Shown here: positions 1 to 64,000 of the stretch, one piece after another
Numbering within the stretch: position 1 is the first letter of the stretch
How the letters are laid out: each line of letters starts with the position of its first letter
Assembly (NCBI RefSeq): GCF_014207985.1
Contig: NZ_JACHMI010000001.1
Coordinates: 3,827,001 to 3,891,000, forward strand
DNA: 64,000 nucleotides
DNA from: Nonomuraea rubra
GTDB taxonomy: Bacteria; Actinomycetota; Actinomycetes; Streptosporangiales; Streptosporangiaceae
Reading direction: 5' to 3'
Made by a program: the position numbers and the translations under genes
Notes under the pieces: model-generated
What the model was told of the DNA's origin: nothing
The model's input: only the letters and a program-made list of their open reading frames with translations
The model's database searches: none

Positions 1-683
1 CACGCCAGCACGAACGCCCTGCCGGGCCGCCCGTCCACGGGCAGCCGCCGCCGCAGCCCGTCCTCCAGCGACGCCGCCGCGACCGTCGCCAGCACCACCG
101 CCACCTGCTCGAAGTAGCTGAACGACAGCGGCAGCCAGCCCAGCAACGGCAACCGCTCGCGCAACAGCACACTCCACACCACCGACCACCCGGCCGCCAG
201 GCACGGCAGCACCCACGCGCGAGGCCTGAACGCCCGGCTCCGCTCCCGCCCCGCCGCGGGCAGCACCCGCGTCGCCGCCAGCGCCAGGGCCGCTGCCGCC
301 AACGCGACCGCCATCCCCCAGGAGGCGGCGCCCCCGACGTACGGGCCGAACGGCAACCGATGCCCCCGCGCCCACACCAGCACGGCCAGCACCCCGGCGG
401 GCCCGCCGACCAACCCCCAGCACACGAGCAGCCCGACCCGCGACTCGCCGGACCCGGACCACCTGTACGCCAGGTACGCCCCGCCGGTGAGCAGCACGGT
501 GAAGATCACGAGCGTCGCACCCGTCCCCACGGCGTGCCCCTGCCCCACCCCGGGGAACACCAGCGCCGCCCCGACGGCCCGCTCCAGCAGGAACCCGCCG
601 ACCGGCGGCAGCGCGCCCAGCACGGCCAGGCCCAGCGCGGAGGCGGCGGCGGCGAGCAGAAAGGTCCGGGTCGTCTTCACCAC
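1..683 (-). CDS. Multi-pass membrane protein, C-terminus outside window
   Basis: This frame reads from a GTG at the right end off the left edge of the window without a stop, giving about 227 residues. The product begins MKTTRTFLLAAAAS and is rich in Leu, Ala, Val and Gly, with roughly five or six hydrophobic stretches separated by short Arg-rich loops, so it should be an integral membrane protein. Two adjacent GTG codons are possible starts, with an in-frame TGA just upstream that limits the N-terminus. I do not recognise the family. It is the last leftward gene in the window and is separated from the tRNA operon by a GC-rich repetitive gap. Confidence 0.6.
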   Translation of the reverse strand, partial: MVKTTRTFLLAAAASALGLAVLGALPPVGGFLLERAVGAALVFPGVGQGHAVGTGATLVIFTVLLTGGAYLAYRWSGSGESRVGLLVCWGLVGGPAGVLAVLVWARGHRLPFGPYVGGAASWGMAVALAAAALALAATRVLPAAGRERSRAFRPRAWVLPCLAAGWSVVWSVLLRERLPLLGWLPLSFSYFEQVAVVLATVAAASLEDGLRRRLPVDGRPGRAFVLA

Positions 684-958
684 GCCCTGTCATGTGCCCG
701 CCACGACCCGGCACCCGCACCACAGTGACCCGGAACTGACCACCTGGCCATCCCGCCCACCCGAGCAAGCCGCCCCACCACCTCGCTACGGCAACTCCGC
801 CACCACCAGCGACATCGGCCTCGTGCGGGTCCGGCTTGCGCGATGTGGCTCCTCGCGCGGTGCGGGTGCGCGCTGTGCGGTGCGACCTGCGCGCGGTCGG
901 CTTGCGCGCTGTGCGGTGCGCGATGCGACGTGCGCGGTGTGCCTCGCGCGGAACACAG
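684..958. other. GC-rich intergenic gap with 18-bp direct repeat
   Basis: No convincing gene lies here. The right half is low-complexity GCG/TGC-rich sequence. An 18-bp direct repeat starting TGCGCGCTGTGCGG occurs at 867-884 and again at 903-920, a 36-bp spacing, with degenerate versions around it. The open frames across the gap encode only Arg/Ala-rich repeats and look like by-products of composition. Confidence 0.5.
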
Positions 959-986
959 AAGGCCCCGGCTGATCAGCCAGGGCCTT
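959..986 (-). terminator. Rho-independent-type hairpin after the tRNA operon
   Basis: AAGGCCC at 959-965 pairs with GGGCCTT at 980-986, and GGCT/AGCC extend the stem around a GATC loop. It lies ten bases beyond the 3' end of tRNA-Val on the strand being transcribed, the expected place for the end of the three-tRNA transcript. Confidence 0.7.
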
Positions 987-995
987 GGAGTGTGG

Positions 996-1067
996 TGGAC
1001 GATACTGGGATTGAACCAGTGACCTCTTCCGTGTCAGGGAAGCGCTCTCCCGCTGAGCTAATCGTCC
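996..1067 (-). tRNA. tRNA-Val(GAC)
   Basis: On the minus strand the acceptor GGACGAT pairs with ATCGTCC, the anticodon stem CTTCC/GGAAG encloses loop CTGACAC with anticodon GAC, and the T-loop reads GGTTCAATCC. The CCA end is not fully encoded. It is the third and last gene of the Gly-Cys-Val operon. Confidence 0.97.
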
Positions 1068-1072
1068 TCGCG

Positions 1073-1143
1073 AGGTGGCGACGGGATTTGAACCCGTGTG
1101 GACGGCTTTGCAGGCCGCTGCCTCGCCTCTCGGCCACGCCACC
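1073..1143 (-). tRNA. tRNA-Cys(GCA)
   Basis: On the minus strand the acceptor GGTGGCG pairs with CGCCACC, and the anticodon loop CTGCAAA contains GCA. The discriminator base is U, as is usual for cysteine tRNA. It is 71 nt long and sits five bases upstream of tRNA-Val, so both must be cut from one precursor. Confidence 0.97.
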
Positions 1144-1158
1144 GAGCCGGAAGCTCCG

Positions 1159-1230
1159 AGCGGAAGACGGGATTCGAACCCGCGACCCTCACCTTGGCAA
1201 GGTGATGCTCTACCACTGAGCCACTTCCGC
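1159..1230 (-). tRNA. tRNA-Gly(GCC)
   Basis: On the minus strand the acceptor GCGGAAG pairs with CTTCCGC, the anticodon loop TTGCCAA carries GCC, and the T-arm reads GCGGGTTCGAATCCCGC. It is the first gene of the Gly-Cys-Val cluster and lies directly behind a good promoter. Confidence 0.97.
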
Positions 1231-1267
1231 ATCCACCCCGTGAGTTGCACTCCGGGGCGACGAGAGA

Positions 1268-1296
1268 ACTCTAGCGAATCTCGGCCCAGTCCCCAA
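1268..1296 (-). promoter_or_regulatory. Promoter of the Gly-Cys-Val tRNA operon
   Basis: Reading the minus strand, a -35 box TTGGGG is followed after 17 bp by a -10 box TAGAGT. The -10 box ends about 37 bases before the first base of tRNA-Gly. Spacing and position fit a housekeeping sigma promoter. Confidence 0.6.
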
Positions 1297-1317
1297 ACTG
1301 GAATAGGCCCGCCCAGG

Positions 1318-2043
1318 TCACGTGTGCCCGCCGTTGACGGTGACGCGCTGGCCGGTGACGAACGCGCCGCCCTCCGAGGCCAGGTACGACACCGCCGCCG
1401 CCACGTCCTCCGGCATGCCCATCCGCCCCAGCGGCACCTCCTCCCGGTACGCGCTCTCGTCCAGGCCCTCGTGCCGCTCCACCGGGATCCAGCCGGGCGC
1501 GACCACGTTCACCGTGATGCCGTACGGGCCCAGCTCCCTGGCCCAGACGTCGGTCAGGGCGTGCTGGGCGGCCTTGGCGGCGGTGTAGGCGGAGGTGCCG
1601 GGCAGTTTGCGGTCCACGACATCGGAGCCGATCTGGATGACGCGGCCGCCGCCCCGTTCCCGCATGCCGGGCAGGACCGCCTGGACGAGCAGGGTCGGGC
1701 TCTTGACGAAGAACGTGAGCTGGTCGAGGTGCGCCTGCCAGGTGAGGTCCTCGACCCCGGCGGCCGGCTGCGGGCCTGTCGCGTTGGCCACCAGCACCCC
1801 GACCGGGCCGAGGCGGCCGGTGACGGCGGCGATCAGGCCCTCGACGGCGGTCTCGTCCGTGATGTCGGCGGCGAACGCCTCGGCGACGCCGCCCGCCGTA
1901 CGGATGGAGCCGGCCACCTGCTCGGCTCCGGCCCGGTCGGAGCGGTAGTTGACGGCCACGGCCAGGCCGTCGGCGGCCAGCCTGCGGGCGATGGCGGCCC
2001 CGAGGCCCCGCGATGCGCCGGTGACGAGCGCGACAGTTGTCAT
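1318..2043 (-). CDS. SDR family NAD(P)-dependent oxidoreductase
   Basis: A classical short-chain dehydrogenase/reductase of 241 residues. The cofactor motif TGASRGLG is at residues 8-15, the structural Asn motif appears as VANATG, the catalytic Ser is in QIGSDV, and the active site is YTAAK. The C-terminal half has APGWIPVE and ends TGQRVTVNGG, the usual end of FabG-like enzymes. ATG at 2043 was chosen because MTTVALVTGASRG is the normal SDR start; an upstream in-frame ATG would add 27 Arg/Pro-rich residues encoded by the repeats there. The substrate cannot be told from sequence. The gene stands alone, with the tRNA operon promoter just beyond its stop. Confidence 0.9.
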   Translation of the reverse strand: MTTVALVTGASRGLGAAIARRLAADGLAVAVNYRSDRAGAEQVAGSIRTAGGVAEAFAADITDETAVEGLIAAVTGRLGPVGVLVANATGPQPAAGVEDLTWQAHLDQLTFFVKSPTLLVQAVLPGMRERGGGRVIQIGSDVVDRKLPGTSAYTAAKAAQHALTDVWARELGPYGITVNVVAPGWIPVERHEGLDESAYREEVPLGRMGMPEDVAAAVSYLASEGGAFVTGQRVTVNGGHT

Positions 2044-2100
2044 GGGGCGAGACTCTAGCCCGGCGACGGACGATGGCCGTGCCGCAGGTCCGCGCGGCGG

Positions 2101-2220
2101 CCAGCGCCTGGGTCGCGGGCCCACGTGGGTCAGCGGCTGGGACGCGGGCCCCGCGAAGGCCGGCGGCTGGGGCGCGGGCCCCGCGAGGGTCAGCGGCTGA
2201 GTTGCAGGCCCGCTGGATGC
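2101..2220. repeat. 30-bp tandem repeat, about four decaying copies
   Basis: Units of about 30 bp begin at 2101, 2131, 2161 and 2191, each with the core CGGCTGGGACGCGGGCCCCG or a variant. The middle two are nearly identical and the outer two have drifted. The last copy runs into the 3' end of the ferritin-like gene, whose stop codon is at 2190-2192. Confidence 0.75.
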
Positions 2221-3389
2221 GGGCCCTCCGTCTCCAGGCGGTACTCGCGGCCGGAGATCGCCCGGTTGTCGTCGATGACGCGCTCCGACGCCGGCTTCTC
2301 GCCGCCCATCACGGCCTCCTGCATCCGGGTGAAGCGCTCATGTGCCTCCCGTACGTACCCGGTGCCGAGCGTGGTGCAGTCGATCTGGGTGGCGAGCAGC
2401 TCGCGGATGTAGCCCTTGTTCGGCTCGAACGTCACGGGCGGCGGCAGCGCGGGAGCGAGCACCTGGTCCGGATCGCGCCCGTCGAACCGCTTGAACAGCT
2501 CGGCCGCCAGCCGCAGATGCTCCAGCTCCATGTTCAGGTGCAACTCCCAGATGTTCTTCACCTTGGGGTCGGACTCGGTCTCCATGAACGAGTAGTACAG
2601 GTAGCACTCGTTGTACTCGTGGTTGAGGAGCTGCTCCCACAGGCTCTCGCCGGGGTTCACGAGCGACTCGTAGTGGGTGACGTGCTCCTCCTCGACCATC
2701 CCGATCTCCTGGTAGAGCTGCCGGGCGATCGGCTCCATGTACATCGGCCCGACGTTCATGTAGAAGTTCATCGTCTGCTGCTCGGCCGACATGATCGTCA
2801 GGGCGTGCAGCCGGGACAGCGGCTCGGTGACGCTGCGGTCGTAGGGCTGGCGCACGTTGTCGAACGGATCGCGGTGGTGCAGGTACGTGGGGCGGCCCGG
2901 CATGATCTCGGTCAGGTCGTCGACGATCTTCTCGGCCTTGCGGTGCTCGATCATCTCGTACAGGTTGGCGTACCGGTAGAGGTGGTCGAAGTCCTCCAGC
3001 ACGCCGAACTGGTAGGCCTGCTTGAGGTACGGGTCCGGCTCCATCCGCGCGACCCAGGCGGTCAGGTCCACCGCCACCTGCTCGTACGCGATCGTCGTCT
3101 CCAGCACCGACGACGATCCCGGCAGCAGCCAGTTGACCGTCTTCTGCTGCTGCGCCTCGATGTAGCGCACCCTGGCGAGCTGCTGCTTGATCTCCAGGTC
3201 GGGGCAGTGGCGGGCGAGCTGGTGGCTGAACAGGATGGCCTCCACCTCGATCCCGTTCATGGTGATGATCCGGCAGCGCGTGTACGGATCGGCGTGGTCC
3301 GGATCGATCGGCGTGACGTTCAGCTCCCGCCAGTCGCGCAGCTGCTCGTCCAGCGGGATGCCCCGCTGCTGGAGTGGGTCGAAGGCCAT
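2190..3389 (-). CDS. Ferritin-like fold protein (probable diiron protein)
   Basis: A protein of 399 residues, acidic and helix-rich, with no signal peptide. Its central part has spaced acidic/His clusters typical of four-helix ferritin-like diiron proteins: VEEEHVTHYE in one helix and LNMELEHLRLAAELF in a later one, with EYNECYLYY between them. The Tyr- and His-rich composition also fits. ATG at 3389 starts MAFDPLQQRG; upstream in-frame codons encode unconvincing Arg/Ser-rich sequence. It is divergent from a hemerythrin-type gene 113 bp away, so two different non-heme diiron folds share one promoter region. The exact activity (oxidase, iron or oxidant handling) cannot be decided. Its C-terminal codons lie in a 30-bp repeat, so the tail has probably changed recently. 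Confidence 0.75.
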   Translation of the reverse strand: MAFDPLQQRGIPLDEQLRDWRELNVTPIDPDHADPYTRCRIITMNGIEVEAILFSHQLARHCPDLEIKQQLARVRYIEAQQQKTVNWLLPGSSSVLETTIAYEQVAVDLTAWVARMEPDPYLKQAYQFGVLEDFDHLYRYANLYEMIEHRKAEKIVDDLTEIMPGRPTYLHHRDPFDNVRQPYDRSVTEPLSRLHALTIMSAEQQTMNFYMNVGPMYMEPIARQLYQEIGMVEEEHVTHYESLVNPGESLWEQLLNHEYNECYLYYSFMETESDPKVKNIWELHLNMELEHLRLAAELFKRFDGRDPDQVLAPALPPPVTFEPNKGYIRELLATQIDCTTLGTGYVREAHERFTRMQEAVMGGEKPASERVIDDNRAISGREYRLETEGPHPAGLQLSR

Positions 3390-3501
3390 GTCGCTGCGCG
3401 TACCCGCGGCCCACCCCGGCAACCTCCGCGTTCGGCCCTCGAATCGCCCGCGTTCGGTAAGGCGGGGCGTGCCGGGTGCCGGGCCGGGTACGGGCGCTGA
3501 C
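3389..3501. promoter_or_regulatory. Divergent promoter region with CGCGTTCGG direct repeat
   Basis: The gap between the ferritin-like and hemerythrin genes contains CGCGTTCGG twice, starting at about 3428 and 3450, two helical turns apart. The arrangement suggests a shared regulator binding site, but no regulator gene is adjacent. Confidence 0.35.
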
Positions 3502-4053
3502 GTGGCTGAACAAGATGTCATCGACCTCCTGGTGGCCCAGCACGGCCGGATCAGGGATCTGTTCGACGAAGTGGAGCAGGCGCCGCCGGACAAGGTGGGC
3601 GACGCGTTCGACCGGCTGACGCGCATGTTGTCCGTGCACGAGACGGCCGAGGAGGAGATCGTCCATCCGTACGCGCGCAGGAAGCTCGACAACGGCCACG
3701 GCGTGGTGGCCGACCGGCTGACCGAGGAGAACAGGGCCAAACGCCTCCTGCTCGACCTGCACAAGAGCGGCGTGGACCACCCGCAGTTCTGGGACGGCCT
3801 GGCCGCGCTGCGTACCGCCGTGTCCGCGCACGCCCGCAGCGAGGAACGCTACGAGTTCGCCAGGCTGCGGGCGCGTACCTCCACCGTGGAGCGGCGGGCG
3901 ATGGCGGCGGCGGTGCGCGCGGCCGAGTCGCTCGCGCCGATCCGCCCGCATCCGGGCACGGAGTCCGCGGCCAGGAACCTGGTCATGGGCCCGCCCCTGG
4001 TGGTCATGGACCGGGCCCGCGAGCTGATCAGGAAGGCGCTGGGCAGGCGCTGA
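3502..4053 (+). CDS. Hemerythrin domain-containing protein
   Basis: A 183-residue protein with a hemerythrin/HHE cation-binding domain in its first 120 residues. The iron-ligand pattern is visible as LVAQHGRIRDLFDEVE, then LSVHETAEEEIVHP, then an SAHARSEERYEF helix. The C-terminal 60 residues (beginning about RTSTVERRAMAAAVRA) are an extra basic helical region and end with RELIRKALGRR. GTG at 3502 gives VAEQDVIDLL, the natural beginning of the domain; no strong Shine-Dalgarno sequence is seen. Hemerythrin-like proteins bind O2 or sense redox and iron state. Being divergent from a ferritin-like gene supports a joint role in iron or oxidative stress. Confidence 0.88.
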   Translation: MAEQDVIDLLVAQHGRIRDLFDEVEQAPPDKVGDAFDRLTRMLSVHETAEEEIVHPYARRKLDNGHGVVADRLTEENRAKRLLLDLHKSGVDHPQFWDGLAALRTAVSAHARSEERYEFARLRARTSTVERRAMAAAVRAAESLAPIRPHPGTESAARNLVMGPPLVVMDRARELIRKALGRR

Positions 4054-4056
4054 CCC

Positions 4057-4094
4057 TTCGACGCACGTCGAAAGGTGGGCGTACTACCGTCGAA
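4057..4094 (+). promoter_or_regulatory. Probable ArsR operator, TTCGAC/GTCGAA repeat
   Basis: TTCGAC at 4057-4062 and GTCGAA at 4067-4072 form a perfect 6-bp inverted repeat with a 4-bp spacer. A further GTCGAA half-site lies at 4089-4094, directly before the ArsR start codon. The position is right for autorepression of the regulator-histidase operon. Confidence 0.55.
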
Positions 4095-4097
4095 GGC

Positions 4098-4805
4098 ATG
4101 GAGCACATCGCCAGGGACGCCGACATCGCCCCCGTAGCCGCGCTGATCGCCGACCCCACGCGGGCCGCGATCCTGACGGCCCTGCTCGGCGGGCGGGCGC
4201 TGGCCGCGGGGGAGCTGGCCAGGATGGCGGGGGTGAGCGCGGCCACCGCGAGCGCCCACCTGGCCAAGCTGCTGGACGGCCGGCTCGTGGACGTCGTACG
4301 CCAGGGCCGCCACCGCTACTACCGCCTGGCCGGGCACGAGATCGCCGAGGTGCTGGAGGTGCTGGCCGGGATCAGCGCCCGCCCGCCGGTGCGCTCGCTG
4401 CGCCAGTCGCGGCAGGCCAGGATGCTGGAGGAGGCCCGTACGTGCTACGACCACCTGGCGGGACGGGCCGGGGTGGGGCTGCTCGACCGGCTCAGGGAGG
4501 GCGGCTTCTACGACGGGCACGACGTGACGGAGGCGGGGGAGCGGCTGCTGTCGCGGCTGGGCGTGGACGTGGCGGGCGCGCGCCGGTCGAGGAGGCGCTT
4601 CGCGCCCGAGTGCCTCGACTGGACGGAGCGCCGGGCGCACCTCGGCGGGGCGCTCGGCGCGGCGCTCACGGAGGTGCTGTTCGAACGCGGGTGGTACCGG
4701 CGGGGGAGCGTCCCCAGGGCGGTGCTCCTCACGGACGAGGGCAGGGAGGGGCTGGCGGAACTGTTCTCCGGTAAGGGGCTAACATCGGTTACGCCGGTTA
4801 CCTGA
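4098..4805 (+). CDS. ArsR-type winged-helix regulator
   Basis: A 235-residue DNA-binding regulator. The N-terminal 80 residues form the winged helix: ALIADPTRAAILTALLGG, then the recognition helix GVSAATASAHLAKL, then the wing VRQGRHRYYRLAG. No classical ArsR metal motif (ELCVCDL) is present, so the signal is probably not a metal. The C-terminal 140 residues form a helical domain with Cys residues at TCYDHLAG and APECLDW. Its stop is only 16 bp from the histidase start, so the two genes should be one transcript. The inverted repeat overlapping its promoter suggests autoregulation. Control of histidine breakdown by this protein is an inference from gene order. Confidence 0.85.
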   Translation: MEHIARDADIAPVAALIADPTRAAILTALLGGRALAAGELARMAGVSAATASAHLAKLLDGRLVDVVRQGRHRYYRLAGHEIAEVLEVLAGISARPPVRSLRQSRQARMLEEARTCYDHLAGRAGVGLLDRLREGGFYDGHDVTEAGERLLSRLGVDVAGARRSRRRFAPECLDWTERRAHLGGALGAALTEVLFERGWYRRGSVPRAVLLTDEGREGLAELFSGKGLTSVTPVT

Positions 4806-4821
4806 ACGAGAGAGACGCACC

Positions 4822-6372
4822 ATGCGCGACAACGGAGTCGTGAACGTCGGTCCCGAGCCGCTGGCCTTCGACGACGTCATCAGGGTGGCCCGCCACGGAG
4901 CCCCCGTACAGCTCACCGACGATGCCATCGCCGCCATCGCGGCGGCCCGCCAGCGGGTGAACGAGCTGGCCGAGAGCCCCGTACCCGCGTACGGCATCTC
5001 GACCGGGTTCGGCGCGCTGGCCACGCGGCACATCGACCCGGCGCTGCGTACCCAGCTCCAGCGCTCGCTGGTGCGCTCGCACGCGGCCGGCAGCGGGCCC
5101 GAGGTGGAGACCGAGGTGGTGCGCGCGCTCATGCTGCTGCGGCTGAGCACGCTCGCCACCGGCCACACCGGCATCAGGCCGACCACGGCCAAGACCCTGG
5201 CCGCGCTGATCAGCGCCGGCATCACCCCGATCGTGCACGAGTACGGCAGCCTCGGCTGCTCGGGCGACCTGGCGCCGCTGGCGCACGTGGCGCTCACCCT
5301 GATGGGCGAGGGCGTCGTACGGGACGCCTCCGGCACCGTGCAGCCGGCGGCCGAGGCGCTCAAGCAGGCCAGGATCGATCCGGTCGAGCTGGCCGCCAAG
5401 GAGGGCCTGGCGCTGATCAACGGCACGGACGGCATGCTCGGCATGCTGATCCTGGCCATCGACGACCTCACCAGGCTGGTCAGGACCGCCGACGTGAGCG
5501 CCGCGATGAGCGTGGAGGCGCTGCTGGGCACCGACCGCGTGTTCGCCCCCGAGCTGCAGGCGCTGCGGCCGCACCCGGGCCAGGCGCTGTCCGCCGCGAA
5601 CATGACCAAGGTGCTGCGCGACTCCGGCATCATGGCCAGCCACCGCGACCCCGCGGCCTGCACCCGCGTCCAGGACGCCTACTCCCTGCGCTGCGCCCCC
5701 CAGGTCGCCGGGGCCGCCCGCGACACGATCGCGCACGCCGCCACCGTGGCAGGGCGGGAGCTGGCCAGCGCCATCGACAACCCGGCCGTGCTGGCCGACG
5801 GCCGCGTCGAGTCGAACGGCAACTTCCACGGCGCGCCGCTGGCGTACGTGCTGGACTTCCTCGCCGTCGTGGCCGCCGACCTGGCCTCGATGTCGGAGCG
5901 CCGCACCGACCGCTTCCTGGACGTGGCACGCAACCACGGCCTGCCCGCGTTCCTGGCCGACGACCCCGGCGTGGACTCCGGCCACATGATCGCCCAGTAC
6001 ACCCAGGCGGCCATCGTCTCGGAGCTGAAGCGCCTGGCCGTGCCCGCCAGCGTGGACTCCATCCCCAGCTCCGCCATGCAGGAGGACCACGTCTCCATGG
6101 GCTGGTCGGCGGCCCGCAAGCTGCGCAGGTCCGTGGACGGGCTCACCAGGGTGCTGGCCATCGAGGTGCTCACCGCCGCCCGCGCGCTCGACCTGCGCGC
6201 CCCGCTGGAGCCCGCGCCCGCGACGGCGGCCGTGCTCCACGCGCTGCGCGAGACCGTGCCCGCGCCTGGCCCGGACCGGTTCCTGGCCCCGGAGATCGAC
6301 TACGCCGTGCGCCTGGTGGCCGAGGGCGGCGTGGTCGCGGCCGTGGAGTCGGTCACCGGTCCGCTGGACTGA
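4822..6372 (+). CDS. hutH: Histidine ammonia-lyase
   Basis: Converts L-histidine to urocanate and ammonia, the first step of histidine degradation, in the cytosol. The length of 516 residues is normal for the family. The self-forming MIO prosthetic group comes from Cys146-Ser147-Gly148 in GSLGCSGDLAPLAH; Cys at the first position is a known variant of the more common Ala. Ser86-His87 in LVRSHAAG is the selectivity pair typical of histidase rather than Tyr/Phe lyases, and the QEDHVSMG motif near residue 417 carries the Glu typical of histidases. A GAGAGAG ribosome binding site precedes ATG at 4822. No hutU, hutI or other Hut gene lies nearby; its only partner is the ArsR gene upstream. Other aromatic lyases are less likely because of the Ser-His pair. 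Confidence 0.93.
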   Translation: MRDNGVVNVGPEPLAFDDVIRVARHGAPVQLTDDAIAAIAAARQRVNELAESPVPAYGISTGFGALATRHIDPALRTQLQRSLVRSHAAGSGPEVETEVVRALMLLRLSTLATGHTGIRPTTAKTLAALISAGITPIVHEYGSLGCSGDLAPLAHVALTLMGEGVVRDASGTVQPAAEALKQARIDPVELAAKEGLALINGTDGMLGMLILAIDDLTRLVRTADVSAAMSVEALLGTDRVFAPELQALRPHPGQALSAANMTKVLRDSGIMASHRDPAACTRVQDAYSLRCAPQVAGAARDTIAHAATVAGRELASAIDNPAVLADGRVESNGNFHGAPLAYVLDFLAVVAADLASMSERRTDRFLDVARNHGLPAFLADDPGVDSGHMIAQYTQAAIVSELKRLAVPASVDSIPSSAMQEDHVSMGWSAARKLRRSVDGLTRVLAIEVLTAARALDLRAPLEPAPATAAVLHALRETVPAPGPDRFLAPEIDYAVRLVAEGGVVAAVESVTGPLD

Positions 6373-6380
6373 CGCGGCCC

Positions 6381-7580
6381 TTAACGCGGCAGGGCCACGA
6401 TCAGGTCCACCTCCAGCAGCAGCCCCGGCATGAACAGCTTCGACACCTCGACCGTCGTGCTGGCCGGGGCCGTGCCGGTGATGTACTTCCTGCGCACCCG
6501 CCCGTACGCGACCCGGTCCTCCATGTCGGTCAGGTACGTCCTGATGAACGCGATGTCGCCGAAGCTCGCGCCCTGGTCGGCGAGGATGCGCGCGATGACC
6601 TGGAAGACGTGCTCGGCCTGGGCCTCCATGGAGCCCTCTCCGACGATGTTCCCGTGCTCGTCGAAGGCGGCCTGCCCGGAGACGTAGAGCATGTCGCCGA
6701 CGCGGACGGCGTGCGAGTACATGCCGTTCGTGGCGGGGATCGTCGAGAGGTTGTGCGGCACCGCCCGGCGCGCGGGGCCGCCCGCGGGCCGGTCTGCGGT
6801 GGTGGCCGGGGCGTGAGGGCCGCCTCCGAGGTGTGCGGCGATCGCGGTCAGGTCGTGCTCGCCGAGCCCGGCCGCGCGGGCCTCCTGCAGCCTGGCCCGC
6901 GCCGCCGTGGCCATCGTCGCGCCGTCCCACGCCCCCAGCTCCAGGTCCTTCGTGGCGTGGGCCAGCGAGTAGCGGGTCTGCTCCGAGGGCACGCGCAACC
7001 GATCGGCCAGCACACCCAGCGGGGTGCCCGACAGCACGTCGATCAGCGCGCCGCGGTCCACGCCGTGCGCCTCGCCGTACGCGAACGTCTCGGCCAGCAG
7101 CACCTGGGCCGGCACGAGCGCGCTCATCACGGCGAGCTTCATGGCCGCGCCGGAGCCCAGCGGCCCGCACTCGCGCACGGCCCCGAACACCGCCAACACC
7201 TCGCGGCAGTCCCGCACGTCGCCACCGGCCAGCACGGTCAGCGTGCCCTCCGCGGCGGGCCCCACGCTGCCCAGCACCGGCGCGTCCACCAGCCCCACCC
7301 CCGGCGGGAGCAGCGCGCGCAGCTCGCCCACCGCCTCAGGGCCGATCGTGGACATCTCCACCACCGTCGCCCCCGGCCGCAGCCCCGGCAGCGCCGCCGT
7401 CAGCACCTCGCGCACCGCCGCCGGATCGCTCAGCATCGTGATGACCAGGTCGGCACCGTCCACCGCCGTGGCCACCGGAACCCCGCCCGAGCGCCGCCAC
7501 GTCGTCACCTTGTGCCCGGCCGCCACGAGCCGCCGGGCCATCGGGGCGCCCATGCGCCCCTGTCCGAGAAATGCAATCAC
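6381..7580 (-). CDS. Fusion: 3-hydroxyisobutyrate-dehydrogenase-like domain plus RidA domain
   Basis: Two enzymes in one 399-residue chain. Residues 1 to about 250 are a 6-phosphogluconate/beta-hydroxyacid dehydrogenase type NAD(P) protein: VIAFLGQGRMGAPMARRL at the start, then ADLVITMLSDPAAV, DAPVLGSVGPAAEGTLTV and the GSGAAMKL active-site segment. After a short Ala/Pro linker (about residues 250-275), residues 280-399 are a complete RidA/YjgF domain, starting HNLSTIPATNGMYSHAVRVG and containing IRTYLTDMED and the substrate-Arg region. RidA hydrolyses reactive enamines and imines to ketones, so the fusion suggests the dehydrogenase or its pathway yields an imine. GTG at 7580 was chosen because the Rossmann strand starts there. 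The gene is divergent from a LysR regulator 58 bp away and convergent with hutH. Confidence 0.85.
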   Translation of the reverse strand: MIAFLGQGRMGAPMARRLVAAGHKVTTWRRSGGVPVATAVDGADLVITMLSDPAAVREVLTAALPGLRPGATVVEMSTIGPEAVGELRALLPPGVGLVDAPVLGSVGPAAEGTLTVLAGGDVRDCREVLAVFGAVRECGPLGSGAAMKLAVMSALVPAQVLLAETFAYGEAHGVDRGALIDVLSGTPLGVLADRLRVPSEQTRYSLAHATKDLELGAWDGATMATAARARLQEARAAGLGEHDLTAIAAHLGGGPHAPATTADRPAGGPARRAVPHNLSTIPATNGMYSHAVRVGDMLYVSGQAAFDEHGNIVGEGSMEAQAEHVFQVIARILADQGASFGDIAFIRTYLTDMEDRVAYGRVRRKYITGTAPASTTVEVSKLFMPGLLLEVDLIVALPR

Positions 7581-7631
7581 GTGCTTCAGTGAACACCGAT
7601 GCAAGGTATTCCACCACCGACTAGATTGCAT
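7571..7631. promoter_or_regulatory. ATGCAA/TTGCAT half-sites between fusion gene and LysR gene
   Basis: ATGCAA occurs at 7571-7576 and 7599-7604, and the inverted copy TTGCAT at 7626-7631. The last two form an inverted repeat with a 21-bp spacer in a 58-bp divergent promoter region. This is a plausible binding site for the adjacent LysR protein. Confidence 0.4.
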
Positions 7632-7638
7632 GGCAGCC

Positions 7639-8661
7639 ATGCATGACACGAATGCCTTTGACACCGGAGCGCTGCGGCTCTTCGACGAGGTCGCCAGGAG
7701 CGGCTCGTTCACGGCCGCCGCCGAACTGCTCGGATACACCCAGTCGGCGGTCTCCCGCCGCGTCGCCGCGCTCGAACGCGCCGCGGGCGGCCCGCTGTTC
7801 GAACGGCTGGCCCGCGGCGTGCGCCTGACCCCCGCGGGTACGGCCCTGCACCGGCACGCCGTCGCCGTGCTCGACCGGCTCGAACGCGCGGGCGAGGAAC
7901 TGGCCGCCATCCACCGGGGGCGCGGGGGCGTCCTGAGGGTGGGCTCGTTCGCCACGGCCAACATCGATCTGCTGCCGGGCACGCTCAGGCGCTTCCTGGA
8001 CCGGCGTCCCGGCATCGAGCTGCGGCTGACCGAGGGGCTCAGCACCAGGCTGATGGAGCTGCTGCACGCCGGAGCGCTCGACGTGGCCGTGATCAGCGAC
8101 TACCCGGCCGGCCTCCCCGCCGAGGCGGCCCTTCCCAGCGGGCCGCGTACGGACGGCATGCACACGGACGCCGGACGAACGGACGCCGGACGAACGGACG
8201 GTGGGCGTGCGGATGGCGGGCACGTGGGCGGTGGGCACATCGTGGCGCTGAGGGAGGATCGGCTGCTGGTGGCGTTGCCCGCCGGGCACCGGCTGGCCGG
8301 TGAGGCGGACGTGGACCTGCGCGACCTGGCGGGGGAGCCGTGGATCGAGGCGGCGCCGCGCGGCCAGCCGACGCTGCTGGTGACGGCGTGCGCGGCGGCC
8401 GGGTTCACGCCGCGCGGCGGGCCGCGGGTGGCGGAATGGTCGGGCAAGTTCGGGTTCGTCGCCGCGGGGCTCGGGGTGACGCTGGTGCCGGAGCTGGCGG
8501 CGCGGGCCGTACCGGCGGATCTGGTGCTCAAACCGCTCAGGGGTACGACACCCGCACGCAAGGTCTACGCGGCCCTCCCCGAGTCGCCACTGCCCGCCGC
8601 GTTGGAGCTGGTCGAGATGCTGGGAGAATGGGAGGTGTGTACGACGGTTTCGCCCACTTAG
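7639..8661 (+). CDS. LysR family transcriptional regulator with repeat insertion
   Basis: A 340-residue LysR regulator. The winged helix spans residues 5-65: LRLFDEVARSGSFTAAAELL and TQSAVSRRVAALERAAGG, followed by the long linker helix. The effector-binding domain begins at about residue 95 (GGVLRVGSFATANIDLLPG). Between its two lobes, at about residues 170-200, lies an insertion of short TDAGR/TDGGR-like repeats encoded by a 15-bp DNA repeat; related proteins normally have a short loop there. ATG at 7639 was chosen; ATG at 7630 would add MAA, and neither has a clear ribosome binding site. It is divergent from the dehydrogenase-RidA fusion, its likely target, and overlaps pabB by about 25 bp. 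Confidence 0.9.
   Translation: MHDTNAFDTGALRLFDEVARSGSFTAAAELLGYTQSAVSRRVAALERAAGGPLFERLARGVRLTPAGTALHRHAVAVLDRLERAGEELAAIHRGRGGVLRVGSFATANIDLLPGTLRRFLDRRPGIELRLTEGLSTRLMELLHAGALDVAVISDYPAGLPAEAALPSGPRTDGMHTDAGRTDAGRTDGGRADGGHVGGGHIVALREDRLLVALPAGHRLAGEADVDLRDLAGEPWIEAAPRGQPTLLVTACAAAGFTPRGGPRVAEWSGKFGFVAAGLGVTLVPELAARAVPADLVLKPLRGTTPARKVYAALPESPLPAALELVEMLGEWEVCTTVSPT
8149..8240. repeat. 15-bp tandem repeat inside the LysR gene
   Basis: Two exact copies of a 15-bp unit (ACGGACGCCGGACGA) occupy 8164-8178 and 8179-8193, with degenerate copies on both sides. The frame is preserved, so the repeat adds a Gly/Asp/Arg-rich loop rather than breaking the gene. Confidence 0.7.
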
Positions 8662-9638
8662 GCGGTTTTCTCGCCAGCGGGTTGCGCGACGTGACCTCAG
8701 ACCTCGCCGCACTCGACGGGGAGGGCTGGTGGGCTGTCGTGGTCGACTACGAGGGCAAGGTGACGTGCGCCCGGTTCGACCGGGTGCGCAGGTCGCCCCT
8801 GCCCGCGCCCGCCGCCCCCTGGCACGGGCCGCGCCCCGGCCAGTGGGTCAGCTCCCTCGACCAGGCCGCGTACGAGCGCGGCGTGCGGGCCATCCGCGAC
8901 TACATCGAGCAGGGCGAGGTCTACCAGGCGAACCTTTGCCGCATCTTGACCGCGCCCGTGCCGCGGGACGCCGACCCGCTCGCCCTGGCGTCCAGGCTGG
9001 CGGCCGGCAACCCCGCCCCGTACGCGGCCGTCATCGACGTCCCCGGCCTGAGCGTGGTGTCGGCCTCGCCCGAGCTCTACCTGTCACGCGACGGGGACGT
9101 CGTCGAGTCCAGGCCGATCAAGGGCACCGGCGCGACCGCGGCCGACCTCCTCGACAAGGACTACGCCGAGAACGTCATGATCGTCGACCTCGTCCGGAAC
9201 GACCTCGGCAGGGTCGCGGCCGTCGGATCGGTCGAGGTGCCGTCGTTGTGCGCGGTCGAGGAGCATCCCGGGCTCGTCCACCTCGTCTCCACCGTCCGCG
9301 CCAGGCTCGCGCCGGGCGCGGGCTGGCCGGAGCTGTTCGCGGCGACTTTCCCGCCCGGATCTGTCACGGGCGCGCCGAAATCGTCGGCTCTGCGCATCAT
9401 CAATGAGCTCGAACCAGCACCCCGCGGCCCGTACTGTGGGGCGGTGGGCTGGGTCGACGCCGACCGAGGCAGGGCGGCGCTGGCCGTAGGCATCAGAACA
9501 TTCTGGATCTCCGGCAGCGAGATCCGGTTCGGCACGGGAGCGGGCATCACCTGGGGCAGCGACCCCCGGCGCGAATGGCTCGAAACCGAGCTCAAAGCAG
9601 CCAGGCTCATCAGACTGGCATCCACAGGAGGAAACTGA
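8637..9638 (+). CDS. pabB: Aminodeoxychorismate synthase component I (chorismate-binding)
   Basis: A 333-residue chorismate-utilising enzyme, the synthase subunit that aminates chorismate to 4-amino-4-deoxychorismate for folate or p-aminobenzoate synthesis. Visible family motifs are DYIEQGEVYQANLCR, SASPELYL, SRPIKGTGA, YAENVMIVDLVRNDLGR, TFPPGSVTGAPK and the C-terminal GAGITWGSDP. It is the core catalytic domain only, shorter than PabB proteins that have the extra N-terminal domain. GTG at 8637 has GGGAGA nine bases upstream; ATG at 8628 is an alternative. It overlaps the LysR gene end slightly and its TGA directly abuts the ATG of the lyase gene, so pabB-pabC are coupled. The glutaminase partner pabA is not in the window. 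Confidence 0.9.
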   Translation: MYDGFAHLGGFLASGLRDVTSDLAALDGEGWWAVVVDYEGKVTCARFDRVRRSPLPAPAAPWHGPRPGQWVSSLDQAAYERGVRAIRDYIEQGEVYQANLCRILTAPVPRDADPLALASRLAAGNPAPYAAVIDVPGLSVVSASPELYLSRDGDVVESRPIKGTGATAADLLDKDYAENVMIVDLVRNDLGRVAAVGSVEVPSLCAVEEHPGLVHLVSTVRARLAPGAGWPELFAATFPPGSVTGAPKSSALRIINELEPAPRGPYCGAVGWVDADRGRAALAVGIRTFWISGSEIRFGTGAGITWGSDPRREWLETELKAARLIRLASTGGN

Positions 9639-10469
9639 ATGAACATCCCTGTCTGGGTCAACGGGGAGCTGATCGACCCCGCTCAGGCCACCGTGTCGGT
9701 GTTCGACCACGGGCTGATGGTCGGCGACGGCGTCTTCGAGACCATCAAGATCGTGAACGGCGAGTCGTTCGCGCTCACCCGGCACCTCGACCGGCTCACG
9801 CTCTCCGCCCAGCGCATGGACCTGCCCGACCCCGACGTCGACGCCATCGCCGACGGCATCGCCAAGCTCCTGGAGGTCGCGCCCGCCTGGGCGCTCGGCC
9901 GCATCCGCGTCACCTACACCAGCGGCCCCGGCCCCCTCGGCTCCGACCGCGGCGACCAGGGCACCACCTCCGTCGTCATCGTGGACGAGCAGAAGCCGTT
10001 CCCCGCCACGGCGAACGTCGCCGTCGTGCCGTGGCCGCGCAACGAGCGCGGCGCGCTGTCGGGCGTCAAGAGCACCTCGTACGGCGACAACGCCAAGGCC
10101 CTGCTGCACGCGAAGAGGCGCGGCGGCGGCGAGGCCATCTTCGGCAACCTCGCCGGCAACCTGTGCGAGGGCACCGGCTCCAACATCTTCGTCGTCCGCG
10201 ACGGCCGCCTGCTCACTCCCACCCTCGGGTCCGGCTGCCTGGCCGGCGTCACCAGGGCGCTGGTGCTGGAGTGGTGCGGCGGCGAGGAGGCCGACGTGCC
10301 GCTGTCGGCGCTGTACGAGGCCGAGGAGGCGTTCCTCACCTCCACCACGCGCGACGTGCAGCCGATCAAGCTGGTCGACGACACCGAGCTCCCGGTCGCC
10401 CCCGGCCCGATCACCACCAAGGTCATGCGCGTCTTCGCCGAACGCTCCGCCACCGACCTGAACCCGTGA
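9639..10469 (+). CDS. pabC: Aminodeoxychorismate lyase
   Basis: A 276-residue fold-type IV PLP enzyme that cleaves aminodeoxychorismate to p-aminobenzoate and pyruvate. Family motifs are VSVFDHGLMVGDGVFETIK at the N-terminus, the PLP lysine in SGVKSTSYGDNAKALL, and NLCEGTGSNIFVV. ATG at 9639 follows the pabB stop with no gap and has a strong AGGAGG ribosome binding site, so it is translationally coupled. Branched-chain aminotransferases and D-amino-acid transaminases share the fold, but pairing with pabB settles the assignment. Confidence 0.9.
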   Translation: MNIPVWVNGELIDPAQATVSVFDHGLMVGDGVFETIKIVNGESFALTRHLDRLTLSAQRMDLPDPDVDAIADGIAKLLEVAPAWALGRIRVTYTSGPGPLGSDRGDQGTTSVVIVDEQKPFPATANVAVVPWPRNERGALSGVKSTSYGDNAKALLHAKRRGGGEAIFGNLAGNLCEGTGSNIFVVRDGRLLTPTLGSGCLAGVTRALVLEWCGGEEADVPLSALYEAEEAFLTSTTRDVQPIKLVDDTELPVAPGPITTKVMRVFAERSATDLNP

Positions 10470-10566
10470 GCGCGCCCTCCTGATCACGAGTCCTCCCCCT
10501 GATCGCAAGTCCTCCCCTGGCCGCGAGGCCGGGGGACGACGGGGCAGGAGGGGCGGCAGGGCCGGT

Positions 10567-10620
10567 GACGACGGGGCCGGGGACGACGGGGCCGGGGACG
10601 ACGGGGCCGGGGACGCTGGG
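10567..10620. repeat. 15-bp tandem repeat, three exact copies plus a partial
   Basis: The unit GACGACGGGGCCGGG occurs exactly at 10567-10581, 10582-10596 and 10597-10611, followed by a partial copy. Related sequence precedes it from about 10530. It lies between pabC and the next gene and is non-coding. Two CCTACATT copies follow at about 10625-10643. Confidence 0.8.
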
Positions 10621-10723
10621 CGGCCCTACATTCGCCCTACATTTTCCGCGTTCGGCTCCGGGCCTTCGGAACGCGGCGTTACGCTTCTCGCGCCGAATCG
10701 CCCGAACCTGATGTGAGTTCGTT

Positions 10724-11236
10724 ATGAGTGGGGATGGCGGTACACCAGTGCCGCCGATTTCAAGAATGGGCGCGATCGTCACCGTGGAGCGCGTGCTCGC
10801 GCGCACTCCCGCACTCGCCGTCCTGCTGCCGCTGATCCAGGCCTACGACGTCGGCTGCCTGCTGAGCCTCGACGTCGTGGCACGTAACACCGCAGCTCCA
10901 CGAGGGCTGGCGGTGCAGCTCGACGCCGCGTTCTCCGGCGAGGAGAGCACGTCGCTGCACATCTCGCTACGTTACCCGGGCGGCGTCGAAGTCGTTTCGG
11001 GCGACGATCGCCATTGCGCGCCGCCGTGCCTTTCCTGGTTTCCCGGAGGGGTGCGGGGCGATGCCACTCACACCCTTTATCAGATGCCCCTGTGGTTGTT
11101 TCCGCTGCCGCCCGCGGCGGATTTCCTGCTCACGCTGGAATGGCCGTGGGCCCGCATCGGCCCCACTGCCATCACCCTGGACGGCGCCGCCATCTCCACC
11201 GCCGCCTCCCGCTCAGCACAGTGCTGGCCCGCCTGA
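10724..11236 (+). CDS. Uncharacterised protein
   Basis: A 170-residue protein I cannot assign. The central part, beginning AVLLPLIQAYDVGCLLSLD and continuing through beta-rich sequence to PLPPAADFLLTLEWPWARIG, looks like a compact cytosolic beta-sandwich with no signal peptide or membrane segment. Either ATG at 10724 or an internal ATG 14 codons later could be the start. It stands alone, followed by repeats and a hairpin. Confidence 0.6.
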   Translation: MSGDGGTPVPPISRMGAIVTVERVLARTPALAVLLPLIQAYDVGCLLSLDVVARNTAAPRGLAVQLDAAFSGEESTSLHISLRYPGGVEVVSGDDRHCAPPCLSWFPGGVRGDATHTLYQMPLWLFPLPPAADFLLTLEWPWARIGPTAITLDGAAISTAASRSAQCWPA

Positions 11237-11484
11237 GCGTTCCGCGGGTGGACGGGGTGAGCGTCCTGCGGGTGGCCGGCCTTTGACCACGTCCTGCGGG
11301 TGGCCGGGTTGAGCGTCTCGCGGGGGCGGGTCGCCACGCGGATGGTCAAGCTTGCGCGCGTTACGGCGCGGTGGCGGGGAGGCGGAGGAGCGTCTCCCTG
11401 GAAGGCCGGTGACGCGGGGCGGTGGGTGGGGTCCACCTGGCTTTTGCCGTAAAGGATGGCCCCACCCATCGCGGCGGGAAAGTG
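11237..11484. other. Intergenic region with short repeats
   Basis: Contains three imperfect copies of a GTCCTGCGGGTGGCCGG-like unit between 11240 and 11330, and a large hairpin at its right end. No gene is supported. Confidence 0.45.
11419..11472. terminator. Long hairpin between convergent genes
   Basis: GCGGTGGGTGGGG at 11419-11431 pairs with CCCCACCCATCGC at 11460-11472 with a single mismatch. It lies just beyond the stop of the leftward LVIVD gene and beyond the rightward uncharacterised gene, so it can serve both. Confidence 0.6.
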
Positions 11485-12873
11485 TCAGTAGGATTTTTGG
11501 GTTTGGACGTTGAAGTCGTCCATCTTGACCTGCTTGGCCGGGTCGGTCAGCGGGTCGGTGATCTCCAGGACGTCCAGCCCCTCGGTCATGTCGCTGGAGT
11601 AGATGTAGCCGTTGTAGTAGTAGGCCGACCAGGTGCCCGCGATGCCGCCGCCCTCGTGCGGGCCGCGCTCGAAGTAGCCGATCTCCTTCGGGTTCGCCGA
11701 GTCGGTGAAGTCCCAGATCGACACGCCGCCCTGGTACCAGGACTGCACCATGATGTCCTTGCCGTCCACCGGGATCAGGGAGCCGTTGTGGGCCACGCAG
11801 TTCTCGTTCGGCTGCTGCTCGCGCGGGATCTTGAAGTAGCCGCGCCGCTCCAGCTTGTCGCCGATCAGGTCGTAGACGGCGTTCGCGCCCTTGGTGTTGG
11901 GGGTGTTGCGGTCGCAGGTGGCCTGGCCGCCGCCGCCGAGCTCGTCGCTGAAGACGACCTTGGTGCCGTCGTTGTTGAACGTCGCGGAGTGCCAGATCTG
12001 GAAGTTCTCCAGGTCGGTGAGCTGCTGGAGGACCTTCGGCTGGACCGGGTCGGAGATGTCGAGCAGCACGCCGTCGCCGAAGCAGGCGGCCGCGGCCAGC
12101 TTCTTCTCCGGGTAGGCGGTGATGTCGTGGCAGCCGGAGGCGAGCTCGGAGTGCTGCCGCTCGGGGAAGATGTCCGGCTTCGCCACGACCTTGGCGGACG
12201 CCGGGGACTTCGTCGGGATCTCCACGATCGAGATGAGCTCGTGCGGTGCCGGGCAGGTCTGTGAGTCCGGCTCGGGGCCGGGCGAGGAGACGTACACGTA
12301 CAGCGTCTCACCGGCGGGCACCATCGTGTGCGTGTGCGAGCCGCAGTCGGTCTGGACCGCGCCCACGTACTGCGGGCTCTTCTTGTCGCTGACGTCGAAG
12401 ATCCGCAGGCCCTCCCAGTTCCGCTCGTCCTCGCCCGAGTCGCACTCAGGGCCGCCGCGCGGCTCGTCGATCGAGAGGACCAGCAGATCCTGGTAGATGG
12501 TCACGTCGTTCTGTTGCGCCGGGCAGGACACCTGGCTGACGAGCTGGGGTTTGGTCGGGTCGCTGATGTCGTAGATCGAGAACCCGCCGAAGTTCCCCAC
12601 GTAGGCGTAGTCGCCCTGGAACGCAAGATCGGTACCGAGATCGCCCTCGCCGTTGAACGGAGCCGTCCGAGGCATGTTGGCGATGTGCTTGACGTTGTCG
12701 CTCATCATCACGTCGCCGGACGGCGAAGTGGCGGGCGTGCCGGCCGCGGCGCTGGTCTCCTGCGGAGCGGTCGCGGGTGTCTGCTCCTCGGTGGCGGCCG
12801 GTCCCGCGGCGCACGCGGTGGCCAAGAACAACACCGTACACAGCAGCACTCCGCGCAACTTGGCAGAGATCAA
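11485..12873 (-). CDS. LVIVD-repeat beta-propeller lipoprotein
   Basis: An exported lipoprotein of 462 residues. The signal peptide MISAKLRGVLLCTVLFLATAC ends in a lipobox cysteine, followed by a Thr/Ala/Pro-rich linker to about residue 55. The rest is built of LVIVD-type propeller blades, each carrying a strand such as GGFSIYDISDPTKPQLV, EGLRIFDVSDKKSPQYV, GVLLDISDPVQPKVL or GVSIWDFTDSANPKEIG. Several Cys and His residues (CGSHTHTM, CHDITAY) are conserved-looking. The start is TTG, supported by AAGGGGG seven bases upstream. The biochemical role of the family is not established. It is divergent from a DUF305 lipoprotein with only 29 bp between, so both are probably expressed together on the outer face of the membrane. 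Confidence 0.9.
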   Translation of the reverse strand: MISAKLRGVLLCTVLFLATACAAGPAATEEQTPATAPQETSAAAGTPATSPSGDVMMSDNVKHIANMPRTAPFNGEGDLGTDLAFQGDYAYVGNFGGFSIYDISDPTKPQLVSQVSCPAQQNDVTIYQDLLVLSIDEPRGGPECDSGEDERNWEGLRIFDVSDKKSPQYVGAVQTDCGSHTHTMVPAGETLYVYVSSPGPEPDSQTCPAPHELISIVEIPTKSPASAKVVAKPDIFPERQHSELASGCHDITAYPEKKLAAAACFGDGVLLDISDPVQPKVLQQLTDLENFQIWHSATFNNDGTKVVFSDELGGGGQATCDRNTPNTKGANAVYDLIGDKLERRGYFKIPREQQPNENCVAHNGSLIPVDGKDIMVQSWYQGGVSIWDFTDSANPKEIGYFERGPHEGGGIAGTWSAYYYNGYIYSSDMTEGLDVLEITDPLTDPAKQVKMDDFNVQTQKSY

Positions 12874-12902
12874 CGCGCATCCCCCTTGTCTAGTAGCTCA
12901 CT

Positions 12903-13574
12903 ATGGAAGCTATGTCAGCAGGTTATGGGCCGCGTACGGTCTTCATCACAGTTATGTCGACATTTGCCCTTATCGCCTGCTCTCAACAGCCCACCGAGCC
13001 GGCGGGCCCGTCGCCCGTGGGCACGGAGGCACCGGTCATCGTGCCGGGCAGCCCAGGCGCGCAGGCCCGCACGGCGACGCCGGGAGAGCGGGTGGGCCCG
13101 ACGCCCTCACCCACGGTGGCCGCGGACGTGCGGTTCGCGGAGGGCATGATCCCCCACCATCGGCAGGCGCTGGAGATGACCTCCATGGTGGAGGCGCGTA
13201 CCACCACGGCGTCGATCCGCGCGTTCGCCCGCCAGATCGCGGCGGCGCAGACCCCGGAGATCAAGGCCATGACCGCGTGGCTGGGAGAGCTGGGCCGCTC
13301 GGTCCCGGCCGGGCACCAGCACGTGCAGGGGGCCGCCTACGGGATGGCGACGCAGGAGGAGCTGAACGCGTTGCGCGCGGCCAGGGGCGCGGCCTTTGAC
13401 CGGCTGTTCCTGCAGCTCATGACCAGGCATCACGAGGGGGCGGTGAAGATGGCGGGGGAGCAGCTGGCCGATGGGCGGGATCAGCGCATGCGGCTGATGG
13501 CCAAGGACGTGTACTCGGGGCAGAGCATCGAGATCGCCCGCATGCGCCAGGTCCTGGAGTCACTCCCGGCCTGA
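12903..13574 (+). CDS. DUF305 family lipoprotein
   Basis: A 223-residue lipoprotein with a signal peptide ending in the lipobox FALIACSQ. After a Pro/Thr-rich linker comes a DUF305 domain, a ferritin-like helical fold with two His-His motifs: EGMIPHHRQALEM and QLMTRHHEGAVKMA. The Met/His-rich sequence is typical of proteins that handle copper or another metal outside the cell, but this has not been shown for this gene. ATG at 12903 is the longest start; ATG at 12912, after GGAAG, is possible. It is divergent from the LVIVD lipoprotein. Confidence 0.9.
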   Translation: MEAMSAGYGPRTVFITVMSTFALIACSQQPTEPAGPSPVGTEAPVIVPGSPGAQARTATPGERVGPTPSPTVAADVRFAEGMIPHHRQALEMTSMVEARTTTASIRAFARQIAAAQTPEIKAMTAWLGELGRSVPAGHQHVQGAAYGMATQEELNALRAARGAAFDRLFLQLMTRHHEGAVKMAGEQLADGRDQRMRLMAKDVYSGQSIEIARMRQVLESLPA

Positions 13575-13612
13575 CCTTCACGCGGGCGGCCGGGCCCGCC
13601 CTTTGTCATGAC

Positions 13613-13648
13613 AAGGGGGAGGCTCCGCCGGTGGCGGAACCTCCCCTT
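13613..13648. terminator. Strong hairpin between DUF305 gene and ssgB
   Basis: AAGGGGGAGG-TCCGCC pairs with GGCGGA-CCTCCCCTT around a short GGT loop. It sits between two convergent genes and should terminate both. Confidence 0.75.
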
Positions 13649-13707
13649 CGCACAGATGTGTCCGGCTCCCTGAGGATCGCCGGACGACTACCCCGCGCCT
13701 GCGCGGG

Positions 13708-14124
13708 TCAGGACGGCCAGAGCATGTTGGTCAGCTCGGCGTCCAGATCCATGAAGTCGGTCTCCCGCCCGGCGGGCACCTTCTCGTACGTCCGGTGGAG
13801 GAACTCGGTCAGCGGGGCAAGCGGCACTTCGAAGAGCGCCTGCCCGAACGGCGATGTGAGGCTGATGTGCAGGGTGCGTTCGCCGTCGGCGCGCGCGGGC
13901 CACACCTGCACGTCGCCGTCGCCGACACGCCTCACGATGCCCACGGTGAGCAATTCGCGGGCAAAGATCCACTCGACCGGCTCGTCGTTCCCTACGTGGA
14001 AGGCCATGCGGATGGCGTACGGATCGTCGGCTGTGTAACTCAGTCCGGCGAGCAGGGGGACGGTAGTACGGTCGGGGACCACAAGCCGAAGGCCAAGCTC
14101 GGCGGAGACGGTGGTGCTGTTCAT
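13708..14124 (-). CDS. ssgB: SsgB-type sporulation/cell division regulator
   Basis: A 138-residue SsgA-like protein. The sequence begins MNSTTVSAELGLRLVVPD and has AGLSYTADDPYAIRMAFHVG, VEWIFARELLTVG, GDGDVQVWPAR and a PLTEFLHRTYEKVPAG tail, which follow SsgB of Streptomyces closely over the full length. SsgB recruits FtsZ to future septum sites during sporulation-specific division, so its presence implies a spore-forming mycelial organism. It is monocistronic, with a long upstream region likely carrying developmental promoters. The symbol is given by resemblance; other SsgA-like paralogues exist in these genomes. Confidence 0.88.
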   Translation of the reverse strand: MNSTTVSAELGLRLVVPDRTTVPLLAGLSYTADDPYAIRMAFHVGNDEPVEWIFARELLTVGIVRRVGDGDVQVWPARADGERTLHISLTSPFGQALFEVPLAPLTEFLHRTYEKVPAGRETDFMDLDAELTNMLWPS

Positions 14125-14595
14125 CGTCAGCCAAACCTTTTCGTCGTAGGTCCCCTCTTCGGGGCTTTCACTGCTCTGACGGACTTCGTCCTGAGCTATG
14201 ACGCGGAACGAAGAAACCTGTAGGAAAGATTCCGCCCCCAGGGCCTTCTGTAACGCACATCACAGCTGGACATTTAGGCATCTACCAGGCTAAACGGCAT
14301 CAATCGGGTCGTATTTACAAGGGTTTTGCGTGCTGTGGAGCCTGCCCCGGACGCGCCGTCCATGAACGTTTCTCGTCAAAAGATCATGGCCGATGCCTTC
14401 CGGGACACGACGATGGTATGCCACCCGCCCGCCGTGCCGATGGGCAACCGCCGCGTTTCACCCGAATCCCTCTGACCCGCCACCCCGGCGGACCCCGCCC
14501 CGCCCAAGATCGTCCCCGGGGTCAACCGGTTCGCCGTAGGTGCCGGAGTGCGGTATGGTTTTCCACGTCGGCACCGCAAGGGAGCCGGCAAGGGC
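14125..14595. other. Non-coding region between ssgB and tRNA-Val
   Basis: No gene is supported in these 470 bases. The left end (14125-14230) is the ssgB upstream region. The right end holds a TATGGT -10-like box at 14554-14559, about 36 bases before tRNA-Val, with only a weak -35. The middle part is less GC-rich than its surroundings. Confidence 0.4.
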
Positions 14596-14670
14596 GGGCG
14601 ATTAGCTCAGCGGGAGAGCGCTTCGTTCACACCGAAGAGGTCACTGGTTCGATCCCAGTATCGCCCACCA
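14596..14670 (+). tRNA. tRNA-Val(CAC) with encoded CCA end
   Basis: Acceptor GGGCGAT pairs with ATCGCCC; the anticodon stem CTTCG/CGAAG encloses loop TTCACAC with anticodon CAC; the T-loop is GGTTCGATCC. Unlike the tRNA operon at 1 kb, the 3' CCA is encoded in the DNA. A hairpin terminator follows, then the remnant of an integrase, so this tRNA is a likely former integration site. Confidence 0.96.
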
Positions 14671-14675
14671 AGGTC

Positions 14676-14709
14676 AAGGGCCACATCCCACAAATGGGAG
14701 TGGCCCTTT
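14676..14709 (+). terminator. Terminator hairpin after tRNA-Val
   Basis: AAGGGCCAC and TCCCA pair with TGGGA and GTGGCCCTT around a short AAA-containing loop; the 3' side ends TTTC. Confidence 0.75.
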
Positions 14710-14742
14710 CGATCTTTGTGCAGCAGCAACGTGCGGCAAGCT

Positions 14743-14873
14743 CTACGAGCCGAGGCTGTCACCCAGCCGCCGGAGCGCGTTCCTGGTCTCCTCGCTCGGT
14801 ACCTCGCTGTAGACGTCCGTCATCACCGTGATCTTGCCGTGACGGAAAATCCGCATCGCCACCCGCGGAACGG
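14743..14873 (-). pseudogene. Tyrosine recombinase (integrase) C-terminal remnant
   Basis: The minus strand reads about 40 codons ending in TAG: RIFRHGKITVMTDVYSEV, then PSEETRNALRRLGDSLGS. This matches the C-terminus of phage/ICE-type tyrosine integrases, where GHSSITVTMDTYSHV-like sequence holds the catalytic Tyr (here the Tyr of TDVYSEV). Everything upstream of about 14873 is missing: the sequence joins unrelated DNA, so the catalytic Arg-His core is gone. It lies 73 bp past tRNA-Val and points toward it, the usual layout of an integrase beside its attachment site. I infer an old integrated element, now mostly deleted. Confidence 0.7.
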
Positions 14874-14903
14874 CAGACGGGCAGGCCGGGAGGGTCGTTG
14901 CTG

Positions 14904-15203
14904 ATGAGTGACCAGCTCCGTCCGGAACTCCCAGATGATCAGTACGACCCCATGCTCGGGACGTTCCTGTGGGACGTCGGTACGGACCCCGACCTGTGTC
15001 TGCGGGTGTTGTACCACACGGCTCAGATCTGGCAGCGGCGATCGCGTCGAGAGGTCGTCGGAACTGAAGGCGTGTCCGTGCTCCTGACTCCAGATCACGC
15101 GGACATGGAGCATCGCTACCTCGGCGGGAGCAGTTGCATTCCGTTCTCGGAGTTCAGATCCGCGGTGGAGGAGCACTGGGTAGTGGTCCCTACCGCGGGA
15201 TGA
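14904..15203 (+). CDS. Small uncharacterised protein
   Basis: A 99-residue acidic protein, MSDQLRPELPDDQYDPMLGT onward, with no membrane segment or known motif. ATG at 14904 has GGGAGGG nine bases upstream; a TTG two codons earlier is less likely. It starts about 30 bp from the integrase remnant and may be cargo left by that element. After its TGA the same frame stays open and reads SRGFPLDSDELSDIAAAS and beyond, so the stop may be a later mutation in a longer gene. Confidence 0.5.
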   Translation: MSDQLRPELPDDQYDPMLGTFLWDVGTDPDLCLRVLYHTAQIWQRRSRREVVGTEGVSVLLTPDHADMEHRYLGGSSCIPFSEFRSAVEEHWVVVPTAG

Positions 15204-15525
15204 TCGAGGGGCTTCCCGCTCGACAGTGACGAACTGAGTGACATCGCGGCTGCCTCGTACAGCTCGGTCGTGCACATCGATGCACCCTTGAAGCCAGCAT
15301 CGCCCACCACGAAGGACGCGGATCAGCGGCTCGCAGCTCGTCATGGGCCTCAACGGGAAGAAGGGCATCTACGTCGGCGACGCGTCCGGGATGTTCGTCA
15401 CGCGGCGCGCGTGTCGAAGGCCGGACGCCATACCTCCGCTATACCGGCCTCTGCTGAGCTGACCTTGAACGCAATCAGTTCCTCGACACAGGGACGACCC
15501 TGCGAAGGGCCCCTGGAAGGTGATC
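15204..15525. other. Probable decayed coding sequence, no intact gene
   Basis: Open in the frame of the preceding gene for more than 100 codons, with a stretch GFPLDSDELSDIAAASYSSV that looks protein-like. A second frame reads VMGLNGKKGIYVGDASGMF before stopping near 15450. Neither has a start with a ribosome binding site. I interpret it as debris of the former integrated element. Confidence 0.35.
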
Positions 15526-15966
15526 ATGGAAAGCTCCTGGATTTCGCGTGGCGTCACCGCGGCCGCCATGGCGGGCATCACTCTGCTGAGCACGACTCCC
15601 GCCTCGGCGGCGAGTTACTGGAACTCATCCGCGCCGACAGCCGCCACCTCGGTGCGCAACACGTACGAGAAGTCGGTCACCATCGGTAGCCGCACGTTCA
15701 CGATCCAGCTCCGCGTAGGAAAGTGGGGCTCGAACACCTATTTCTGGGCTCGTGCCCCCAAGGATTCCCACGCGTACGGCGCGCATCTCTACATTTCCGT
15801 CTACAACCCTTCCACCAAGAAGTGGGAATCGCGGTCGGAGGCGCTCAACAAGAAAACGGCTTACACGGACGCGCACCGGTCCCTCTACAAGTACGGGTAC
15901 AAGGCCTGCGCATCCGACAGCATGATCGGAAGCCGCTGGATTTGCACCAGCACCTGGTGGGTGTGA
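15526..15966 (+). CDS. Small secreted protein of unknown function
   Basis: A 146-residue exported protein. Residues 1-29 form a signal peptide ending at TPASAAS. The mature part of about 115 residues is rich in Tyr, Trp, Ser and Lys (SVTIGSRTFTIQLRVGKWGS; YNPSTKKWESRSEALNKKTA) and contains two Cys residues near the C-terminus (KACASDS, RWICTSTWWV) that could form a disulfide. ATG at 15526 has GGAAGG upstream. Its base composition is less GC-rich than its neighbours and it sits in the tRNA-adjacent island, so it may be acquired. A strong hairpin follows. Confidence 0.7.
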   Translation: MESSWISRGVTAAAMAGITLLSTTPASAASYWNSSAPTAATSVRNTYEKSVTIGSRTFTIQLRVGKWGSNTYFWARAPKDSHAYGAHLYISVYNPSTKKWESRSEALNKKTAYTDAHRSLYKYGYKACASDSMIGSRWICTSTWWV

Positions 15967-16038
15967 TGGCCTGATCCGGCTGCAGCGGGGGGAATGATTC
16001 GCGCCGGAAACGGGATCCCGGTATCGGCGCGAAGGCCG

Positions 16039-16070
16039 AAGGCCGCCTTCCCGGTCGGGGAGGCGGCCTT
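16039..16070 (+). terminator. Hairpin terminator after the secreted protein gene
   Basis: AAGGCCGCCT pairs with AGGCGGCCTT, extended by CCC/GGG, around a GGTC loop. It separates the secreted protein gene from the Y RNA array. Confidence 0.75.
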
Positions 16071-16212
16071 GCGCCGCCTCGTCGGGGCGGCAGGCTCCGC
16101 CAGGGTCGACGCGGATGATCACCCGGGGCGGGCGGGCGGCTCGGCGGATAATCAGATGTGCTGCGGCGCGCCTCTCGCTAACGTGGAACTCAGCTTCACG
16201 AAGCCCGGAAAG

Positions 16213-16285
16213 GCGCGGGTCGAAGGGGTGTCGGTTATCTTTCTGTAACAAAGAACAATCCGGCGCCCGGAAAACATATCCGCGC
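16213..16285 (+). ncRNA. Y RNA 1 (minimal, no tRNA-like module)
   Basis: The ends GCGCGG (16213-16218) and CCGCGC (16280-16285) pair. The 5' strand then has the unpaired GTCGAA, and the inner stem pairs GGGTGTCGG (from 16226) with CCGGCGCCC (ending 16268) over nine positions, including two G.T pairs. The loop begins TTATC and is only about 25 nt, with a small TTCT/AGAA hairpin. The opposite strand of the internal loop ends CATAT. The GGTCGA-stem-GGTTATC order resembles vertebrate Y RNAs (GGUCCGA-stem-GUUAUC) that bind Ro60. It is the first of four such units before the Ro60 gene. Exact transcript ends and promoter are unknown. Confidence 0.7.
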
Positions 16286-16299
16286 TACTCCGGGTCGAG
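16275..16299 (+). promoter_or_regulatory. Permuted Y-stem motif after Y RNA 1
   Basis: CATAT-CCG, eight bases, then CGG-GTCGAG. The protein-binding strands of a Y stem occur here in swapped order, closed by an 8-nt loop. The left strand is the 3' strand of Y RNA 1, so this fold would compete with that RNA. The same arrangement recurs in the Ro60 leader. Confidence 0.4.
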
Positions 16300-16314
16300 C
16301 GGGGCTGGTCAGGT

Positions 16315-16464
16315 CTGGTGCCGGCACGGGTCGAATCTCATCGGTTATCGCCTCTCAAGCGGGAGACGCGGGTTCGAATCCCGCCGCGGACTCCGGTTCG
16401 TGTGGCTCAGTGGCCCAGAGCGCCTAAACGGCCGGTGGGTCTCCCATATCCGCGCCGGTTCCAG
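16315..16464 (+). ncRNA. Y RNA 2 with tRNA-like module
   Basis: Outer stem CCGGCaCGG (16321-16329) pairs with CCGcGCCGG (16450-16458), with CTGG/CCAG extending it. After unpaired GTCGAAT the inner stem CTCATCGG pairs with CCGGTGGG and is followed by TTATC. The module then has a T-arm (GCGGG-TTCGAAT-CCCGC, 16368-16384) and later a D-arm (GGCTCAGTGGCCCAGAGC, from about 16404). T before D is the reverse of a tRNA: the Y stem takes the place of the anticodon arm, and the acceptor ends are joined internally. This matches the tRNA-mimicking bacterial Y RNAs (YrlA type). Confidence 0.82.
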
Positions 16465-16486
16465 GCCTGATCACTCGCCGGTCCTA

Positions 16487-16632
16487 CCGGTGGCACGGGT
16501 CGAATCCGATCGGTTATCTCGATTCTGGTTCGAGGAGTCCGGGTTCGAGTCCCGGCAGGCGTTGAAGGCGCCTGTGGTGTAATCGGCAGCACACTGAAGG
16601 GCCGGTCGGAGTGCCCACATCCGTGCCGCCGG
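16487..16632 (+). ncRNA. Y RNA 3 with tRNA-like module
   Basis: The best folded unit. GGTGGCACGG (16489-16498) pairs along its whole length with CCGTGCCGCC (16621-16630), extended by CC/GG. After GTCGAAT the inner stem CCGATCGG pairs with CCGGTCGG, then TTATC. The T-arm is CCGGG-TTCGAGT-CCCGG (16539-16555). It runs straight into a capping hairpin CAGGCG/CGCCTG (16556-16574) in place of the acceptor stem, and then a D-arm GTGGTGTAATCGGCAGCAC that resembles the D-arm of tRNA-Gln. A GCCGGC-AAG-GCCGGC hairpin at 16628-16642 overlaps the 3' end and may end or delimit the transcript. Confidence 0.85.
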
Positions 16633-16655
16633 CAAGGCCGGCGAGCGTCAGGCAT

Positions 16656-16803
16656 GGGGGAACGGGTCGAAGTCCCATCGGTTATCGGGCACAGATTGTC
16701 GCAGGTTCGAGTCCTGCCCATCCCGCCGGCGACGGCGGGTGGTAGCTCAGTCGGCAGAGCGTCTGTTCAAAACGCCGGTGGACGTCACCACATCCGCTCC
16801 CCC
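16656..16803 (+). ncRNA. Y RNA 4 with tRNA-like module
   Basis: GGGGGAaCGG (16656-16665) pairs with CCGcTCCCCC (16794-16803). The inner stem CCATCGG pairs with CCGGTGG, preceded by GTCGAA and followed by TTATC. The T-arm is GCAGG-TTCGAGT-CCTGC (16701-16717), the acceptor-like cap CCCGCC/GGCGGG (16722-16739), and the D-arm GGTAGCTCAGTCGGCAGAGC (16741-16760). A tRNA finder could call pieces of it, but the arm order and the missing anticodon arm exclude a true tRNA. Its 3' strand ends 47 bp before the Ro60 start codon, so the unit is partly in the leader of that mRNA unless processed or separately transcribed. Confidence 0.83.
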
Positions 16804-16843
16804 TCGCACACATCCGCCTCCCAGCGGGTCGAACGGAAGGAGC
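16796..16843 (+). promoter_or_regulatory. Ro60 gene leader: permuted Y-stem motif next to the Shine-Dalgarno
   Basis: CACAT-CCG (16809-16816), eight bases, then CGG-GTCGAA (16825-16833), directly followed by the AAGGAG ribosome binding site at 16837-16842. GCTCC at 16796-16800 could pair with GGAGC at 16839-16843, closing the stem and hiding the site, but GCTCC is also the 3' strand of Y RNA 4. This suggests that folding or Ro60 binding controls translation (inference). Confidence 0.45.
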
Positions 16844-16850
16844 GCCGCCC

Positions 16851-18512
16851 ATGGCACGTGACCCCCTCGCCGCGGTATCGGCGATCAACACCCCGCAGAC
16901 GCAGCCGATCCCCGGGCGGAGCGACCAGGTGAAGAACGCCGCCGGCGGCTACGGCTTCGCCAAGGACCTGTGGGCCAAGGTGGAGGATTTCCTCATTCTG
17001 GGCACCACGGGCGGCACCTACTACGTGTCGGAGGGCGAGCTGACCGCCAGGAACGCCGGCGTGCTGTTCGAGGCGATCGCCGAGGACGGGCCGCGCGTCG
17101 TGCGCCTGCTGACGGACATCTCGACGGCTCGCCCGCCGCGGGCGCCGAAGCAGCGCCCGGCCCTGTTCGCGCTCGCCGCCTGCTACGCGAACGGCGACGC
17201 CGCCACCCGCCAGGCCGCCAAGGTGGCGCTGGCCAAGGTGGCGCGCACGACCGACCACCTGGCCCAGTTCTTCGGCTACTACAAGAACCTGGGCGGCAAG
17301 CCGACCGCCCGCGGCATCTCGCCCACGGCGGGCCGTTCGCTGCGGACCGCGCTCGGCTCCTGGTTCCTGGCCGGCAGCGCGGACGACGTGGCGTTCAAGG
17401 CATGCAAGGCGCGCCAGCGCAAGACGCCCCTGGGAGAGGCGTTCGACCTGCGGGACGCGCTGCGCATCGCGCACCCGGCAGCCGACGACGAGCAGCGCAG
17501 GACGCTGTTCGGGTGGATCGCCGGGAACGTCACCGATGAGCGGGCCCGCGAGGTCCTGCCCGCTGTCGACCGGTTCCTCACGGCGAAGGCCGTGACCGGC
17601 CCGGCCCAGGCCATCGAGGTGGTGACCACGGCGAAGGTGCCGTGGGAGTTCCTGCCTGACGCGGTGCTGCGCGACCCCGGCGTGTGGGAGGCGCTGATCG
17701 AGACGGTCGGCATGACGGCGCTGATCCGGAACCTCGCCCGCATGACCCGGCTGGGCACGCTCAAGCCGGGGGTGGAGGCGACGTCGCGGGCGGTGCGGAG
17801 GCTGACGGACCGGCAGGCGGTCCTGCGCGCCCGGATCCACCCGATGGACGCCTGGCTCGCCCTGCGCGTCTACAAGTCGGGCGTCGCACAGCCGAACCCG
17901 CGCGCCGACCGGCAGAGGTGGCAGCCCATCCCGGCCGTGCTCGACGCGCTGGAGGAGACGTACGAGCTGGCCTTCGGCACCGTCGAGCCGTCGGGCAAGA
18001 GGCTGCTCGTCGCGGTGGACTCGTCCGGGTCGATGAGCTGGGGCGGCGGGGTCCGGGTCGGGGGTTCGCCGGTCGGGTCGCCGTACGAGGTGGGCAACGC
18101 CATGGCGGTCATGCTGGCCCGCATCGAGCGCGGTGGCGTGCACGTCATCGACGTCGACACGCGGGTGCACGCGTCGAACGTGACGCCGCGCACCAACCTG
18201 CGCGAGATCGCGTCCTGGAAGCCGTCCGGCGGCGGCACCGACCTGTCGCTGCCGTTCACGTGGGCGCGTGAGCAGCGGATGGAGGTGGACGGGTTCGTCG
18301 TCTTCACCGACAACGAGACCTGGGCGGGGCGGTCGCACCCGACCCAGGCGCTGAACGCCTACCGGCGCGCCGTTCGCCCGGACGCCCGGGTGGTCGTGGC
18401 CGCGATGACGGCCGCCGGGTACTCGATCGGCGACCCGAAGGACGACGGGGTTCTCAACGTGGCCGGGCTGGACGCGTCGTTGCCGCTGGTGGTCAACGGG
18501 TTCGTGCGGTGA
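16851..18512 (+). CDS. rsr: TROVE domain RNA-binding protein (Ro60/Rsr orthologue)
   Basis: A ring-shaped Ro60-type protein of 553 residues, the normal size. Residues 15 to about 370 are the TROVE helical-repeat domain: QTQPIPGRSDQVKNAAGGYG and ARNAGVLFEAIAEDGPRVV at the start, then repeated helix pairs. From about residue 385 a von Willebrand A domain follows, with an intact MIDAS motif DSSGSMS near 390, then SGGGTDLSLP and VFTDNETW. Ro60 proteins bind Y RNAs and misfolded RNA and, in bacteria, can link Y RNA to the exonuclease PNPase in RNA decay or rRNA maturation under stress. AAGGAG eight bases before ATG supports the start. Four Y RNA genes lie directly upstream on the same strand. No rtcB or pnp gene is adjacent. 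Confidence 0.94.
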   Translation: MARDPLAAVSAINTPQTQPIPGRSDQVKNAAGGYGFAKDLWAKVEDFLILGTTGGTYYVSEGELTARNAGVLFEAIAEDGPRVVRLLTDISTARPPRAPKQRPALFALAACYANGDAATRQAAKVALAKVARTTDHLAQFFGYYKNLGGKPTARGISPTAGRSLRTALGSWFLAGSADDVAFKACKARQRKTPLGEAFDLRDALRIAHPAADDEQRRTLFGWIAGNVTDERAREVLPAVDRFLTAKAVTGPAQAIEVVTTAKVPWEFLPDAVLRDPGVWEALIETVGMTALIRNLARMTRLGTLKPGVEATSRAVRRLTDRQAVLRARIHPMDAWLALRVYKSGVAQPNPRADRQRWQPIPAVLDALEETYELAFGTVEPSGKRLLVAVDSSGSMSWGGGVRVGGSPVGSPYEVGNAMAVMLARIERGGVHVIDVDTRVHASNVTPRTNLREIASWKPSGGGTDLSLPFTWAREQRMEVDGFVVFTDNETWAGRSHPTQALNAYRRAVRPDARVVVAAMTAAGYSIGDPKDDGVLNVAGLDASLPLVVNGFVR

Positions 18513-18546
18513 TGCGCGCGATCTCTCGCCGCTGAGCGGGGTCCGG

Positions 18547-19359
18547 TCAGCGCCGGATGACGATCTCGAGGTACTCCAGCGGCATGAGCACCGTCTCCTC
18601 GTCGGTGTTCAGCTCGTGGACGAGCTCGGTCAGGTCGGCGACGAGGGATTCGCGGCCGGCCGCGTCCAGGGACTCGACGGTCATCACCGTGGGCCCGTAC
18701 GTCCTGCACCAGGCGCGGACGTGCTCCTCGGGGCTGGAGAAGCGCCACCACAACTCCCGCGTCCCGGCCTCGATGGCCACGTCGGGGCCGAACAGCTCGC
18801 GCAGCCCTTCCGTCGTGCCCCAGCGGCTCTCCGGGCGGGTGCCGGGGGCGGGGGAGCGGTACTTGGTGTTGAGCGCGAGCATGCGGCCCATGTAGCCGGA
18901 CGGTGTCCAGCAGGCCAGCGCGATCCGGCCGCCCGGCCTGGTCACGCGCAGCAGCTCGGCCGCCGCCTGCTCCTGGTCGCGGGCGAACATCACGCCGAAC
19001 GTCGAGGTGACCAGGTCGTACGCGGCGTCCGGCACCGGCAGGGCCTCCGCGTCGCCCTGGCGGAAGCCGATCGTCAGGCCCTCCGCCTCGGCGCGGCGCG
19101 CGGCGTGGGCCAGCAGCTCGGGCACCAGGTCGATGGCGGTGACGCGGGCGGAGCGGCGGGCGGCGGCCAGGGCCGTGTTGCCGGTGCCGGTGGCGACGTC
19201 CAGGTGCTCCTCCCCGGCCCGCAGCCGGGCGGCCTCGCACAGCAGCTCGGCGGCCAGCAGGAACCTGGCCCCGATGGATCGGTAGTCGCCGGTCGCCCAC
19301 GTCCGCTGCTGTACGTCTGCCGGCAGGCTGTCCCGTTCGCTCGTCTCCCGCTCCGACAT
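18547..19359 (-). CDS. Class I SAM-dependent methyltransferase
   Basis: A 270-residue UbiE/Coq5-like methyltransferase. The SAM motif I is HLDVATGTGNTALAAARR, the acidic end of strand 2 is VTAIDLVPELL, motif II is FRQGDAEALPVPDAAYDLVT, and the post-motif region is LLRVTRPGGRIALACW. The substrate is unknown; the C-terminal half (MLALNTKYRSPAPGTRPE and on) is typical of small-molecule methyltransferases. ATG at 19359 gives MSERETSERDSLPADVQQR with GTGGGGA upstream; longer frames would read into GC-rich non-coding sequence. It is convergent with the Ro60 gene and has no operon partner. Confidence 0.88.
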   Translation of the reverse strand: MSERETSERDSLPADVQQRTWATGDYRSIGARFLLAAELLCEAARLRAGEEHLDVATGTGNTALAAARRSARVTAIDLVPELLAHAARRAEAEGLTIGFRQGDAEALPVPDAAYDLVTSTFGVMFARDQEQAAAELLRVTRPGGRIALACWTPSGYMGRMLALNTKYRSPAPGTRPESRWGTTEGLRELFGPDVAIEAGTRELWWRFSSPEEHVRAWCRTYGPTVMTVESLDAAGRESLVADLTELVHELNTDEETVLMPLEYLEIVIRR

Positions 19360-19586
19360 CGTGTCCCCACTTCGATCGACCGGCGGCCAAGATCCAACGT
19401 GCTGCCAGTCTGCGGCATGCGGCCGTGCCTGGCCAGATCGACTTCGCCCCGCCGCCGGGCGATCACGGTTCGCGACGGCGGCCCCCGGCGTGGCCGGAAC
19501 GTCCGCCGCTGGTCGCACGGAGTTTCTTGACCTTGTCAGAGAGAGTCAGTAATGATCTCCGCCGTAGCCCACCGAAAGGTGAACAC

Positions 19587-21014
19587 GTGCGATTCCTCGC
19601 ATCGAGGGCCATGGCGTTAGCCGCCGGCCTGATCGCCGCCACCGCCACCCTCGCGGTGCCCCACCCCGCCTCCGCCGCCGCCCAGCTCGTCGCGAACGGC
19701 ACCTTCACCGGCTCGACCACCCCCTGGGCCGCCCTCGGGCAGACCGCGATCGCGGCCGAGGACGACCGCATGCGGGTCGAGGTCACGAACGTCGTGGCCA
19801 ACCCCTGGGACGCGATGGTCGCCGCGCCCACCACCTCCGCCCTGAACCCGGGCAGGAGCTACACCCTCTCCTTCGACGCCTACTCCACCGTCGCCTTCAC
19901 CGCCAAGGCCACGGTGCAGTACACCGCCACCCCGAGCAGCAACCAGTCGCTGGCCACCGACGTGCCGCTGACCTCGTCGAGCAGGCGCTACAGCATCCCG
20001 TTCACGGCCGCGCAGGCGTCCGCGACGGCCGCCGAGGTGACGTTCCAGCTCGGCGGGTCGGGCGCCAGACCGGTCGTCCGCTTCGACAACGTCTCGCTGA
20101 TGGAGACGCAGCCGGCCCGGCCGACCGCCCTGTACGTGAACCCGCTGTCGAACCCCGCCCGGTGGGCCGGCGAGCACGTGAACGACCCCGCCGCCACGCC
20201 CATCAGGGACGACATCGGCAACAAGCCGATCTTCGAGTGGTTCGGCGGCTGGTTCACCGACCTGACCAAGGCCGTGGACACCTACGTCGGCTCCGCCCAG
20301 GCGCAGGACCGGCTGCCGATGCTGGTGGCGTACAACATCCCCAACCGCGACGCGTGCGCGGGGCATTCGGGCGGCGGCGCGGGCGACGCGGCCGGCTATC
20401 ACGCCTGGATCACCGAGTTCGCCAAGGCGATCGGCAGCCGCCACGCCGTCGTGGTGCTGGAGCCGGACGGGGTCGCCGCCGCCGGGTGCGTGACCCGGAT
20501 CGGCAAGGACCCCGAGGACCAGTACCGGATGTTGCTGGACGCCACGCGGGTGCTGCGGGCCGAGGCGCCGAACGCGTGGGTGTACCTGGACGCGGGCAAC
20601 GCCACCTGGATCCCGGCCGCGCAGATGGCGCCGCTGCTGGTGAAGTCGGGCGTCGCCAACACGCGCGGCTTCTCGGTGAACGTCTCCAACCACATCACCA
20701 CGGCGGACAGCGAGACGTACGCGGTGGCGGTCAACGACCACCTGCGCACGACGGTGGGCGCGAAGGCGTACGTGATCGACACCAGCCGGAACGGCAACGG
20801 CCCGTACGTGGACGACACGCCGGAGGACAACTGGTGCAACCCGCCGGGGCGCAGGCTCGGCGCCTCGCCGGTCCGCCAGACGTCCGGAGCCGAGTACCTG
20901 TTCTGGGTGAAGGTGCCGGGCGACTCCGACGGGCCGTGCGGGATCGGCGGGGACGTCCCCGCGGGCTCGTTCAGCCCCGAACTGGCCATGGCGCTCATCA
21001 ACGGCGGCTCGTGA
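19587..21014 (+). CDS. Secreted glycoside hydrolase family 6 (cellulase) with N-terminal CBM
   Basis: A 475-residue exported enzyme that should cleave beta-1,4-glucan with inversion. The signal peptide ends at HPASAAA (about residue 30). Residues 32-170 are a CBM4/9-type carbohydrate-binding module (LVANGTFTGSTTPWAALG to VRFDNVSLME). The rest is GH6: LPMLVAYNIPNRDACAGHSG with the catalytic-acid Asp loop, HAVVVLEPDGVAA, WVYLDAGNATWI, GFSVNVSNH, DTSRNGNGP, CNPPGRRLG and LFWVKVPGDSDGPC. GTG at 19587 follows AAAGG. Whether it is endo- or exo-acting depends on loop lengths that I cannot judge. The gene stands beside a truncated beta-helix gene, and other carbohydrate enzymes occur in the window. 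Confidence 0.92.
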   Translation: MRFLASRAMALAAGLIAATATLAVPHPASAAAQLVANGTFTGSTTPWAALGQTAIAAEDDRMRVEVTNVVANPWDAMVAAPTTSALNPGRSYTLSFDAYSTVAFTAKATVQYTATPSSNQSLATDVPLTSSSRRYSIPFTAAQASATAAEVTFQLGGSGARPVVRFDNVSLMETQPARPTALYVNPLSNPARWAGEHVNDPAATPIRDDIGNKPIFEWFGGWFTDLTKAVDTYVGSAQAQDRLPMLVAYNIPNRDACAGHSGGGAGDAAGYHAWITEFAKAIGSRHAVVVLEPDGVAAAGCVTRIGKDPEDQYRMLLDATRVLRAEAPNAWVYLDAGNATWIPAAQMAPLLVKSGVANTRGFSVNVSNHITTADSETYAVAVNDHLRTTVGAKAYVIDTSRNGNGPYVDDTPEDNWCNPPGRRLGASPVRQTSGAEYLFWVKVPGDSDGPCGIGGDVPAGSFSPELAMALINGGS

Positions 21015-21088
21015 GCGGCTTCCGGCCGCCTCGCAGGAGGGTGAGGCCCCAGTGCCGAGCCGGCTACGGCGAGCGGACGAGGGGCGGG

Positions 21089-21544
21089 ATGGTCACCCGC
21101 GGCCCGTTCAAGGAGGAGGCGGGCTCGCCGGTCGAGCCGAACGGGCCCGTGCTGCGGACCGTCTTCCGCAACAACTCGATCCACCTGGCGCACGAGGACG
21201 CCGAGGGCGTGGTCTGCGACGCCAGTTGCACCGACGAGCACCTGACGATGACGCAGAACGCCATCCACGCCAAGAAGAAGAGCGTCTACGCGCCCGGCGT
21301 GACGGCGGCCGCCAACTCGTACAACGTGCTGGACGGCGACCAGTACCAGGCGGGCGACGACGGCACCGGCAACGTCTTCGAGGACCCGCGGTTCGACCCG
21401 GGCGACCCGCTCCGGCTCCTCGCCGGCAGCAAGGCGATCGGCCTGGGCAAGGTGAAGTACGGCGAGATCGATCTGAACGGGGTCGCGATCGGCACGGACG
21501 GCGGCATCGAGGCAGGCGCCTACGAGTACGTCCCCGCACGCTGA
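21089..21544 (+). pseudogene. C-terminal fragment of a right-handed beta-helix protein
   Basis: The frame encodes about 151 residues resembling the last coils of a right-handed beta-helix (pectate-lyase-like) secreted protein: FRNNSIHLAHEDAEG, a Cys pair at VVCDASCTDEHL, and the terminal GTDGGIEAGAYEYVPAR that ends many such proteins. There is no signal peptide, no good ribosome binding site, and the upstream 75 bases are non-coding, so the N-terminal two thirds have been lost. It sits directly behind the GH6 gene. A short expressed protein cannot be excluded. Confidence 0.6.
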
Positions 21545-21637
21545 TTCGAACGTGTGGTCGATAAAAGGTGGCCATTCGTGGCCATCCCCATCTATGATCT
21601 TGACGTTGATCCGCCACAGGAACGGGGAGATCCGACG

Positions 21638-22669
21638 ATGAGACGCAAGCTGATCGCGTTAGGCCTCGGCTTCGGGCTGGCAGGCGCCACGGCCATCGCC
21701 ACGCCGGCCCAGGCCGAGGTCGTGGCCTCGGTCCCGCTGCACGGCACCGCGGCGGCCGCGCAGCAGACCGCCACGTTCTGGCTCGCCGACGGGGGAGCCA
21801 ACCTCAGGAACGCCACACCGTACGCCGTGCAGACCTCGGTCTCTCTGACCGGCCCGGCCACCCCGCCCGTCCCGGACACCAAGCCCGGCAGCACCGCGCC
21901 GATCGTCCCCCCGGACGGGGTGACCCCCATGACCTCGGGCAAGGTGTTCTTCGTCGGCGGCGACGGGCAGCCGCACTGGTGCACGGGCACCGCCCTGCAG
22001 AGCCAGTACCGCAACCTCGTCGCCACGGCCGGGCACTGCGTGCTCGACATCGAGGCCGGGGAAGCCACGCAGAGCCAGGTGGTGTTCGTGCCCGGCTACG
22101 CCGACGGCGAGGCGCCCAAGGGCCTGTACGTCGCCAAGCAGGCGTTCGTCCACTATGACTTCTCCGTCTACGACGACCTGGAGCGCGACTACGCCTTCAT
22201 GACCGTCTACAACGGCGTCGCCGCCGACGCGGCGGGCGTGCTGAGCGACACCGGGCGGCTCGGCGACAACGCCGGCGGGCAGGGGTTCGCCTGGAACCAG
22301 CCGACGGCCTCCTCGGTCAGGCTCTTCGGCTACCCCGCGGGCCCGCACCCCGACGGGACGCGGCCCTACACGGGCGAGCACCTCCACCAGTCCACCGGGA
22401 CGACGTCGTGGGTGTCCGCCCCCGAGCTGCCCGCCGAACGGCTCGTCGGCGTCAACTCCCCGTTCACCGGTGAGGGCTCGCTCGGCTCCGCGTGGCTGAC
22501 GCACTACGACGTGAGCGGGAAGCTCGGCTACCTCAACGGCATCACGATGAGCGTCTCCGACACCGATGCCGACAACCGCTACGACACCGGCGTCTCGCCG
22601 TACTTCGACGGCGAGACGGCCACGATCTACAAGGCTGCTGCGACATCCTGGACCGGCCGCCTCGTCTAG
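21638..22669 (+). CDS. Secreted trypsin-like protease homologue lacking the catalytic serine
   Basis: A 343-residue exported protein with a signal peptide ending at ATPAQAEV (about residue 27). The mature domain has the chymotrypsin fold: SGKVFFVGGDGQPHWCTGTAL, the catalytic His in ATAGHCVLD, and a candidate Asp in ERDYAFMTV. At the serine site the family reads G-S-S-G-G-P-W-L; here it is GEGSLGSAWLTHYD, which aligns as G-S-L-G-S-A-W-L, so the nucleophile is Leu. The codons are clear (TCG CTC GGC). The protein is probably a non-catalytic pseudo-protease, or a Ser nearby substitutes. ATG at 21638 has GGGGAGA seven bases upstream. It stands alone. Confidence 0.85.
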   Translation: MRRKLIALGLGFGLAGATAIATPAQAEVVASVPLHGTAAAAQQTATFWLADGGANLRNATPYAVQTSVSLTGPATPPVPDTKPGSTAPIVPPDGVTPMTSGKVFFVGGDGQPHWCTGTALQSQYRNLVATAGHCVLDIEAGEATQSQVVFVPGYADGEAPKGLYVAKQAFVHYDFSVYDDLERDYAFMTVYNGVAADAAGVLSDTGRLGDNAGGQGFAWNQPTASSVRLFGYPAGPHPDGTRPYTGEHLHQSTGTTSWVSAPELPAERLVGVNSPFTGEGSLGSAWLTHYDVSGKLGYLNGITMSVSDTDADNRYDTGVSPYFDGETATIYKAAATSWTGRLV

Positions 22670-22679
22670 CGGGGCGGTC

Positions 22680-24236
22680 CTAGAAGCCGCGCGAGCGGCG
22701 CAGGGCCGGCGGGCGGCCGTCCGGGTCCACCGCGAACCGGTACAGGGGCAGGGCCAGCAGCTTCTGCGCACGTGACAGGTGCGGCTCCGGATGCGGGCGC
22801 AGCCGGCCGGGCGGGCGGGGCCCCGTCCCGCCCCGCTCGTGCCAGGACTCCAGGGCCGCCGCCGAGCGGGTGAACGCGTCGAAGGCGGCCACCGGGTCGC
22901 ACAGCTCGTCCGCCCGCTCCGCCGGCAGGTCCAGATGCTCGGCCATCAGGGTCAGCCGCAGGTCCCTGGCGAAGCGCAGGGCGCCGGCCGGCGGGCGCGG
23001 GTCCTCCTGCTCGTCGAGCACCGCGCAGCTCAGCTCCGAGTCGTACGTCCACGACCGCAGGTTGACGTTGTCGGAGCCGATCGCGGCCCACACGTCGTCC
23101 ACCACGCACACCTTCGCGTGCACGTACACCGGAGTCCCGTGGTGGTTCTCCAGGTCGTAGATGGACACCCGGTCGCCGCCCGCGCGGCGGAGGCGGTGCA
23201 GCGCGTCGGCGCGGCCGATGAGGCTGGCGGGGCCGGCCAGCCAGCCGTCCTGGTCGGGGTGGCGCGGCACGATGACGATCATGCGCAGGCCCGGCTCGCG
23301 CTCCAGGGCGCGGGCGAACGGCTCGATCACGTCCGTGGACCACAGGTACTGGTCCTCCAGGTAGATCAGCGACCGCGCCCGGGCGAGCACCTTGCGGTAG
23401 GCGTGGGCGATGCTGCGCTCCCCGCCGGGCGCGAACGGGTAGCCGCGGCGACGGGCCGGGTACGTGCGCAGCAGCTGCACGCGGTGGCGGCCCGCGGGCG
23501 GCGGGGGCGGGCCGGGGCGCGGCAGAGGAGGGGCGTCGTCGAGGCGGCCGAGGTGGTCGCGCAGGCGGCGCAGCGGGTCGCGGGTCTCCGGCGCCGGGTC
23601 CTCCCAGCGCTCGCAGAACACCTGCTCCACCTCCGCCACGGCGGGCCCGCGGATGGCGGCCTGCACGTCGTGCCAGGGCGGGCGCGGCCCGTACACGCCG
23701 GGCATCGGGGCGCGCTGCGGGTCGCCCTCGTGGGAGGCGTCGTCGCGGCGGCTGTGGCACAGGTCGATGCCGCCGACGAAGGCCACGTCCCGCTCCGGGC
23801 CCCGGTCGTGGCGCAGGATGACGAACTTCTGGTGGTGCGAGCCGCCCACCGGGGTACGGGTGTCGAGCAGCGCCTGGCCGCCGGTGTCCTCGATCTCCTG
23901 GCCCAGGTGGCGGTTCTCGGCCGAGCTGAAACGCAGCAGGTCGAGGTGGGATCGCCAGATGAGGCCGCGGACGAGCGCGCCACGTTCGGCGGCGGCCGCC
24001 ATCGCCGCCCCCACGCTGGGCCCGTCAGGGGTCAGGCGCTCGTCGGGGTCGCCCCGCCAGTCGGCGAACAGCAGCAGGTCGTCCTCGCCGAGCTGCTCCA
24101 GGCAGGCCCTTAACTCGGCGAAGTAGGCGGCGCCGTGGACGAGCGGCCGCACGTCGTTCCCGCACGACCACGCGCCCAGCCTCGTCGCCGGGTTGCCGCG
24201 CTCCTCCTCGGTGAGGAACCAGTCCTCGATTCGCAT
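22680..24236 (-). CDS. Phospholipase D family protein
   Basis: A 518-residue enzyme with the two HKD half-sites of the phospholipase D superfamily. The first is GGSHHQKFVILRHD near residue 140, with a GGIDLCHSRRDD loop after it; the second is VYVHAKVCVVDDVWAAIGSDN near residue 365. There is no signal peptide, so it acts in the cytosol or at the inner membrane face. It should hydrolyse or transfer phosphodiester head groups; cardiolipin synthases are a related alternative but are usually membrane-anchored. Between the half-sites is a Pro-rich stretch. ATG at 24236 starts MRIEDWFLTEEERGNPAT. It is followed, head to tail, by the two-component genes upstream. Confidence 0.9.
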   Translation of the reverse strand: MRIEDWFLTEEERGNPATRLGAWSCGNDVRPLVHGAAYFAELRACLEQLGEDDLLLFADWRGDPDERLTPDGPSVGAAMAAAAERGALVRGLIWRSHLDLLRFSSAENRHLGQEIEDTGGQALLDTRTPVGGSHHQKFVILRHDRGPERDVAFVGGIDLCHSRRDDASHEGDPQRAPMPGVYGPRPPWHDVQAAIRGPAVAEVEQVFCERWEDPAPETRDPLRRLRDHLGRLDDAPPLPRPGPPPPPAGRHRVQLLRTYPARRRGYPFAPGGERSIAHAYRKVLARARSLIYLEDQYLWSTDVIEPFARALEREPGLRMIVIVPRHPDQDGWLAGPASLIGRADALHRLRRAGGDRVSIYDLENHHGTPVYVHAKVCVVDDVWAAIGSDNVNLRSWTYDSELSCAVLDEQEDPRPPAGALRFARDLRLTLMAEHLDLPAERADELCDPVAAFDAFTRSAAALESWHERGGTGPRPPGRLRPHPEPHLSRAQKLLALPLYRFAVDPDGRPPALRRSRGF

Positions 24237-24246
24237 TCGATCCTGG

Positions 24247-25572
24247 CTACCCCGGGAGCGGCGGCTGATACCTCTGCCGGTCCGGCCGGCGCGCCGGCTC
24301 GGCGATGGGCTCGGCGGGGTGGGCGGGCAGCCGTACGGTGAACACGGCGCCGCCGCCCGGGCGGCCGTCGGCGGTGATCGTGCCGTGGTGGCCGTCCACC
24401 ACCTCCCGCACGAGCGCCAGCCCCAGCCCGAACCCCGTCCCCTCGAACCGGGTGAACAGCCGCTCGGCGTCCCCGGGATCCAGCCCGGCGCCGTCGTCCC
24501 TGACGGTGAGGCACACCGTGCCGGGCTCGCCGGTCAGCGTCACCCGGATGTGCCCGCCGGGGCCGGTGTGGCCGAGCGCGTTGTCCAGCAGGGCCGAGAT
24601 CACCCGCCGCAGCGCGGACTCCACCCCGCGGACGACGGGGTCGCCCGGCCCGTCGCAGCGCACCTCGATGCTCACCCCCTGCGCGGCGGCCCTGGCGTCC
24701 TCGGCCACGGCCAGCTCGGCGGCCAGGACGGCCAGGTCCACCGGGCCGAAGGGCCGGTGCAGCTGCTTGAACTGGGCCGATCTGAGCAGGTCCGCGACGA
24801 CCTCGCCGAGCTGCCCGGTGCCGGTCACGAGCTGGTCCACCTCGTCGATGAGCAGGATCGGGTCGGTGCCGCCGCGCAGCCGCCGCGACAGGAGCTGGGC
24901 GCGGGTGTGCAGGCGGGTCAGCGGCGTGCGCAGCTCGTGGCTGACGTCGGCGGCGAAGCGGCGCTGCCGGGCCAGCGCCTCGCCCAGCGGCGCGATCGCG
25001 CGGCGGGAGACGACCTGGCCGACCAGCAGCGCGGCCAGCAGCCCGGCGATCTCCGCCCCGATGAGCGTGCGCAGCAGCCGCTGCTGCTCGGCGGCCTGGT
25101 ACCGCAGGTCCATCGCGGCCTGCACGGTCGTGCCGGCGCGCTCGCGCGTGTGGATCAGGTAGTCCTGCCCGGCCACGGTGACGTGCGCCGTCTCCGGCGC
25201 GCCCCCGGCGGACACGCGCTCGAGCGCCCGGCGTACGGGCAGCGTCGCCGGCGCGCCCGGGGCGGCGTGCACGGTGCCGTCGGCGCGCAGCTCGTACAGC
25301 CACACGCAGGGCGGCGGATGGGCGATCGGCGAGTGCTGCGCGGCGGCGGTCAGGTCGCGCTCGGCCGCCGAGCCCTGGCCGTGGCCCATGGCGCACCACA
25401 CCAGCACGCCGACGAGCGCGAGCACCACGGAGATCGCGCCCGCCACCTGCACGGTGATGCGCCGCCGGGCGCGGACGAGCAGCCGCCGGTCAGGGTCGGG
25501 CAGCCGCCGGTCCCGGCCGGGCAGCCGCCGGTCCCGGCCGGGCAGCCGGGGACCGCGCCGGGCGACGTTCAC
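24247..25572 (-). CDS. Sensor histidine kinase
   Basis: A 441-residue membrane kinase. A first transmembrane helix lies at about residues 38-60 (VQVAGAISVVLALVGVLVW), an extracellular sensor region of about 110 residues follows, then a second helix (LIGAEIAGLLAALLVGQVV). The kinase core has the H-box FAADVSHELRTPLTRLHT near residue 210, an N-box in ALLDNALGHT, and the DDGAGLDPGDAE and FGLGLALVRE G-boxes. GTG at 25572 overlaps the regulator stop (GTGA), so the pair is co-translated. The N-terminal 35 residues are a GRDRRLP repeat encoded by tandem DNA repeats. The signal is not known. Confidence 0.92.
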   Translation of the reverse strand: MNVARRGPRLPGRDRRLPGRDRRLPDPDRRLLVRARRRITVQVAGAISVVLALVGVLVWCAMGHGQGSAAERDLTAAAQHSPIAHPPPCVWLYELRADGTVHAAPGAPATLPVRRALERVSAGGAPETAHVTVAGQDYLIHTRERAGTTVQAAMDLRYQAAEQQRLLRTLIGAEIAGLLAALLVGQVVSRRAIAPLGEALARQRRFAADVSHELRTPLTRLHTRAQLLSRRLRGGTDPILLIDEVDQLVTGTGQLGEVVADLLRSAQFKQLHRPFGPVDLAVLAAELAVAEDARAAAQGVSIEVRCDGPGDPVVRGVESALRRVISALLDNALGHTGPGGHIRVTLTGEPGTVCLTVRDDGAGLDPGDAERLFTRFEGTGFGLGLALVREVVDGHHGTITADGRPGGGAVFTVRLPAHPAEPIAEPARRPDRQRYQPPLPG

Positions 25573-26258
25573 AGCTCGCCCAGGCGGTAACCCACGCCTC
25601 GTACGGTGCACACGACGCCGGAGCCGAGCTTGTTGCGCAGGTAGTACACGTACGTGTCCACGATCGACTCCTTGTTGGCCCCGTCGAACACCCGCTGGCG
25701 CAGCGACTCGCGCGTGTGCACCTGCCGGGGGCGGGCGGCCAGCGCGCTGAGCAGCCGGCACTCCTGGCCCGACAGCGCCACCAGCTCCCCGGTCGGCAGG
25801 CGGACCGCGTGGGCCTCGGGGTCCAGCCACCCCGCGCCCAGCGGCAGCAGCTCGGCCAGGTCGAGGTTGCGGCGGTGCAGCGCGCGCACCCTGGCCAGCA
25901 GCTCGTCGATGTCGAACGGCTTGACCAGGTAGTCCTCGGCGCCCGCGTCCAGCCCGGTCACCCGGTCGGCGACCGAGCCGAACGCGGTGAGCACCAGCAC
26001 CGGCACGGTGACGGCCTGCCGGCGCAGCCGCCGCACCAGGTCGATCCCGTCGAGGGCGGGCAGGCCGCGGTCGACGATGAGCACGTCGTACGCGCGGGAC
26101 AGCCCCAGGTGCAGCCCGCGCTGCCCTTCCAGGGCGAGATCGACGGTGTAACCCTGTTCGGTGAACAGGCCGACCAGCATGGTCCCCAGTTCGCGGTCGT
26201 CCTCGACGAGCAGCAGCCGGCGCGAGACAGGACCGGCCGTGCCTGATGTCCCAGCCAC
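25569..26258 (-). CDS. OmpR-family response regulator
   Basis: A 229-residue regulator. The receiver domain has the acidic pocket LLLVEDDREL, phospho-acceptor Asp63 in YDVLIVDRGLP, and the Lys in AEDYLVKPFD. The C-terminal OmpR winged helix spans about 135-229 (ALSGQECRLLSALAARPRQV; SIVDTYVYYLRNKLGSGV; VRGVGYRLGEL). Its gene is the first of the pair and overlaps the kinase start by 4 bp. Targets are unknown; the downstream phospholipase D gene on the same strand could share the transcript. Confidence 0.93.
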   Translation of the reverse strand: MAGTSGTAGPVSRRLLLVEDDRELGTMLVGLFTEQGYTVDLALEGQRGLHLGLSRAYDVLIVDRGLPALDGIDLVRRLRRQAVTVPVLVLTAFGSVADRVTGLDAGAEDYLVKPFDIDELLARVRALHRRNLDLAELLPLGAGWLDPEAHAVRLPTGELVALSGQECRLLSALAARPRQVHTRESLRQRVFDGANKESIVDTYVYYLRNKLGSGVVCTVRGVGYRLGEL

Positions 26259-26321
26259 CAGACCACGGTTACACCACCGGTCGTGGATTTACCAGGTCCA
26301 CTCGGCCATTGGCCCACTCGG

Positions 26322-27662
26322 CTACGCGGAATCGGACCGCACGTCGACCGGCTCCCGAGCGACCGGCTCGCCGGACCTGGCGCCGGCCTCCAGCCGGTCG
26401 GGCAGGGCCAGCTTGTACAGGGGCAGGGCACCGGCGGTGGTGAGCACGGCCACGAGCACCAGCATGGCGAACAGCTCCTGCGTGATCATGCCCTGGGCCA
26501 GGCCGATGTTGATGAAGATGAGGATCATCAGGCCGCGGGCGTTCATCAGCGCGCCCACCGCGTACGACTCCCGCGTGCCGAACCCGATGCCCCGCATCGC
26601 CAGCGAGCACCCGAAGTACTTCCCGGCGAACCCGGCCAGCAGGATCAGCCCGAACGCCGCCGGCATGGCCCCGCCCGCGATGCCGCCGAGCTGCGTGTTC
26701 AGCCCGGAGAAGGTGAAGAAGGTGGGCAGCAGCAGCGTCGAGACGATCTCCATCATGCGGCCGTGCAGCGCCTCGCGGAACGCGGGGTCGCGGGGCATGG
26801 CCAGGCCGGCGAAGAAGCCGCCGAAGACGGAGTAGACGCCGATCCAGTCCGTCACCCAGCCGGCGGCGAGCGGGACGAGGATGACGACGTACATGGCGGT
26901 GGGGCCGATCCGGCCGGTGCGCGCGACGCTCCTGCCGAGCGGGCGCAGCAGCGGGGCCACGACCTTGAGCATGACCACGGCGAACACCGCGGTCAGCGCG
27001 ATCGTGGGCAGCGCGCCGCCGGGGCCGTTCCCGAGGTGCATGGCCGACAGCAGGGCCAGGATGCACCAGGCCAGCGCGTCGTCGATGGAGGCGGCCAGCA
27101 GGGTGAGCCGGCCGATGGGCGTGTTCTGCAGGCCCCGCTCGTACAGGATCCTGGCCAGCATGGGGAAGGCGGTCAGCGACAGCGCGCCCCCCACGAACAG
27201 GGCGAACTGGAGCGGCGGCACGTCGGGGCGGGAGAGCAGGTCGTACAGCAGGAGCCCGGCGCCGGCGCCGAGCAGCAGCGACGGGACGATCCCCGACGCG
27301 GCCAGCACGCCCGCCTTGCGGAGCTCGCCGGGCGTCTGCGCGGTGTGGTCGATGCCGGCCCCGACCAGGAACATGTAGAGCGTCAGGCCGATGGTGCTCA
27401 GCACGTACAGGACGGGCCGCACCTCGGGCGGGAACAGCGCCGCCTGCGCCTCGGGGAAGAGCCAGCCGAACAGCGTCGGGCCGAGCAGCACGCCGGCGAC
27501 CATCTCGCCGAGCACGCGCGGCTGCATCACCAGCTGGGCCAGCCGCCCGCAGATCGCCGCGGCGACGAGGAGCACCACGAGGGCGGGCAGGACCTTGAGC
27601 ACCAGCGCGAGGTTGGCGTCAGGAGCAGTGACGTGTGCTGTGAGTGGAGCCAGGATGGGCAT
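26322..27662 (-). CDS. Cation:proton antiporter (CPA2 family)
   Basis: A 446-residue inner-membrane protein with about 12-13 transmembrane segments. Family features are VLGEMVAGVLLGPTLFGWLF near the N-terminus, the paired Asp motif in LLAASIDDALAWCIL near residue 190, and the C-terminal NARGLMILIFINIGLAQGMI segment typical of KefB/GerN-like exchangers. No C-terminal TrkA-N domain is present. The first 44 bp overlap the end of the P450 gene upstream, so it is the last gene of the ligase-monooxygenase-P450-antiporter operon; antiporters of this type also occur beside antibiotic clusters as resistance or export functions. Confidence 0.92.
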   Translation of the reverse strand: MPILAPLTAHVTAPDANLALVLKVLPALVVLLVAAAICGRLAQLVMQPRVLGEMVAGVLLGPTLFGWLFPEAQAALFPPEVRPVLYVLSTIGLTLYMFLVGAGIDHTAQTPGELRKAGVLAASGIVPSLLLGAGAGLLLYDLLSRPDVPPLQFALFVGGALSLTAFPMLARILYERGLQNTPIGRLTLLAASIDDALAWCILALLSAMHLGNGPGGALPTIALTAVFAVVMLKVVAPLLRPLGRSVARTGRIGPTAMYVVILVPLAAGWVTDWIGVYSVFGGFFAGLAMPRDPAFREALHGRMMEIVSTLLLPTFFTFSGLNTQLGGIAGGAMPAAFGLILLAGFAGKYFGCSLAMRGIGFGTRESYAVGALMNARGLMILIFINIGLAQGMITQELFAMLVLVAVLTTAGALPLYKLALPDRLEAGARSGEPVAREPVDVRSDSA

Positions 27663-28986
27663 GCCGTTTCTCCGCTTCAGAGCCTTCGAAGTGGCGCTCG
27701 CACAGCCGCAGCCTGCGCGCGTCCCACACCATGTACGTGCCGAGGACGAGCTGCGCGAGGCTGCGCCAGACGTCCTCCCAGCGGTCCCGCACCCGCAGGT
27801 ACGCCAGGGCGGGGCCGGGACGGTGAGGCGCGTCGCGAGGGGTGAGCAGGCAGGGCCCGCGATGGGGCAGGGACCTGGTGTGGGAGACCGAGGAGTCGAG
27901 CACGTACCGGTCCAGGACCTCGCGCGCGACCGCGCGCATCGCGATCGGCGCCAGCCGCCAGGCGGGGCACGGCCGGTTGGCCGCGACGCCGAACGGGATG
28001 TGGTTGAGGTCCTTCGCGCCCGGCCCCGCGAACCGGTCCGGGTCGAACCGGTCCGGGTCGGCGAGGCCGGCGCGGTGGAAGGCGGGGTAGTTGAAGCAGA
28101 GCACCGAGCCGGCGGGGATCGTGGTGCGCTCGTCGAGCGCGATGTCGCCGGTGGTGATGCGGTGGGCGATGCCGAAGAGCGGGTAGAGCCGCATCGTCTC
28201 GGCGATCACCTGGTCGAGGTAGCGGTCGTCGCCCGTGCGCGCCCGTTCCTGCACCTCGGGGTGCCGGGCCAGGACGAGCAGCAGGTGCGCCATGGCCTCC
28301 GACAGCTGCACGACGGCGGTGGTGAAGAAGGCGCCGTGCAGGTAGTACGCCTTCTCCCGCGCCGTCAGGCCCTCGGGGAGCGGCACGCGCACCCGGTGCA
28401 GGTTGCGCAGGAGGTAGGCGGTCAGCCGCTTGCGGCGGCCCAGGTGCCGCAGGCTCGTGCACTTGAGCGCGGAGGAGACGTCGGCGGCGTTCCCGGCGAT
28501 GAGGTCGCGGGCCTCGCGCGGGCAGGGCTCGGCGAAGACCAGCTCGTAGGAGAACTCCGCCCACAGCGGCATCATGAGGTCCCGCAGCCGCACCAGGCCG
28601 CGCGCGTCCCGCAGCGCCCGACCAGCGCAGCGGCGGGCCAGCTCCTCGGCCTCCGTACGGCGTACGGCGAGCAGGCGGCGCGTGACCCTGGCCACCGCGT
28701 CGTAGGTGTCCCCCGCCTCCAGGTGCTCCTGGTGCATCTCGGGGCCGGGCGAGAGCCAGTACCAGAACAGGTCCGACAGCGCCGCTCCCCGGCTGCGCCC
28801 GGTGGCGGCCGGGTGCGCGTACAGGGCGCCGAAGTGCTCGACGCCGGCGAGGTCGCCGGGCACCGGGATGCCCTCGTCCCCGTTGATCCGCTCGAACACC
28901 CGCACCCGCAGCGCCACCACCCTGGCGGGCAGCCACCACGGCAGGCTCGCCAGCACGGCCAGCACGACGAGGGAGATGATCAGCAT
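27619..28986 (-). CDS. Membrane-anchored cytochrome P450 with unusual heme loop
   Basis: A 455-residue P450. An N-terminal hydrophobic helix (MLIISLVVLAVLASLPWWL) suggests a membrane anchor, unusual for bacterial P450s. The K-helix motif is AETMRLYP. The heme region reads HIPFGVAANRPCPAWRLAP: a Phe, an Arg and the ligand Cys are present, but Phe-to-Cys spacing is eight residues rather than the usual seven and the canonical Gly is Ala. The I-helix segment around HGAFFTTAVVQLSEAMAH lacks a clear acid-Thr pair. Redox partners are not adjacent. It lies between a flavin monooxygenase and an antiporter and overlaps the latter. Both oxygenases probably act on the product activated by the AMP-ligase. 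Confidence 0.85.
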   Translation of the reverse strand: MLIISLVVLAVLASLPWWLPARVVALRVRVFERINGDEGIPVPGDLAGVEHFGALYAHPAATGRSRGAALSDLFWYWLSPGPEMHQEHLEAGDTYDAVARVTRRLLAVRRTEAEELARRCAGRALRDARGLVRLRDLMMPLWAEFSYELVFAEPCPREARDLIAGNAADVSSALKCTSLRHLGRRKRLTAYLLRNLHRVRVPLPEGLTAREKAYYLHGAFFTTAVVQLSEAMAHLLLVLARHPEVQERARTGDDRYLDQVIAETMRLYPLFGIAHRITTGDIALDERTTIPAGSVLCFNYPAFHRAGLADPDRFDPDRFAGPGAKDLNHIPFGVAANRPCPAWRLAPIAMRAVAREVLDRYVLDSSVSHTRSLPHRGPCLLTPRDAPHRPGPALAYLRVRDRWEDVWRSLAQLVLGTYMVWDARRLRLCERHFEGSEAEKRHAHPGSTHSTRHCS

Positions 28987-28999
28987 GCCCGTCTCCCCC

Positions 29000-30577
29000 T
29001 CACGCGGGCACGGAGGCCGTCCGCGCGGCGAAGAACGCCCGGAGCGGCTCGACGTGGACCTCGGGGGAGTCCCACTCGTTCTCCAGGTTCTCCGTGATGT
29101 GGTGGACGGCGACGGGCCGGCCCGGCAGGTGGTGCCGCACGACGGGGTGCAGGTAGTGGCCCTCGTGGGCGCGGGCCGAGTCGCTCTGGCTGATGCGGGC
29201 CACCTCGATGTCGAACGGGTCGACCTGGTCGTGGTCCGGGCCGTACTCCAGGGTGATCGCGAAGTGGCCGCGGTCGCCGATCAGCGGGCCCTGGAGGTCG
29301 TGCGGCAGCTCCTCCAGGTAGCGGGCGGTGCCGTCGCCGTTCAGCACGATCACGTCGGCGAGCAGGCCGAACTGCTGCCACAGCGCCGAGGTGCGGTTGA
29401 CCCGCTCGATGACGGCCGCCGCGAGCGCCGCCGGGTCGGCGGGCAGCTCCCTGGCCGGCCAGGGCACGCCGTGGTGGCGGGACTCCATGATCCGGTGCAG
29501 GGCGCGCACGCCGTACCTGAAGCCGTGGATGAAGCCGCTCGTGCCGCGCTTGAAGTCGCGCGACTGGGTGATGGTGCCGGCGAAGTACAGGTCCGGGACG
29601 TTGACCGACTCGTACGCGGGCGTGAGCGCCGGGAACCTGCCGTCGATCACCAGCTCGGGACGGCAGTCGCCGGCGAAGATCGAGGCGTCGAAGCGGAAGC
29701 CGGTGCAGAGGATCACCCGGTCGTACGGGATGTCCTTGGTGACCTCGTTGACCCGGGCGAAGGCCACCGTGACCAGGTACGTGCCGTCCGGCTGCCGCTC
29801 GATGCGCCTGATGTCGCCGTCGAGCAGCGCGTTCTGCGACTTGAGCTGGTAGGTGTCGAGCAGGCCGTTGTTGACCGCGCGCAGGTGGCCGACGTAGTGG
29901 GTGCGCCAGGCCATGCGTACGGAGTGCGGGCCCGCCACGTGGATGACCGCCGCCGTCTCGATCAGGTTGTCGGCCGTCTCGAACGCCGAGTTGCCCTTGC
30001 CGATGACGAGCACCCGCTGCCCGAGGTAGCCGGCGGGGTCGGTGGGGGCGGTGCCGTACAGGTCGGCGGTCTCCACGCCCGGGATGGGCGGGATGTTCGG
30101 CCGGGTGACGCCGGTCGCGACGACCAGCCGCCGCGCCTGGTACGTGCGGCCGTCCGCCACCGTCACGCGGAAGCCGTCCGGCCGCTCCACCCGGGTCACG
30201 CGCGCGTCGTAGGCGATGCGCAGCCCGCACGCCTCGGCGAAGTCGCGCAGGTAGCGGACCAGGTCGTCGGCGTGCGGGAAGTAGCGGTCGCTGTAGCGGG
30301 TGAACAGCAGGCCGGGGTCGTCCGAGAGCAGCGAGTTCCAGTCCATCCGGAGGTTGAGCTCCGGGTCGTCCCAGCCGGTGTGCTTCTTGTTGATCGAGAT
30401 GAGCGTGCGATGGCGCGGGAAGGTGCGGAAGAACTGGCCGGGCTCCGGCCCGGCCTCGAGGATCAGGTACGTGCGGCCCGCCCGGTGCAGGAAGTGACCG
30501 AGCTGGAGGCCCGCGGGCCCGGCGCCGATCACCAGGTAGTCGAGGGTGGTGTTGTCCGCCACTGACGCCTCCGTCAC
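29000..30577 (-). CDS. FAD/NAD(P)-binding monooxygenase-like oxidoreductase
   Basis: A 525-residue two-dinucleotide-fold flavoprotein. The FAD site is DYLVIGAGPAGLQLGHFL at residues 13-30, with the E of YLILEAGPEPGQFF; the NADP site is RVLVIGKGNSAFETADNL near 190; and the closing motif is VPDLYFAGTITQ. Length and order resemble the FOXRED2-like branch of flavin-containing monooxygenases. It should use NADPH and O2 to oxygenate a soft nucleophile or a carbonyl, but the substrate is unknown. GTG at 30577 was taken as start, with a second GTG five codons later. Thirteen bp separate it from the P450 gene and 71 bp from the ligase gene. Confidence 0.85.
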   Translation of the reverse strand: MTEASVADNTTLDYLVIGAGPAGLQLGHFLHRAGRTYLILEAGPEPGQFFRTFPRHRTLISINKKHTGWDDPELNLRMDWNSLLSDDPGLLFTRYSDRYFPHADDLVRYLRDFAEACGLRIAYDARVTRVERPDGFRVTVADGRTYQARRLVVATGVTRPNIPPIPGVETADLYGTAPTDPAGYLGQRVLVIGKGNSAFETADNLIETAAVIHVAGPHSVRMAWRTHYVGHLRAVNNGLLDTYQLKSQNALLDGDIRRIERQPDGTYLVTVAFARVNEVTKDIPYDRVILCTGFRFDASIFAGDCRPELVIDGRFPALTPAYESVNVPDLYFAGTITQSRDFKRGTSGFIHGFRYGVRALHRIMESRHHGVPWPARELPADPAALAAAVIERVNRTSALWQQFGLLADVIVLNGDGTARYLEELPHDLQGPLIGDRGHFAITLEYGPDHDQVDPFDIEVARISQSDSARAHEGHYLHPVVRHHLPGRPVAVHHITENLENEWDSPEVHVEPLRAFFAARTASVPA

Positions 30578-30648
30578 TGCAAAGTGGTTGAAGGGGCAAA
30601 TATCAGTGTTGGCGGGTAATTCTCAGAGTCTGCTTAGAAAGAGTCTGC

Positions 30649-32148
30649 TCAGAACAGGCCTCCGCAGTGCTGCGCCAGGAGGGCCCGCTTGTCCGGCTTG
30701 CCGCTCGTGGCCACCGGGACGCCGGGGACCACCGTGATCGTCTTGGGCACGCTGTCCTCGCCCAGCTCCGCCCGTACGCGTGCGGCCAGCGCCGCCTGGT
30801 CGGGCACCCTGCCGGGCGCGGGCACGACGAACGCGTGCACCGCCTCGCCGGTGCTCTCGTCCGGCGCGCCCACCACGTACGCCTCGTCCACGTCCGGATG
30901 GCCGGTCAGCACCCGCTCGATCGGCCCCGCGTACACCACCATCGCGTTGACCATCACCACGTCGCGGGAGCGGCCCTCCAGGTGCAGGAAGCCGCCGGCG
31001 TCCACGTGGCCGAGGTCGCGGGTGCGCAGCCAGCCGTCCCCGAGCGTCTCGCGCGTCTCCGCCTCGTCTCCCCAGTAACCGGCCATGATGTACGGACTGC
31101 GGACGTGGATCTCGCCCGTACGGCCCGGCGGCAGCTCGGCGCCGGCCTCGTCGCGCACGCTCAGCTCGACCCCCGGATGCGGCAGGCCCACCGGGGCCAC
31201 GATGCCGGCGGCGATGTGCTCGGGGGTGAGCATGGCCACGTTGCCCGCCTCCGTCTGGCCGTACCCCTGGTAGACGACGGGGCCGAGCCGCGCGGCCGCC
31301 GCCCTCAGCCTGCGCGGGCCGATCGGCGAGCCCGACACCATCAGCGCCCGCAGGCTCGACACGTCCGCCGTGTCCAGCAGCTCCATCATCCGGAACAGCC
31401 TCGGCACGGTGATGATCGAGCCGGTGATGCGGTACCGCTCGATCGCGTACGGGAACATCGGCCGCCCGTCGTCCTCCGGGATCACCGCCGTACCGCCGCC
31501 GAGCAGGCACGGCGCCAGGAACTCCATGACCACCATGCTCGCCAGCGTGCCGAACAGCAGGTACCGCTCGAACCCGCGCGCGAACGCCTCCGCCACCGGC
31601 GACCACACGCGCGGCTGCCACGCCCAGTGCTCGCCGAGCGCCCGGTACGTGATCGCGCAGCCCTTGGGCCGGCCGGTGCTGCCGCTGGTGAAGGTCAGGG
31701 CCGCCACGTCGTCCGGCCGGGCGGTCAGCTCCAGCGGCCCGCCGTCGTCCGGGCGGGCCAGCAGGTCCGCCGCGCCGGGCACGGGGCCCAGCGAGAGCGT
31801 CCGCCCGGTCATCAGCTGCGGCGTCGCCGTGGCCGGGTCCACGAGGACGGCGTCGACGTCCATGGCGAGCACGTGGGCGAGCTGGCCGGGCGGGTAGCCG
31901 GGGCGGATGCCGACGACGCGGCAGCCCAGCGCGTGCGCGGCCATGTGCGCGGCGAACGCCTCCGGCGTCACCTCCGTGCGGACGGCGATCGCCCGGCCGG
32001 GGCCCAGGCCCGCCTCGCGCAGCGCTCCGGACAGCCGCCGGATCAGCTCCAGCAGCTCGGCGCGGGTGACGGTTCTGGCGCCGTGCTCGAAGGCCGGGGT
32101 GCCGGGGGAGCGGCGCAGCGCCTCGATCAGGGGGTGCGGGAAGAGCAT
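30649..32148 (-). CDS. AMP-dependent acyl ligase (ANL superfamily)
   Basis: A 499-residue adenylating enzyme. The phosphate loop is LTFTSGSTGRPKGC, motif A5 is YQGYGQTEAGN, the ribose-binding Asp is in WLRTRDLGHV, and the C-terminal catalytic Lys is in TSGKPDKRALL. It should activate a carboxylic acid as acyl-AMP for transfer to CoA or a carrier protein. ATG at 32148 has GAGGAG seven bases upstream; a frame 18 codons longer lacks a ribosome binding site. It is the first gene of the leftward operon with the monooxygenase, P450 and antiporter, and so probably supplies the activated substrate. No carrier protein gene is seen nearby. Confidence 0.88.
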   Translation of the reverse strand: MLFPHPLIEALRRSPGTPAFEHGARTVTRAELLELIRRLSGALREAGLGPGRAIAVRTEVTPEAFAAHMAAHALGCRVVGIRPGYPPGQLAHVLAMDVDAVLVDPATATPQLMTGRTLSLGPVPGAADLLARPDDGGPLELTARPDDVAALTFTSGSTGRPKGCAITYRALGEHWAWQPRVWSPVAEAFARGFERYLLFGTLASMVVMEFLAPCLLGGGTAVIPEDDGRPMFPYAIERYRITGSIITVPRLFRMMELLDTADVSSLRALMVSGSPIGPRRLRAAAARLGPVVYQGYGQTEAGNVAMLTPEHIAAGIVAPVGLPHPGVELSVRDEAGAELPPGRTGEIHVRSPYIMAGYWGDEAETRETLGDGWLRTRDLGHVDAGGFLHLEGRSRDVVMVNAMVVYAGPIERVLTGHPDVDEAYVVGAPDESTGEAVHAFVVPAPGRVPDQAALAARVRAELGEDSVPKTITVVPGVPVATSGKPDKRALLAQHCGGLF

Positions 32149-32254
32149 GGTGGGCTCCTCTGTGCGGTGAATGGGCGTTCCCGGAGTGCCTGATGCCGTC
32201 ATATAACGGGATTTGTCGCGATGTTAGGCGGCGCACATCAGAGAGAGATCAGAG

Positions 32255-32953
32255 GTGTGCGGGGTGAAGGTGATCGGCGCGGGCTTCGGCCGTACCGGGA
32301 CGAGGTCCTTGAAAGCGGCACTCGAACTGCTCGGGTTCGGGCCCTGCTACCACATGTCCACCGTCATCGCCGAGCCGTACCGGGTGCGGCAGTGGCTCGA
32401 CGTCGGGGAGGGGCGCTCGCGGGACTGGGACACGCTGTTCGCCGGGTTCCGGTCGGCGCTCGACTGGCCCGCCTCGGCGTACTGGCGGGAGCTGGCCGGG
32501 CACTATCCCGAGGCCAAGGTCGTCCTCACCGTCCGCGACCCGGCGCGCTGGTACGACAGCGTCAGCGCGACCATCTTCCGCAGCGCGCTGGAACAGCGGG
32601 CCCGGCCGCCGCTGCGGCGGCGGGTGATCAGGTGGATGGTGGCGCGGCGGGCGCCCGACTTCGCGCTGTACCCCCGGATGGCCAGGGCCACCTTCATCGA
32701 CCCCGTCTTCGGCGGGCGTCTCGACGACCGCGACCACGTCATCGAGGTCTTCGAGCGGCACGTCGCCGAGGTCAGGGCGGCGATCCCGGCCGGGCGGCTG
32801 CTGGTGTTCGAGCCGGGGGACGGGTGGGAGCCGCTGTGCGCGTTCCTGGGGGTGGCCGTGCCCGACGTGCCGTATCCGCAGGTGAACGAGCGGGCGGCGT
32901 TCCGGCGCAAGCGGCCGCGGCGGCTGGCCAGGCTCATCCTGCGCGGGCGGTGA
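32255..32953 (+). CDS. Sulfotransferase family protein
   Basis: A 232-residue PAPS-dependent sulfotransferase-like enzyme. The 5'-phosphosulfate loop is VIGAGFGRTGTRSLKAALEL and the 3'-phosphate site is VVLTVRDPARWYDSVSAT. The C-terminal part (LLVFEPGDGWEPLCAFLGV and VPYPQVNERAAF) is typical of the Sulfotransfer_4 group often annotated in actinomycetes. GTG at 32255 is the longest start; GTG at 32264 has GAGG eight bases upstream and is equally likely. It is divergent from the acyl ligase operon 106 bp away and could decorate its product with sulfate (inference). Confidence 0.87.
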   Translation: MCGVKVIGAGFGRTGTRSLKAALELLGFGPCYHMSTVIAEPYRVRQWLDVGEGRSRDWDTLFAGFRSALDWPASAYWRELAGHYPEAKVVLTVRDPARWYDSVSATIFRSALEQRARPPLRRRVIRWMVARRAPDFALYPRMARATFIDPVFGGRLDDRDHVIEVFERHVAEVRAAIPAGRLLVFEPGDGWEPLCAFLGVAVPDVPYPQVNERAAFRRKRPRRLARLILRGR

Positions 32954-32956
32954 TCC

Positions 32957-34042
32957 TCAGGACAGCGTCCACTCGCCCTTCTGGCTCGCGATCCCGCTGT
33001 TCAGCCCGAACTGGAACGTGGCGAGCACCGCCGGCTCCGGGACCTCGAACACGATCACACCCTTGCGCGAGTCTCCCGCGTTGACCGTCACGGTGCCGCC
33101 GAAGCCCTGGCCCTCGGTGACGTTCGAGAGGGTCGAGCGGTACTGCTGGCCCTGGCCGTCGATGAGCCAGGCGCCGTTCGTGGGGGCGTCGGTGTAGACG
33201 GCCTGGCCCGCGTTGGCGAGCGTCACCTCGACGGCGACGAGCTTGTTGCCCGTCTTCGGCTTCAGGAAGTCGGAGGCGGGGGTGGCGGGGTTCACGACCC
33301 GGTTCACGGTCACGCTGACCTTGAGGCCGGGGTCCATGCCCTGGACGGTGAGCGTCCCGCCCACCCTGGCCGTGGCCGGCTGCTGCCCGGTCTGCCCCTG
33401 CCCGGTCTGCCTCTGCCCGGTCTGCCCCTGTGCGGGCTGGTTTGCGGCGGGTTGGCTCGCGGCGGGCTGGCTCGCCGCCGGTGGGGTGGCCGCGGGTTGA
33501 GTGGCGGCGGGCTGGGTGGCGGCGGGCTGGGTGGCGGCGGGCTGGGTGGCGGCGGGCTGGGTGGCGGCGGGCTGCCCGATCCCGGTCTGGCCGGTCCCCG
33601 GCTGCCCGATCCCGGCCTGGTCGGTTCCCGGCTGCCCGACGCCGGGCTGGTCGGTTCCGGGCTGGCCGAACGTGTCCGCCGTCGGCTGGCCCACCGTGTC
33701 GCCCGCGGCCGGAGGCTCGCTCGCCAGCGGCTCGCGCGAGGGCATGACCATGGTCGCCCCGCCGGAGTCGGTGAGCACCGCCCGCCTGCCGGTGTCCGTC
33801 AGCACCATCACCACGGCCGCGCCACCGCCCAGGAGCAGCAGCGGAACCCCGACCGCGAGCAGCACGACCAGCGCCAGGTTGTCCCGGAGCGACGGCGGCG
33901 TCACCGGCGCCTCGGGCTCCGGGCGGCCCTGATGCCGGTACGAAGGCGGGTACGAGGGCTGCTGGGGCCGCGGGCCGTACGGCGGCTGCTGGTACGGAGG
34001 CTGCGGTCCGTACGGGCCGGACGGCAGGGGCGGGTATCCCAT
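32957..34042 (-). CDS. DUF4352-type membrane-anchored protein with QPAAT repeats
   Basis: A 361-residue protein. Residues 1-50 are cytosolic and rich in Pro/Tyr/Gln (GPYGPQPPYQQPP). A transmembrane helix follows (NLALVVLLAVGVPLLLLGGG), then an extracellular stalk of Gly/Gln/Pro repeats with five perfect TQPAA units, and a C-terminal DUF4352 immunoglobulin-like domain from about 225 (VTVNRVVNPATPASDFLKP; NKLVAVEVTLANAGQAVYT; VIVFEVPEPAVLATFQFGL). DUF4352 domains are cell-surface domains of unknown ligand. A shorter paralogue with the same layout lies 2.8 kb downstream. ATG at 34042 gives MGYPPLPSGPYG. Confidence 0.85.
   Translation of the reverse strand: MGYPPLPSGPYGPQPPYQQPPYGPRPQQPSYPPSYRHQGRPEPEAPVTPPSLRDNLALVVLLAVGVPLLLLGGGAAVVMVLTDTGRRAVLTDSGGATMVMPSREPLASEPPAAGDTVGQPTADTFGQPGTDQPGVGQPGTDQAGIGQPGTGQTGIGQPAATQPAATQPAATQPAATQPAATQPAATPPAASQPAASQPAANQPAQGQTGQRQTGQGQTGQQPATARVGGTLTVQGMDPGLKVSVTVNRVVNPATPASDFLKPKTGNKLVAVEVTLANAGQAVYTDAPTNGAWLIDGQGQQYRSTLSNVTEGQGFGGTVTVNAGDSRKGVIVFEVPEPAVLATFQFGLNSGIASQKGEWTLS
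33500..33574. repeat. Five 15-bp tandem repeats in the DUF4352 gene
   Basis: A 15-bp unit with core GGTGGCGGCGGGCTG is repeated five times, at 33500, 33515, 33530, 33545 and 33560, with degenerate copies on both sides. It is in frame and encodes the stalk of the surface protein, so copy-number change would alter stalk length without a frameshift. Confidence 0.85.
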
Positions 34043-34230
34043 GGCGCGACTCCTGATAGGGGACGGGACTAATGGGACGTTCCAAGCGCGTGACCGGTTG
34101 TCCCGCGCCCGTAACAGCTTGATCGACTTTTCGCCGCCTCGCCAGCCGGCGTACCGGAAGACGCTCAGGCGGTGATGGTCGGGATGCCCCGGATGATGCC
34201 GTTCGCGGCCGATCCCCTAATGTGCCGTGA

Positions 34231-34977
34231 ATGAGCGGACGTGGAGTTCTTGTCACCGGGGCATCGCGAGGGATCGGACGGGCGATCGCGGCGGCGTTCG
34301 CCGCGCAGGGAGACAGGGTGGCGATCCATCACCGTGACTCCGCCAAGGAGGCCGAAGACCTCCTCCACGAGCTGCCCGGCCAGGGGCATGCCGTGGTGCG
34401 GGCCGACCTGGCCGACCCCGAGGCCGTCAGGACCATGGTGGACGAGGCGGCCCGGGAGCTGGGCGGGGCGATCGACGTGCTGGTGAACAACGCGGGCGTG
34501 TTCTTCCACCACCCCGTCACCGAGACGTCGTACGAGGAGTGGCAGGACGCCTGGCGGCGCACCCTCGGCGTGAACCTGCTGGGCGCGGCCAACGCCGCCT
34601 GGTGCGCGCTGCGGCACATGTCCTCCGGCGCCCGGATCATCAACGTCTCCTCGCGCGGCGCGTTCCGCGGCGAGCCCGACAGCCCCGCCTACGGCGCCAG
34701 CAAGGCGGGCATGAACGCGCTGAGCCAGTCGCTGGCCATCGCCCTGGCCCCGCGCGGCATTGCGGTGGCCGCCGTGGCCCCCGGCTTCGTCGAGACCGAC
34801 ATGACCAACGAGCACCTCAAGGCCCCGCGCGGCGACGCCATCCGGGCCCAGAGCCCGTTCGGCAGGGTGGCGCGCCCGGAGGAGATCGCCGCGGCCGTCC
34901 TGTATCTGGCCTCGCCGGCCGCCGAATGGGCCAGCGGCGCCGTGCTCGACCTCAACGGAGCCTCGTACCTGCGCTGA
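34231..34977 (+). CDS. SDR family oxidoreductase (FabG-like)
   Basis: A 248-residue short-chain dehydrogenase. Cofactor motif VLVTGASRGIGRAIA is at residues 6-20, DVLVNNAGVFF near 85, the catalytic Ser is in IINVSSRGA, and the active site is AYGASKAG. The C-terminus GAVLDLNGASYLR is the usual oligomer-interface end. It resembles 3-oxoacyl-ACP reductases, but no fatty-acid or polyketide partner is near. It is divergent from the first DUF4352 gene and is followed 93 bp later by a membrane protein. Confidence 0.9.
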   Translation: MSGRGVLVTGASRGIGRAIAAAFAAQGDRVAIHHRDSAKEAEDLLHELPGQGHAVVRADLADPEAVRTMVDEAARELGGAIDVLVNNAGVFFHHPVTETSYEEWQDAWRRTLGVNLLGAANAAWCALRHMSSGARIINVSSRGAFRGEPDSPAYGASKAGMNALSQSLAIALAPRGIAVAAVAPGFVETDMTNEHLKAPRGDAIRAQSPFGRVARPEEIAAAVLYLASPAAEWASGAVLDLNGASYLR

Positions 34978-35070
34978 TTCGACACCGCCCGCAATGCCGT
35001 GATCTTCCCGACATTGCGGGCTATTGTGAACTCTCAGGGCACTTCGGGAACTCGCTCAGAGGGGGACGGC

Positions 35071-35940
35071 GTGGCCAAGGGCTGCCTGTACGCGCTGTTA
35101 TCGGTCGCGTCCTGCGCGGCCGTCCTGGTGACCTGCCTCGCCTTGTACCTGGTCGCCGGGCCGGTCGGCGCGGTGTTCTCGGTGCTGGTCGCGCTGGTCG
35201 GCCTGTGCGCGTTCATCGTCGCCCAGGACACGGTGCGCCGCCGGTCGCTGGCCGCCGAGGAGGACCGGCGGCTGGCCCAGGAGCGCGACCACGTCAGGCG
35301 TACGGTCGACTTCGTCGCCGACCCCGCCCTGACCGAGGAGGAGCGCCTGACGATCATCGACTCGTTCGTCCCGAGGCTGCGTGTCTCGCGGGCGCCGTTC
35401 CGCGACCGGCTGGTGCTCGTCCCCGAGCTGTCACCGGCCGCCCGCGCCCTGCTGGAACGCGCCAGGCGGGCCGTGGTGTCCGTCTACACCTCGCAGGCCA
35501 TGCGCCACCGCCTGCTGGACGGGCTGGCCAACGAGGTGCTGCTGCCCCGGCAGATCTGGGAGATCGCGATGCTGCTGCGCGTCCAGACGCACCTGCGCCA
35601 GGAGCAGGACCGCGCCATGCGCGGCCTCGTCACCCCCGAGCTGAGGGCCGTGCTGGAGCCGCAGCAGGAGGCGCTGCGCCGCTCCGAGGCGTCCGTGACG
35701 GCCAGGGTGGAGCAGCTCGAGCGGTACGCGCGCCGCGTCCAGGAGGCCGACGCCGCCCTGCGGGCCCGCGAGGCGCTGGACAACAACGACAAGTACCGCG
35801 CCCTGCTGGCGCACACCGACGACGACGAGGGGATGCGCGCCCTGGAGACGCAGGGCGCGGCCCTGGAGGAGACCCTGGCCAGGAGCGTGCGCGTGGCCAT
35901 CGAGGCGGGCCAGACCCTGAGCCTGGATCGTCAGACCTGA
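35071..35940 (+). CDS. Membrane protein with coiled-coil domain
   Basis: A 289-residue protein of unknown function. Two adjacent transmembrane helices are at residues 5-50 (GCLYALLSVASCAAVLVTC; VGAVFSVLVALVGLCAFIV). The rest is a charged, heptad-rich region from about 55 to 280 that should form coiled coils (RRRSLAAEEDRRLAQERDHV; RRVQEADAALRAREALDNND). GTG at 35071 is supported by AGAGGGGGA. The stop codon lies in the first copy of a 13-bp repeat. It is flanked by the two DUF4352 paralogues. Confidence 0.8.
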   Translation: MAKGCLYALLSVASCAAVLVTCLALYLVAGPVGAVFSVLVALVGLCAFIVAQDTVRRRSLAAEEDRRLAQERDHVRRTVDFVADPALTEEERLTIIDSFVPRLRVSRAPFRDRLVLVPELSPAARALLERARRAVVSVYTSQAMRHRLLDGLANEVLLPRQIWEIAMLLRVQTHLRQEQDRAMRGLVTPELRAVLEPQQEALRRSEASVTARVEQLERYARRVQEADAALRAREALDNNDKYRALLAHTDDDEGMRALETQGAALEETLARSVRVAIEAGQTLSLDRQT

Positions 35941-35982
35941 CCGTCAGACCTGACCGTCAGACCTGACCGTCAGACCTGACCG
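35931..35982. repeat. Four 13-bp tandem repeats spanning a stop codon
   Basis: The unit TCAGACCTGACCG is repeated exactly at 35931, 35944, 35957 and 35970. The first copy encodes the last residues and TGA stop of the membrane protein. Later copies lie in the 60 bp before the convergent DUF4352 gene. Confidence 0.9.
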
Positions 35983-36000
35983 ACGACGGCGATCAGCGCG

Positions 36001-36813
36001 TCAGCGCAGGGCCCACTCGCCGCGCTGCTGGGCGTACCCGCTGTTCAGCGCGAACTGGAACCGCACCAGCTCGGCGTCCTCCGGCACCTCGAAGACCACC
36101 GTCCCCTTGAGGCTGTCACCCGGCTTGATCGAGGTCATCCAGTGGAACGGCAGGCCCTGCTCCACCCGGCTGATCGAGAACGGATACTGCTGCGAGCCCG
36201 AGTCGATCATCACCGCACCGTTCATGGGAGCGTCGCTGTAGACGACCCGCCCCTTGTTGGTCAGCGTGAGCTGGACCGCCGCCAGCCGGTTGCCCGGCCT
36301 CGGCTGCGCGCTGTCGGCCGTCGGCGCCGCGTCGTGGTAGACCTCGTTGAGCGTCACGGCCATCTTCGAGCCGGACTCCATGCCCGCGAGCGTCACCGTC
36401 CCGCCGGGCCTGCTGGTGAGCGGGTCGCCGTCGTCGCCCTTGGACGCCGTCCCCTCCGAAGGCTCGTCGGAAGGCGGCGCGGCCGGCTCGGCGGGCTGCT
36501 CGGCCGAGGCGGGCGGGTCCGCGGGCGAGGCGGACGCCGAGCTGATCGAGTCGCGGACCGGCTCGATCAGCACGAACCAGGCCGTCGCGCTGCCCCCGAG
36601 CAGCACCACCGGCACGCCGATGGCCAGGGCCAGGACGAGGGCCAGGCGGCGGCGCGGCCGGGTGGGCGGGGTCGGCGGCCCGTACCCGTACGGCGGGCCG
36701 GCGAGGTGGTCGGGGCCGGCCGTGTACTGGTGGCCGGGCCCGTACGGGTCGTGCGGCGGCGGCGCGAACGACGCGGCCTCCTGCTGGCGGTGCGGATCCG
36801 ATGGGTATCCCAT
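36001..36813 (-). CDS. DUF4352-type membrane-anchored protein (paralogue)
   Basis: A 270-residue paralogue of the gene at 32957-34042. It has the same plan: a Pro/Tyr-rich cytosolic N-terminus (MGYPSDPHRQQEAASFAPPP), a transmembrane helix (LALVLALAIGVPVVLLGGS), a shorter Ser/Pro/Glu-rich stalk without TQPAA repeats, and the C-terminal DUF4352 domain (MAVTLNEVYHDAAPTADS; NRLAAVQLTLTNKGRVVYSD; GTVVFEVPEDAELVRFQFAL). The C-termini of both paralogues end with NSG-QKGEW/NSGYAQQRGEW. Function unknown; the pair probably arose by duplication. Confidence 0.85.
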   Translation of the reverse strand: MGYPSDPHRQQEAASFAPPPHDPYGPGHQYTAGPDHLAGPPYGYGPPTPPTRPRRRLALVLALAIGVPVVLLGGSATAWFVLIEPVRDSISSASASPADPPASAEQPAEPAAPPSDEPSEGTASKGDDGDPLTSRPGGTVTLAGMESGSKMAVTLNEVYHDAAPTADSAQPRPGNRLAAVQLTLTNKGRVVYSDAPMNGAVMIDSGSQQYPFSISRVEQGLPFHWMTSIKPGDSLKGTVVFEVPEDAELVRFQFALNSGYAQQRGEWALR

Positions 36814-36910
36814 GGCGCGGCTCCACTGGAGGGAGAAGGACCGTCCAAGGATGCGCCCGGCCGCCCGCCCCGGATGGGCGTAATGCCTGTTCGGTCTGGT
36901 ATTGAACCCT

Positions 36911-38740
36911 TCAGCCGCCCCGGGCGGCCCAGTCGTGCAGCTCGTCCGTGGTGCCGGACGCGTCGAGGTTGAGCGCCGCCTCGATCAGCGCCAGGTGCGT
37001 GAACGCCTGCGGATAGTTCCCCAGCATGCTCCCGTCGTCCGGAGCCATCTCCTCGGCGAAGAGGCCGAGAGGCTCGGCCCGCGCGCACAACGTCTCGAAC
37101 CGGTCGCGGGCCTCCGCCGTCCGCCCGGCCAGCACCAGCGCCGACACCATCTCGAACGAGCACAGCAGGAACGCCCCCTCCGGCCCGTCCACCCCGTCGG
37201 CCGTGCCCTCGGGGTCGTAGCGGTGCAGCAGCGCCCCGCCCTCGCCCAGCCGCGACTGCACGTGGTCGAGCGTGCCCAGCACCCGCGGGTCCCGCCCGTC
37301 GAGGAACCCGACCAGCGGCACCCGCAGCAGCGACGCGTCCGCGGCCGTCGAGCCGTACGACTGCACGAAGGCGTCGGCGTCCTGCGAGTAGCCGTGCGCC
37401 AGCAGGTCCTCGCGCACCGCGTCGCGCTCGGCCCGCCACTCGTCGAGCGGCAGCCCGTCCTCGCCGGTCAGCTCCGCCAGCCGCACCGCCCGGTCGAAGC
37501 ACACCCAGGCGTACAGCTTGGAGTACGTCCACGCGCGCGGCCCCCCGCGCACCTCCCAGTTCCCGGCGTCGGGCTCGCGCCACTGCTTGCGCGCCAGCCG
37601 GACGAGCCGCCAGAGCCGGGACGTGTCGTGCCCGGTCAGCTCGCCGGTGACCTCGTGGTAGGCCAGCGCCGCGTCCATGATGTGCCCGTAGGTGTCGAGC
37701 TGGTGCTGGCCGGAGGCGTGGTTGCCGACCCGTACGGGGCGGGAGCCCGCGTACCCCTCCAGGTGGCCGAGCACGCGTTCCCCGGCGACCGGGCGGCCGT
37801 CGATGGCGGCCATGGGCGGCACCCGTTCCGCGTCGCCGCCGCACTGCCGCAGCAGGCACTCCAGGTAGGCGCCCGCCTCCTCCCGGTGGCCCAGCCGCAG
37901 CAGCGCCAGCACGGTCAGCGCGGCGTCGCGGTGCCACACGTAGCGGTAGTCCCAGTTGCGCGGCCCGCCCGGCCACTCCGGCAGGGACGTCGTGGGCGCC
38001 GCGAGCAGCCCGCCGCCCTCGTCGTACAGCAGGCCGCGCAGCACGATCGCGCTGTGCCGCACCTCCTTGGCCCCGATCCCCGCGTACCCGGAACGGGCCG
38101 ACCAGGCCCGCCAGGACCGCACCGTGTCCTCCAGCAGCCGCCCGGGATGGCCGCTGGGCGCGGCACCTGTGTAGTCGAGCGTGAGCGCCAGCGACTCGCC
38201 CTCCCGCAGGACGGTGCGGGACTCGGGCTCCGGCGCCCCGGCCAGGATCAGCCCCGAGTCCTCCTCCAGCACCCCGCCGCGGCCGGTCCAGCGGGCCTCG
38301 CGCGCCCCGTAGTCCGGTCTGGCCAGCACCCGCGACCTGACGACCGCGCGCCCGCGCTCGCACCTGGCCCACCGCACCAGCAGGCGTACGGGACTCATGC
38401 CGCCGCCCTCGCCGGCCGGTGACCCGGCCGGTGACCCGGCCGGTGACCCGGCCGGCGACATGGCCAGGAAGTCGTGCACGACGACCGAGCCCTGCGCGCC
38501 CTCCCAGCGCGTGCGCAGCACGAGCGTCTCGTCGAGGTAGCCGCGCTCGGCCACGGACGCCTGCTCGACGTGCAGCTCCCACGCCCCGCCGCGCCGCCGG
38601 TCGAGGATCCTGGCGAACACGCTCGGGCCGTCGAAGCGCGGGGCGCACATCCACTCCACCGCGCCGTCGGGAGCGACCAGCGCCGCCGTGTGGCAGTCGG
38701 ACAGGAACGCGTACGAACCGATCGGCGGGTAGCCGCTCAC
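36911..38740 (-). CDS. Glycoside hydrolase family 15 protein
   Basis: A cytosolic GH15 enzyme of about 609 residues, of the glucoamylase/trehalase group. The N-terminal sandwich domain starts GYPPIGSYAFLSDCHTAALV. The (alpha/alpha)6 barrel has WDYRYVWHRDAALTVLALL, VGNHASGQHQLDTYGHIM and, near the end, MAPDDGSMLGNYPQAFTHLA, all typical. Related actinobacterial enzymes hydrolyse trehalose or alpha-glucosides; I cannot tell which. Three GTG codons at 38752, 38746 and 38740 are possible starts; the last fits the family N-terminus. An SPAG-SPAG-SPAG insert near residue 110 comes from a 12-bp repeat. Neighbours give no pathway context. Confidence 0.9.
   Translation of the reverse strand: MSGYPPIGSYAFLSDCHTAALVAPDGAVEWMCAPRFDGPSVFARILDRRRGGAWELHVEQASVAERGYLDETLVLRTRWEGAQGSVVVHDFLAMSPAGSPAGSPAGSPAGEGGGMSPVRLLVRWARCERGRAVVRSRVLARPDYGAREARWTGRGGVLEEDSGLILAGAPEPESRTVLREGESLALTLDYTGAAPSGHPGRLLEDTVRSWRAWSARSGYAGIGAKEVRHSAIVLRGLLYDEGGGLLAAPTTSLPEWPGGPRNWDYRYVWHRDAALTVLALLRLGHREEAGAYLECLLRQCGGDAERVPPMAAIDGRPVAGERVLGHLEGYAGSRPVRVGNHASGQHQLDTYGHIMDAALAYHEVTGELTGHDTSRLWRLVRLARKQWREPDAGNWEVRGGPRAWTYSKLYAWVCFDRAVRLAELTGEDGLPLDEWRAERDAVREDLLAHGYSQDADAFVQSYGSTAADASLLRVPLVGFLDGRDPRVLGTLDHVQSRLGEGGALLHRYDPEGTADGVDGPEGAFLLCSFEMVSALVLAGRTAEARDRFETLCARAEPLGLFAEEMAPDDGSMLGNYPQAFTHLALIEAALNLDASGTTDELHDWAARGG
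38414..38459. repeat. 12-bp tandem repeat inside the GH15 gene
   Basis: GGCCGGTGACCC is repeated three times (38414, 38426, 38438) plus a partial copy, in frame, adding SPAG units to a surface loop of the N-terminal domain. Confidence 0.8.
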
Positions 38741-38894
38741 TATCACTCGAACGGGCTGCCCGGCCCCTGACCTGCTTAAACAGCCTCGCCGGACGATGGC
38801 GCGCCGCCCCGGCGGCGGCGCGCCCCCGGGGGACGGCGGCGCGCCCTGCGCTGGACGGCGGCGCGCCCGCATCGGGTGGCGGGCGCGCGCCGCG
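38741..38894. other. Intergenic region with GGCGGCGCGCC repeats
   Basis: Contains three or four copies of a GGACGGCGGCGCGCCC-like unit between about 38796 and 38890, which can also pair with each other. No gene. It separates the end of the cyclase operon from the GH15 gene. Confidence 0.5.
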
Positions 38895-41800
38895 CTAGGA
38901 GGTGGTGGCGCGCCGGTCCAGGAGCAGCGCGCCCCGCCCGGCCAGCAGCGAGCGGCACCACTCGCGCAGGTCCGCCGGCTTGGGCCCGCCCAGCTCGCCC
39001 GAGTCCAGCAGTTCCGCCCAGTCGAGCAGGGACTCGGCGAGCATGAGCGGCACCCCGCGCCGCTCGTGCACCTCGGCCGCGGCCTCGAAGTGCTCGGCCG
39101 CCCGAGCCTGATCGCCCATCGCCACGCACAGGTGGGCCAGGTAGTGGTGCCCGCAGTGGTGGGCCACCGCGCCGTGCCCGAACGTCTCCCCGCCGGAGGC
39201 CAGCGAGTCGTACAGCCGCCCGGCCAGCTCGGCCCGCCCCAGCCGGGCGGCGGCCACGGCCAGGTTGTCGAGCGCGGACCGGTGCGCCATGTTGCGCGGC
39301 GGCGCGGCGCCGCCGTACTCCAGGATGCGGTCGAGCAGCGGCGCCGCCTCCTCGTCGCCGAGCTCGCACAGGTAGCGCAGCACCGCGTGCACCGGGTCCA
39401 CGCGCGGGCGCTGCGCGGCGCGGCGCAGCCGGTCGCGCAGCTCCCACAGCCGCCCCTGCAGCCGCCTGATCTCGCGGATCTGCTCGGAGTAGATCGCCAT
39501 GGCCTCCAGGCGGCGGCCGATCTCTGAGCCGAGCCGCAGCGCCGACTCCGCCTCCGCCTCGGCCTGCACCAGGTCGCCCTGCATGAGCGTCAGGCCGGCC
39601 TTGGAGTAGCCGATCAGCCAGGTGAGGTGCGGCTGCCCGAGCCGGCGTGCCAGCTCGTCGGCCTGCCCGAGCAGCATGGCCACCCTGGTGGTGTCGCCGC
39701 CGTCGAGCACCGGGGGAGTGCGCTGCATGTACGCGTGGAACAGCGCCAGGTCGTCACCCGTCCTGCGGGCCGCCTCCAGCATCTCGTCACCGTCGCGGTG
39801 CCGCTGGTGCAGCGGGTCGGCCGGGATGATGGTCAGGCTGCGCATGCCGAGCACGCTCGCCAGCGTGCGCGGGTCGCCGGACTTGCGGGCCAGCGCCACC
39901 GCCTCGTCGCTGAGCGCGAAGCGGCGCTCGCCGTCGGGCGCCCAGATGAGCTCGGAGGCGAGCTGGGCGGCCAGCAGCGCCCTGGTGCTGACGTCGGTGG
40001 AGTCGACCACCTTGCGGGCCTCGGTCAGCAGCGCGATGCGCTCCCGGTCGGGCGCGGCCGAGATGGCCGAGCCCCGGTCGCCGCCGAGCGCCGCGGTGAC
40101 GAGCAGGTCGTGCCGCTCGCACTCCCTGGCCAGGTCGGCGGCGTCCAGCAGGGTGCGCCTGGCCTCGGGATGCCCGGCCAGCCACATCGCCCTGGCGCAC
40201 TCGACCAGCAGCTCGGCGCGCCGCTCCAGCGTGGTGCCGGGGAAGTCCTGCAGCAGGTCGAGCACCCGCTGGTACCAGGTGACGGCCTCGCGGTGCGCCA
40301 GCCCGGCCAGCGCGTGCTGGGCGGCCTGGACGGCCGCGTCCGCCGCCGCGCTCACCCGGGCCGGGTCGCGGCCCTGCTGGGCGGCGGCCACCAGGTGGGC
40401 GGCCACCACGTACGGGCGTGCCCGCATCGCGGCCGGGTCCGTCTCGCACAACGCGTCGGCCACCCGCCCGTGCAGCAGCGCGGCCCGCGGCGGCGAGAGC
40501 GTGGCGTAGAGCGCGTCCCTGGTCAGCTCGTGGGAGAACTGGCAGGACCCGTTGTCGAGCATGGTCACCAGGCCGGTGCCCATGGCCTCCTCCACCGCGG
40601 CCACGAACCTGGCCTCGTCGAGCCCGAGCCCGCGGCGCAGCTCCGCCGAGGTCATGCGCTCGCCGACGGCCAGCAGGCTGACCAGGTCCCTGGCGTCGGG
40701 GTGGAGCTGCGACAGGCGGGCCGTCACCATGCGGGTGACCGAGTCGGGCACGGCCAGCGCGTCGAGGTCCTTGCCCGCCCCCAGCTCCCTGATCACCTCG
40801 CTGACCAGGAACGCGTTGCCGCCCGTGATCCGGTGCAGCCGCTCGGGGTCGCTGCTCGCCCGCGCCTGCGTCAGCGCGGTGGAGACCTCGTCGAGCCCGA
40901 ACGACGGCACCTGCACGACGCGGGCGCCCGCGGTGAGCTTGTGCAGCTCGGGCAGCGTCTGCGGCGGCGCCGACTCGACCGGGACGGGCCGCGACATGGC
41001 GAGCACGAGCAGCGGCAGCGCGTCGGCGTCCCACATGAGGGCGCTGAGCATCTGCAGCGACTCCAGCGTGGCCCACTGCAGGTCGTCGATGATCAGCAGC
41101 ACCGGCCGTACGGTGGCCAGCCGCTCGATCAGCGTGCGGGCGGCGGCCATCAGATGGTAGCGCTCGGACACGGGCTCGGTGGCGGGCGGCACCTCCAGCG
41201 ACAGCGGCGGCGCGGCCAGCGACGGCGCCAGCCGGACGAGCTGCCCGCACTGCTGGTCCACCCCGGCCCGCAGCAGCAGCGCGGGCGAGGTGCGGGCCAG
41301 CCGCTCCACGGCCCCGGCGATCGGCTCGTACGCCTTGCGCGCCGGATCCGTGCACCGCCCCGCCAGCACCGTGAACTGCCGCTTGAGCGCCCGCCTGGCC
41401 ACCTCGGAGGCCAGCCGCGTCTTGCCGACCCCCGGGTCGCCCTCCAGGATCACCAGCCCGCTGCCGAACTCGGCCGCCGCCAGCTCCCCGTCCAGCACCC
41501 GCAGCTCCTCCTCGCGGCCGACGAAGGGCAGCGTCCCCGCGTCGTCCAGCCACGGCGCCAGCCCGCCGCCGAGGTGGTGGTCGGCGCTCTGCCAGTGCAG
41601 CTCGTAGGTGTGCAGCGGCTCGCGCAGCCCCTTGCCCGGCAGCCGCCCGAGATCCTTGAACTCGTGCCTGCTGCGCCCCTGCGCCAGCCGCCTGACCAGG
41701 TCGGTGCAGAGCACCTGCCCGCCTTCGGCCACCGCGACCAGCCGGGCGGCCTCCACCGTGGGCAGCCCGCTCACGTCGTCGTGCCCCCAGCACACGTCGC

Positions 41801-42128
41801 CGGCGGCGAGCGCGGCCCTGATGGAGATCTTCTCCAGGGCGCGCTCGTTCTCGTCGGCCACCGCCTGCTGCACCGCGATGATCGCGTCGAGCCCGGCCGT
41901 CGCGGAGTCGAACACGGCCATCAGCCCGTCGCCCAGGCTCTTGGTGAAGGTGGATCCGCTGGCCGTCACGACCGAGCGGAGGAGCTCGTAGAGGCGGCGG
42001 AAGACCACGTTGGCCCGCTCCTCGCCGAGCCTGATCCGCAGCGCGGTGGAGCTGACCACGTCGGTGAACAGGATGGTCGCCGTGGTGAGCGTGCCCGGCT
42101 CACGTCTGGGCTCATACGGACCAGTCAC
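38895..42128 (-). CDS. Adenylate cyclase / AAA+ ATPase / TPR multidomain regulator
   Basis: A 1077-residue protein. Residues 15-175 are a class III nucleotide cyclase domain: ATILFTDVVSSTALRIRLGE has the first metal Asp and KSLGDGLMAVFDSATAG the second, so it looks catalytically competent. From about 205 an AAA/STAND ATPase follows, with FVGREEELRVLDGELAA, Walker A LEGDPGVGKTRLASEV near 230 and Walker B VLLIIDDLQWA. The C-terminal 500 residues are helical TPR-like repeats for ligand or protein binding. It should make cAMP in response to an unknown signal. GTG at 42128 overlaps the mpaB-like stop by one base. It is the third gene of an operon headed by a CRP-type cAMP receptor. Confidence 0.9.
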   Translation of the reverse strand: MTGPYEPRREPGTLTTATILFTDVVSSTALRIRLGEERANVVFRRLYELLRSVVTASGSTFTKSLGDGLMAVFDSATAGLDAIIAVQQAVADENERALEKISIRAALAAGDVCWGHDDVSGLPTVEAARLVAVAEGGQVLCTDLVRRLAQGRSRHEFKDLGRLPGKGLREPLHTYELHWQSADHHLGGGLAPWLDDAGTLPFVGREEELRVLDGELAAAEFGSGLVILEGDPGVGKTRLASEVARRALKRQFTVLAGRCTDPARKAYEPIAGAVERLARTSPALLLRAGVDQQCGQLVRLAPSLAAPPLSLEVPPATEPVSERYHLMAAARTLIERLATVRPVLLIIDDLQWATLESLQMLSALMWDADALPLLVLAMSRPVPVESAPPQTLPELHKLTAGARVVQVPSFGLDEVSTALTQARASSDPERLHRITGGNAFLVSEVIRELGAGKDLDALAVPDSVTRMVTARLSQLHPDARDLVSLLAVGERMTSAELRRGLGLDEARFVAAVEEAMGTGLVTMLDNGSCQFSHELTRDALYATLSPPRAALLHGRVADALCETDPAAMRARPYVVAAHLVAAAQQGRDPARVSAAADAAVQAAQHALAGLAHREAVTWYQRVLDLLQDFPGTTLERRAELLVECARAMWLAGHPEARRTLLDAADLARECERHDLLVTAALGGDRGSAISAAPDRERIALLTEARKVVDSTDVSTRALLAAQLASELIWAPDGERRFALSDEAVALARKSGDPRTLASVLGMRSLTIIPADPLHQRHRDGDEMLEAARRTGDDLALFHAYMQRTPPVLDGGDTTRVAMLLGQADELARRLGQPHLTWLIGYSKAGLTLMQGDLVQAEAEAESALRLGSEIGRRLEAMAIYSEQIREIRRLQGRLWELRDRLRRAAQRPRVDPVHAVLRYLCELGDEEAAPLLDRILEYGGAAPPRNMAHRSALDNLAVAAARLGRAELAGRLYDSLASGGETFGHGAVAHHCGHHYLAHLCVAMGDQARAAEHFEAAAEVHERRGVPLMLAESLLDWAELLDSGELGGPKPADLREWCRSLLAGRGALLLDRRATTS

Positions 42129-43411
42129 TAGCGCGGGCCTTTCCGCCCCTGCGCGGGCGCTCGTAGCGTCGTGCGGACGGTGCGGCGGAGCGCGCGCGTG
42201 CGGACCGCGGGGGCCGACTGCTTGATCCGCCAGGCGCGGGCCAGCTCGTCGGGGATCCTGAACGCCGCCTGCCCGTCGGAGTGGCGGTCGATCAGGGCGA
42301 TCACGATGTGCCGCCCGGCCTTCCGTACCAGCCAGCGAACCACACCGCCCGCGGGCCCTGCCAGCCATTTCTGCCGGTGGGCGGAGCGTGCCGCGGCGAA
42401 CAGCGCCGTGCACCACCAGGCGGCGGCGGGCACGCCGAGCAGCTCGGGCACCCGGTGGACGCCGTGCTCGGCGTCCTGGAAGATCCAGTGCACCAGGCTG
42501 CGCGGCATCTTGCGCCAGCCCAGCGGCATGAACGTCTCCATCTCCGTCAGCAGCATGGCCATCAGGCGGCGCCCCTCGTCGCTGGGCTCCAGCAGGCGGC
42601 CCAGGCGCGCGCTGACCGGCTGGACGTCGGCGAGCGTGAGGGGGCCGTCGCGGCAGACCTCGATGCCCATGAGGTGGCCGAAGACGCTCCAGGTGTAGAG
42701 GTTGGCGGCGCGCTCGTCGTCGCTGAGCACCACGCCCATGGTCTCCATCGCCTCCCACGTGACGACGGAGAAGTCGAAGAGCGTGGCCAGCAGCAGCTCC
42801 TGGTTGACCGGCGGGCCGTACTGCTCGGTGTCCCAGTGGTCGGCGTACTTCTCCTCGACCAGGGCCCGCACGAACGAGTGCAGGATCCGCAGCCCGATCG
42901 CCGTCGTGTGCCCGGGGCGGCCCGGCTGCAGGCTGTCGGTGGCCTTCAGGCCCATCACGTCCACCAGCATCTGGCCGGTCTCCGCCACCCGGCGGGTGAG
43001 GCTGTGCGTGGCCAGGTTGGAGACGCCGGCCAGCACCTTGGCGCTGGACACCTCCACGTACGCCATCGGCAGGCACGCGAAGAACAGCGCCGCGGACTGG
43101 TACAGCCCGTAGTCGGCGAACACGGCCTGCCCCCGGGCCAGCAGCTCCCGGTCGTCCCCCCACTCGGGCAGGTCCCTGGTGAAATCGAGGGCGTCGAAGA
43201 TCTCCGAGGCCGGTGGCTCGCCCGAGGGGGCCCTGGCCTCCCGCTTGGCCGCCCCCAGCTCCGCGACCACGGCCTTGACCAGCTCCAGCGCGCCCGTCCC
43301 CGCGGGCTGCGCCTGGAGGTACTCGGCCACCACCTTGTCGACGTCAGGATCGGCCTGCTGCCTGAGCTGCCGGAACCTCTCCTCCGGCCAGCGCTCGTCA
43401 TGGACGTTCAT
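42128..43411 (-). CDS. MpaB-like oxygenase domain protein (DUF2236)
   Basis: A 427-residue protein of the MpaB/latex-clearing-protein group (DUF2236), a helical heme-binding family that includes oxygenases. Typical segments are YGLYQSAALFFACLPMAYVE, LATHSLTRRVAETGQMLVDV, GRPGHTTAIGLRILHSFVRA with the conserved His, and WSVFGHLMGIEVCRDGPLTL with a second His. There is no signal peptide. Substrate unknown. It lies between the CRP-type regulator (23 bp upstream) and the cyclase (1-bp overlap), an arrangement that places a possible oxygen- or lipid-linked enzyme inside a cAMP operon. Confidence 0.87.
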   Translation of the reverse strand: MNVHDERWPEERFRQLRQQADPDVDKVVAEYLQAQPAGTGALELVKAVVAELGAAKREARAPSGEPPASEIFDALDFTRDLPEWGDDRELLARGQAVFADYGLYQSAALFFACLPMAYVEVSSAKVLAGVSNLATHSLTRRVAETGQMLVDVMGLKATDSLQPGRPGHTTAIGLRILHSFVRALVEEKYADHWDTEQYGPPVNQELLLATLFDFSVVTWEAMETMGVVLSDDERAANLYTWSVFGHLMGIEVCRDGPLTLADVQPVSARLGRLLEPSDEGRRLMAMLLTEMETFMPLGWRKMPRSLVHWIFQDAEHGVHRVPELLGVPAAAWWCTALFAAARSAHRQKWLAGPAGGVVRWLVRKAGRHIVIALIDRHSDGQAAFRIPDELARAWRIKQSAPAVRTRALRRTVRTTLRAPAQGRKGPR

Positions 43412-43434
43412 CTACCCCGTACTCTCCAGTTCGT

Positions 43435-44145
43435 TCAGAGGCCGCCCCGTTTCCGCAGGGCGGCGACATCCAGCAGCGTGATCGTCCGCCCTTGGACGGA
43501 GATGAGGTTCCTCGACACCAGCGACTGCAACGCCCGGTTGACCGCGGGCCGCGACGCGCCGATCAGCGCGGCGAGGTCGGACTGGGTCAGCCCGGGCAGG
43601 TCCACCACGTCGTCGGACCGGCCGTGCTTGTCGGCCAGTTGCAGCAGCAGCTTGGCCAGGCGACCCCCGAGATCGAGGAAGGCCAGGTCGGCGGCCTGGC
43701 CGGTGAGCCTGCGCACCATGCGGCCGAGCAGGCGCAGGAACTCGTCGGCCAGCCCCGGGTGCTCCCGCATCAGCTCCAGCAGCCGCGCCCTGGGCAGCGC
43801 GAACACCCAGGACGGCCGCGCGGTCACGATGGAGGCGGAGCGCGGCGAGCCGTCCAGCAGCGCCATCTCGCCGAACGTGTCGCCCCTCCTCAGCATGTTC
43901 AGCACGATCTCGTCGCCGTGCTCGGTGGTGAAGACCACCTTCACCAGCCCGTCGAGCAGCACGTACAGCGACTCTCCCGGGTCCCCCTGATGGAAGATGA
44001 TCTGCCCCGACCGGTAGCGGCGCGCCACCCCCGCGCGCGCCGTGCTCCTGATGCCGCTCTCCCCGAGCACCTGGAACAACGGGATCTCCGCCAGCACGGC
44101 TGCGACCGGCTCGACCTCGTACGGGAGCCCGCTGCGCGCGTTCAT
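43435..44145 (-). CDS. Crp/Fnr family cAMP-receptor-like regulator
   Basis: A 236-residue regulator. The N-terminal cyclic-nucleotide domain has the phosphate-binding cassette GDTFGEMALLDGSPRSASIV, with the Gly-Glu and Arg-Ser residues that hold cAMP, so ligand binding looks intact. No Fnr-type Cys cluster is present. The C-terminal winged helix has LTQSDLAALIGASRPAVNRAL and the wing NLISVQGRTITLLD. ATG at 44145. It heads the operon with the MpaB-like and cyclase genes. A TGTGA-CCACA box 59 bp upstream matches the consensus of CRP and suggests autoregulation. Confidence 0.92.
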   Translation of the reverse strand: MNARSGLPYEVEPVAAVLAEIPLFQVLGESGIRSTARAGVARRYRSGQIIFHQGDPGESLYVLLDGLVKVVFTTEHGDEIVLNMLRRGDTFGEMALLDGSPRSASIVTARPSWVFALPRARLLELMREHPGLADEFLRLLGRMVRRLTGQAADLAFLDLGGRLAKLLLQLADKHGRSDDVVDLPGLTQSDLAALIGASRPAVNRALQSLVSRNLISVQGRTITLLDVAALRKRGGL

Positions 44146-44203
44146 GCAAGAACTCTAGGCCGACTTCCGCGAGCGGACAGCAGGCGGCGGGCGATCTCCC
44201 GAA

Positions 44204-44219
44204 TGTGACGAGGGCCACA
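44204..44219. promoter_or_regulatory. CRP-type box TGTGA-N6-CCACA
   Basis: The 16-bp site matches the canonical TGTGA-N6-TCACA with one change. It lies between the divergent crp-like gene and the ECF sigma gene, so one bound dimer could control both. Confidence 0.6.
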
Positions 44220-44223
44220 CCCG

Positions 44224-44245
44224 GACTGTTCCCTTCGGAACAGTC
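44224..44245. promoter_or_regulatory. Perfect 9-bp inverted repeat before the ECF sigma gene
   Basis: GACTGTTCC and GGAACAGTC flank a CTTC spacer. It is five bases from the CRP box and 79 bp before the sigma start codon. It may be a second operator or, in RNA, a stable UNCG-like tetraloop hairpin. Confidence 0.55.
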
Positions 44246-44324
44246 ATTTCGGATCATCCGTCGCACGGTGAGGTAGCCGGCCGGAATTGGCCCCCCGAGA
44301 AACCGGACCGGCGGGGAGAACGAC

Positions 44325-44921
44325 ATGCAAGCGCAGACCATGGAACGGCTCGGCACCCGCCCCGACACCCGTCCCGACACCGCCGAGCTGGTGTCCGCCG
44401 CCCGCGAGGGCGACGCCTGGGCGTGGGAGCAGCTCGTCGAGGAGTTCAGCCCGATGCTGAAGGCCCGCATCCGCCGCTTCAGGCTCAGCCACGAGGACGC
44501 CCAGGACGTGCTCCAGACGACCTGGATGCTCGCCTGGCAGAACCTGGGCAGCGTCGAGGACGGCCACCGCATGCCGGGCTGGCTGGCCACGATCGCCTTC
44601 CGCGAGTGCCTCAAGCTCACCAAGCGCACGAAGGAGATCTGCACGCCCGACCTCGACTCGCTGGGCAGCACGGACGACGTGGACAGGGAACTGGCCAGGA
44701 TCTGGCTGGCCGGCACGCTCGAAGAGCTGGTCGAGGAGCTGCCGGCAGCGCAGCGGGTCCTGTTCAGAGCGCTCACGGAAACCTCCGAGCCCCACTACGT
44801 GGACGTCGCGCGCAGGCTGGGCAGGCCGGTCGGGAGCATCGGGCCCACCCGAGCCCGCACCTTCGCGAGGCTCCGCGGGCTGCTTCAGGCCCGCGAGATC
44901 ACTCGCGACTTCCTGGACTGA
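44325..44921 (+). CDS. ECF-type RNA polymerase sigma factor
   Basis: A 198-residue sigma-70 family factor. Region 2 is visible as DAWAWEQLVEEFSPMLKARI and LSHEDAQDVLQTTWMLAWQN, and region 4 as ELPAAQRVLFRALTET followed by YVDVARRLGRPVGSIGPTRA. No anti-sigma gene is adjacent, and no extra C-terminal domain is present. GGGGAGA six bases upstream supports ATG at 44325. It is divergent from the cAMP operon and convergent, 7 bp apart, with an uncharacterised gene. The palindrome and CRP box in its promoter region suggest tight control. Confidence 0.9.
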   Translation: MQAQTMERLGTRPDTRPDTAELVSAAREGDAWAWEQLVEEFSPMLKARIRRFRLSHEDAQDVLQTTWMLAWQNLGSVEDGHRMPGWLATIAFRECLKLTKRTKEICTPDLDSLGSTDDVDRELARIWLAGTLEELVEELPAAQRVLFRALTETSEPHYVDVARRLGRPVGSIGPTRARTFARLRGLLQAREITRDFLD

Positions 44922-44928
44922 GGGCTAC

Positions 44929-46170
44929 TCAACGGTCAAGCGGGATCGCCTCCAGGAACGGCTCGAAGTCGAAGTGCGCCATCTCGTACGCGTCCGGATC
45001 GGTCTCCGTCGGAAAGGCGTAGAACTTCCTGCCGCGTAGCGCGGGCATGCCGCTGACGGCCTCGGGGACGAGCCCCCGCGCCATCTCCTCGGCCAGCCCG
45101 TCGGCGATCCTCTGGTCGAACGGCACCCGGTAGAGCGCGTCCACGCGCTGGTAGACGCGGAAGTAGCTGACGATGAAGCGCATGCGGTCGGGGTAGGACA
45201 CCCAGTCGGTCACCCCGGCCGTGGACGCCTCCTGGTCCTCGGTGATGAACTCCTCGGCGAGCTTGCGCACCTTCTCGTTCTGGATCGGCGCCCACGCCTC
45301 GGCCAGGTCCACGCCCGCGGGAGCCGTCAGCGGCTTGCCGACCTTGACGTCGCTGAGCGGCGTCGCGACGGCGAACAGGTGGCGGGTGTAGAGCGAGGAC
45401 CACAGGTCCTCCAGCTTGCGGGTCAGCCAGGGCTGGTCGGCGTGGCTCGCCGCGTACAGCTTGAACCTGGCGAACGGCTTGCGCGTGACCAGGGAGCGCA
45501 GCGACCGCCACGACACCCGGGTCAGCCAGCGGACCGGCCGGTAGAGCACCAGCTCCAGCGCCGCCTGCGCGCGGGCCTGCTCGTAGGCCGACAGCGCGAT
45601 GTTGGCGCCCAGCATCAGCTCCGCCCGCGCCGCCCTGTCCTCGGTCTTGGCCGCCTCCACCATGAGCTGCGCGGCGTCCTTGAGGTAGCGCGGGTCGGCC
45701 GGGGACAGCAGGTCCGTCAGGAACTCCGGCGGTGTCGGCGTCAGGTCCGACTCGGGGCTGACCTTCAGGAAGCGGTCGGGCTCGTCGTTCCACAGGTTGA
45801 CCGCGAGGCTGGCCGTCTCCAGGAAGATGGCGCGGTTGGCCAGCGCGAGGCCGAGCTGGTAGCTGGGCCCGAGCAGGGTGAGCAGCGCGGCTCTGAACAG
45901 CCGTTTGAAGCGCTGCGGCACGCGCAGGCGGCGGCCGAAGTCCTCGATGAACGGCGACTTCGGGCCGAGGTCGAGGCTCTCGCCGACCGCCTTGGAGGTC
46001 CAGGTGGCGTAGCAGTACCAGTTGTTGGCCTCCCGGCCCAGGCGCACCGCGAGGTCCCCGGCCACGCGGTGGTAGCTGTAGGCGATGACCATGGCTTCGA
46101 GTGCCGCGCTCCGGTCCTTGTAGGCCGCGATGCGCAGCACGTCATCCGCGGTCATCGGAGTGTCGGACAT
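44929..46170 (-). CDS. Uncharacterised 413-residue protein
   Basis: A mostly helical cytosolic protein that I cannot assign. The N-terminal part reads MSDTPMTADDVLRIAAYKDR and ATWTSKAVGESLDLGPKSPF; the middle has FLETASLAVNLWNDEPDRFL and LMLGANIALSAYEQARAQAA; the C-terminus is acidic and aromatic (AYEMAHFDFEPFLEAIPLD). No signal peptide, transmembrane helix or nucleotide motif is clear, though a hydrophobic run occurs at LFRAALLTLLGPSYQLGLAL. ATG at 46170. It converges on the ECF sigma gene 7 bp away and might be part of its response. Confidence 0.7.
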   Translation of the reverse strand: MSDTPMTADDVLRIAAYKDRSAALEAMVIAYSYHRVAGDLAVRLGREANNWYCYATWTSKAVGESLDLGPKSPFIEDFGRRLRVPQRFKRLFRAALLTLLGPSYQLGLALANRAIFLETASLAVNLWNDEPDRFLKVSPESDLTPTPPEFLTDLLSPADPRYLKDAAQLMVEAAKTEDRAARAELMLGANIALSAYEQARAQAALELVLYRPVRWLTRVSWRSLRSLVTRKPFARFKLYAASHADQPWLTRKLEDLWSSLYTRHLFAVATPLSDVKVGKPLTAPAGVDLAEAWAPIQNEKVRKLAEEFITEDQEASTAGVTDWVSYPDRMRFIVSYFRVYQRVDALYRVPFDQRIADGLAEEMARGLVPEAVSGMPALRGRKFYAFPTETDPDAYEMAHFDFEPFLEAIPLDR

Positions 46171-46332
46171 GGAGTCTCCCGTTTGCTGGTCCCGTCGCCT
46201 GGCGGAGGGCTCACGGAGATTAGAGCGCCCCCGTCGGCGTCAGATACAGTCCGGCGGCCTGTGTCTCCCCAGTGGCCGCGGGCCAGAGCTTAGGAGGCAC
46301 CGCTTGCGGGGTGCTTGCAGTACGATCATCGG

Positions 46333-46356
46333 CCTCCCCCGGCGGGCCGGGGGAGG
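46333..46356. terminator. Perfect 10-bp hairpin terminator
   Basis: CCTCCCCCGG and CCGGGGGAGG flank a CGGG loop. It lies six bases beyond the stop of the small leftward gene, ending the galactosidase-side transcripts. Confidence 0.75.
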
Positions 46357-46361
46357 GGGCC

Positions 46362-46781
46362 TCACTCCTTGACCGTCAGCCTGCTGATCACCACGAATCC
46401 GCCGAGCGCCCCCGCGGTGCCCGCGGCCGTCGTCGTGGTGAGGTTGACCACCAGGTCATAGATTCCGGGGGCGAGCTGGCCGCGCATGGGGATCGAGGCG
46501 GTATATCGGCCCGAGCCAGGGGTGAAGGTCAGCTCCACCGGTGGTGACGGATGCCTGGTCTCGCCACCGCCGGTCAGGTCGGCGATGATCTCCAACTGCC
46601 AGCGCCCCGCCAGCCAGTCGACGAGTTCGCCGGTGACCTCCCAGCTCACGTCCACCGTCCAACCCTCGTCCCGGTGCACCACGTGGGTGGGCTGGGCACC
46701 GGGATCGACAACCTGGCCGTGAAGGACACCGGCCAGTTGCTCGGCCGGCACCTTCATCACCTGGAACTCTCCTGATGCCAT
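46362..46781 (-). CDS. Uncharacterised small protein
   Basis: A 139-residue protein, beginning MASGEFQVMKVPAEQLAGVL. It is strand-rich (EGWTVDVSWEVTGELVDWLA; VELTFTPGSGRYTASIPM; GIYDLVVNLTTTTAAGTAGA) and probably a single beta-sandwich. No signal peptide. ATG at 46781 has GGAG seven bases upstream. It is downstream of the GH35-like gene on the same strand with about 100 bp between; a link is not shown. Confidence 0.7.
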   Translation of the reverse strand: MASGEFQVMKVPAEQLAGVLHGQVVDPGAQPTHVVHRDEGWTVDVSWEVTGELVDWLAGRWQLEIIADLTGGGETRHPSPPVELTFTPGSGRYTASIPMRGQLAPGIYDLVVNLTTTTAAGTAGALGGFVVISRLTVKE

Positions 46782-46883
46782 GGCGATCTCCTCTCCGCGG
46801 GCGGGTCCCCGTGCGAAGGAGCAGAGCGACGACACCGGCGGCGAAATACCGTGCCTTTTTGTCGATGCGTTTCCTGTTTTCGT

Positions 46884-48857
46884 CTAGACAAGTCGGCCGT
46901 TGATCCGGACGAGGTCGCCGGGCCCGGAGGCGCCGGTGCGCACCCCGTTGAGGCGCACGCCGGCCTCCACTGCGCAGTCGAGGTAGGCGTTGAGCCCTCT
47001 GATCACGAGGTCGCCGACCTGCCCGCCGGCCAGGCGCAGCACCGCGCCGCCGCCCTGCGCGGCGACCACCTCGACGGTCCCGTACGGGGTTCGCAGCCCG
47101 ATCGGCCCCTCGTTGCCCGACTGGACGAGCACGACGAGGTAGTGCACATCCCGGGTCGGATGGCTGCGCAGGTACGCGTCGGCGTCGCCGTACAGGACGA
47201 GGCTCTCGCCTGCGGCGGGCGGGGGAGCGGACGGCGTGATCAGCTCGCAGGGGGCCATCCGCTCGTCCAGCGCGGGCACCGGGCCGTCCACCAGCACCCG
47301 CCCGCCCGCCCGCGCGTACGCGGCCAGCAGCTCCTGCACGCGCCGGTGCATGAACGGCCCGCCGGGCACCGTGACCGACCGGTAGGCGGCCAGCTCCCGA
47401 GCCGTCACGCTCTCCAGCTCGACCAGCCCGTAGTCCAGCCCTCCGGCCCGCATGCGCTCGTGGAAGGCCCGCAGCGCCCGCCCGCACCCGGGCCCCTCGG
47501 AGCCCTTGGACAGGGCGGCGATCCCGGCGTACGGGAGGTACAGGCCGAACGCGTCCCGGCGGACCGGCTCGCACTCCAGGAACTCCGCACCGTGCACGGC
47601 GAAGAAGCCCGCCAGCGCCCGCACCACCGGCGCCTTCCCCGTCGCCCTGCCGCCCGCGTCGATGGGCGGGCAGTCCGGGTACGGCCCCGCGTGGGCGGCG
47701 TCCAGCTCCGGCGGCCAGCCCGACGTGGCCACCCCGGTGTAGACGTTGAACCCGGTGGCGCCCGCCGCCAGCGCCAGCAGCGACTGGTGGAAGCTGGTCG
47801 CCCCGTCGATGTAGGCGGGGTCGTAGAGCTCGGAGAAGCTCCAGTTCTCCTCCAGGTTCGGCCCGGGCGCGCGCTTGGCGGCGATGACGTAGCGGGCGTG
47901 CGCGTCGCGGTCGGCCGACACGACGCCCATCCAGTTGGTGAACCCGTAGGAGATCTCGCCCCACAGCTCCGGCCTGACCCTGGCCAGCCAGTCGTCCAGC
48001 TCGGGCACGGTCGGCGGGTTGAGGTTGACCAGGACCGGCAGGCCGGAGCCGGCGGCCTGCGTCCAGACGCGGTACACCTCGGCCAGGTACTCCGCGTGGC
48101 AGCGCCCCCAGTCGGCCTTGGCGAGCGGGCCGGAGGCGGGAGCCGGGGGCTCGATGTCCGCCCAGCCGCCGTGGCGGGTGCCGTGCGCCGCGTTGTACGC
48201 CTGCGGCGTCCCGTACCAGGCCCGCAGGCGGTCGCGGTAGAACGCCACCCCCGAGGGGCTGTAGTCGTAGGCCGTCAGCGGCAGCGCGCCGCTGGTGTAG
48301 ACGCCCTCGTTGGCGATCTGCAGCGCGATCACCGCCTCGGCCCCGTCCAGCACCTCCTTGCCCACGGCCGACAGCCACTCGGTGGCCCTGGCCAGGAACG
48401 CGGGAGCCAGCGGCGCCGGCAGCGGCCTGCCCTCGGGGGCGGCGGCGTCCGCCCAGCGCGAGGGTGCGCCTGACGCGTCCAGCAGCGCCTCGAACGCGGG
48501 ATCCGCGTCGGGGCACACCCAGTCGGGCAGCCCGCCGTAGTTGACCTCGGCGTGGATGAACGGGCCCGGCTTGGCGATCACCCGCAGGCCCAGCTCGTGG
48601 CAGAGCGCCAGGAAGCCGATGACGTCCCTGGCCGGATGGGTCAGGCCGGTGAAGTCGGGCGCCGTGCCCGCCTCCGGCTGGTGGTGCCGCCAGGGCAGGT
48701 AGCAGGTGATCACCTCGATCCCGAGCCCGTCCCGTACGGCACGCAGGCGGTCCGCCCACACGGCCGGATCGTCGCGGTAGTACGGATAGTCGGCGGTGAC
48801 GAGCACCCGCGGCACGCCGTCGACGACGGCGACCCCGTCGCGGACCTCGATGACCAC
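46884..48857 (-). CDS. GH35-like beta-galactosidase
   Basis: A 657-residue cytosolic glycoside hydrolase. The N-terminal TIM barrel resembles family 35: ITCYLPWRHHQPEAGTAPDF, LGLRVIAKPGPFIHAEVNYG and GGLPDWV, followed by the acid/base Glu in ALQIANEGVYT. The middle and C-terminal parts are beta-rich accessory domains. It should remove terminal beta-galactosyl or related residues from imported oligosaccharides. GTG at 48857 has GGAGAAG upstream. It is the last gene of an operon with binding protein and two permeases, which supports an intracellular role on the imported sugar. Family 42 is a less likely alternative. Confidence 0.85.
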   Translation of the reverse strand: MVIEVRDGVAVVDGVPRVLVTADYPYYRDDPAVWADRLRAVRDGLGIEVITCYLPWRHHQPEAGTAPDFTGLTHPARDVIGFLALCHELGLRVIAKPGPFIHAEVNYGGLPDWVCPDADPAFEALLDASGAPSRWADAAAPEGRPLPAPLAPAFLARATEWLSAVGKEVLDGAEAVIALQIANEGVYTSGALPLTAYDYSPSGVAFYRDRLRAWYGTPQAYNAAHGTRHGGWADIEPPAPASGPLAKADWGRCHAEYLAEVYRVWTQAAGSGLPVLVNLNPPTVPELDDWLARVRPELWGEISYGFTNWMGVVSADRDAHARYVIAAKRAPGPNLEENWSFSELYDPAYIDGATSFHQSLLALAAGATGFNVYTGVATSGWPPELDAAHAGPYPDCPPIDAGGRATGKAPVVRALAGFFAVHGAEFLECEPVRRDAFGLYLPYAGIAALSKGSEGPGCGRALRAFHERMRAGGLDYGLVELESVTARELAAYRSVTVPGGPFMHRRVQELLAAYARAGGRVLVDGPVPALDERMAPCELITPSAPPPAAGESLVLYGDADAYLRSHPTRDVHYLVVLVQSGNEGPIGLRTPYGTVEVVAAQGGGAVLRLAGGQVGDLVIRGLNAYLDCAVEAGVRLNGVRTGASGPGDLVRINGRLV

Positions 48858-48868
48858 AGTCGCTTCTC

Positions 48869-49702
48869 CTAACCTTTGAGACCGGTGAAGGCGATGCCCT
48901 GGAGGATGCGGCGCTGGAAGACCAGCAGCACCGCGATCACGGGCAGGACGGCGAGCGTGGCGCCCGCCATGATGTAGTACGCGCGCCCGCCGTCAGGGCT
49001 GGCGACGAGCTGCTGCAGGGCCAGCGGCAGCGTGTAGAGCTCGGGGTCGTTGGTGACCAGCAGCGGCCACACCAGGTCGTTCCAGTGGAACAGGAAGCTG
49101 GTGATGGTCACGACCGCCAGCACGGGCTTCGACAGCGGCAGCACGATCCGCCAGAAGATCTGCATCCGGCCGGCGCCGTCGATCAGCGCGGCCTCCTCCA
49201 GCTCGCCGGGCAGCGACAGGAAGAACTGCCGCAGCAGGAAGATGTCGAGCACGGAGGCGATGTTCGGCACGATCAGCCCCCACCCGGAGTCGAACATGCC
49301 CAGCGACTGGGTGACGTGGATGCGCGGCACCAGCAGCGTGATCGCGGGCACCATCATGCCGGCCAGCATGATCATGAACAGCTTGTCGCGGCCGGGGAAC
49401 GGGATCCGCGCGAACGCGTACGCGGCCAGCGCGTCGATGAGCAGCTTGGCCGGCACCAGGATCGCGCACACCCAGACGCTGTTGACGAAGGCGTTCCCGA
49501 GCCCGCCGACGTCGAGCACGTAGGCGTAGTTGTCGAGCGTGGCCGCCCACTCGCCGGTCTTCTTGTCCAGCGGCAGCAGGCTGGGCGTCTTGGTGTAGAT
49601 GTCCGGCCCGTGCTTGAACGAGGTGGCCACCATCCACAGGAACGGCACCACCGACACGGCGGCCAGCAGCACCAGCGCGACGTAGATCGAGGCTCTTCTC
49701 AC
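48869..49702 (-). CDS. ABC sugar transporter permease (MalG type)
   Basis: A 277-residue inner-membrane permease with six transmembrane helices. The EAA loop that docks the ATPase is ELEEAALIDGAGRMQIFWRI. The C-terminus is ILQGIAFTGLKG, normal for the MalG/UgpE group. GTG at 49702 overlaps the stop of the partner permease (GTGA). It forms the channel with the MalF-type subunit upstream. Confidence 0.93.
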   Translation of the reverse strand: MRRASIYVALVLLAAVSVVPFLWMVATSFKHGPDIYTKTPSLLPLDKKTGEWAATLDNYAYVLDVGGLGNAFVNSVWVCAILVPAKLLIDALAAYAFARIPFPGRDKLFMIMLAGMMVPAITLLVPRIHVTQSLGMFDSGWGLIVPNIASVLDIFLLRQFFLSLPGELEEAALIDGAGRMQIFWRIVLPLSKPVLAVVTITSFLFHWNDLVWPLLVTNDPELYTLPLALQQLVASPDGGRAYYIMAGATLAVLPVIAVLLVFQRRILQGIAFTGLKG

Positions 49703-50658
49703 GCGGCCTCCTGCTTGACGAACCGGAACTGCAGCGCCGTGACGATCATGATGAAGACCAGCAGGATGAACGACATCGCGCAGGCCGCGCCCATCGCGTC
49801 GTAGCGGAAGGCGAACAGGTACAGGTGCAGCACGTACGTCAGCCCCGACTGCTCGGGCCCGCCGGTGACGCTGCGGCCGTTCCCCGAGAAGATCACGTAC
49901 ACCAGGCCGAACACCTGCAGCGCCGCGATGACGCCCGTCACGAGCAGGTAGAACGTGGTCGGCCGCAACATCGGGAACGTCACCCGCCAGAACCGCTGCC
50001 ACGGCCCGGCCCCGTCGATGATCGCCGCCTCCTGGATCGAGCCGGGGATGCCCTTGAGCCCCGCCAGGTAGATGATCATCGAGATGCCGCACTGCCAGGC
50101 CGCGATGAAGGCCAGCGCCGGGATGACCAGCTCGGGGGTGTTGAGCCAGTTCTGCCCGGGGATGCCGACCAGGCCGAGCAGCGTGTTGATCAGGCCGTAC
50201 TGCGGGTCGTAGAGCCAGCGCCAGATCGCGCCCACCGCCGCCTCCGCCGTGACGACCGGCAGGAACAGCAGCAGCCTGAACAGGTTCGCGCCGCGCCTGA
50301 TCGCGTTCAGCAGCAGCGCCTGCGCCAGCGCGGCGACCAGGGTCAGCGGCACGGCGATGAGCGTGTACTGCAGGGTGACGCTCACCGACTTCCAGAAGTG
50401 CGGGTACTTGACGTCGTCGAACAGCAGGTCGGCGTAGTTGGCCAGGCCGACCCAGCTCGCCTCGGTACGCAGGTTCCAGTCGGTGAAGCTGTAGTAGAGC
50501 GCGGACAGGGCCGGGTACAGCAGGAAGATCAGGAAGTAGGCGAGCGCGGGGGCGATCAGCAGCCAGCCGATCAGGTGGTCGCGGCGCCGGGCGCCCGGGC
50601 GGCGTCTGGCGCGCCTCCCGGGTCCCGTCGTCACCCGTTCGAGTACGGGAGCGGCCAC
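49699..50658 (-). CDS. ABC sugar transporter permease (MalF type)
   Basis: A 319-residue permease. After a basic N-terminus (RRARRRPGARRRD) come six transmembrane helices starting LIGWLLIAPALAYFLIFLLY. The EAA loop is SIQEAAIIDGAGPWQRFWRV. GTG at 50658 is one base past the binding-protein stop, and its own stop overlaps the next permease, so all three subunits are translationally coupled. No ATPase gene is in the operon; in many actinomycetes a shared MsiK-type ATPase serves such importers. Confidence 0.93.
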   Translation of the reverse strand: MAAPVLERVTTGPGRRARRRPGARRRDHLIGWLLIAPALAYFLIFLLYPALSALYYSFTDWNLRTEASWVGLANYADLLFDDVKYPHFWKSVSVTLQYTLIAVPLTLVAALAQALLLNAIRRGANLFRLLLFLPVVTAEAAVGAIWRWLYDPQYGLINTLLGLVGIPGQNWLNTPELVIPALAFIAAWQCGISMIIYLAGLKGIPGSIQEAAIIDGAGPWQRFWRVTFPMLRPTTFYLLVTGVIAALQVFGLVYVIFSGNGRSVTGGPEQSGLTYVLHLYLFAFRYDAMGAACAMSFILLVFIMIVTALQFRFVKQEAA

Positions 50659-50659
50659 G

Positions 50660-51871
50660 TCAGCCGTTCCAGCCGAGCAGGGAGCGGGTCTTGCTCGCCG
50701 CGTCGGTCAGCGCCTGCTGCGCCGTGGCCTTGCCGGTCAGCGCCGACTCGATGGCCGGGGCGATGATCTCGTCGTTGACCTGGATCCACTGCGGCACCGC
50801 CGGGCGCGCGTGCGCGACCTTGAGCTGCTCCAGGAAGGCCGCCTGCTCGGGCCCGCCCGCCGGCACCTGCGCCTTCAGGTGCACGGGGAACCCGCCGAAC
50901 GCGTCCGCGACCGCGCCGTTGTTCTGCGCGTTGGCCAGGAACGCCAGCCACTTCCAGGCCAGGTCCGGGTTCTTGCTGGTGGAGAAGACCACGGAGTCCT
51001 CGCCGCCGATGTTGCCCGCCGGCTCGCTCTTGTACGGCAGCGGCGCCACGCCGAAGTCCAGGTCGGGGAACTGCTCCTTGATCGTCGGCACGTCCCACGG
51101 GCCGGAGATCGTCATGGCCGCCAGGCCGTTCTCGAACGGCTTGTCCGAGTCGGTGATCTTGCGCGGCGACGACTTCTGCAGGTCCACCCAGAGCTGCAGC
51201 GCCTCCACGGCCGGCGGCTGGTCGAACAGCACCTTCTTGCCGGCGTCGTCCACCATCTCGCCGCCCGCGCCGTGCACGATCCCGGGGAACATCCAGGCGC
51301 CGTAGCCGTCGCCCTTGGGCACGTTCATGCCCGCCACGTTCGCGTCGGCGGCGTGCACCTGGGCGGCGACCTGCTTCAGCTCGTCCCAGGTCTTCGGCGG
51401 GGTGGGCACCAGCTTCCTGTTGTAGAAGAGGGCGACCGTGGTCTGGTCCTGGGGCAGGCCGTAGAGCTTGCCGTTGGCTCGGTTGGTGTCGAGCGCGCCC
51501 TTGTAGTAGTCGGCCTCGGTGATGAGCCCGGCGGGCACCTCCTTGATCGTGCCGTCGAGGGCGTACTTGGAGACCAGCGGCTGGTCGAGTATGCCCGCGT
51601 CGGGGGCGCTCTTGCTGGCCACGGCGCTGCCCAGCTTGGTGTTGTAGTCGTCCTTGGGGATCTTGACGAGCTTGACCGTGACACCGGGGTTGGCCTTCTC
51701 GAAGTCCTTGCGTACCTGCTCCATGACCTGGCCCGCCTGCGGGGTCCGGTCCTGGTACATCCAGAACGTCAGCTCCTTGCCGTCGCTCTGGCCGCCGCCG
51801 CCACTGCCGCAGGCGGCCAGCCCGCACACGAGAGCCGCCACGACGGCGCCTCGCACAAGTCCTCGGCTCAT
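50660..51871 (-). CDS. ABC sugar transporter substrate-binding lipoprotein
   Basis: A 403-residue family 1 extracellular solute-binding protein. The signal peptide ends in the lipobox GLAACGSGGGG. The mature protein has the usual fold, beginning ELTFWMYQDRTPQAGQVMEQ, with FENGLAAMTISGPWDVPTIK and GGEDSVVFSTSKNPDLAWKW in the second lobe. ATG at 51871 is chosen over ATG at 51877 because GAGGAG then stands six bases away. It is the first gene of the importer-galactosidase operon and is divergent from a ROK regulator. The sugar is unknown; the GH35-like gene suggests a beta-galactoside or similar oligosaccharide. Confidence 0.93.
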   Translation of the reverse strand: MSRGLVRGAVVAALVCGLAACGSGGGGQSDGKELTFWMYQDRTPQAGQVMEQVRKDFEKANPGVTVKLVKIPKDDYNTKLGSAVASKSAPDAGILDQPLVSKYALDGTIKEVPAGLITEADYYKGALDTNRANGKLYGLPQDQTTVALFYNRKLVPTPPKTWDELKQVAAQVHAADANVAGMNVPKGDGYGAWMFPGIVHGAGGEMVDDAGKKVLFDQPPAVEALQLWVDLQKSSPRKITDSDKPFENGLAAMTISGPWDVPTIKEQFPDLDFGVAPLPYKSEPAGNIGGEDSVVFSTSKNPDLAWKWLAFLANAQNNGAVADAFGGFPVHLKAQVPAGGPEQAAFLEQLKVAHARPAVPQWIQVNDEIIAPAIESALTGKATAQQALTDAASKTRSLLGWNG

Positions 51872-51900
51872 TGCCATCTCCTCATCGGGGGGATGGCCAG

Positions 51901-51939
51901 ACCATAATCTAAGCTCCGAAGAAAGTCAGGAAACGCTTT
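51901..51939 (-). promoter_or_regulatory. Promoter and candidate operator of the sugar importer operon
   Basis: On the minus strand a -35 CTGACT and a -10 TATGGT are 17 bp apart. Directly upstream of the -35 lies AAAGCGTTT (51931-51939), a near-palindrome of the type bound by sugar repressors. It is in the divergent region facing the ROK gene. Confidence 0.45.
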
Positions 51940-52015
51940 GGTAACACCGGCTACGCGTGTACTTCGGGCCGTGAACTAACATGGCGGCGGACTTCTGATA
52001 GGGACGGGGACGAGA

Positions 52016-53206
52016 ATGGGCACGTCAGGGCGCAAGACCGTACGGGACCTTCGCCGGGGGAACCGGGCGATGCTGCTGCGCGCGCTCTACTTCGGCGGCC
52101 CCGCCAGCCGCAACGAGCTGTCCGCCGAGACCGGCCTCAGCGCCGCCACGGTCAGCACGATGACCGGCGACCTGCTGGCCGACAACGTCATCGTCGAGGC
52201 CGGGCAGGTCGACTCCGACGGCGGCAGGCCCCGCGTGCTGCTCAAGGTCAACCCCGCCTACGGCTACGCCGTCGGCGTGGACGTGGGGGAGACCCAGGTC
52301 AAGGTCGAGCTGTTCGACCTGGAGATGAACGTGCGGGCCAGGGCGCACTACGCGGTCCGCTCGGCCAAGCACGACCCCGAGCTGGTCGCCCGCCACATCC
52401 TGACCGGCGTGGACGCGGTCATCGCCGAGGGCGAGGTGCCGCCGGGGCAGGTGCTCGGCGTGGGCGTCGGCGTGCCCGGCATCGTCGAGCCGGGCCCCGA
52501 CGGGCTGGTGCGGGCCAAGACGTTCGGCTGGGAGGCGGTGCCGCTCGGCGCGCTGCTGCGGGCCGGCACCGCGCTGCCGCTGGTCCTGGACAACGGGGCC
52601 AAGACCATGGGGCAGGCCGAGCTCTGGTTCGGGTCGGGCAGGGGAACCCGCGACGCGATCATCATGCTCGTGGGCTCCGGCGTCGGCGGCACGATCGTGA
52701 CCGGCGGGCGCATCTACCGCGGGGCGGGCATGGCCGCGGGCGAGGTCGGGCACCTGAAGGTGGTCGCGGGCGGGCGGGCGTGCCGGTGCGGGGCGCGCGG
52801 CTGCCTGGAGGCGTACCTGGGGGCCGAGGCCATGCTGGAGCGCGCCGGCGTCGAGGCGGACTCCGCCGATGAGGAGGCGGCGCTGGCGAGGCTGCTGGAG
52901 GAGGGCTCGCCGGTGATCGGGGAGACCGTGGAGCTGCTGGGGGCGGGGCTGTCGTCGCTGGTGCACCTGTTCAACCCCGAGCGCATCGTGATCGGGGGCT
53001 GGGCGGGGCTGATGCTGGGCGGGCGGCTGCTGGACGGGATCCGGGCGGCCACCGCGGCGAACACGCAGGCCCAGCCGTTCCAGCCGGAGTCGGTGGTGCT
53101 CGGGCGGCTCGGGCCCGACGCGGTGGCGCTGGGCGCGGCCACGCTGGTCATCGAGCCGTTCTTCGGGGACGCCGCGTATCCGTCGTCCGTCTCCACTATT
53201 GCGTAG
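52016..53206 (+). CDS. ROK family transcriptional regulator
   Basis: A 396-residue sugar-responsive repressor. The N-terminal winged helix includes ASRNELSAETGLSAATVSTM. The ROK sugar-kinase-like domain follows from about residue 80 with GYAVGVDVGETQVKVELFDL, LVGSGVGGTIVTGGRI, GEVGHLKVVAGG and the zinc motif CRCGARGCLEAY. The Asp of the kinase active site appears in LVLDNGAKTMGQ, where typical kinases have DNDA, so it is a sensor rather than a kinase. It is divergent from the sugar importer operon and most likely represses it. Confidence 0.93.
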   Translation: MGTSGRKTVRDLRRGNRAMLLRALYFGGPASRNELSAETGLSAATVSTMTGDLLADNVIVEAGQVDSDGGRPRVLLKVNPAYGYAVGVDVGETQVKVELFDLEMNVRARAHYAVRSAKHDPELVARHILTGVDAVIAEGEVPPGQVLGVGVGVPGIVEPGPDGLVRAKTFGWEAVPLGALLRAGTALPLVLDNGAKTMGQAELWFGSGRGTRDAIIMLVGSGVGGTIVTGGRIYRGAGMAAGEVGHLKVVAGGRACRCGARGCLEAYLGAEAMLERAGVEADSADEEAALARLLEEGSPVIGETVELLGAGLSSLVHLFNPERIVIGGWAGLMLGGRLLDGIRAATAANTQAQPFQPESVVLGRLGPDAVALGAATLVIEPFFGDAAYPSSVSTIA

Positions 53207-53259
53207 AAGTTAAATCAAGCATTGACATAAGTCCGGGCCGCAGGCACGCTCTGCTCGAT

Positions 53260-53269
53260 AGAGCGCTCT
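53260..53269. promoter_or_regulatory. AGAGCGCTCT palindrome before the beta-helix gene
   Basis: A perfect 10-bp palindrome lies about 16 bp downstream of a region with a TTGACA-like box (53223-53228) and 33 bp before the start codon. Its GAGCGCTC core is the core of the CebR operator that controls cellulose genes in Streptomyces. Confidence 0.45.
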
Positions 53270-53302
53270 CTTCACCACCCCCCGTATGTGAGGAGTCCCG
53301 CA

Positions 53303-55441
53303 GTGCACCCCCGCAGAAGTCCTGCCCTGATCCTCGCCGCGCTGGCGGCCTTACTCCTGTCCTGCCTGGTCACGGCCCCGGCGCAGGCCCTGGCGTGCGG
53401 CACGGCCAACGCCGCGCTCAACCGCCCCGCCACCGCCTCCTCCACCGAGAACGCCGGCACCCCCGCCTCCGCCGCCGTGGACGGCAACGCGGGCACCCGG
53501 TGGTCCAGCACCTTCAGCGACCCCCAGTGGCTCCAGGTGGACCTGGGCTCGTCCCAGGAGATCTGCCAGGTGGTGCTCCAGTGGGAGACCGCCTACGCCA
53601 CGGCGTTCCGCGTCCAGGTCTCCGGCGACGCCTCCACCTGGACCGACCTCCACTCCACCACCACCGGCACGGGCGGCACCCAGACCATGGACGTCGCCGG
53701 CACCGGCCGCTACCTGCGCGTGCACGGCACGGCCAGGGCGACCGGCTGGGGCTACTCGCTGTGGGAGCTGACCGTCCGCACCACCACCACCACGACCCCG
53801 CCGGGCGGCGGCGACCTCGGCCCCAACGTGCACGTCTTCGACCCCTCGATGCCGTCGGCGAGCATCCAGTCCACGCTCGACTCGATCTTCACCCAGATGG
53901 AGTCCAACCAGTTCGGCCTGCAACGGCACGCCCTGCTGTTCAAGCCCGGCAGCTACAACGTCAACGCCAACATCGGCTTCTACACCTCGATCATGGGCCT
54001 CGGCCGCAACCCCGACGACGTCACCATCAACGGCCAGGTCAGGGTGGACGCCGGCTGGTTCGGCGGCAACGCCACGCAGAACTTCTGGCGCTCGGCCGAG
54101 AACCTGTCCATCACCCCGACCGGCGGCACCAACCAGTGGGCGGTCTCGCAGGCCGCGCCGTTCCGCCGCATGCACGTCAGGGGCAACCTCAACCTCGCCC
54201 CCACCGGGTACGGCTGGGCCAGCGGCGGCTACATCGCCGACAGCCGGATCGACGGGACCGTGCAACCGTACTCGCAGCAGCAGTGGTTCACCCGCGACAG
54301 CACCATCGGCGGCTGGCTCAACGGCGTGTGGAACATGGTGTTCTCCGGCGTCGCGGGCGCGCCCGCGCAGTCGTTCCCCGAGCCGCCGTACACGACGCTC
54401 GCCAACAGCCCCGTGACCAGGGAGAAGCCCTACCTGTACGTGGACTCGGCCGGCGCGTACCAGGTGTTCGTGCCGTCGCTGCGGCAGAACACGCGGGGCG
54501 CGAGCTGGCCCGGCACCGGCTCCTCGATCCCGCTCACGCAGTTCTACGTGGCCAGGCCGTCCGACACCGCCGCCACCATCAACGCCGCACTCGCCTCCGG
54601 CCTGAACCTGCTCTTCACCCCCGGCATCTACCACGTCGGCCAGACCATCAACGTCACCAGGCCGAACACGGTCGTGCTCGGCCTCGGCTACGCCACGATC
54701 ATCCCCGACAACGGCGTCGTGCCGATGCGCGTCGCCGACGTGGACGGCGTCAGGGTGGCCGGACTGCTCTTCGACGCGGGCAGCGTCAACTCGCCCATCC
54801 TCATGGAGGTCGGCCCGCCCGGCTCGTCGGCCTCGCACGCGACCAACCCCATCTCCATCCAGGACGTCTTCTTCCGCATCGGCGGCGCCCACGCCGGCAA
54901 GGCCACGACCAGCCTCGTCGTCAACAGCGACCACACGCTCATCGACCACATCTGGGCCTGGCGCGGCGACCACGGCGCCGGCATCGGGTGGACGGTCAAC
55001 ACCGCCGACACCGGCCTGATCGTCAACGGCGACGACGTCACCGCGTACGGGCTGTTCGTCGAGCACTACCAGAAGTACCAGGTCATCTGGAACGGGCAGC
55101 GCGGGCGCACCATCTTCTTCCAGAACGAGATGCCGTACGACCCGCCCAGCCAGAGTGCCTGGATGAACGGCTCCACCCGCGGCTACGCCGCCTACAAGGT
55201 CGCCGACTCGGTCACCTCGCACGAGGCGTGGGGAGTGGGGGCGTACTGCTACTTCAACGTCGACCCGAGCATCGTGGCCGAACGCGGCTTCGAGGCGCCC
55301 GTCAACCCGAACGTGCGCTTCCACTCCCTGCTCACCGTCTCGCTCGGCGGCAACGGCACGATCAACCACGTCATCAACAACACCGGAGCCCCGGCCCAGG
55401 GCACGGCCACCATCCCCGTGAAGATCGTCAACTTCCCCTGA
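53303..55441 (+). CDS. Secreted F5/8-type C (discoidin) plus beta-helix protein
   Basis: A 712-residue exported protein. The signal peptide ends at APAQALA (about residue 33). Residues 38-160 are an F5/8-type C/CBM32 domain (NAALNRPATASSTENAGTPA; WLQVDLGSSQEICQVVLQWE). After a Thr-rich linker, two consecutive right-handed beta-helix blocks follow, with SIMGLGRNPDDVTINGQV, NQWAVSQAAPFRRMHVRG and TVVLGLGYATIIPDNG. The plan is like GH55-type exo-glucanases and related polysaccharide enzymes, though database names for the family are often misleading. GTG at 53303 has GAGGAG seven bases upstream. The CebR-like palindrome in its promoter supports a role in polysaccharide use. Confidence 0.85.
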   Translation: MHPRRSPALILAALAALLLSCLVTAPAQALACGTANAALNRPATASSTENAGTPASAAVDGNAGTRWSSTFSDPQWLQVDLGSSQEICQVVLQWETAYATAFRVQVSGDASTWTDLHSTTTGTGGTQTMDVAGTGRYLRVHGTARATGWGYSLWELTVRTTTTTTPPGGGDLGPNVHVFDPSMPSASIQSTLDSIFTQMESNQFGLQRHALLFKPGSYNVNANIGFYTSIMGLGRNPDDVTINGQVRVDAGWFGGNATQNFWRSAENLSITPTGGTNQWAVSQAAPFRRMHVRGNLNLAPTGYGWASGGYIADSRIDGTVQPYSQQQWFTRDSTIGGWLNGVWNMVFSGVAGAPAQSFPEPPYTTLANSPVTREKPYLYVDSAGAYQVFVPSLRQNTRGASWPGTGSSIPLTQFYVARPSDTAATINAALASGLNLLFTPGIYHVGQTINVTRPNTVVLGLGYATIIPDNGVVPMRVADVDGVRVAGLLFDAGSVNSPILMEVGPPGSSASHATNPISIQDVFFRIGGAHAGKATTSLVVNSDHTLIDHIWAWRGDHGAGIGWTVNTADTGLIVNGDDVTAYGLFVEHYQKYQVIWNGQRGRTIFFQNEMPYDPPSQSAWMNGSTRGYAAYKVADSVTSHEAWGVGAYCYFNVDPSIVAERGFEAPVNPNVRFHSLLTVSLGGNGTINHVINNTGAPAQGTATIPVKIVNFP

Positions 55442-56594
55442 GCCGCACGACGTCCCGGGTGAGCCGCTCCACGCCGCCCACCCCCAGCAGCTGCAGCGTA
55501 CGGACGAGCTCGGCGTGGAGCAGGTCCAGCACCCGCGTCACGCCCCGCTCGCCCCCGGCCATCAGCCCGTAGAGGTAGGCGCGGCCGACGAAGCACGCCC
55601 TGGCGCCCAGCGCGACCGCGGCGGCGACGTCGGCCCCGCTGCGCACACCCCCGTCGAGGAACACCTCCGTACGGTCCCCGACCGCCTCCACCACCTCGGG
55701 CAGCAGCTCCAGCGGGGTGGCGGAGCGGTCGAGCTGCCGCCCGCCGTGGTTGGACACCACCAGCCCGTCCACCCCCACGGCGGCCAGCTCCTTCGCGTCG
55801 TCCACCCGCTGCACGCCCTTGACCAGCAGCTTCCCCCGCCACGCCGACCTGATCCACTCCAGGTCCGCGACCGTCACCGACGGGTCGAACATCAGGTTCG
55901 TCAGCCCCGCCATGTCGTCCGGCGCCCCCTCCACGGTGGCGAACGTCAGCGGCTCGCCGGTCAGGAAGTCGAACCACCACGCCGGATGCCGCGCCGCCTC
56001 CAGCACCCCGCGCCAGCGCAGGGACGGCGGGATCGTCAGCCCGTGCCGCACGTCCCGCAGCCGCGCCCCGGCCACCGGCACGTCCACCGTCACGACCAGC
56101 ACGTCCATGCCCGCGTCCGAGGCCAGCTCCAGCCTCTCCAGGTTGCGGCCGCGGTCACGCACCACGTAGAGCTGGAACCAGTTCCACCCGCCGGGCGCGG
56201 CGGCGGCCACGTCGCCGGCCGTCGTGGTGCCCATCGTGGACAGCGTGTACGGGACGGCCGCCCTTTCGGCGGCCCGGGCCACCGCCCGCTCGCCCTCGCG
56301 GTGCATCATCCGCGTGAACCCGGTCGGCGCCAGCACCACCGGCATCGCGACCCGCCGCCCCAGGATCTCGACGGACGTGGGCGCCTCGGCGACGTCCCGC
56401 AGCACGTGCGGCGCGAACTCCACCCGGTCGAACGCCTCCACCGCCCTGGCCATCGACCGCTCACCCTCGGCCGCGCCGTCCACGTAGTCGAACACCATGC
56501 GCGGGGTACGCCTCCTGGCCAGCAGCCGCAGATCGGCCACGTCGGCCGCCGCCGCCACCCTGGCCGCCCGCGACCACCGCGGCCGCCCGGGCAC
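55428..56594 (-). CDS. FMN-dependent alpha-hydroxy-acid oxidase/dehydrogenase
   Basis: A 388-residue enzyme of the lactate/glycolate oxidase family, oxidising a 2-hydroxy acid to the 2-oxo acid with FMN. Motifs are RMVFDYVDGAAEGERSM, MPVVLAPTGFTRMMHREGE, WFQLYVVRDR, VVTVDVPVAGARLRDVR, KLLVKGVQRVDDAKEL, the catalytic His-Gly-Gly-Arg in VVSNHGGRQLD, and FLDGGVRSGADVAAAVALGA. GTG at 56594 gives the normal family length; the open frame reaches further upstream without another sensible start. It is divergent from an HD-domain gene 105 bp away. The last codons overlap the convergent beta-helix gene by 14 bp. Confidence 0.9.
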   Translation of the reverse strand: MPGRPRWSRAARVAAAADVADLRLLARRRTPRMVFDYVDGAAEGERSMARAVEAFDRVEFAPHVLRDVAEAPTSVEILGRRVAMPVVLAPTGFTRMMHREGERAVARAAERAAVPYTLSTMGTTTAGDVAAAAPGGWNWFQLYVVRDRGRNLERLELASDAGMDVLVVTVDVPVAGARLRDVRHGLTIPPSLRWRGVLEAARHPAWWFDFLTGEPLTFATVEGAPDDMAGLTNLMFDPSVTVADLEWIRSAWRGKLLVKGVQRVDDAKELAAVGVDGLVVSNHGGRQLDRSATPLELLPEVVEAVGDRTEVFLDGGVRSGADVAAAVALGARACFVGRAYLYGLMAGGERGVTRVLDLLHAELVRTLQLLGVGGVERLTRDVVRLRGS

Positions 56595-56699
56595 GACCCT
56601 CCGCAGCTCCCGCCACCGGGGCAGGCGCCGTGGCTCCTTGTCCGCATTCGACCCGATGCCGAGGACCTTAACATCGTGCGGCCCGCGTACGGTGGGATC

Positions 56700-57470
56700 G
56701 TGATCGACGATCGCCCACCCACCCCCGGCACCCCCACCCCGACCGACCCGGCGCCCCAGCATGCCACCGCGGCGGGTGCGGCGCCCGTGCATGGTGGCGC
56801 GGCGGCGTTGGGCGCGGGGGATGCGAACGGTGGTGCGGCCGGCGCCGGCTCAAGAGATGAGCTGGTGCGGGGGTGGGCCGGGCTGGTGGGCGGGTCGCCT
56901 GCCGCGCCGGCGCTCGGGGCCGAGCTGGTGGCCCGCTGGGCGGAGCCGCACCGCCGCTACCACACCCTGGCCCACCTCGCCGCCGTCCTGACCGCCATCG
57001 GCGACCTCGCCGCCGAGGCCGCCGACCTCGACGCCGTGCGGCTCGCGGCCTGGTTCCACGACGCGGTCTACGACGGCCGCGCGGGCTGGGACGAGGAGCG
57101 CAGCGCCCAGCTCGCCCAGTCACGCCTTCCGCGCTGCGGCGTCCCGGCAGGCCGGGTGGCGGAGGTGGCCAGGCTGGTCCGCCTCACCGCCGCCCACGAC
57201 ACGCTCCAGCCCGGCGACCGCAACGGCGCCGTCCTGTGCGACGCCGACCTGGCCGTCCTCGCCGGCCCCGGCTACGACGACTACACCCGCGCGATCCGCC
57301 AGGAGTACGCCCACGTCCCCGACGCGCTGTTCGCGCAGGGCCGTGCGGCGGTGCTGCGCCGCCTGCTCGCCACCCCCGCCCTCTACCGCACCCCCCATGC
57401 CCGCGCCCTGTGGGAGGAACGCGCCCGGGCCAACATGACGGCGGAACTGGAGGCACTGGAAGCGGCCTGA
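56700..57470 (+). CDS. HD-domain predicted metal-dependent phosphohydrolase
   Basis: A 256-residue protein. The first 65 residues are Pro/Ala/Gly-rich and disordered. From about 66 the HD-like domain begins: RYHTLAHLAAVLTAIGDLAA, the HD pair in LAAWFHDAVYDGRAGWDEER, VRLTAAHDTLQP and CDADLAVLAGPGYDDYTRAI. The arrangement matches the small predicted HD phosphohydrolases of bacteria. GTG at 56700 (GGTGG upstream) is the most likely start, but a start nearer the domain is possible because the leader is low-complexity. It is followed by convergent DUF4031 and HAD genes. Confidence 0.85.
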   Translation: MIDDRPPTPGTPTPTDPAPQHATAAGAAPVHGGAAALGAGDANGGAAGAGSRDELVRGWAGLVGGSPAAPALGAELVARWAEPHRRYHTLAHLAAVLTAIGDLAAEAADLDAVRLAAWFHDAVYDGRAGWDEERSAQLAQSRLPRCGVPAGRVAEVARLVRLTAAHDTLQPGDRNGAVLCDADLAVLAGPGYDDYTRAIRQEYAHVPDALFAQGRAAVLRRLLATPALYRTPHARALWEERARANMTAELEALEAA

Positions 57471-57508
57471 CCGCGCCGGACGCCTGACCGCGCCGGACGG
57501 GGCGCGGG

Positions 57509-57781
57509 CTAACCGGGCAGGCGGCGCTTGCGGCGGCGGAGCCCCGCCGCGATCAGCCGCCGCAGCAGTTCACGCGAGCTGACCGCCTCCGCACCCAGAG
57601 CCACCGCCCGCTCGTGCACACTCTCCGGAACGTCGTAATGATCCCGATCGAACGCCCGCTCAGGCACCCCCAGCCGCACCGCGAACGCGTGCAGCTCCTC
57701 CAGCGAGCTGTCACTGACGAGATGCGACCACATCAGGCCGCGCGGCCCGGGCCAGTGGGGCGGATCGATGAGAACGGTCAC
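57509..57781 (-). CDS. DUF4031 domain protein
   Basis: A 90-residue protein matching DUF4031 over its length: MTVLIDPPHWPGPRGLMWSH, LVSDSSLEELHAFAVRLGVP, then RDHYDVPESVHERAVALGAE and SSRELLRRLIAAGLR. The function of the family is unknown. GTG at 57781 overlaps the HAD stop by four bases (GTGA), so it is coupled to that gene. Such proteins often sit beside HAD or HD genes. Confidence 0.88.
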   Translation of the reverse strand: MTVLIDPPHWPGPRGLMWSHLVSDSSLEELHAFAVRLGVPERAFDRDHYDVPESVHERAVALGAEAVSSRELLRRLIAAGLRRRKRRLPG

Positions 57782-58509
57782 GACGTCAAGGGTAGAACCC
57801 TCCCACGCACCTCGAGCGCGCCCAGATCGGGCACAGCCGCATGAGCGCCCTCGCCCTCGGCGTCCACCACGACCACCATGCCGAACCCGCCCTTGCGGCC
57901 CGCCTCGATCCCGGGCAGCGCGGACACCACCACCGCGACCTTGGCCGCGGGCAGGTCCAGCCGCCGCGCCGCCTCCAGGAAGAGCGCCGGGTCGGGCGTG
58001 CCGGGCAGGTTCAGCAGCGCGGCGTCGTTGCCGTCCACCATCAGGTCGAACAGGTGCATCACCCCCGCCGAGCCGACGAGCCTGCGCCCGTGCAGGCTGG
58101 CGGAGACGGCGGCGGTACGGGCTCCGCGGTGCCGCAGCTCGTGCAGCAGCGCCACCGTGGCGGGGAAGGCGGCCACGCCGTACTTGTCCACCTGCTCCAT
58201 GAACACGCGGTCCTTGGCCAGGCCGAGCCCGTGCACGGTGGGATCGCCGGGCGCGTCGTCGGGAGAGCCCTCGGGCACGCTGATGCCGCGCGCGGCCAGG
58301 AACGTACGGATGCCGTCGAGGCGCGGGCGGCCGTCCACGTGCCGCAGGTAGTCGCCGCGGATGTCGAACGGCGCCGAGCGGCCGCGCAGGAACGCGTCGA
58401 AGACGTGTTTCCAGGCGGCCGCGTGCCCCCGAGCGGTGTCAGTGACCACGCCGTCGGTGTCGAACACGACGGCGCTGATCGCGGTCAGGTCGATGACAGG
58501 CTCGTTCAC
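57778..58509 (-). CDS. HAD-superfamily hydrolase (beta-phosphoglucomutase-like)
   Basis: A 243-residue HAD protein. Motif I is VVFDTDGVVTDTARGHAAAW with both Asp residues; the cap domain includes DYLRHVDGRPRLDGIRTFL, a segment typical of beta-phosphoglucomutase/trehalose-phosphorylase-linked enzymes; motif II Ser is in TAAVSASLHGRRLV. The motif IV region reads VAVVVSALPGIEAGRKGGFG, where the usual Glu-Asp of this family is Val-Ser, so the magnesium site looks impaired. ATG at 58509. It is coupled to the DUF4031 gene. Confidence 0.87.
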   Translation of the reverse strand: MNEPVIDLTAISAVVFDTDGVVTDTARGHAAAWKHVFDAFLRGRSAPFDIRGDYLRHVDGRPRLDGIRTFLAARGISVPEGSPDDAPGDPTVHGLGLAKDRVFMEQVDKYGVAAFPATVALLHELRHRGARTAAVSASLHGRRLVGSAGVMHLFDLMVDGNDAALLNLPGTPDPALFLEAARRLDLPAAKVAVVVSALPGIEAGRKGGFGMVVVVDAEGEGAHAAVPDLGALEVRGRVLPLTS

Positions 58510-58527
58510 ACAGCGAACGTAACCGCT

Positions 58528-59712
58528 CTACCAGGCGACGGGTAGCTCTTTCACGCCGTAGACGATGGCGAGTTCCCTGAACGGCACCTCGCCGGCGACG
58601 TGCAGGCCGGGGAAGCGGCGCAGCAGCGCGGGGAACGCGATGCGCATCTCCATCTGCGCCAGCGGCGCGCCGATGCAGCGGTGGATGCCGTGGCCGAACG
58701 CCAGGTGCGAGCCGGCCGTCTCCCTGCCGGGCCGTACCTCGTCCATGTCGCCGCCGAGCCGGGAGTCGCGGTTGGCGCCGGTGAGCGAGCACAGCACCAT
58801 CTCGCCCTTCTTGATCGGTACGCCGTGCAGCTCCAGGTCCTCGCGGGCGAAGCGCGGGAAGGCGACCTGCACGACCGTCATGTACCGCAGCAGCTCCTCG
58901 ACCACGTCCACGACGTAGCCGTCCACCTCGCGCACCTTGGCGGCCTGCTCGGGGTTGCGCAGCAGCCACAGGGTGCCGAGCGCGAGCATGCTGGTGCTGG
59001 TGTCGTGCCCGCCGGTCAGCAGGCCGTCGGCCATGCTGGCGAGGGTACGGTCGTCGAGCTCGTCGCCGTGCTCGCGCAGGAGCTGGCCGAGCAGCCCGTC
59101 GCCCGGGTTCTGCCGCTCCCTGGCCACCAGGTCCGTCAGGTACGCCATCGCGTCGTTGATCGCCTGCAGCGACGCCTCGGGCCCGGCGGTGAAGTCGAAG
59201 CGGTCCTTGCTGAGCTTCACGAAGTCGGCGCGCTCGTCGTACGGGACCCCGAGCAGCTCGCACACGACCAGCGACGGGATCGGCAGGCAGAACTCCTCCA
59301 CCAGGTCGACCGGCGTCCCGCCGTCCGCCGCCCTGGCCTCGATGCGGTCGAGGTACTCCTCGACCATGGCCTCGATCCGGGGCTCCAGCCTGCGCAGGCG
59401 GCGCATGGTGAACTCGGGCGTGAGGTACTTGCGCAGGCGCGTGTGCTCGGGCGGGTCACGGAAGCCGAGACCGCCCGGGTCCTCCTGGTTGGAGCCGAGC
59501 CCGATCACGCCCGCGAAGTCGTTGCTGAAGCGCTCGTGGTCGCCGAGCACCGCGCGGACGTCCTCCCAGCGGGTGACCAGGTACACGGTCTGGTCGCCCG
59601 GGATCTGCATGGGGAAGACCGGGTGTTCGTCCCTGATGCGTGCCAGCTCGCCCACGGGGTCGAACCCCTCGCGCATGAACTGGACGAGCGGGAACTCTTC
59701 TGTCTCTGACAT
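58528..59712 (-). CDS. Cytochrome P450
   Basis: A soluble P450 of 394 residues, typical of actinomycete CYP105/CYP107-like enzymes. The I-helix oxygen-activation motif is LTGGHDTSTSML, the K-helix is VVEELLRY, and the heme loop is the canonical AFGHGIHRCIGAPLA. It contrasts with the atypical P450 at 27.6 kb. ATG at 59712 has AGGACGG upstream; a longer frame would extend through the promoter region. No ferredoxin gene is adjacent. Two TGGGATA direct repeats lie just upstream of the start. It stands alone, so its substrate is unknown. Confidence 0.93.
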   Translation of the reverse strand: MSETEEFPLVQFMREGFDPVGELARIRDEHPVFPMQIPGDQTVYLVTRWEDVRAVLGDHERFSNDFAGVIGLGSNQEDPGGLGFRDPPEHTRLRKYLTPEFTMRRLRRLEPRIEAMVEEYLDRIEARAADGGTPVDLVEEFCLPIPSLVVCELLGVPYDERADFVKLSKDRFDFTAGPEASLQAINDAMAYLTDLVARERQNPGDGLLGQLLREHGDELDDRTLASMADGLLTGGHDTSTSMLALGTLWLLRNPEQAAKVREVDGYVVDVVEELLRYMTVVQVAFPRFAREDLELHGVPIKKGEMVLCSLTGANRDSRLGGDMDEVRPGRETAGSHLAFGHGIHRCIGAPLAQMEMRIAFPALLRRFPGLHVAGEVPFRELAIVYGVKELPVAW

Positions 59713-59728
59713 CGATATCCGTCCTGGG

Positions 59729-59755
59729 TGGGATACATCGCACCATGTTGGGATA
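59729..59755. promoter_or_regulatory. TGGGATA direct repeats upstream of the P450 gene
   Basis: TGGGATA occurs at 59729-59735 and 59749-59755, exactly two helical turns apart, 17 to 43 bp before the start codon. This spacing suggests binding of a regulator to one DNA face. No regulator gene is adjacent. Confidence 0.4.
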
Positions 59756-59854
59756 AATCCCTGCATAGATGGTCCCATCCGGAAAGGTGAATGGAGCCCT
59801 CCGAAAGGACGAATTTACATCTCACCCTCGGCGCCCTTGCGCGCGCGGGGCCGG

Positions 59855-60130
59855 TCACGTCCCGGCCAACGCCCTGGTCACCTCTTCCGGTGGCGGCAGC
59901 GTACGGTCGCGGGCACGTACGGGCGGCACCGGCGGCTCGGCCTCGGCCGAGAGGGCGGGCGGTGAAGGCTTGGGCTTGCGCGGCTCCCGCACGCCGCCCT
60001 TGCCTCCGGGCGGATCCTCGAACGGGGGATGGTCACGCTCGGTCCAGTGCGGTTCGCCGGGGCCGTAGCCCGGGGGCCAGGCGGGCGCGCCGCTGGAAAG
60101 AGCACGGCGTCTTCGCGATCGCTTGCTCAC
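59855..60130 (-). CDS. Small proline-rich protein
   Basis: A 91-residue protein, VSKRSRRRRALSSGAPAWPP onward, basic at the N-terminus and Pro/Glu-rich afterwards (TERDHPPFEDPPGGKGGVRE). It is probably disordered and has no known domain. GTG at 60130 has GGAGGG four bases upstream. Coding status is likely but not certain because of the low complexity. Confidence 0.5.
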   Translation of the reverse strand: MSKRSRRRRALSSGAPAWPPGYGPGEPHWTERDHPPFEDPPGGKGGVREPRKPKPSPPALSAEAEPPVPPVRARDRTLPPPEEVTRALAGT

Positions 60131-60232
60131 ATTCCCTCCTCCGCGTCCCATTGTGCGCCCGGCCATGGCCCCGGACCAGCCAGGATCGAGGCTGTCACCA
60201 AGACGGCAGGGCTCCCGGCGGCGAACCGCCCG

Positions 60233-60652
60233 TCACGGGGAAGGAGGCACGGCCTCGCCCGCCGCCGCCGCGGTGCCGGTGGTGCTCACGGTGCTGGGGG
60301 TGCCGGCTGTGCTGGTGGCGGTCGGGGTGGACTGCTGGCGTACGAACACGGCGCCCAGCAGCGCGACGAACGCCATGATCGAGGCCGTCTGCTGATCCGT
60401 CAGCGACACCCCGAACACCAGCCCCAGCGTGATGCCCGCCTGCGTGAAGCCCAGCGCCGCCGCCTTGATGCTCTTCCCCCCGTCCAGGTTGCGCGTCGCG
60501 AACGCCGTCCACACGCCCAGCCCCGCCGCCGCGATCGAGTTGATCGCCGCGACCTGCTCGGTCGTCAGCGGCAGGAAGAGCGCCGTCACCAGTTGCAGCC
60601 CCGCGCTCAGCAGGCCCAGGACGAGCGCGGGCTCACGGCCGAAGATCTTCAT
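60233..60652 (-). CDS. Small membrane protein, phage-holin-like
   Basis: A 139-residue protein with three hydrophobic helices: EPALVLGLLSAGLQLVTALF, INSIAAAGLGVWTAFATRNL and FTQAGITLGLVFGVSLTDQ/ASIMAFVALLGAVFVR, followed by a Thr/Ser/Ala-rich tail. The start MKIFGREPALVLGLL and the LTTEQVAAINS loop resemble small membrane proteins of actinophages that are annotated as holins or as unknown. ATG at 60652 has a GGGAGGGG sequence upstream. It is not flanked by lysin or structural genes. Confidence 0.7.
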   Translation of the reverse strand: MKIFGREPALVLGLLSAGLQLVTALFLPLTTEQVAAINSIAAAGLGVWTAFATRNLDGGKSIKAAALGFTQAGITLGLVFGVSLTDQQTASIMAFVALLGAVFVRQQSTPTATSTAGTPSTVSTTGTAAAAGEAVPPSP

Positions 60653-60853
60653 GGAATCCCCTCCCGGAATCGGACCCCCTGTGACCGCAGAGGAGCCAAG
60701 CCTCGCTCTGATACGCCTCTGTCAAGTGCCCTGAACTGCTGTGAAAGCAGGGCAAAGTGGGGCGGTAGACGGCGTTTGGCGTACAAGATGGCGACATTCT
60801 GCGATGATCTCGTCGCATAGAGCCGGAGTTTGAGCCATCACGGATAGTGACTG
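60653..60853. other. Divergent intergenic region with inverted repeats
   Basis: Contains a hairpin GCCCTG...CAGGGC enclosing CTGC...GCAG near 60729-60754, and TGCGA-N8-TCGCA at 60800-60817. These lie between the holin-like gene and the rightward membrane/HTH gene. Confidence 0.4.
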
Positions 60854-62095
60854 ATGCCGACATTTGAGGAAATAACAGCCTTCATCACCGAGAAGCCGCT
60901 CGCCACCGCCGTCATCGCGCTGCTGAGCCTGGTCGGCCTGGTGCTCGCGGTCCTGGTGCTCAGGATCGCCTGGCGCGTCGTGTCCTGGGTGTTCACCAGG
61001 TACGTCGCCCCGCGCCCCATCGAGGACGTGCTGACCATCGTGGCCGCCTCCATCGCCACCGGCGTCTCCGCGCAGGGCATGTGGCGCTTCTCGGGAGACG
61101 TGCTGGGCCTCGACGGGCCGCTGCGGTTACTGCTGTTCGCGTTCATCGAGGTCGCGATCATCACCTCCGCCGTACGCGCCCGCCGCAACATGCGCGAGAA
61201 CTTCTCGGCCGGCATCGACGGCATCGCCGTGTGGGCCCTGACCTGCCTGACCGCCGTGCTGTCCAGCATGGACGCGCGCAGCCTGCCCGAGGCCGTCTTC
61301 CGCCTGGCCGCCCCGCTCGTGGCCGCCTGGTTGTGGGAGCGCGGCATGGCCATCGAACGCCACCGCATCCGCGGCACCGGCCGCATCAACTGGCGGCTCA
61401 CCCCCGAGCGGCTGCTGGTCCGGCTCGGCCTGGCCGAGGTCAGCGACCGTACGGCCAGCGAGGTCGACGCCCACCGCAGGCTGACCAGGGTCGCGCTGGC
61501 CGCCAAGAAGGCCAAGGCACTGCGCGAGGCCGGCGCCCCCGACCGCAAGATGCGCGCCGCGCTGGCCAAGCTCGACAAGGCCATGGACCAGGCCGTCGAG
61601 CACACCGGCCTGGCCGTGGACCCGTCCCGTCAGGAGGCGCTGCTGGCCCAGATCGCCGCCCTCTACAACACCTCCGCGCTCATCGACGCCGACCCCCGCG
61701 TGCCCTGGGAGCCCGAGGCCGACCACCACCCCGTGCCGGCCAGGCCCGCCCTGCCGCCCGCGCTCGCCGAGCTGGTCAACGACGAGGACGAGGACGTCGC
61801 GGTCTTCGACACCACCCCGCACGTCGTCAGCACCGCCGAACGGGCCGCGCTCATGCGGGCCGCCCGCGAGTTCTGGGACCGGCAGATCGCCAAGGGAATC
61901 GTGCCGCGTACGGTGGACATCGCCCAGGAGATCGGCATCTCGCTGGCGACGGCGCGCGAGTATCGCGCGCTGTGGAAGCTGGAGCCGGCGGCGCACGCGC
62001 TCATCGAGGCGCTGTACCAGCAGCACGGCATCGTCGACACCGGCGCCTTCCCGGCCATCGCGGACGACGGGCGGGTGCTGACCACCAAGTCGTAG
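60854..62095 (+). CDS. Membrane protein with C-terminal helix-turn-helix-like region
   Basis: A 413-residue protein. The N-terminal 170 residues hold about four transmembrane helices (TAVIALLSLVGLVLAVLVL; LRLLLFAFIEVAIITSAVRA; GIAVWALTCLTAVLSSM). A basic cytosolic region follows (DAHRRLTRVALAAKKAKALR). The C-terminus has RTVDIAQEIGISLATAREYR, a helix-turn-helix-like segment. The layout is like DUF2637/SpdB-type membrane proteins encoded on actinobacterial plasmids and integrative elements, but I cannot confirm the family. ATG at 60854. It is followed 113 bp later by a DUF2786 gene, which is also common on such elements. Confidence 0.65.
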   Translation: MPTFEEITAFITEKPLATAVIALLSLVGLVLAVLVLRIAWRVVSWVFTRYVAPRPIEDVLTIVAASIATGVSAQGMWRFSGDVLGLDGPLRLLLFAFIEVAIITSAVRARRNMRENFSAGIDGIAVWALTCLTAVLSSMDARSLPEAVFRLAAPLVAAWLWERGMAIERHRIRGTGRINWRLTPERLLVRLGLAEVSDRTASEVDAHRRLTRVALAAKKAKALREAGAPDRKMRAALAKLDKAMDQAVEHTGLAVDPSRQEALLAQIAALYNTSALIDADPRVPWEPEADHHPVPARPALPPALAELVNDEDEDVAVFDTTPHVVSTAERAALMRAAREFWDRQIAKGIVPRTVDIAQEIGISLATAREYRALWKLEPAAHALIEALYQQHGIVDTGAFPAIADDGRVLTTKS

Positions 62096-62208
62096 GCTGG
62101 CTCCTCGGCGCGCCCTCTGCCGGAGAGGCGCTGTCCCGCAGCGGGCCTCCGCGCGCCGTCCCGCAGGCGGGGTGTGGGGGCCGGTCGTGGTGTGCGGGTG
62201 GAGACGGA

Positions 62209-62910
62209 GTGGGGGAGCGGGTGCGGGAGCGGACGCTCGAACGTGTCAGGAAGCTGCTGGCCAAGGCCGAGCGCACCGACAACGAGCACGAGCGGGCCAC
62301 GTTCATGGCCGCCGCCTCGGCGCTGATGGCCAAGCACGGCATCGACAGCCTGCCGCCCGCCGGCACCCGCCAGGTCCCCGGCGACCGGATCGTCACCCTG
62401 CCCGCCCCCTGGGCCAGGGAGAAGGCCCGGCTGGTCAGCCTCGTGGCGCAGGCGCTGCGGTGCCGGCCGCTGCTGATCGGGCGGGGCGACGGCGGGCAGC
62501 GGGTGCACGTGTTCGGGTTCGCGGCCGACCTGGAGCGGGCCGACCTGCTGGCCACCTCGCTGCTGCTGCAGATGGCCTCCGGGCTGGCCAGGGTGGAGCT
62601 CCCGGGTGACGTCACGGCCGTGCGGGCCTATCGCAGGTCGTGGCTGCTGGGGTTCACCGACGAGGTGTACCGGCTGCTGCGCGAGGCCGAGTCCAAGGCG
62701 GAGGCGGAGTCCGCCGGCACGGGCGCCGCGCTCGTCCTGGCCGACCGCAGGGCCGAGGTGGAGCGGGCGGTGGCCGCCCACTACCCCGACATCCGCATGA
62801 GCGTGCCCACGACCAGCGGCACCGGCTACCGCGACGGGGTCGCCGCCGGCCGCAGGGCCGACCTCGGCCGCACCGGCATGGCCACGGCCACCGCCAGAGA
62901 GCTCACCTGA
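62209..62910 (+). CDS. DUF2786 domain protein
   Basis: A 233-residue protein with an N-terminal DUF2786 domain: RVRKLLAKAERTDNEHERAT and AASALMAKHGIDSLP are its hallmark. The rest reads WAREKARLVSLVAQALRCRP and HVFGFAADLERADLLATSL, consistent with related proteins from actinomycetes and phages whose function is unknown. GTG at 62209 has GGTGGAG five bases upstream. It lies downstream of the membrane/HTH gene on the same strand. Confidence 0.83.
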   Translation: MGERVRERTLERVRKLLAKAERTDNEHERATFMAAASALMAKHGIDSLPPAGTRQVPGDRIVTLPAPWAREKARLVSLVAQALRCRPLLIGRGDGGQRVHVFGFAADLERADLLATSLLLQMASGLARVELPGDVTAVRAYRRSWLLGFTDEVYRLLREAESKAEAESAGTGAALVLADRRAEVERAVAAHYPDIRMSVPTTSGTGYRDGVAAGRRADLGRTGMATATARELT

Positions 62911-63020
62911 GACGCGGCCAATTCCTGGTAAGCCCTTTCCCGGGATCCGTTTGGGTGGTGCGGTAATCGGGCATAAGCGCGCACACGGAACGCAGCCCTG
63001 CCCAAGCGAGTCAGGTCACC

Positions 63021-64000
63021 GTGAACGCATCCGTCCAGGTCCTCGCCGACCGTCTCCGAGACCTCGCCCACGACGTCCTCACCGCCGCCGGCGTGCCCGG
63101 TGACACGGCCGCGGTGGTGGCCGCGTCCCTGGTGGAGGCCGACCTCGCCGGTCACGGCTCGCACGGCGTACGGCGGGTCGCGTGGTACCACGACCGGATC
63201 GAGAGCGGCGCGATCGTGCCGGACGCCCGCCCGGAGGTGGTCTCGCGCCGCGGCGCCACCGCCGTCGTGTCCGGGCGGCGCGGCTTCGGCCAGGCCGCCG
63301 CCGGCCTGGCCACCGAGGAGGCGGCCGCGCTGGCGGCCGCGCACGGCGTCGGGGTGGTCGCCGTCCGCGACTGCAACCACGTCGGCAGGCTCGGCGAGTA
63401 CGCGGAGACGCTGGCCAGGCGCGGCCTGGCCGCGCAGGTCGTCGGCAACGCCGACCCCACCGTGGCCCCGTACGGCGGGCACCGCAGGATGCTCGGCACC
63501 AACCCCATGGCCTGGGCCGTGCCCCGCGCGGGCGGGGAGGCGGTGGTCATGGACTGGGCCACCGCGGCCATGGCCGAGGGCAAGCTGGGCCTCCTGCTCG
63601 CCGGCGGCCGGTCCGCCCCCGAGGGAGTGCTGGTCGACGCGGACGGCCGCCCGTCCACCGACCCGGCCGACTTCTACCGGGGCGGGGCGCTGCTGCCGTT
63701 CGGCGGCCACAAGGGCTACGGCCTGAGCGTGCTCATCGAGCTGGTCGGCGGCCTGCTCACGGGCACCGGCACCGCCTGCTCCGCCGAGTACGACGGCACG
63801 TTCGGCACGGTCATCACCGCGGTCGACATCGCCGCGTTCGTCCCGCTGGAGAGCTACGTCGCCCAGGTCGAGTCCTTCTGCGAGACCCTGCACGCCGGCG
63901 GCCCCGGCGTGCTCGTCCCCGGGGAGCCCGAGGCCCGCACGCGCGCGCGGCGGCTGGAGGAAGGCGTCCCGGTGCCGGCGCCGGTGTGGGCGGAGCTGCG
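63021..64000 (+). CDS. Ldh family (malate/L-lactate type) NAD(P) oxidoreductase, 3' end outside window
   Basis: The frame runs from GTG at 63021 off the right edge, giving 326 residues so far; the family is about 340-360. It belongs to the Ldh/MDH type-2 family (not Rossmann lactate dehydrogenases), which reduces 2-oxo acids with NAD(P)H. Motifs are VEADLAGHGSHGVRRVAWYH with the catalytic His, DCNHVGRLGEYAETLARRG, GTNPMAWAVP, MDWATAAMAEGKLG and LPFGGHKGYGLSVLIELVGG. The Shine-Dalgarno sequence is weak. It is complete at the N-terminus and lacks only its last residues. Confidence 0.88.
   Translation, partial: MNASVQVLADRLRDLAHDVLTAAGVPGDTAAVVAASLVEADLAGHGSHGVRRVAWYHDRIESGAIVPDARPEVVSRRGATAVVSGRRGFGQAAAGLATEEAAALAAAHGVGVVAVRDCNHVGRLGEYAETLARRGLAAQVVGNADPTVAPYGGHRRMLGTNPMAWAVPRAGGEAVVMDWATAAMAEGKLGLLLAGGRSAPEGVLVDADGRPSTDPADFYRGGALLPFGGHKGYGLSVLIELVGGLLTGTGTACSAEYDGTFGTVITAVDIAAFVPLESYVAQVESFCETLHAGGPGVLVPGEPEARTRARRLEEGVPVPAPVWAEL

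Follow-up and report, generated by a model that had tools for sequence, protein, structure and literature searches.

Four tandem Y RNA genes beside Ro60 in a soil actinobacterium, with apparent anticodon-like arms in two units and a permuted Ro-site hairpin in the Ro60 leader

The window analysed here, a stretch of 64,000 nucleotides from a soil actinobacterium, contains a gene for Ro60/Rsr, an RNA-binding ring protein, and immediately 5' of it four Y RNA genes in tandem, all on the plus strand and together covering positions 16209-16803 (Table 1). The last unit, U4, stops 47 bases ahead of the Ro60 ATG at 16851. The first-pass annotation had proposed a Y RNA family of this kind, arranged as four units upstream of Ro60. 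The units are present in the order it described, and their reading as Y RNAs adjoining Ro60 is well supported. The two structural classes that it distinguished are too few, since three architectures were found: minimal (U1), permuted tRNA module with anticodon-like arm (U2 and U3) and YrlA-like (U4). A related hairpin at 16805-16834 was absent from the earlier description. A search for a sigma-70-type promoter at the locus gave no match.

Judged by its sequence, the protein is a genuine Ro60/Rsr. It matches Pfam PF05731 with 74.8 bits (cut-off 23, in two stretches) and PF25045 with 146.4 bits (cut-off 27.7), and aligns with PDB 2nvo over residues 5-553 (E 4.9e-80), i.e. over the full length expected of Ro60/Rsr. 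Residues K186, R190 and H208 align with K170, R174 and H187 of Xenopus Ro60, which we take to be Y RNA contact residues. Judged by Ro60, the nearest relative with a species name is N. thailandensis (91%).

Table 1. Features of the Ro60 locus (positions refer to the window; MFE, minimum free energy fold).
Feature	Positions	Strand	Basis
U1, minimal Y RNA: outer and inner stem only, without tRNA-like module	16209-16289	+	model R2 68.5 bits, E 3.6e-13; model R3 44.9 bits; MFE fold
U2, Y RNA with apparent permuted tRNA module including anticodon-like arm (Glu-CUC-like)	16320-16459	+	model R3 118.6 bits, E 1.1e-23
U2 anticodon-like arm, stem UCGC/GCGG, loop CUCUCAA at 16352-16358	16348-16362	+	column covariation, 43 orthologous segments
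U2 T arm	16368-16384	+	sequence; Rfam YrlA alignment
U2 D arm	16402-16421	+	sequence
U3, Y RNA with apparent permuted tRNA module (Gln-CUG-like)	16489-16630	+	model R3 110.9 bits; MFE
U3 anticodon-like arm, 5-bp stem, 7-nt loop UUCUGGU	16518-16534	+	MFE; mean pair probability 0.57
U3 T arm	16539-16555	+	MFE; comparison with own tRNAs
U3 D arm, most like tRNA-Gln(CUG)	16574-16592	+	local score per base 0.84, next isotype 0.53
U4, YrlA-like Y RNA, three-arm module	16656-16803	+	model R3 116.7 bits; Rfam YrlA 43.4 bits, E 3.1e-7; MFE
Leader hairpin, both Ro-site strands in permuted order (CACAUCCG 16809-16816, CGGGUCGAA 16825-16833)	16805-16834	+	model R1 38.9 bits
Shine-Dalgarno region GGAAGGAG of Ro60	16835-16842	+	sequence
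Ro60/Rsr protein, 553 aa, TROVE and vWA_Ro60 domains	16851-18512	+	Pfam, PDB 2nvo

All four units have the same Ro-binding site, consisting of the outer stem and of CGGGUCGAA facing CAYAUCCG. The permuted module typical of YrlA, in the order T arm, acceptor, D arm, is present in U2, U3 and U4 and absent from U1. In U2 and U3, the module appears to be a complete circularly permuted tRNA, carrying an extra hairpin with the anatomy of an anticodon arm. Once re-ordered, the U2 module reads as tRNA-Glu(CUC), and the own-genome tRNA nearest to the U3 module is tRNA-Gln(CUG), with 55/70 (second best, 51). Folding of the single copies backs the extra arm in U3, whose MFE fold shows four hairpins, but not in U2: the MFE fold of the window copy lacks the arm, its mean pair probability is 0.08, and imposing it costs 1.2 kcal/mol, with the inner stem rearranged in the resulting fold. 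In U4, the place of the anticodon arm is occupied by the stem ACAGA/UCUGU (16691-16695 with 16762-16766).

Searched with a model derived from the units, the genome shows only four full-length copies, all at the Ro60 locus, among the 150 best first-look candidates scored; five weaker, partial matches each span adjacent tRNA genes. Related Ro60 loci show the adjacency to Ro that marks bacterial Y RNA genes, with two to four such units at 56 of 57 loci, a set that leaves out Ro60 fragments, paralogues and cases with no upstream DNA (L027-L032, L060-L064, L103, L107-L111) and that includes one locus, L082, where two of four tRNA-like matches are probably ordinary tRNAs. The first unit is of the minimal type in 38/57 arrays, minimal and tRNA-like classes being assigned by length, and several short third units (103-131 nt) are without a D arm by regex. 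U2, U3 and U4 are positional orthologues (47/48 nearest neighbours), a pattern that fits the first-pass suggestion that each unit may steer Ro60 to a partner of its own.

That related genomes should keep the stems had been set beforehand as a test of the array. The stems are indeed conserved there, and the compensating changes proposed from the four units extend across relatives far above shuffled controls. In the tRNA-like units (76 rows aligned from 93 candidates), 434 pair cells are changed on both sides, versus 149 in shuffles, and 95.9% of cells are paired; the minimal units (25 of 26) give 67 versus 24, with 94.9% paired. Neither value was reached by any of 500 shuffles. Less clear is the number of pairs with any both-side change, which is 19 versus 16.4 for tRNA-like units (reached by 8/500 shuffles) and 11 versus 9.5 for minimal units (96/500). 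The Ro-binding stem is conserved with compensatory changes, while the pairs flanking its internal loop are invariant and so show no covariation.

When the U2 modules are re-ordered, ARAGORN calls a tRNA in 39/43, compared with 0/43 in native order and 0/860 after shuffling; a cruder first re-ordering, by which 57/116 read as tRNA, was superseded by this scheme. In native order, it gives no match over 116 whole units, nor does it call a tRNA between 16.2 and 16.8 kb of the window. Because 626/860 modules are still called after shuffling of the anticodon arm alone, ARAGORN is evidence for the D, T and acceptor arms alone and was rejected as proof of the anticodon arm. The triplet that it reports equals the loop reading in only 27/39 cases; 10 differ in register and 2 are odd.

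The anticodon-like arm is seen in the comparison of 43 orthologous U2 segments, in which 94.5% of its cells are paired, versus 74.1% in shuffles, and the covariation score is 0.415 versus 0.138, a value reached by 0/500 shuffles. Two of five measures are not above shuffles, namely pairs with both-side changes (2 versus 1.8) and further pair types (4 versus 5.2). The set is without loci in which U2 is lost or unclear (L017, L036, L042) or in which the only tRNA-like unit resembles U4 or is degenerate (L026, L043, L045-L048, L050, L059, L078, L082, L093), and the loop of L011, where the alignment is off by one, was placed by hand. U33 is present in 42/43 loops; the 42 ungapped loops contain 15 different triplets, with UA (28), GG (7), CA (6) or UG (1) at positions 36-37. 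Across the anticodon-like loops as a whole, U33 is near-invariant, positions 34-35 are variable and 36-38 are chiefly UAA. In tRNAs, U33 is likewise kept and position 36 is matched to 37.

In a second actinobacterial genus, for which 40 further stretches were taken from about 150 listed matches, all 47 arms have C32, U33 and A38, 44 have U36, and 10 triplets occur; the arm is absent from 49/105 modules in this search. Ten phage loci, obtained by a phage Ro search that served solely to check phage Y RNAs for the arm, gave 22 model matches; an arm with U33 is present in 7 of the 12 tRNA-like matches examined, and the matches outside these 12 resemble minimal units or tRNAs. Phage Ro genes lie near tRNA genes in 7/10 of these stretches. 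Many units, and some lineages, are without the arm; where present, it combines the covarying stem, 7-nt loop and U33 expected of a tRNA mimic with an anticodon arm.

The leader hairpin lies between U4 and the Ro60 ribosome-binding site and is the sole significant match to covariance model R1 in the own genome. The runner-up (E 0.067) falls inside an ORF whose translation reads like siroheme synthase, and an exact-pattern scan was set aside in favour of the covariance model, as its 37 matches (control, 13) are mostly chance-like. The hairpin is exact in both strands at 36/57 loci, versus 0/5700 shuffled sequences and 0/340 upstream windows, and 15/57 loci are without the element. A class with two mismatches per half is reached by 1486/5700 shuffled sequences and 84/340 upstream windows, so that its rows (L044, L050, L051) are weak when taken alone. 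The alignment contains 40 rows, L050 and L082 having been dropped from 42 regex matches, and shows almost no covariation in the core pairs because these hardly vary. This conserved, permuted Ro site suggests that Ro60 is autoregulated, a prediction from sequence. By folding, GGAGCG (16839-16844) could pair with CGCUCC (16795-16800) in the 3' arm of U4, with p 0.027 in flank swaps by a statistic that ignores kinship; sequestration of the Shine-Dalgarno region by an inner stem may be kept as a weakly supported possibility.

The reading that we favour, with a probability of about 0.6, is that Ro60 is accompanied by four Y RNAs sharing one binding site and differing distally, of which U2 and U3 are tRNA baits or decoys, and that the leader provides feedback. 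Provided that the units are transcribed and bind Ro60, as we infer, the bare inner stem loop of U1 could only occupy or gate the Ro60 ring, and U4 would bring the known three-arm, YrlA-like tRNA mimic. U2 and U3 would display a tRNA-like body, whose anticodon-like loop keeps features of real tRNAs while its triplet varies by species. A species-variable loop on two apparent imitators of complete tRNAs suggests a decoy role: U2 and U3 most likely make the Ro60 particle resemble particular tRNAs and may bait enzymes of the anticodon arm, such as anticodon nucleases and modification enzymes, or act on them as competitive decoys. Alternatively, they may guide Ro60 and a nuclease partner to damaged tRNA. 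The roles considered for tRNA-like Y RNA ends in PMC7790460 include both aiding tRNA decay and competitive inhibition of an anticodon nuclease. When free Y RNA is scarce, Ro60 would probably bind the leader hairpin near the Shine-Dalgarno region and limit its own synthesis, a simple feedback that would match the dose of Ro60 with that of Y RNA. The constant loop framework with a changing triplet, in bacteria and phages, renders the decoy idea directly testable. A broader proposal is speculative: Actinobacteria and their phages might use anticodon-bearing Ro60 decoys, with enzymes that cut tRNAs imposing diversifying selection on the triplets. The loops would retain what t6A37 (U36A37A38) or m1G37 (G36G37) formation requires, and the bait would thereby receive the modifications of a genuine tRNA; Ro60, for its part, might sense free Y RNA via the permuted mRNA site.

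The anticodon-like arms could also be passengers, if modules were re-acquired from tandem tRNA gene pairs and the arm decayed later. Junctions of such pairs are already ordered T arm, acceptor, acceptor, D arm, own-genome tandem pairs partly match the Y RNA model, the U3 module is nearest to the own tRNA-Gln, and the arm is missing in some units and lineages. However, a covarying stem with U33 and A38 kept and positions 34-35 varying in at least two genera is unlike decay, and U2 is positionally orthologous across genera; a passenger origin seems unlikely. If the extra arm were structural, stacking and shaping the module for tethering of PNPase or another partner, the triplet would be free because nothing reads it. 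This would leave unexplained why U33 and the 36/37 match obey tRNA rules, and U4 and the armless modules of the second genus manage without the arm, but the free variation at 34-35 fits, as does the binding of PNPase by Salmonella YrlA (PMC9879122, PMC8394870), and we consider a structural role possible, if doubtful. That the units are artefacts or ordinary tRNA pseudogenes is scarcely credible: one phage record labels part of such a unit tRNA-Asn, but the shared Ro-site stems, the covariation, the linkage to Ro60 and the consistent failure of ARAGORN in native order already contradict it.

For the leader, the competing explanation is a collapsed inter-unit junction that acts in processing or termination of the array rather than as a Ro60 site. 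Real inter-unit junctions also score 13-27 bits with the leader model, though with long inserts, so the leader may have arisen from one of them. As an account of its function this is a tentative alternative to Ro60 binding, since the leader copies the invariant Ro-site pairs, G-U and U-A included, in 40 rows is separated from the start codon by 14-22 bases and is kept over genera with diverged flanks, and a U tail is not seen.

Among known systems, the closest is YrlA. The Rfam YrlA model RF02553 scores U4 at 43.4, U2 at 28.4 and U3 at 21.6 bits and does not match U1; the gathering cut-off of 69 is reached neither here nor by five matches in phage loci, and the window units are not filed in this family. 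Own models were built because the YrlA model finds three of the four units, all below cut-off. Like YrlA (RF02553; Salmonella YrlA, PDB 6CU1), U2, U3 and U4 have a Ro-binding outer stem and a permuted T arm, acceptor-like hairpin and D arm. That 6CU1 is circularly permuted relative to tRNA is already published (PMC11472068), and PMC8394870 reviews the D, T and acceptor arms of YrlA together with the enzymes DusA and TruB that modify them. Unlike YrlA, U2 and U3 have one more hairpin, with a 7-nt loop, where a tRNA has its anticodon arm, and the Rfam consensus lacks this hairpin. The literature searched, of incomplete coverage, yielded no recognised description of a Y RNA with an anticodon arm or of a Ro-site leader, and priority is uncertain. 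U2 and U3 share their circularly permuted order with the permuted tRNA genes of algae and archaea, but their module lies inside a Y RNA stem and shows no sign of processing to tRNA. U1 resembles YrlB and minimal Y RNAs, YrlB being without a tRNA module. In Salmonella, yrlB and yrlA are side by side (PMC9879122), whereas here the minimal unit usually comes first and the array is upstream of Ro60. The best solved relative of the window Ro60 is Deinococcus radiodurans Rsr (2nvo), a comparison that covered the protein. As in the Salmonella RNA repair operon rsr-yrlBA-rtcBA (PMC7790460, PMC9879122), a Ro protein and Y RNAs occur together; unlike there, Ro60 is not beside RtcB, the genome having three RtcB-like loci at other places.

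The N. rubra genome (12.9 Mb) carries a Ro60 gene preceded by four tandem Y RNA units, U1–U4. Both Ro60 domains score above cut-off in the encoded protein, Deinococcus Rsr (2nvo) is the closest match among solved structures, and the Y RNA contacts K170, R174 and H187 of Xenopus Ro60 are all kept. The closest named relatives by Ro60 are Nonomuraea species. U4, U2 and part of U3 match the Rfam YrlA model, each under cut-off. A genome search with a model built from the units, in which the 150 best first-look candidates were scored, revealed no full-length Y RNA unit besides U1–U4, and weaker partial matches of the Y RNA model lie across tandem tRNAs. Three RtcB-like loci of this genome (C1: 6365814, 1013806 and 639007) are all remote from Ro60.

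Y RNA units, leader hairpin and Ro60 gene in the window
Feature	Position	Location	Sequence
U1	16209-16289	first of four tandem Y RNA units	
U2	16320-16459	second of four tandem Y RNA units	
U3	16489-16630	third of four tandem Y RNA units	
U4	16656-16803	fourth of four tandem Y RNA units	
Leader hairpin	16805-16834	directly 5' of the Ro60 Shine-Dalgarno sequence	CACAUCCGCC-loop-GCGGGUCGAA
Ro60 gene	16851-18512	downstream of the four-unit array	

At E 1e-3, and with fragments and weak paralogues counted, Ro60 matches occur in 31/54 genomes of the genus and 61/297 of the order. These matches, together with 47 loci from named records, provided 57 distinct loci that comprise Ro60 and the DNA upstream of it, and 56 of them contain two to four Y RNA units detected by R3 or R2, covariance models of tRNA-like and minimal units, respectively. 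Classified by length into minimal (m) and longer (T) units, the arrays are mTTT (16 loci), mT (14), TT (14), mTT (7), TTT (3), mTTm (1), TTTT (1, L082, in which two T units are probably tRNAs) and none (1); a D arm was not seen in some short third units. The minimal unit, if present, heads the array (38 loci). Unit stems covary strongly in cells and score, at values reached by 0/500 shuffles; pairs with any both-side change give a weaker signal, reached by 8/500 shuffles for tRNA-like and 96/500 for minimal units. Because 47 of the 48 tRNA-like units in the 16 mTTT loci have their nearest neighbour in another locus at the same array position, they are, as judged from sequence, distinct old genes rather than recent copies.

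The additional last Y RNA of L005 is minimal (63 nt) and has apparently lost its tRNA module, which illustrates the modularity. Ro60 fragments, alone or beside a full gene (e.g., in G001, G039, G041 and G043), suggest that the system has been lost or has decayed more than once within the genus. Two same-genus genomes (L030, L032) encode a further TROVE-like protein that is only distantly related (identity about 23-27%) and has a Y RNA pair of its own upstream; of the four units in these two pairs, three carry an anticodon-like hairpin. Spongiactinospora sp. TRM90649 contains three Ro60 loci (L076, L082, L097) that differ in identity to the query.

U4 follows the published layout of YrlA. U2 and U3 contain an extra hairpin with a 7-nt loop between inner stem and T arm. 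It belongs to the minimum-energy fold of U3, with a mean pair probability of 0.57; in U2 of the window, forcing it costs 1.2 kcal/mol and rearranges the inner stem (pair probability 0.08). In an alignment of 43 orthologous U2 segments (35 distinct), the arm stem covaries, with 94.5% paired cells vs 74.1% in shuffles, 19 vs 5.5 both-side-changed cells and a covariation score of 0.415 vs 0.138 (slid partners ≤0.06); 0/500 shuffles attain any of these values. Pair count (2 vs 1.8) and pair types (4 vs 5.2) do not exceed shuffles, with four pairs available. In tRNA numbering, loop position 32 is a pyrimidine in 43/43 segments, U33 is present in 42/43, and variation within the loop is greatest at positions 34 and 35; the 42 ungapped loops have 15 different triplets (34-36). 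Positions 36-37 of these loops read UA (28), GG (7), CA (6) or UG (1), and 27 have UAA at 36-38. In tRNAs, U36A37A38 serves as the determinant for t6A and G36G37 as that for m1G (TrmD).

Re-ordered to tRNA order, 39/43 U2 modules are called as tRNAs by ARAGORN, compared with 0/43 in native order and 0/860 after shuffling. As modules with only the anticodon arm shuffled are still called in 626/860 cases, this test supports the arms other than the anticodon arm. The ARAGORN triplet equals the loop reading in 27/39; its register is shifted in 10, and the triplet is incomplete in 2. Among the 64 predicted tRNAs of the same genome, tRNA-Gln(CUG) is closest to the window's U3 module (55/70 positions, next best 51), with a lead that is clear in the D arm and not in the T arm; tRNA-Glu(CUC) is narrowly closest to U2 (56/71, next best 55).

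Across the phylum, R3 matches 13/396 genomes; four of these (L166-L169) read as ordinary tandem tRNAs. In a second actinobacterial genus, g64, 122/246 genomes have matches, some of them partial and probably tRNA pairs. A regular expression found 105 distinct permuted modules in the loci from both searches, nearly all in g64. A hairpin with a 7-nt loop and a stem of 4 bp or more occurs in 56 of them, in 47 at the anticodon position, and is absent from the other 49. C32, U33 and A38 are found in 47/47 of the arms at the anticodon position and U36 and A37 in 44 each, while 34-35 vary (CAU, GAU, CUU, GUU and other triplets). Armed and unarmed modules thus occur together in g64 too.

Ro-like proteins are already known from phages, according to passages in PMC7824862 and PMC7765460, and a database query yielded 340 records. 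R3 detected Y RNAs in ten Ro-bearing phage loci. By script, 7/12 examined matches have a hairpin whose stem is 3 bp or longer and whose 7-nt loop contains U33 (L279, L280, L281, two in L282, L283, L288); in L284 such a hairpin ranks second choice only, in L286 a hairpin was seen by eye, and none was found in L285, L287 and one L282 match. Ordinary tRNA genes lie nearby in 7/10 phage stretches. In Microbacterium phage SM23, an annotated tRNA-Asn (L288:1192-1258) sits within a Y RNA unit (1187-1324) with GUU as the reading of its anticodon-like loop. Downstream of the Ro-like gene of Gordonia phage Sixama, Y RNA units and tRNA genes take turns in the order tRNA-Arg, Y, tRNA-Gln, Y, tRNA-Ile (L282:4105-4596).

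The leader hairpin includes both strands of the Ro-binding site of the Y RNA outer stem, in reversed order and closed on the outer-stem side. A regular expression finds it in 42/57 loci, with both halves exact in 36, up to one mismatch per half in 3 and up to two in 3. Shuffled leaders gave 0 exact, 51 one-mismatch and 1486 two-mismatch matches of 5700, and upstream windows 0, 1 and 84 of 340, so only the exact and one-mismatch classes carry weight. The motif is absent in L006, L011, L012, L016, L026, L052-L059, L076 and L078; identity with named loci assigns L052 and L054-L058 to Herbidospora. Across the 40 aligned rows, identity is 86-99% in the strands vs 38-42% in the flanks, a contrast partly built in by motif-based choice of the rows, and the 3' end of the hairpin lies 14-22 bases upstream of the start codon. 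Its invariant pairs, including G-U and U-A beside the internal loop, are those that never vary in Y RNAs. In the genome, the leader model scores significantly only at Ro60 (E 3.3e-7); the runner-up (E 0.067) lies within an ORF. Weaker matches at junctions between Y RNA units suggest how the hairpin may have arisen. Many folds pair the leader flanks with the Shine-Dalgarno region, but a flank-swap test reaches only p 0.027.

In the simplest reading, a Ro60 handle common to all units would carry different heads, so that Ro60 particles would come in several kinds: a bare one, a YrlA-like one and two dressed as whole tRNAs. We infer that the tRNA-like heads could compete with genuine tRNAs for anticodon nucleases or for modification enzymes; alternatively, they could direct Ro60 and a nuclease to tRNA. 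Likewise, free Ro60 could repress its own translation via the leader hairpin until Y RNA soaks it up. For YrlA, passages of PMC7790460 mention competitive inhibition of the anticodon nuclease as a possible role, and report that YrlA's own fragments were not detected.

Neither an anticodon arm in Y RNAs nor a Ro-binding site in a Ro leader turned up in the literature passages searched, though the primary papers may already note either. Among known systems, the available passages describe permuted tRNA mimicry by YrlA (PMC11472068, PMC8394870), two Y RNAs adjoining rsr in Salmonella (PMC9879122), and YrlA matches in some mycobacteria as well as in a prophage of Mycolicibacterium (PMC9569102, PMC8190616).
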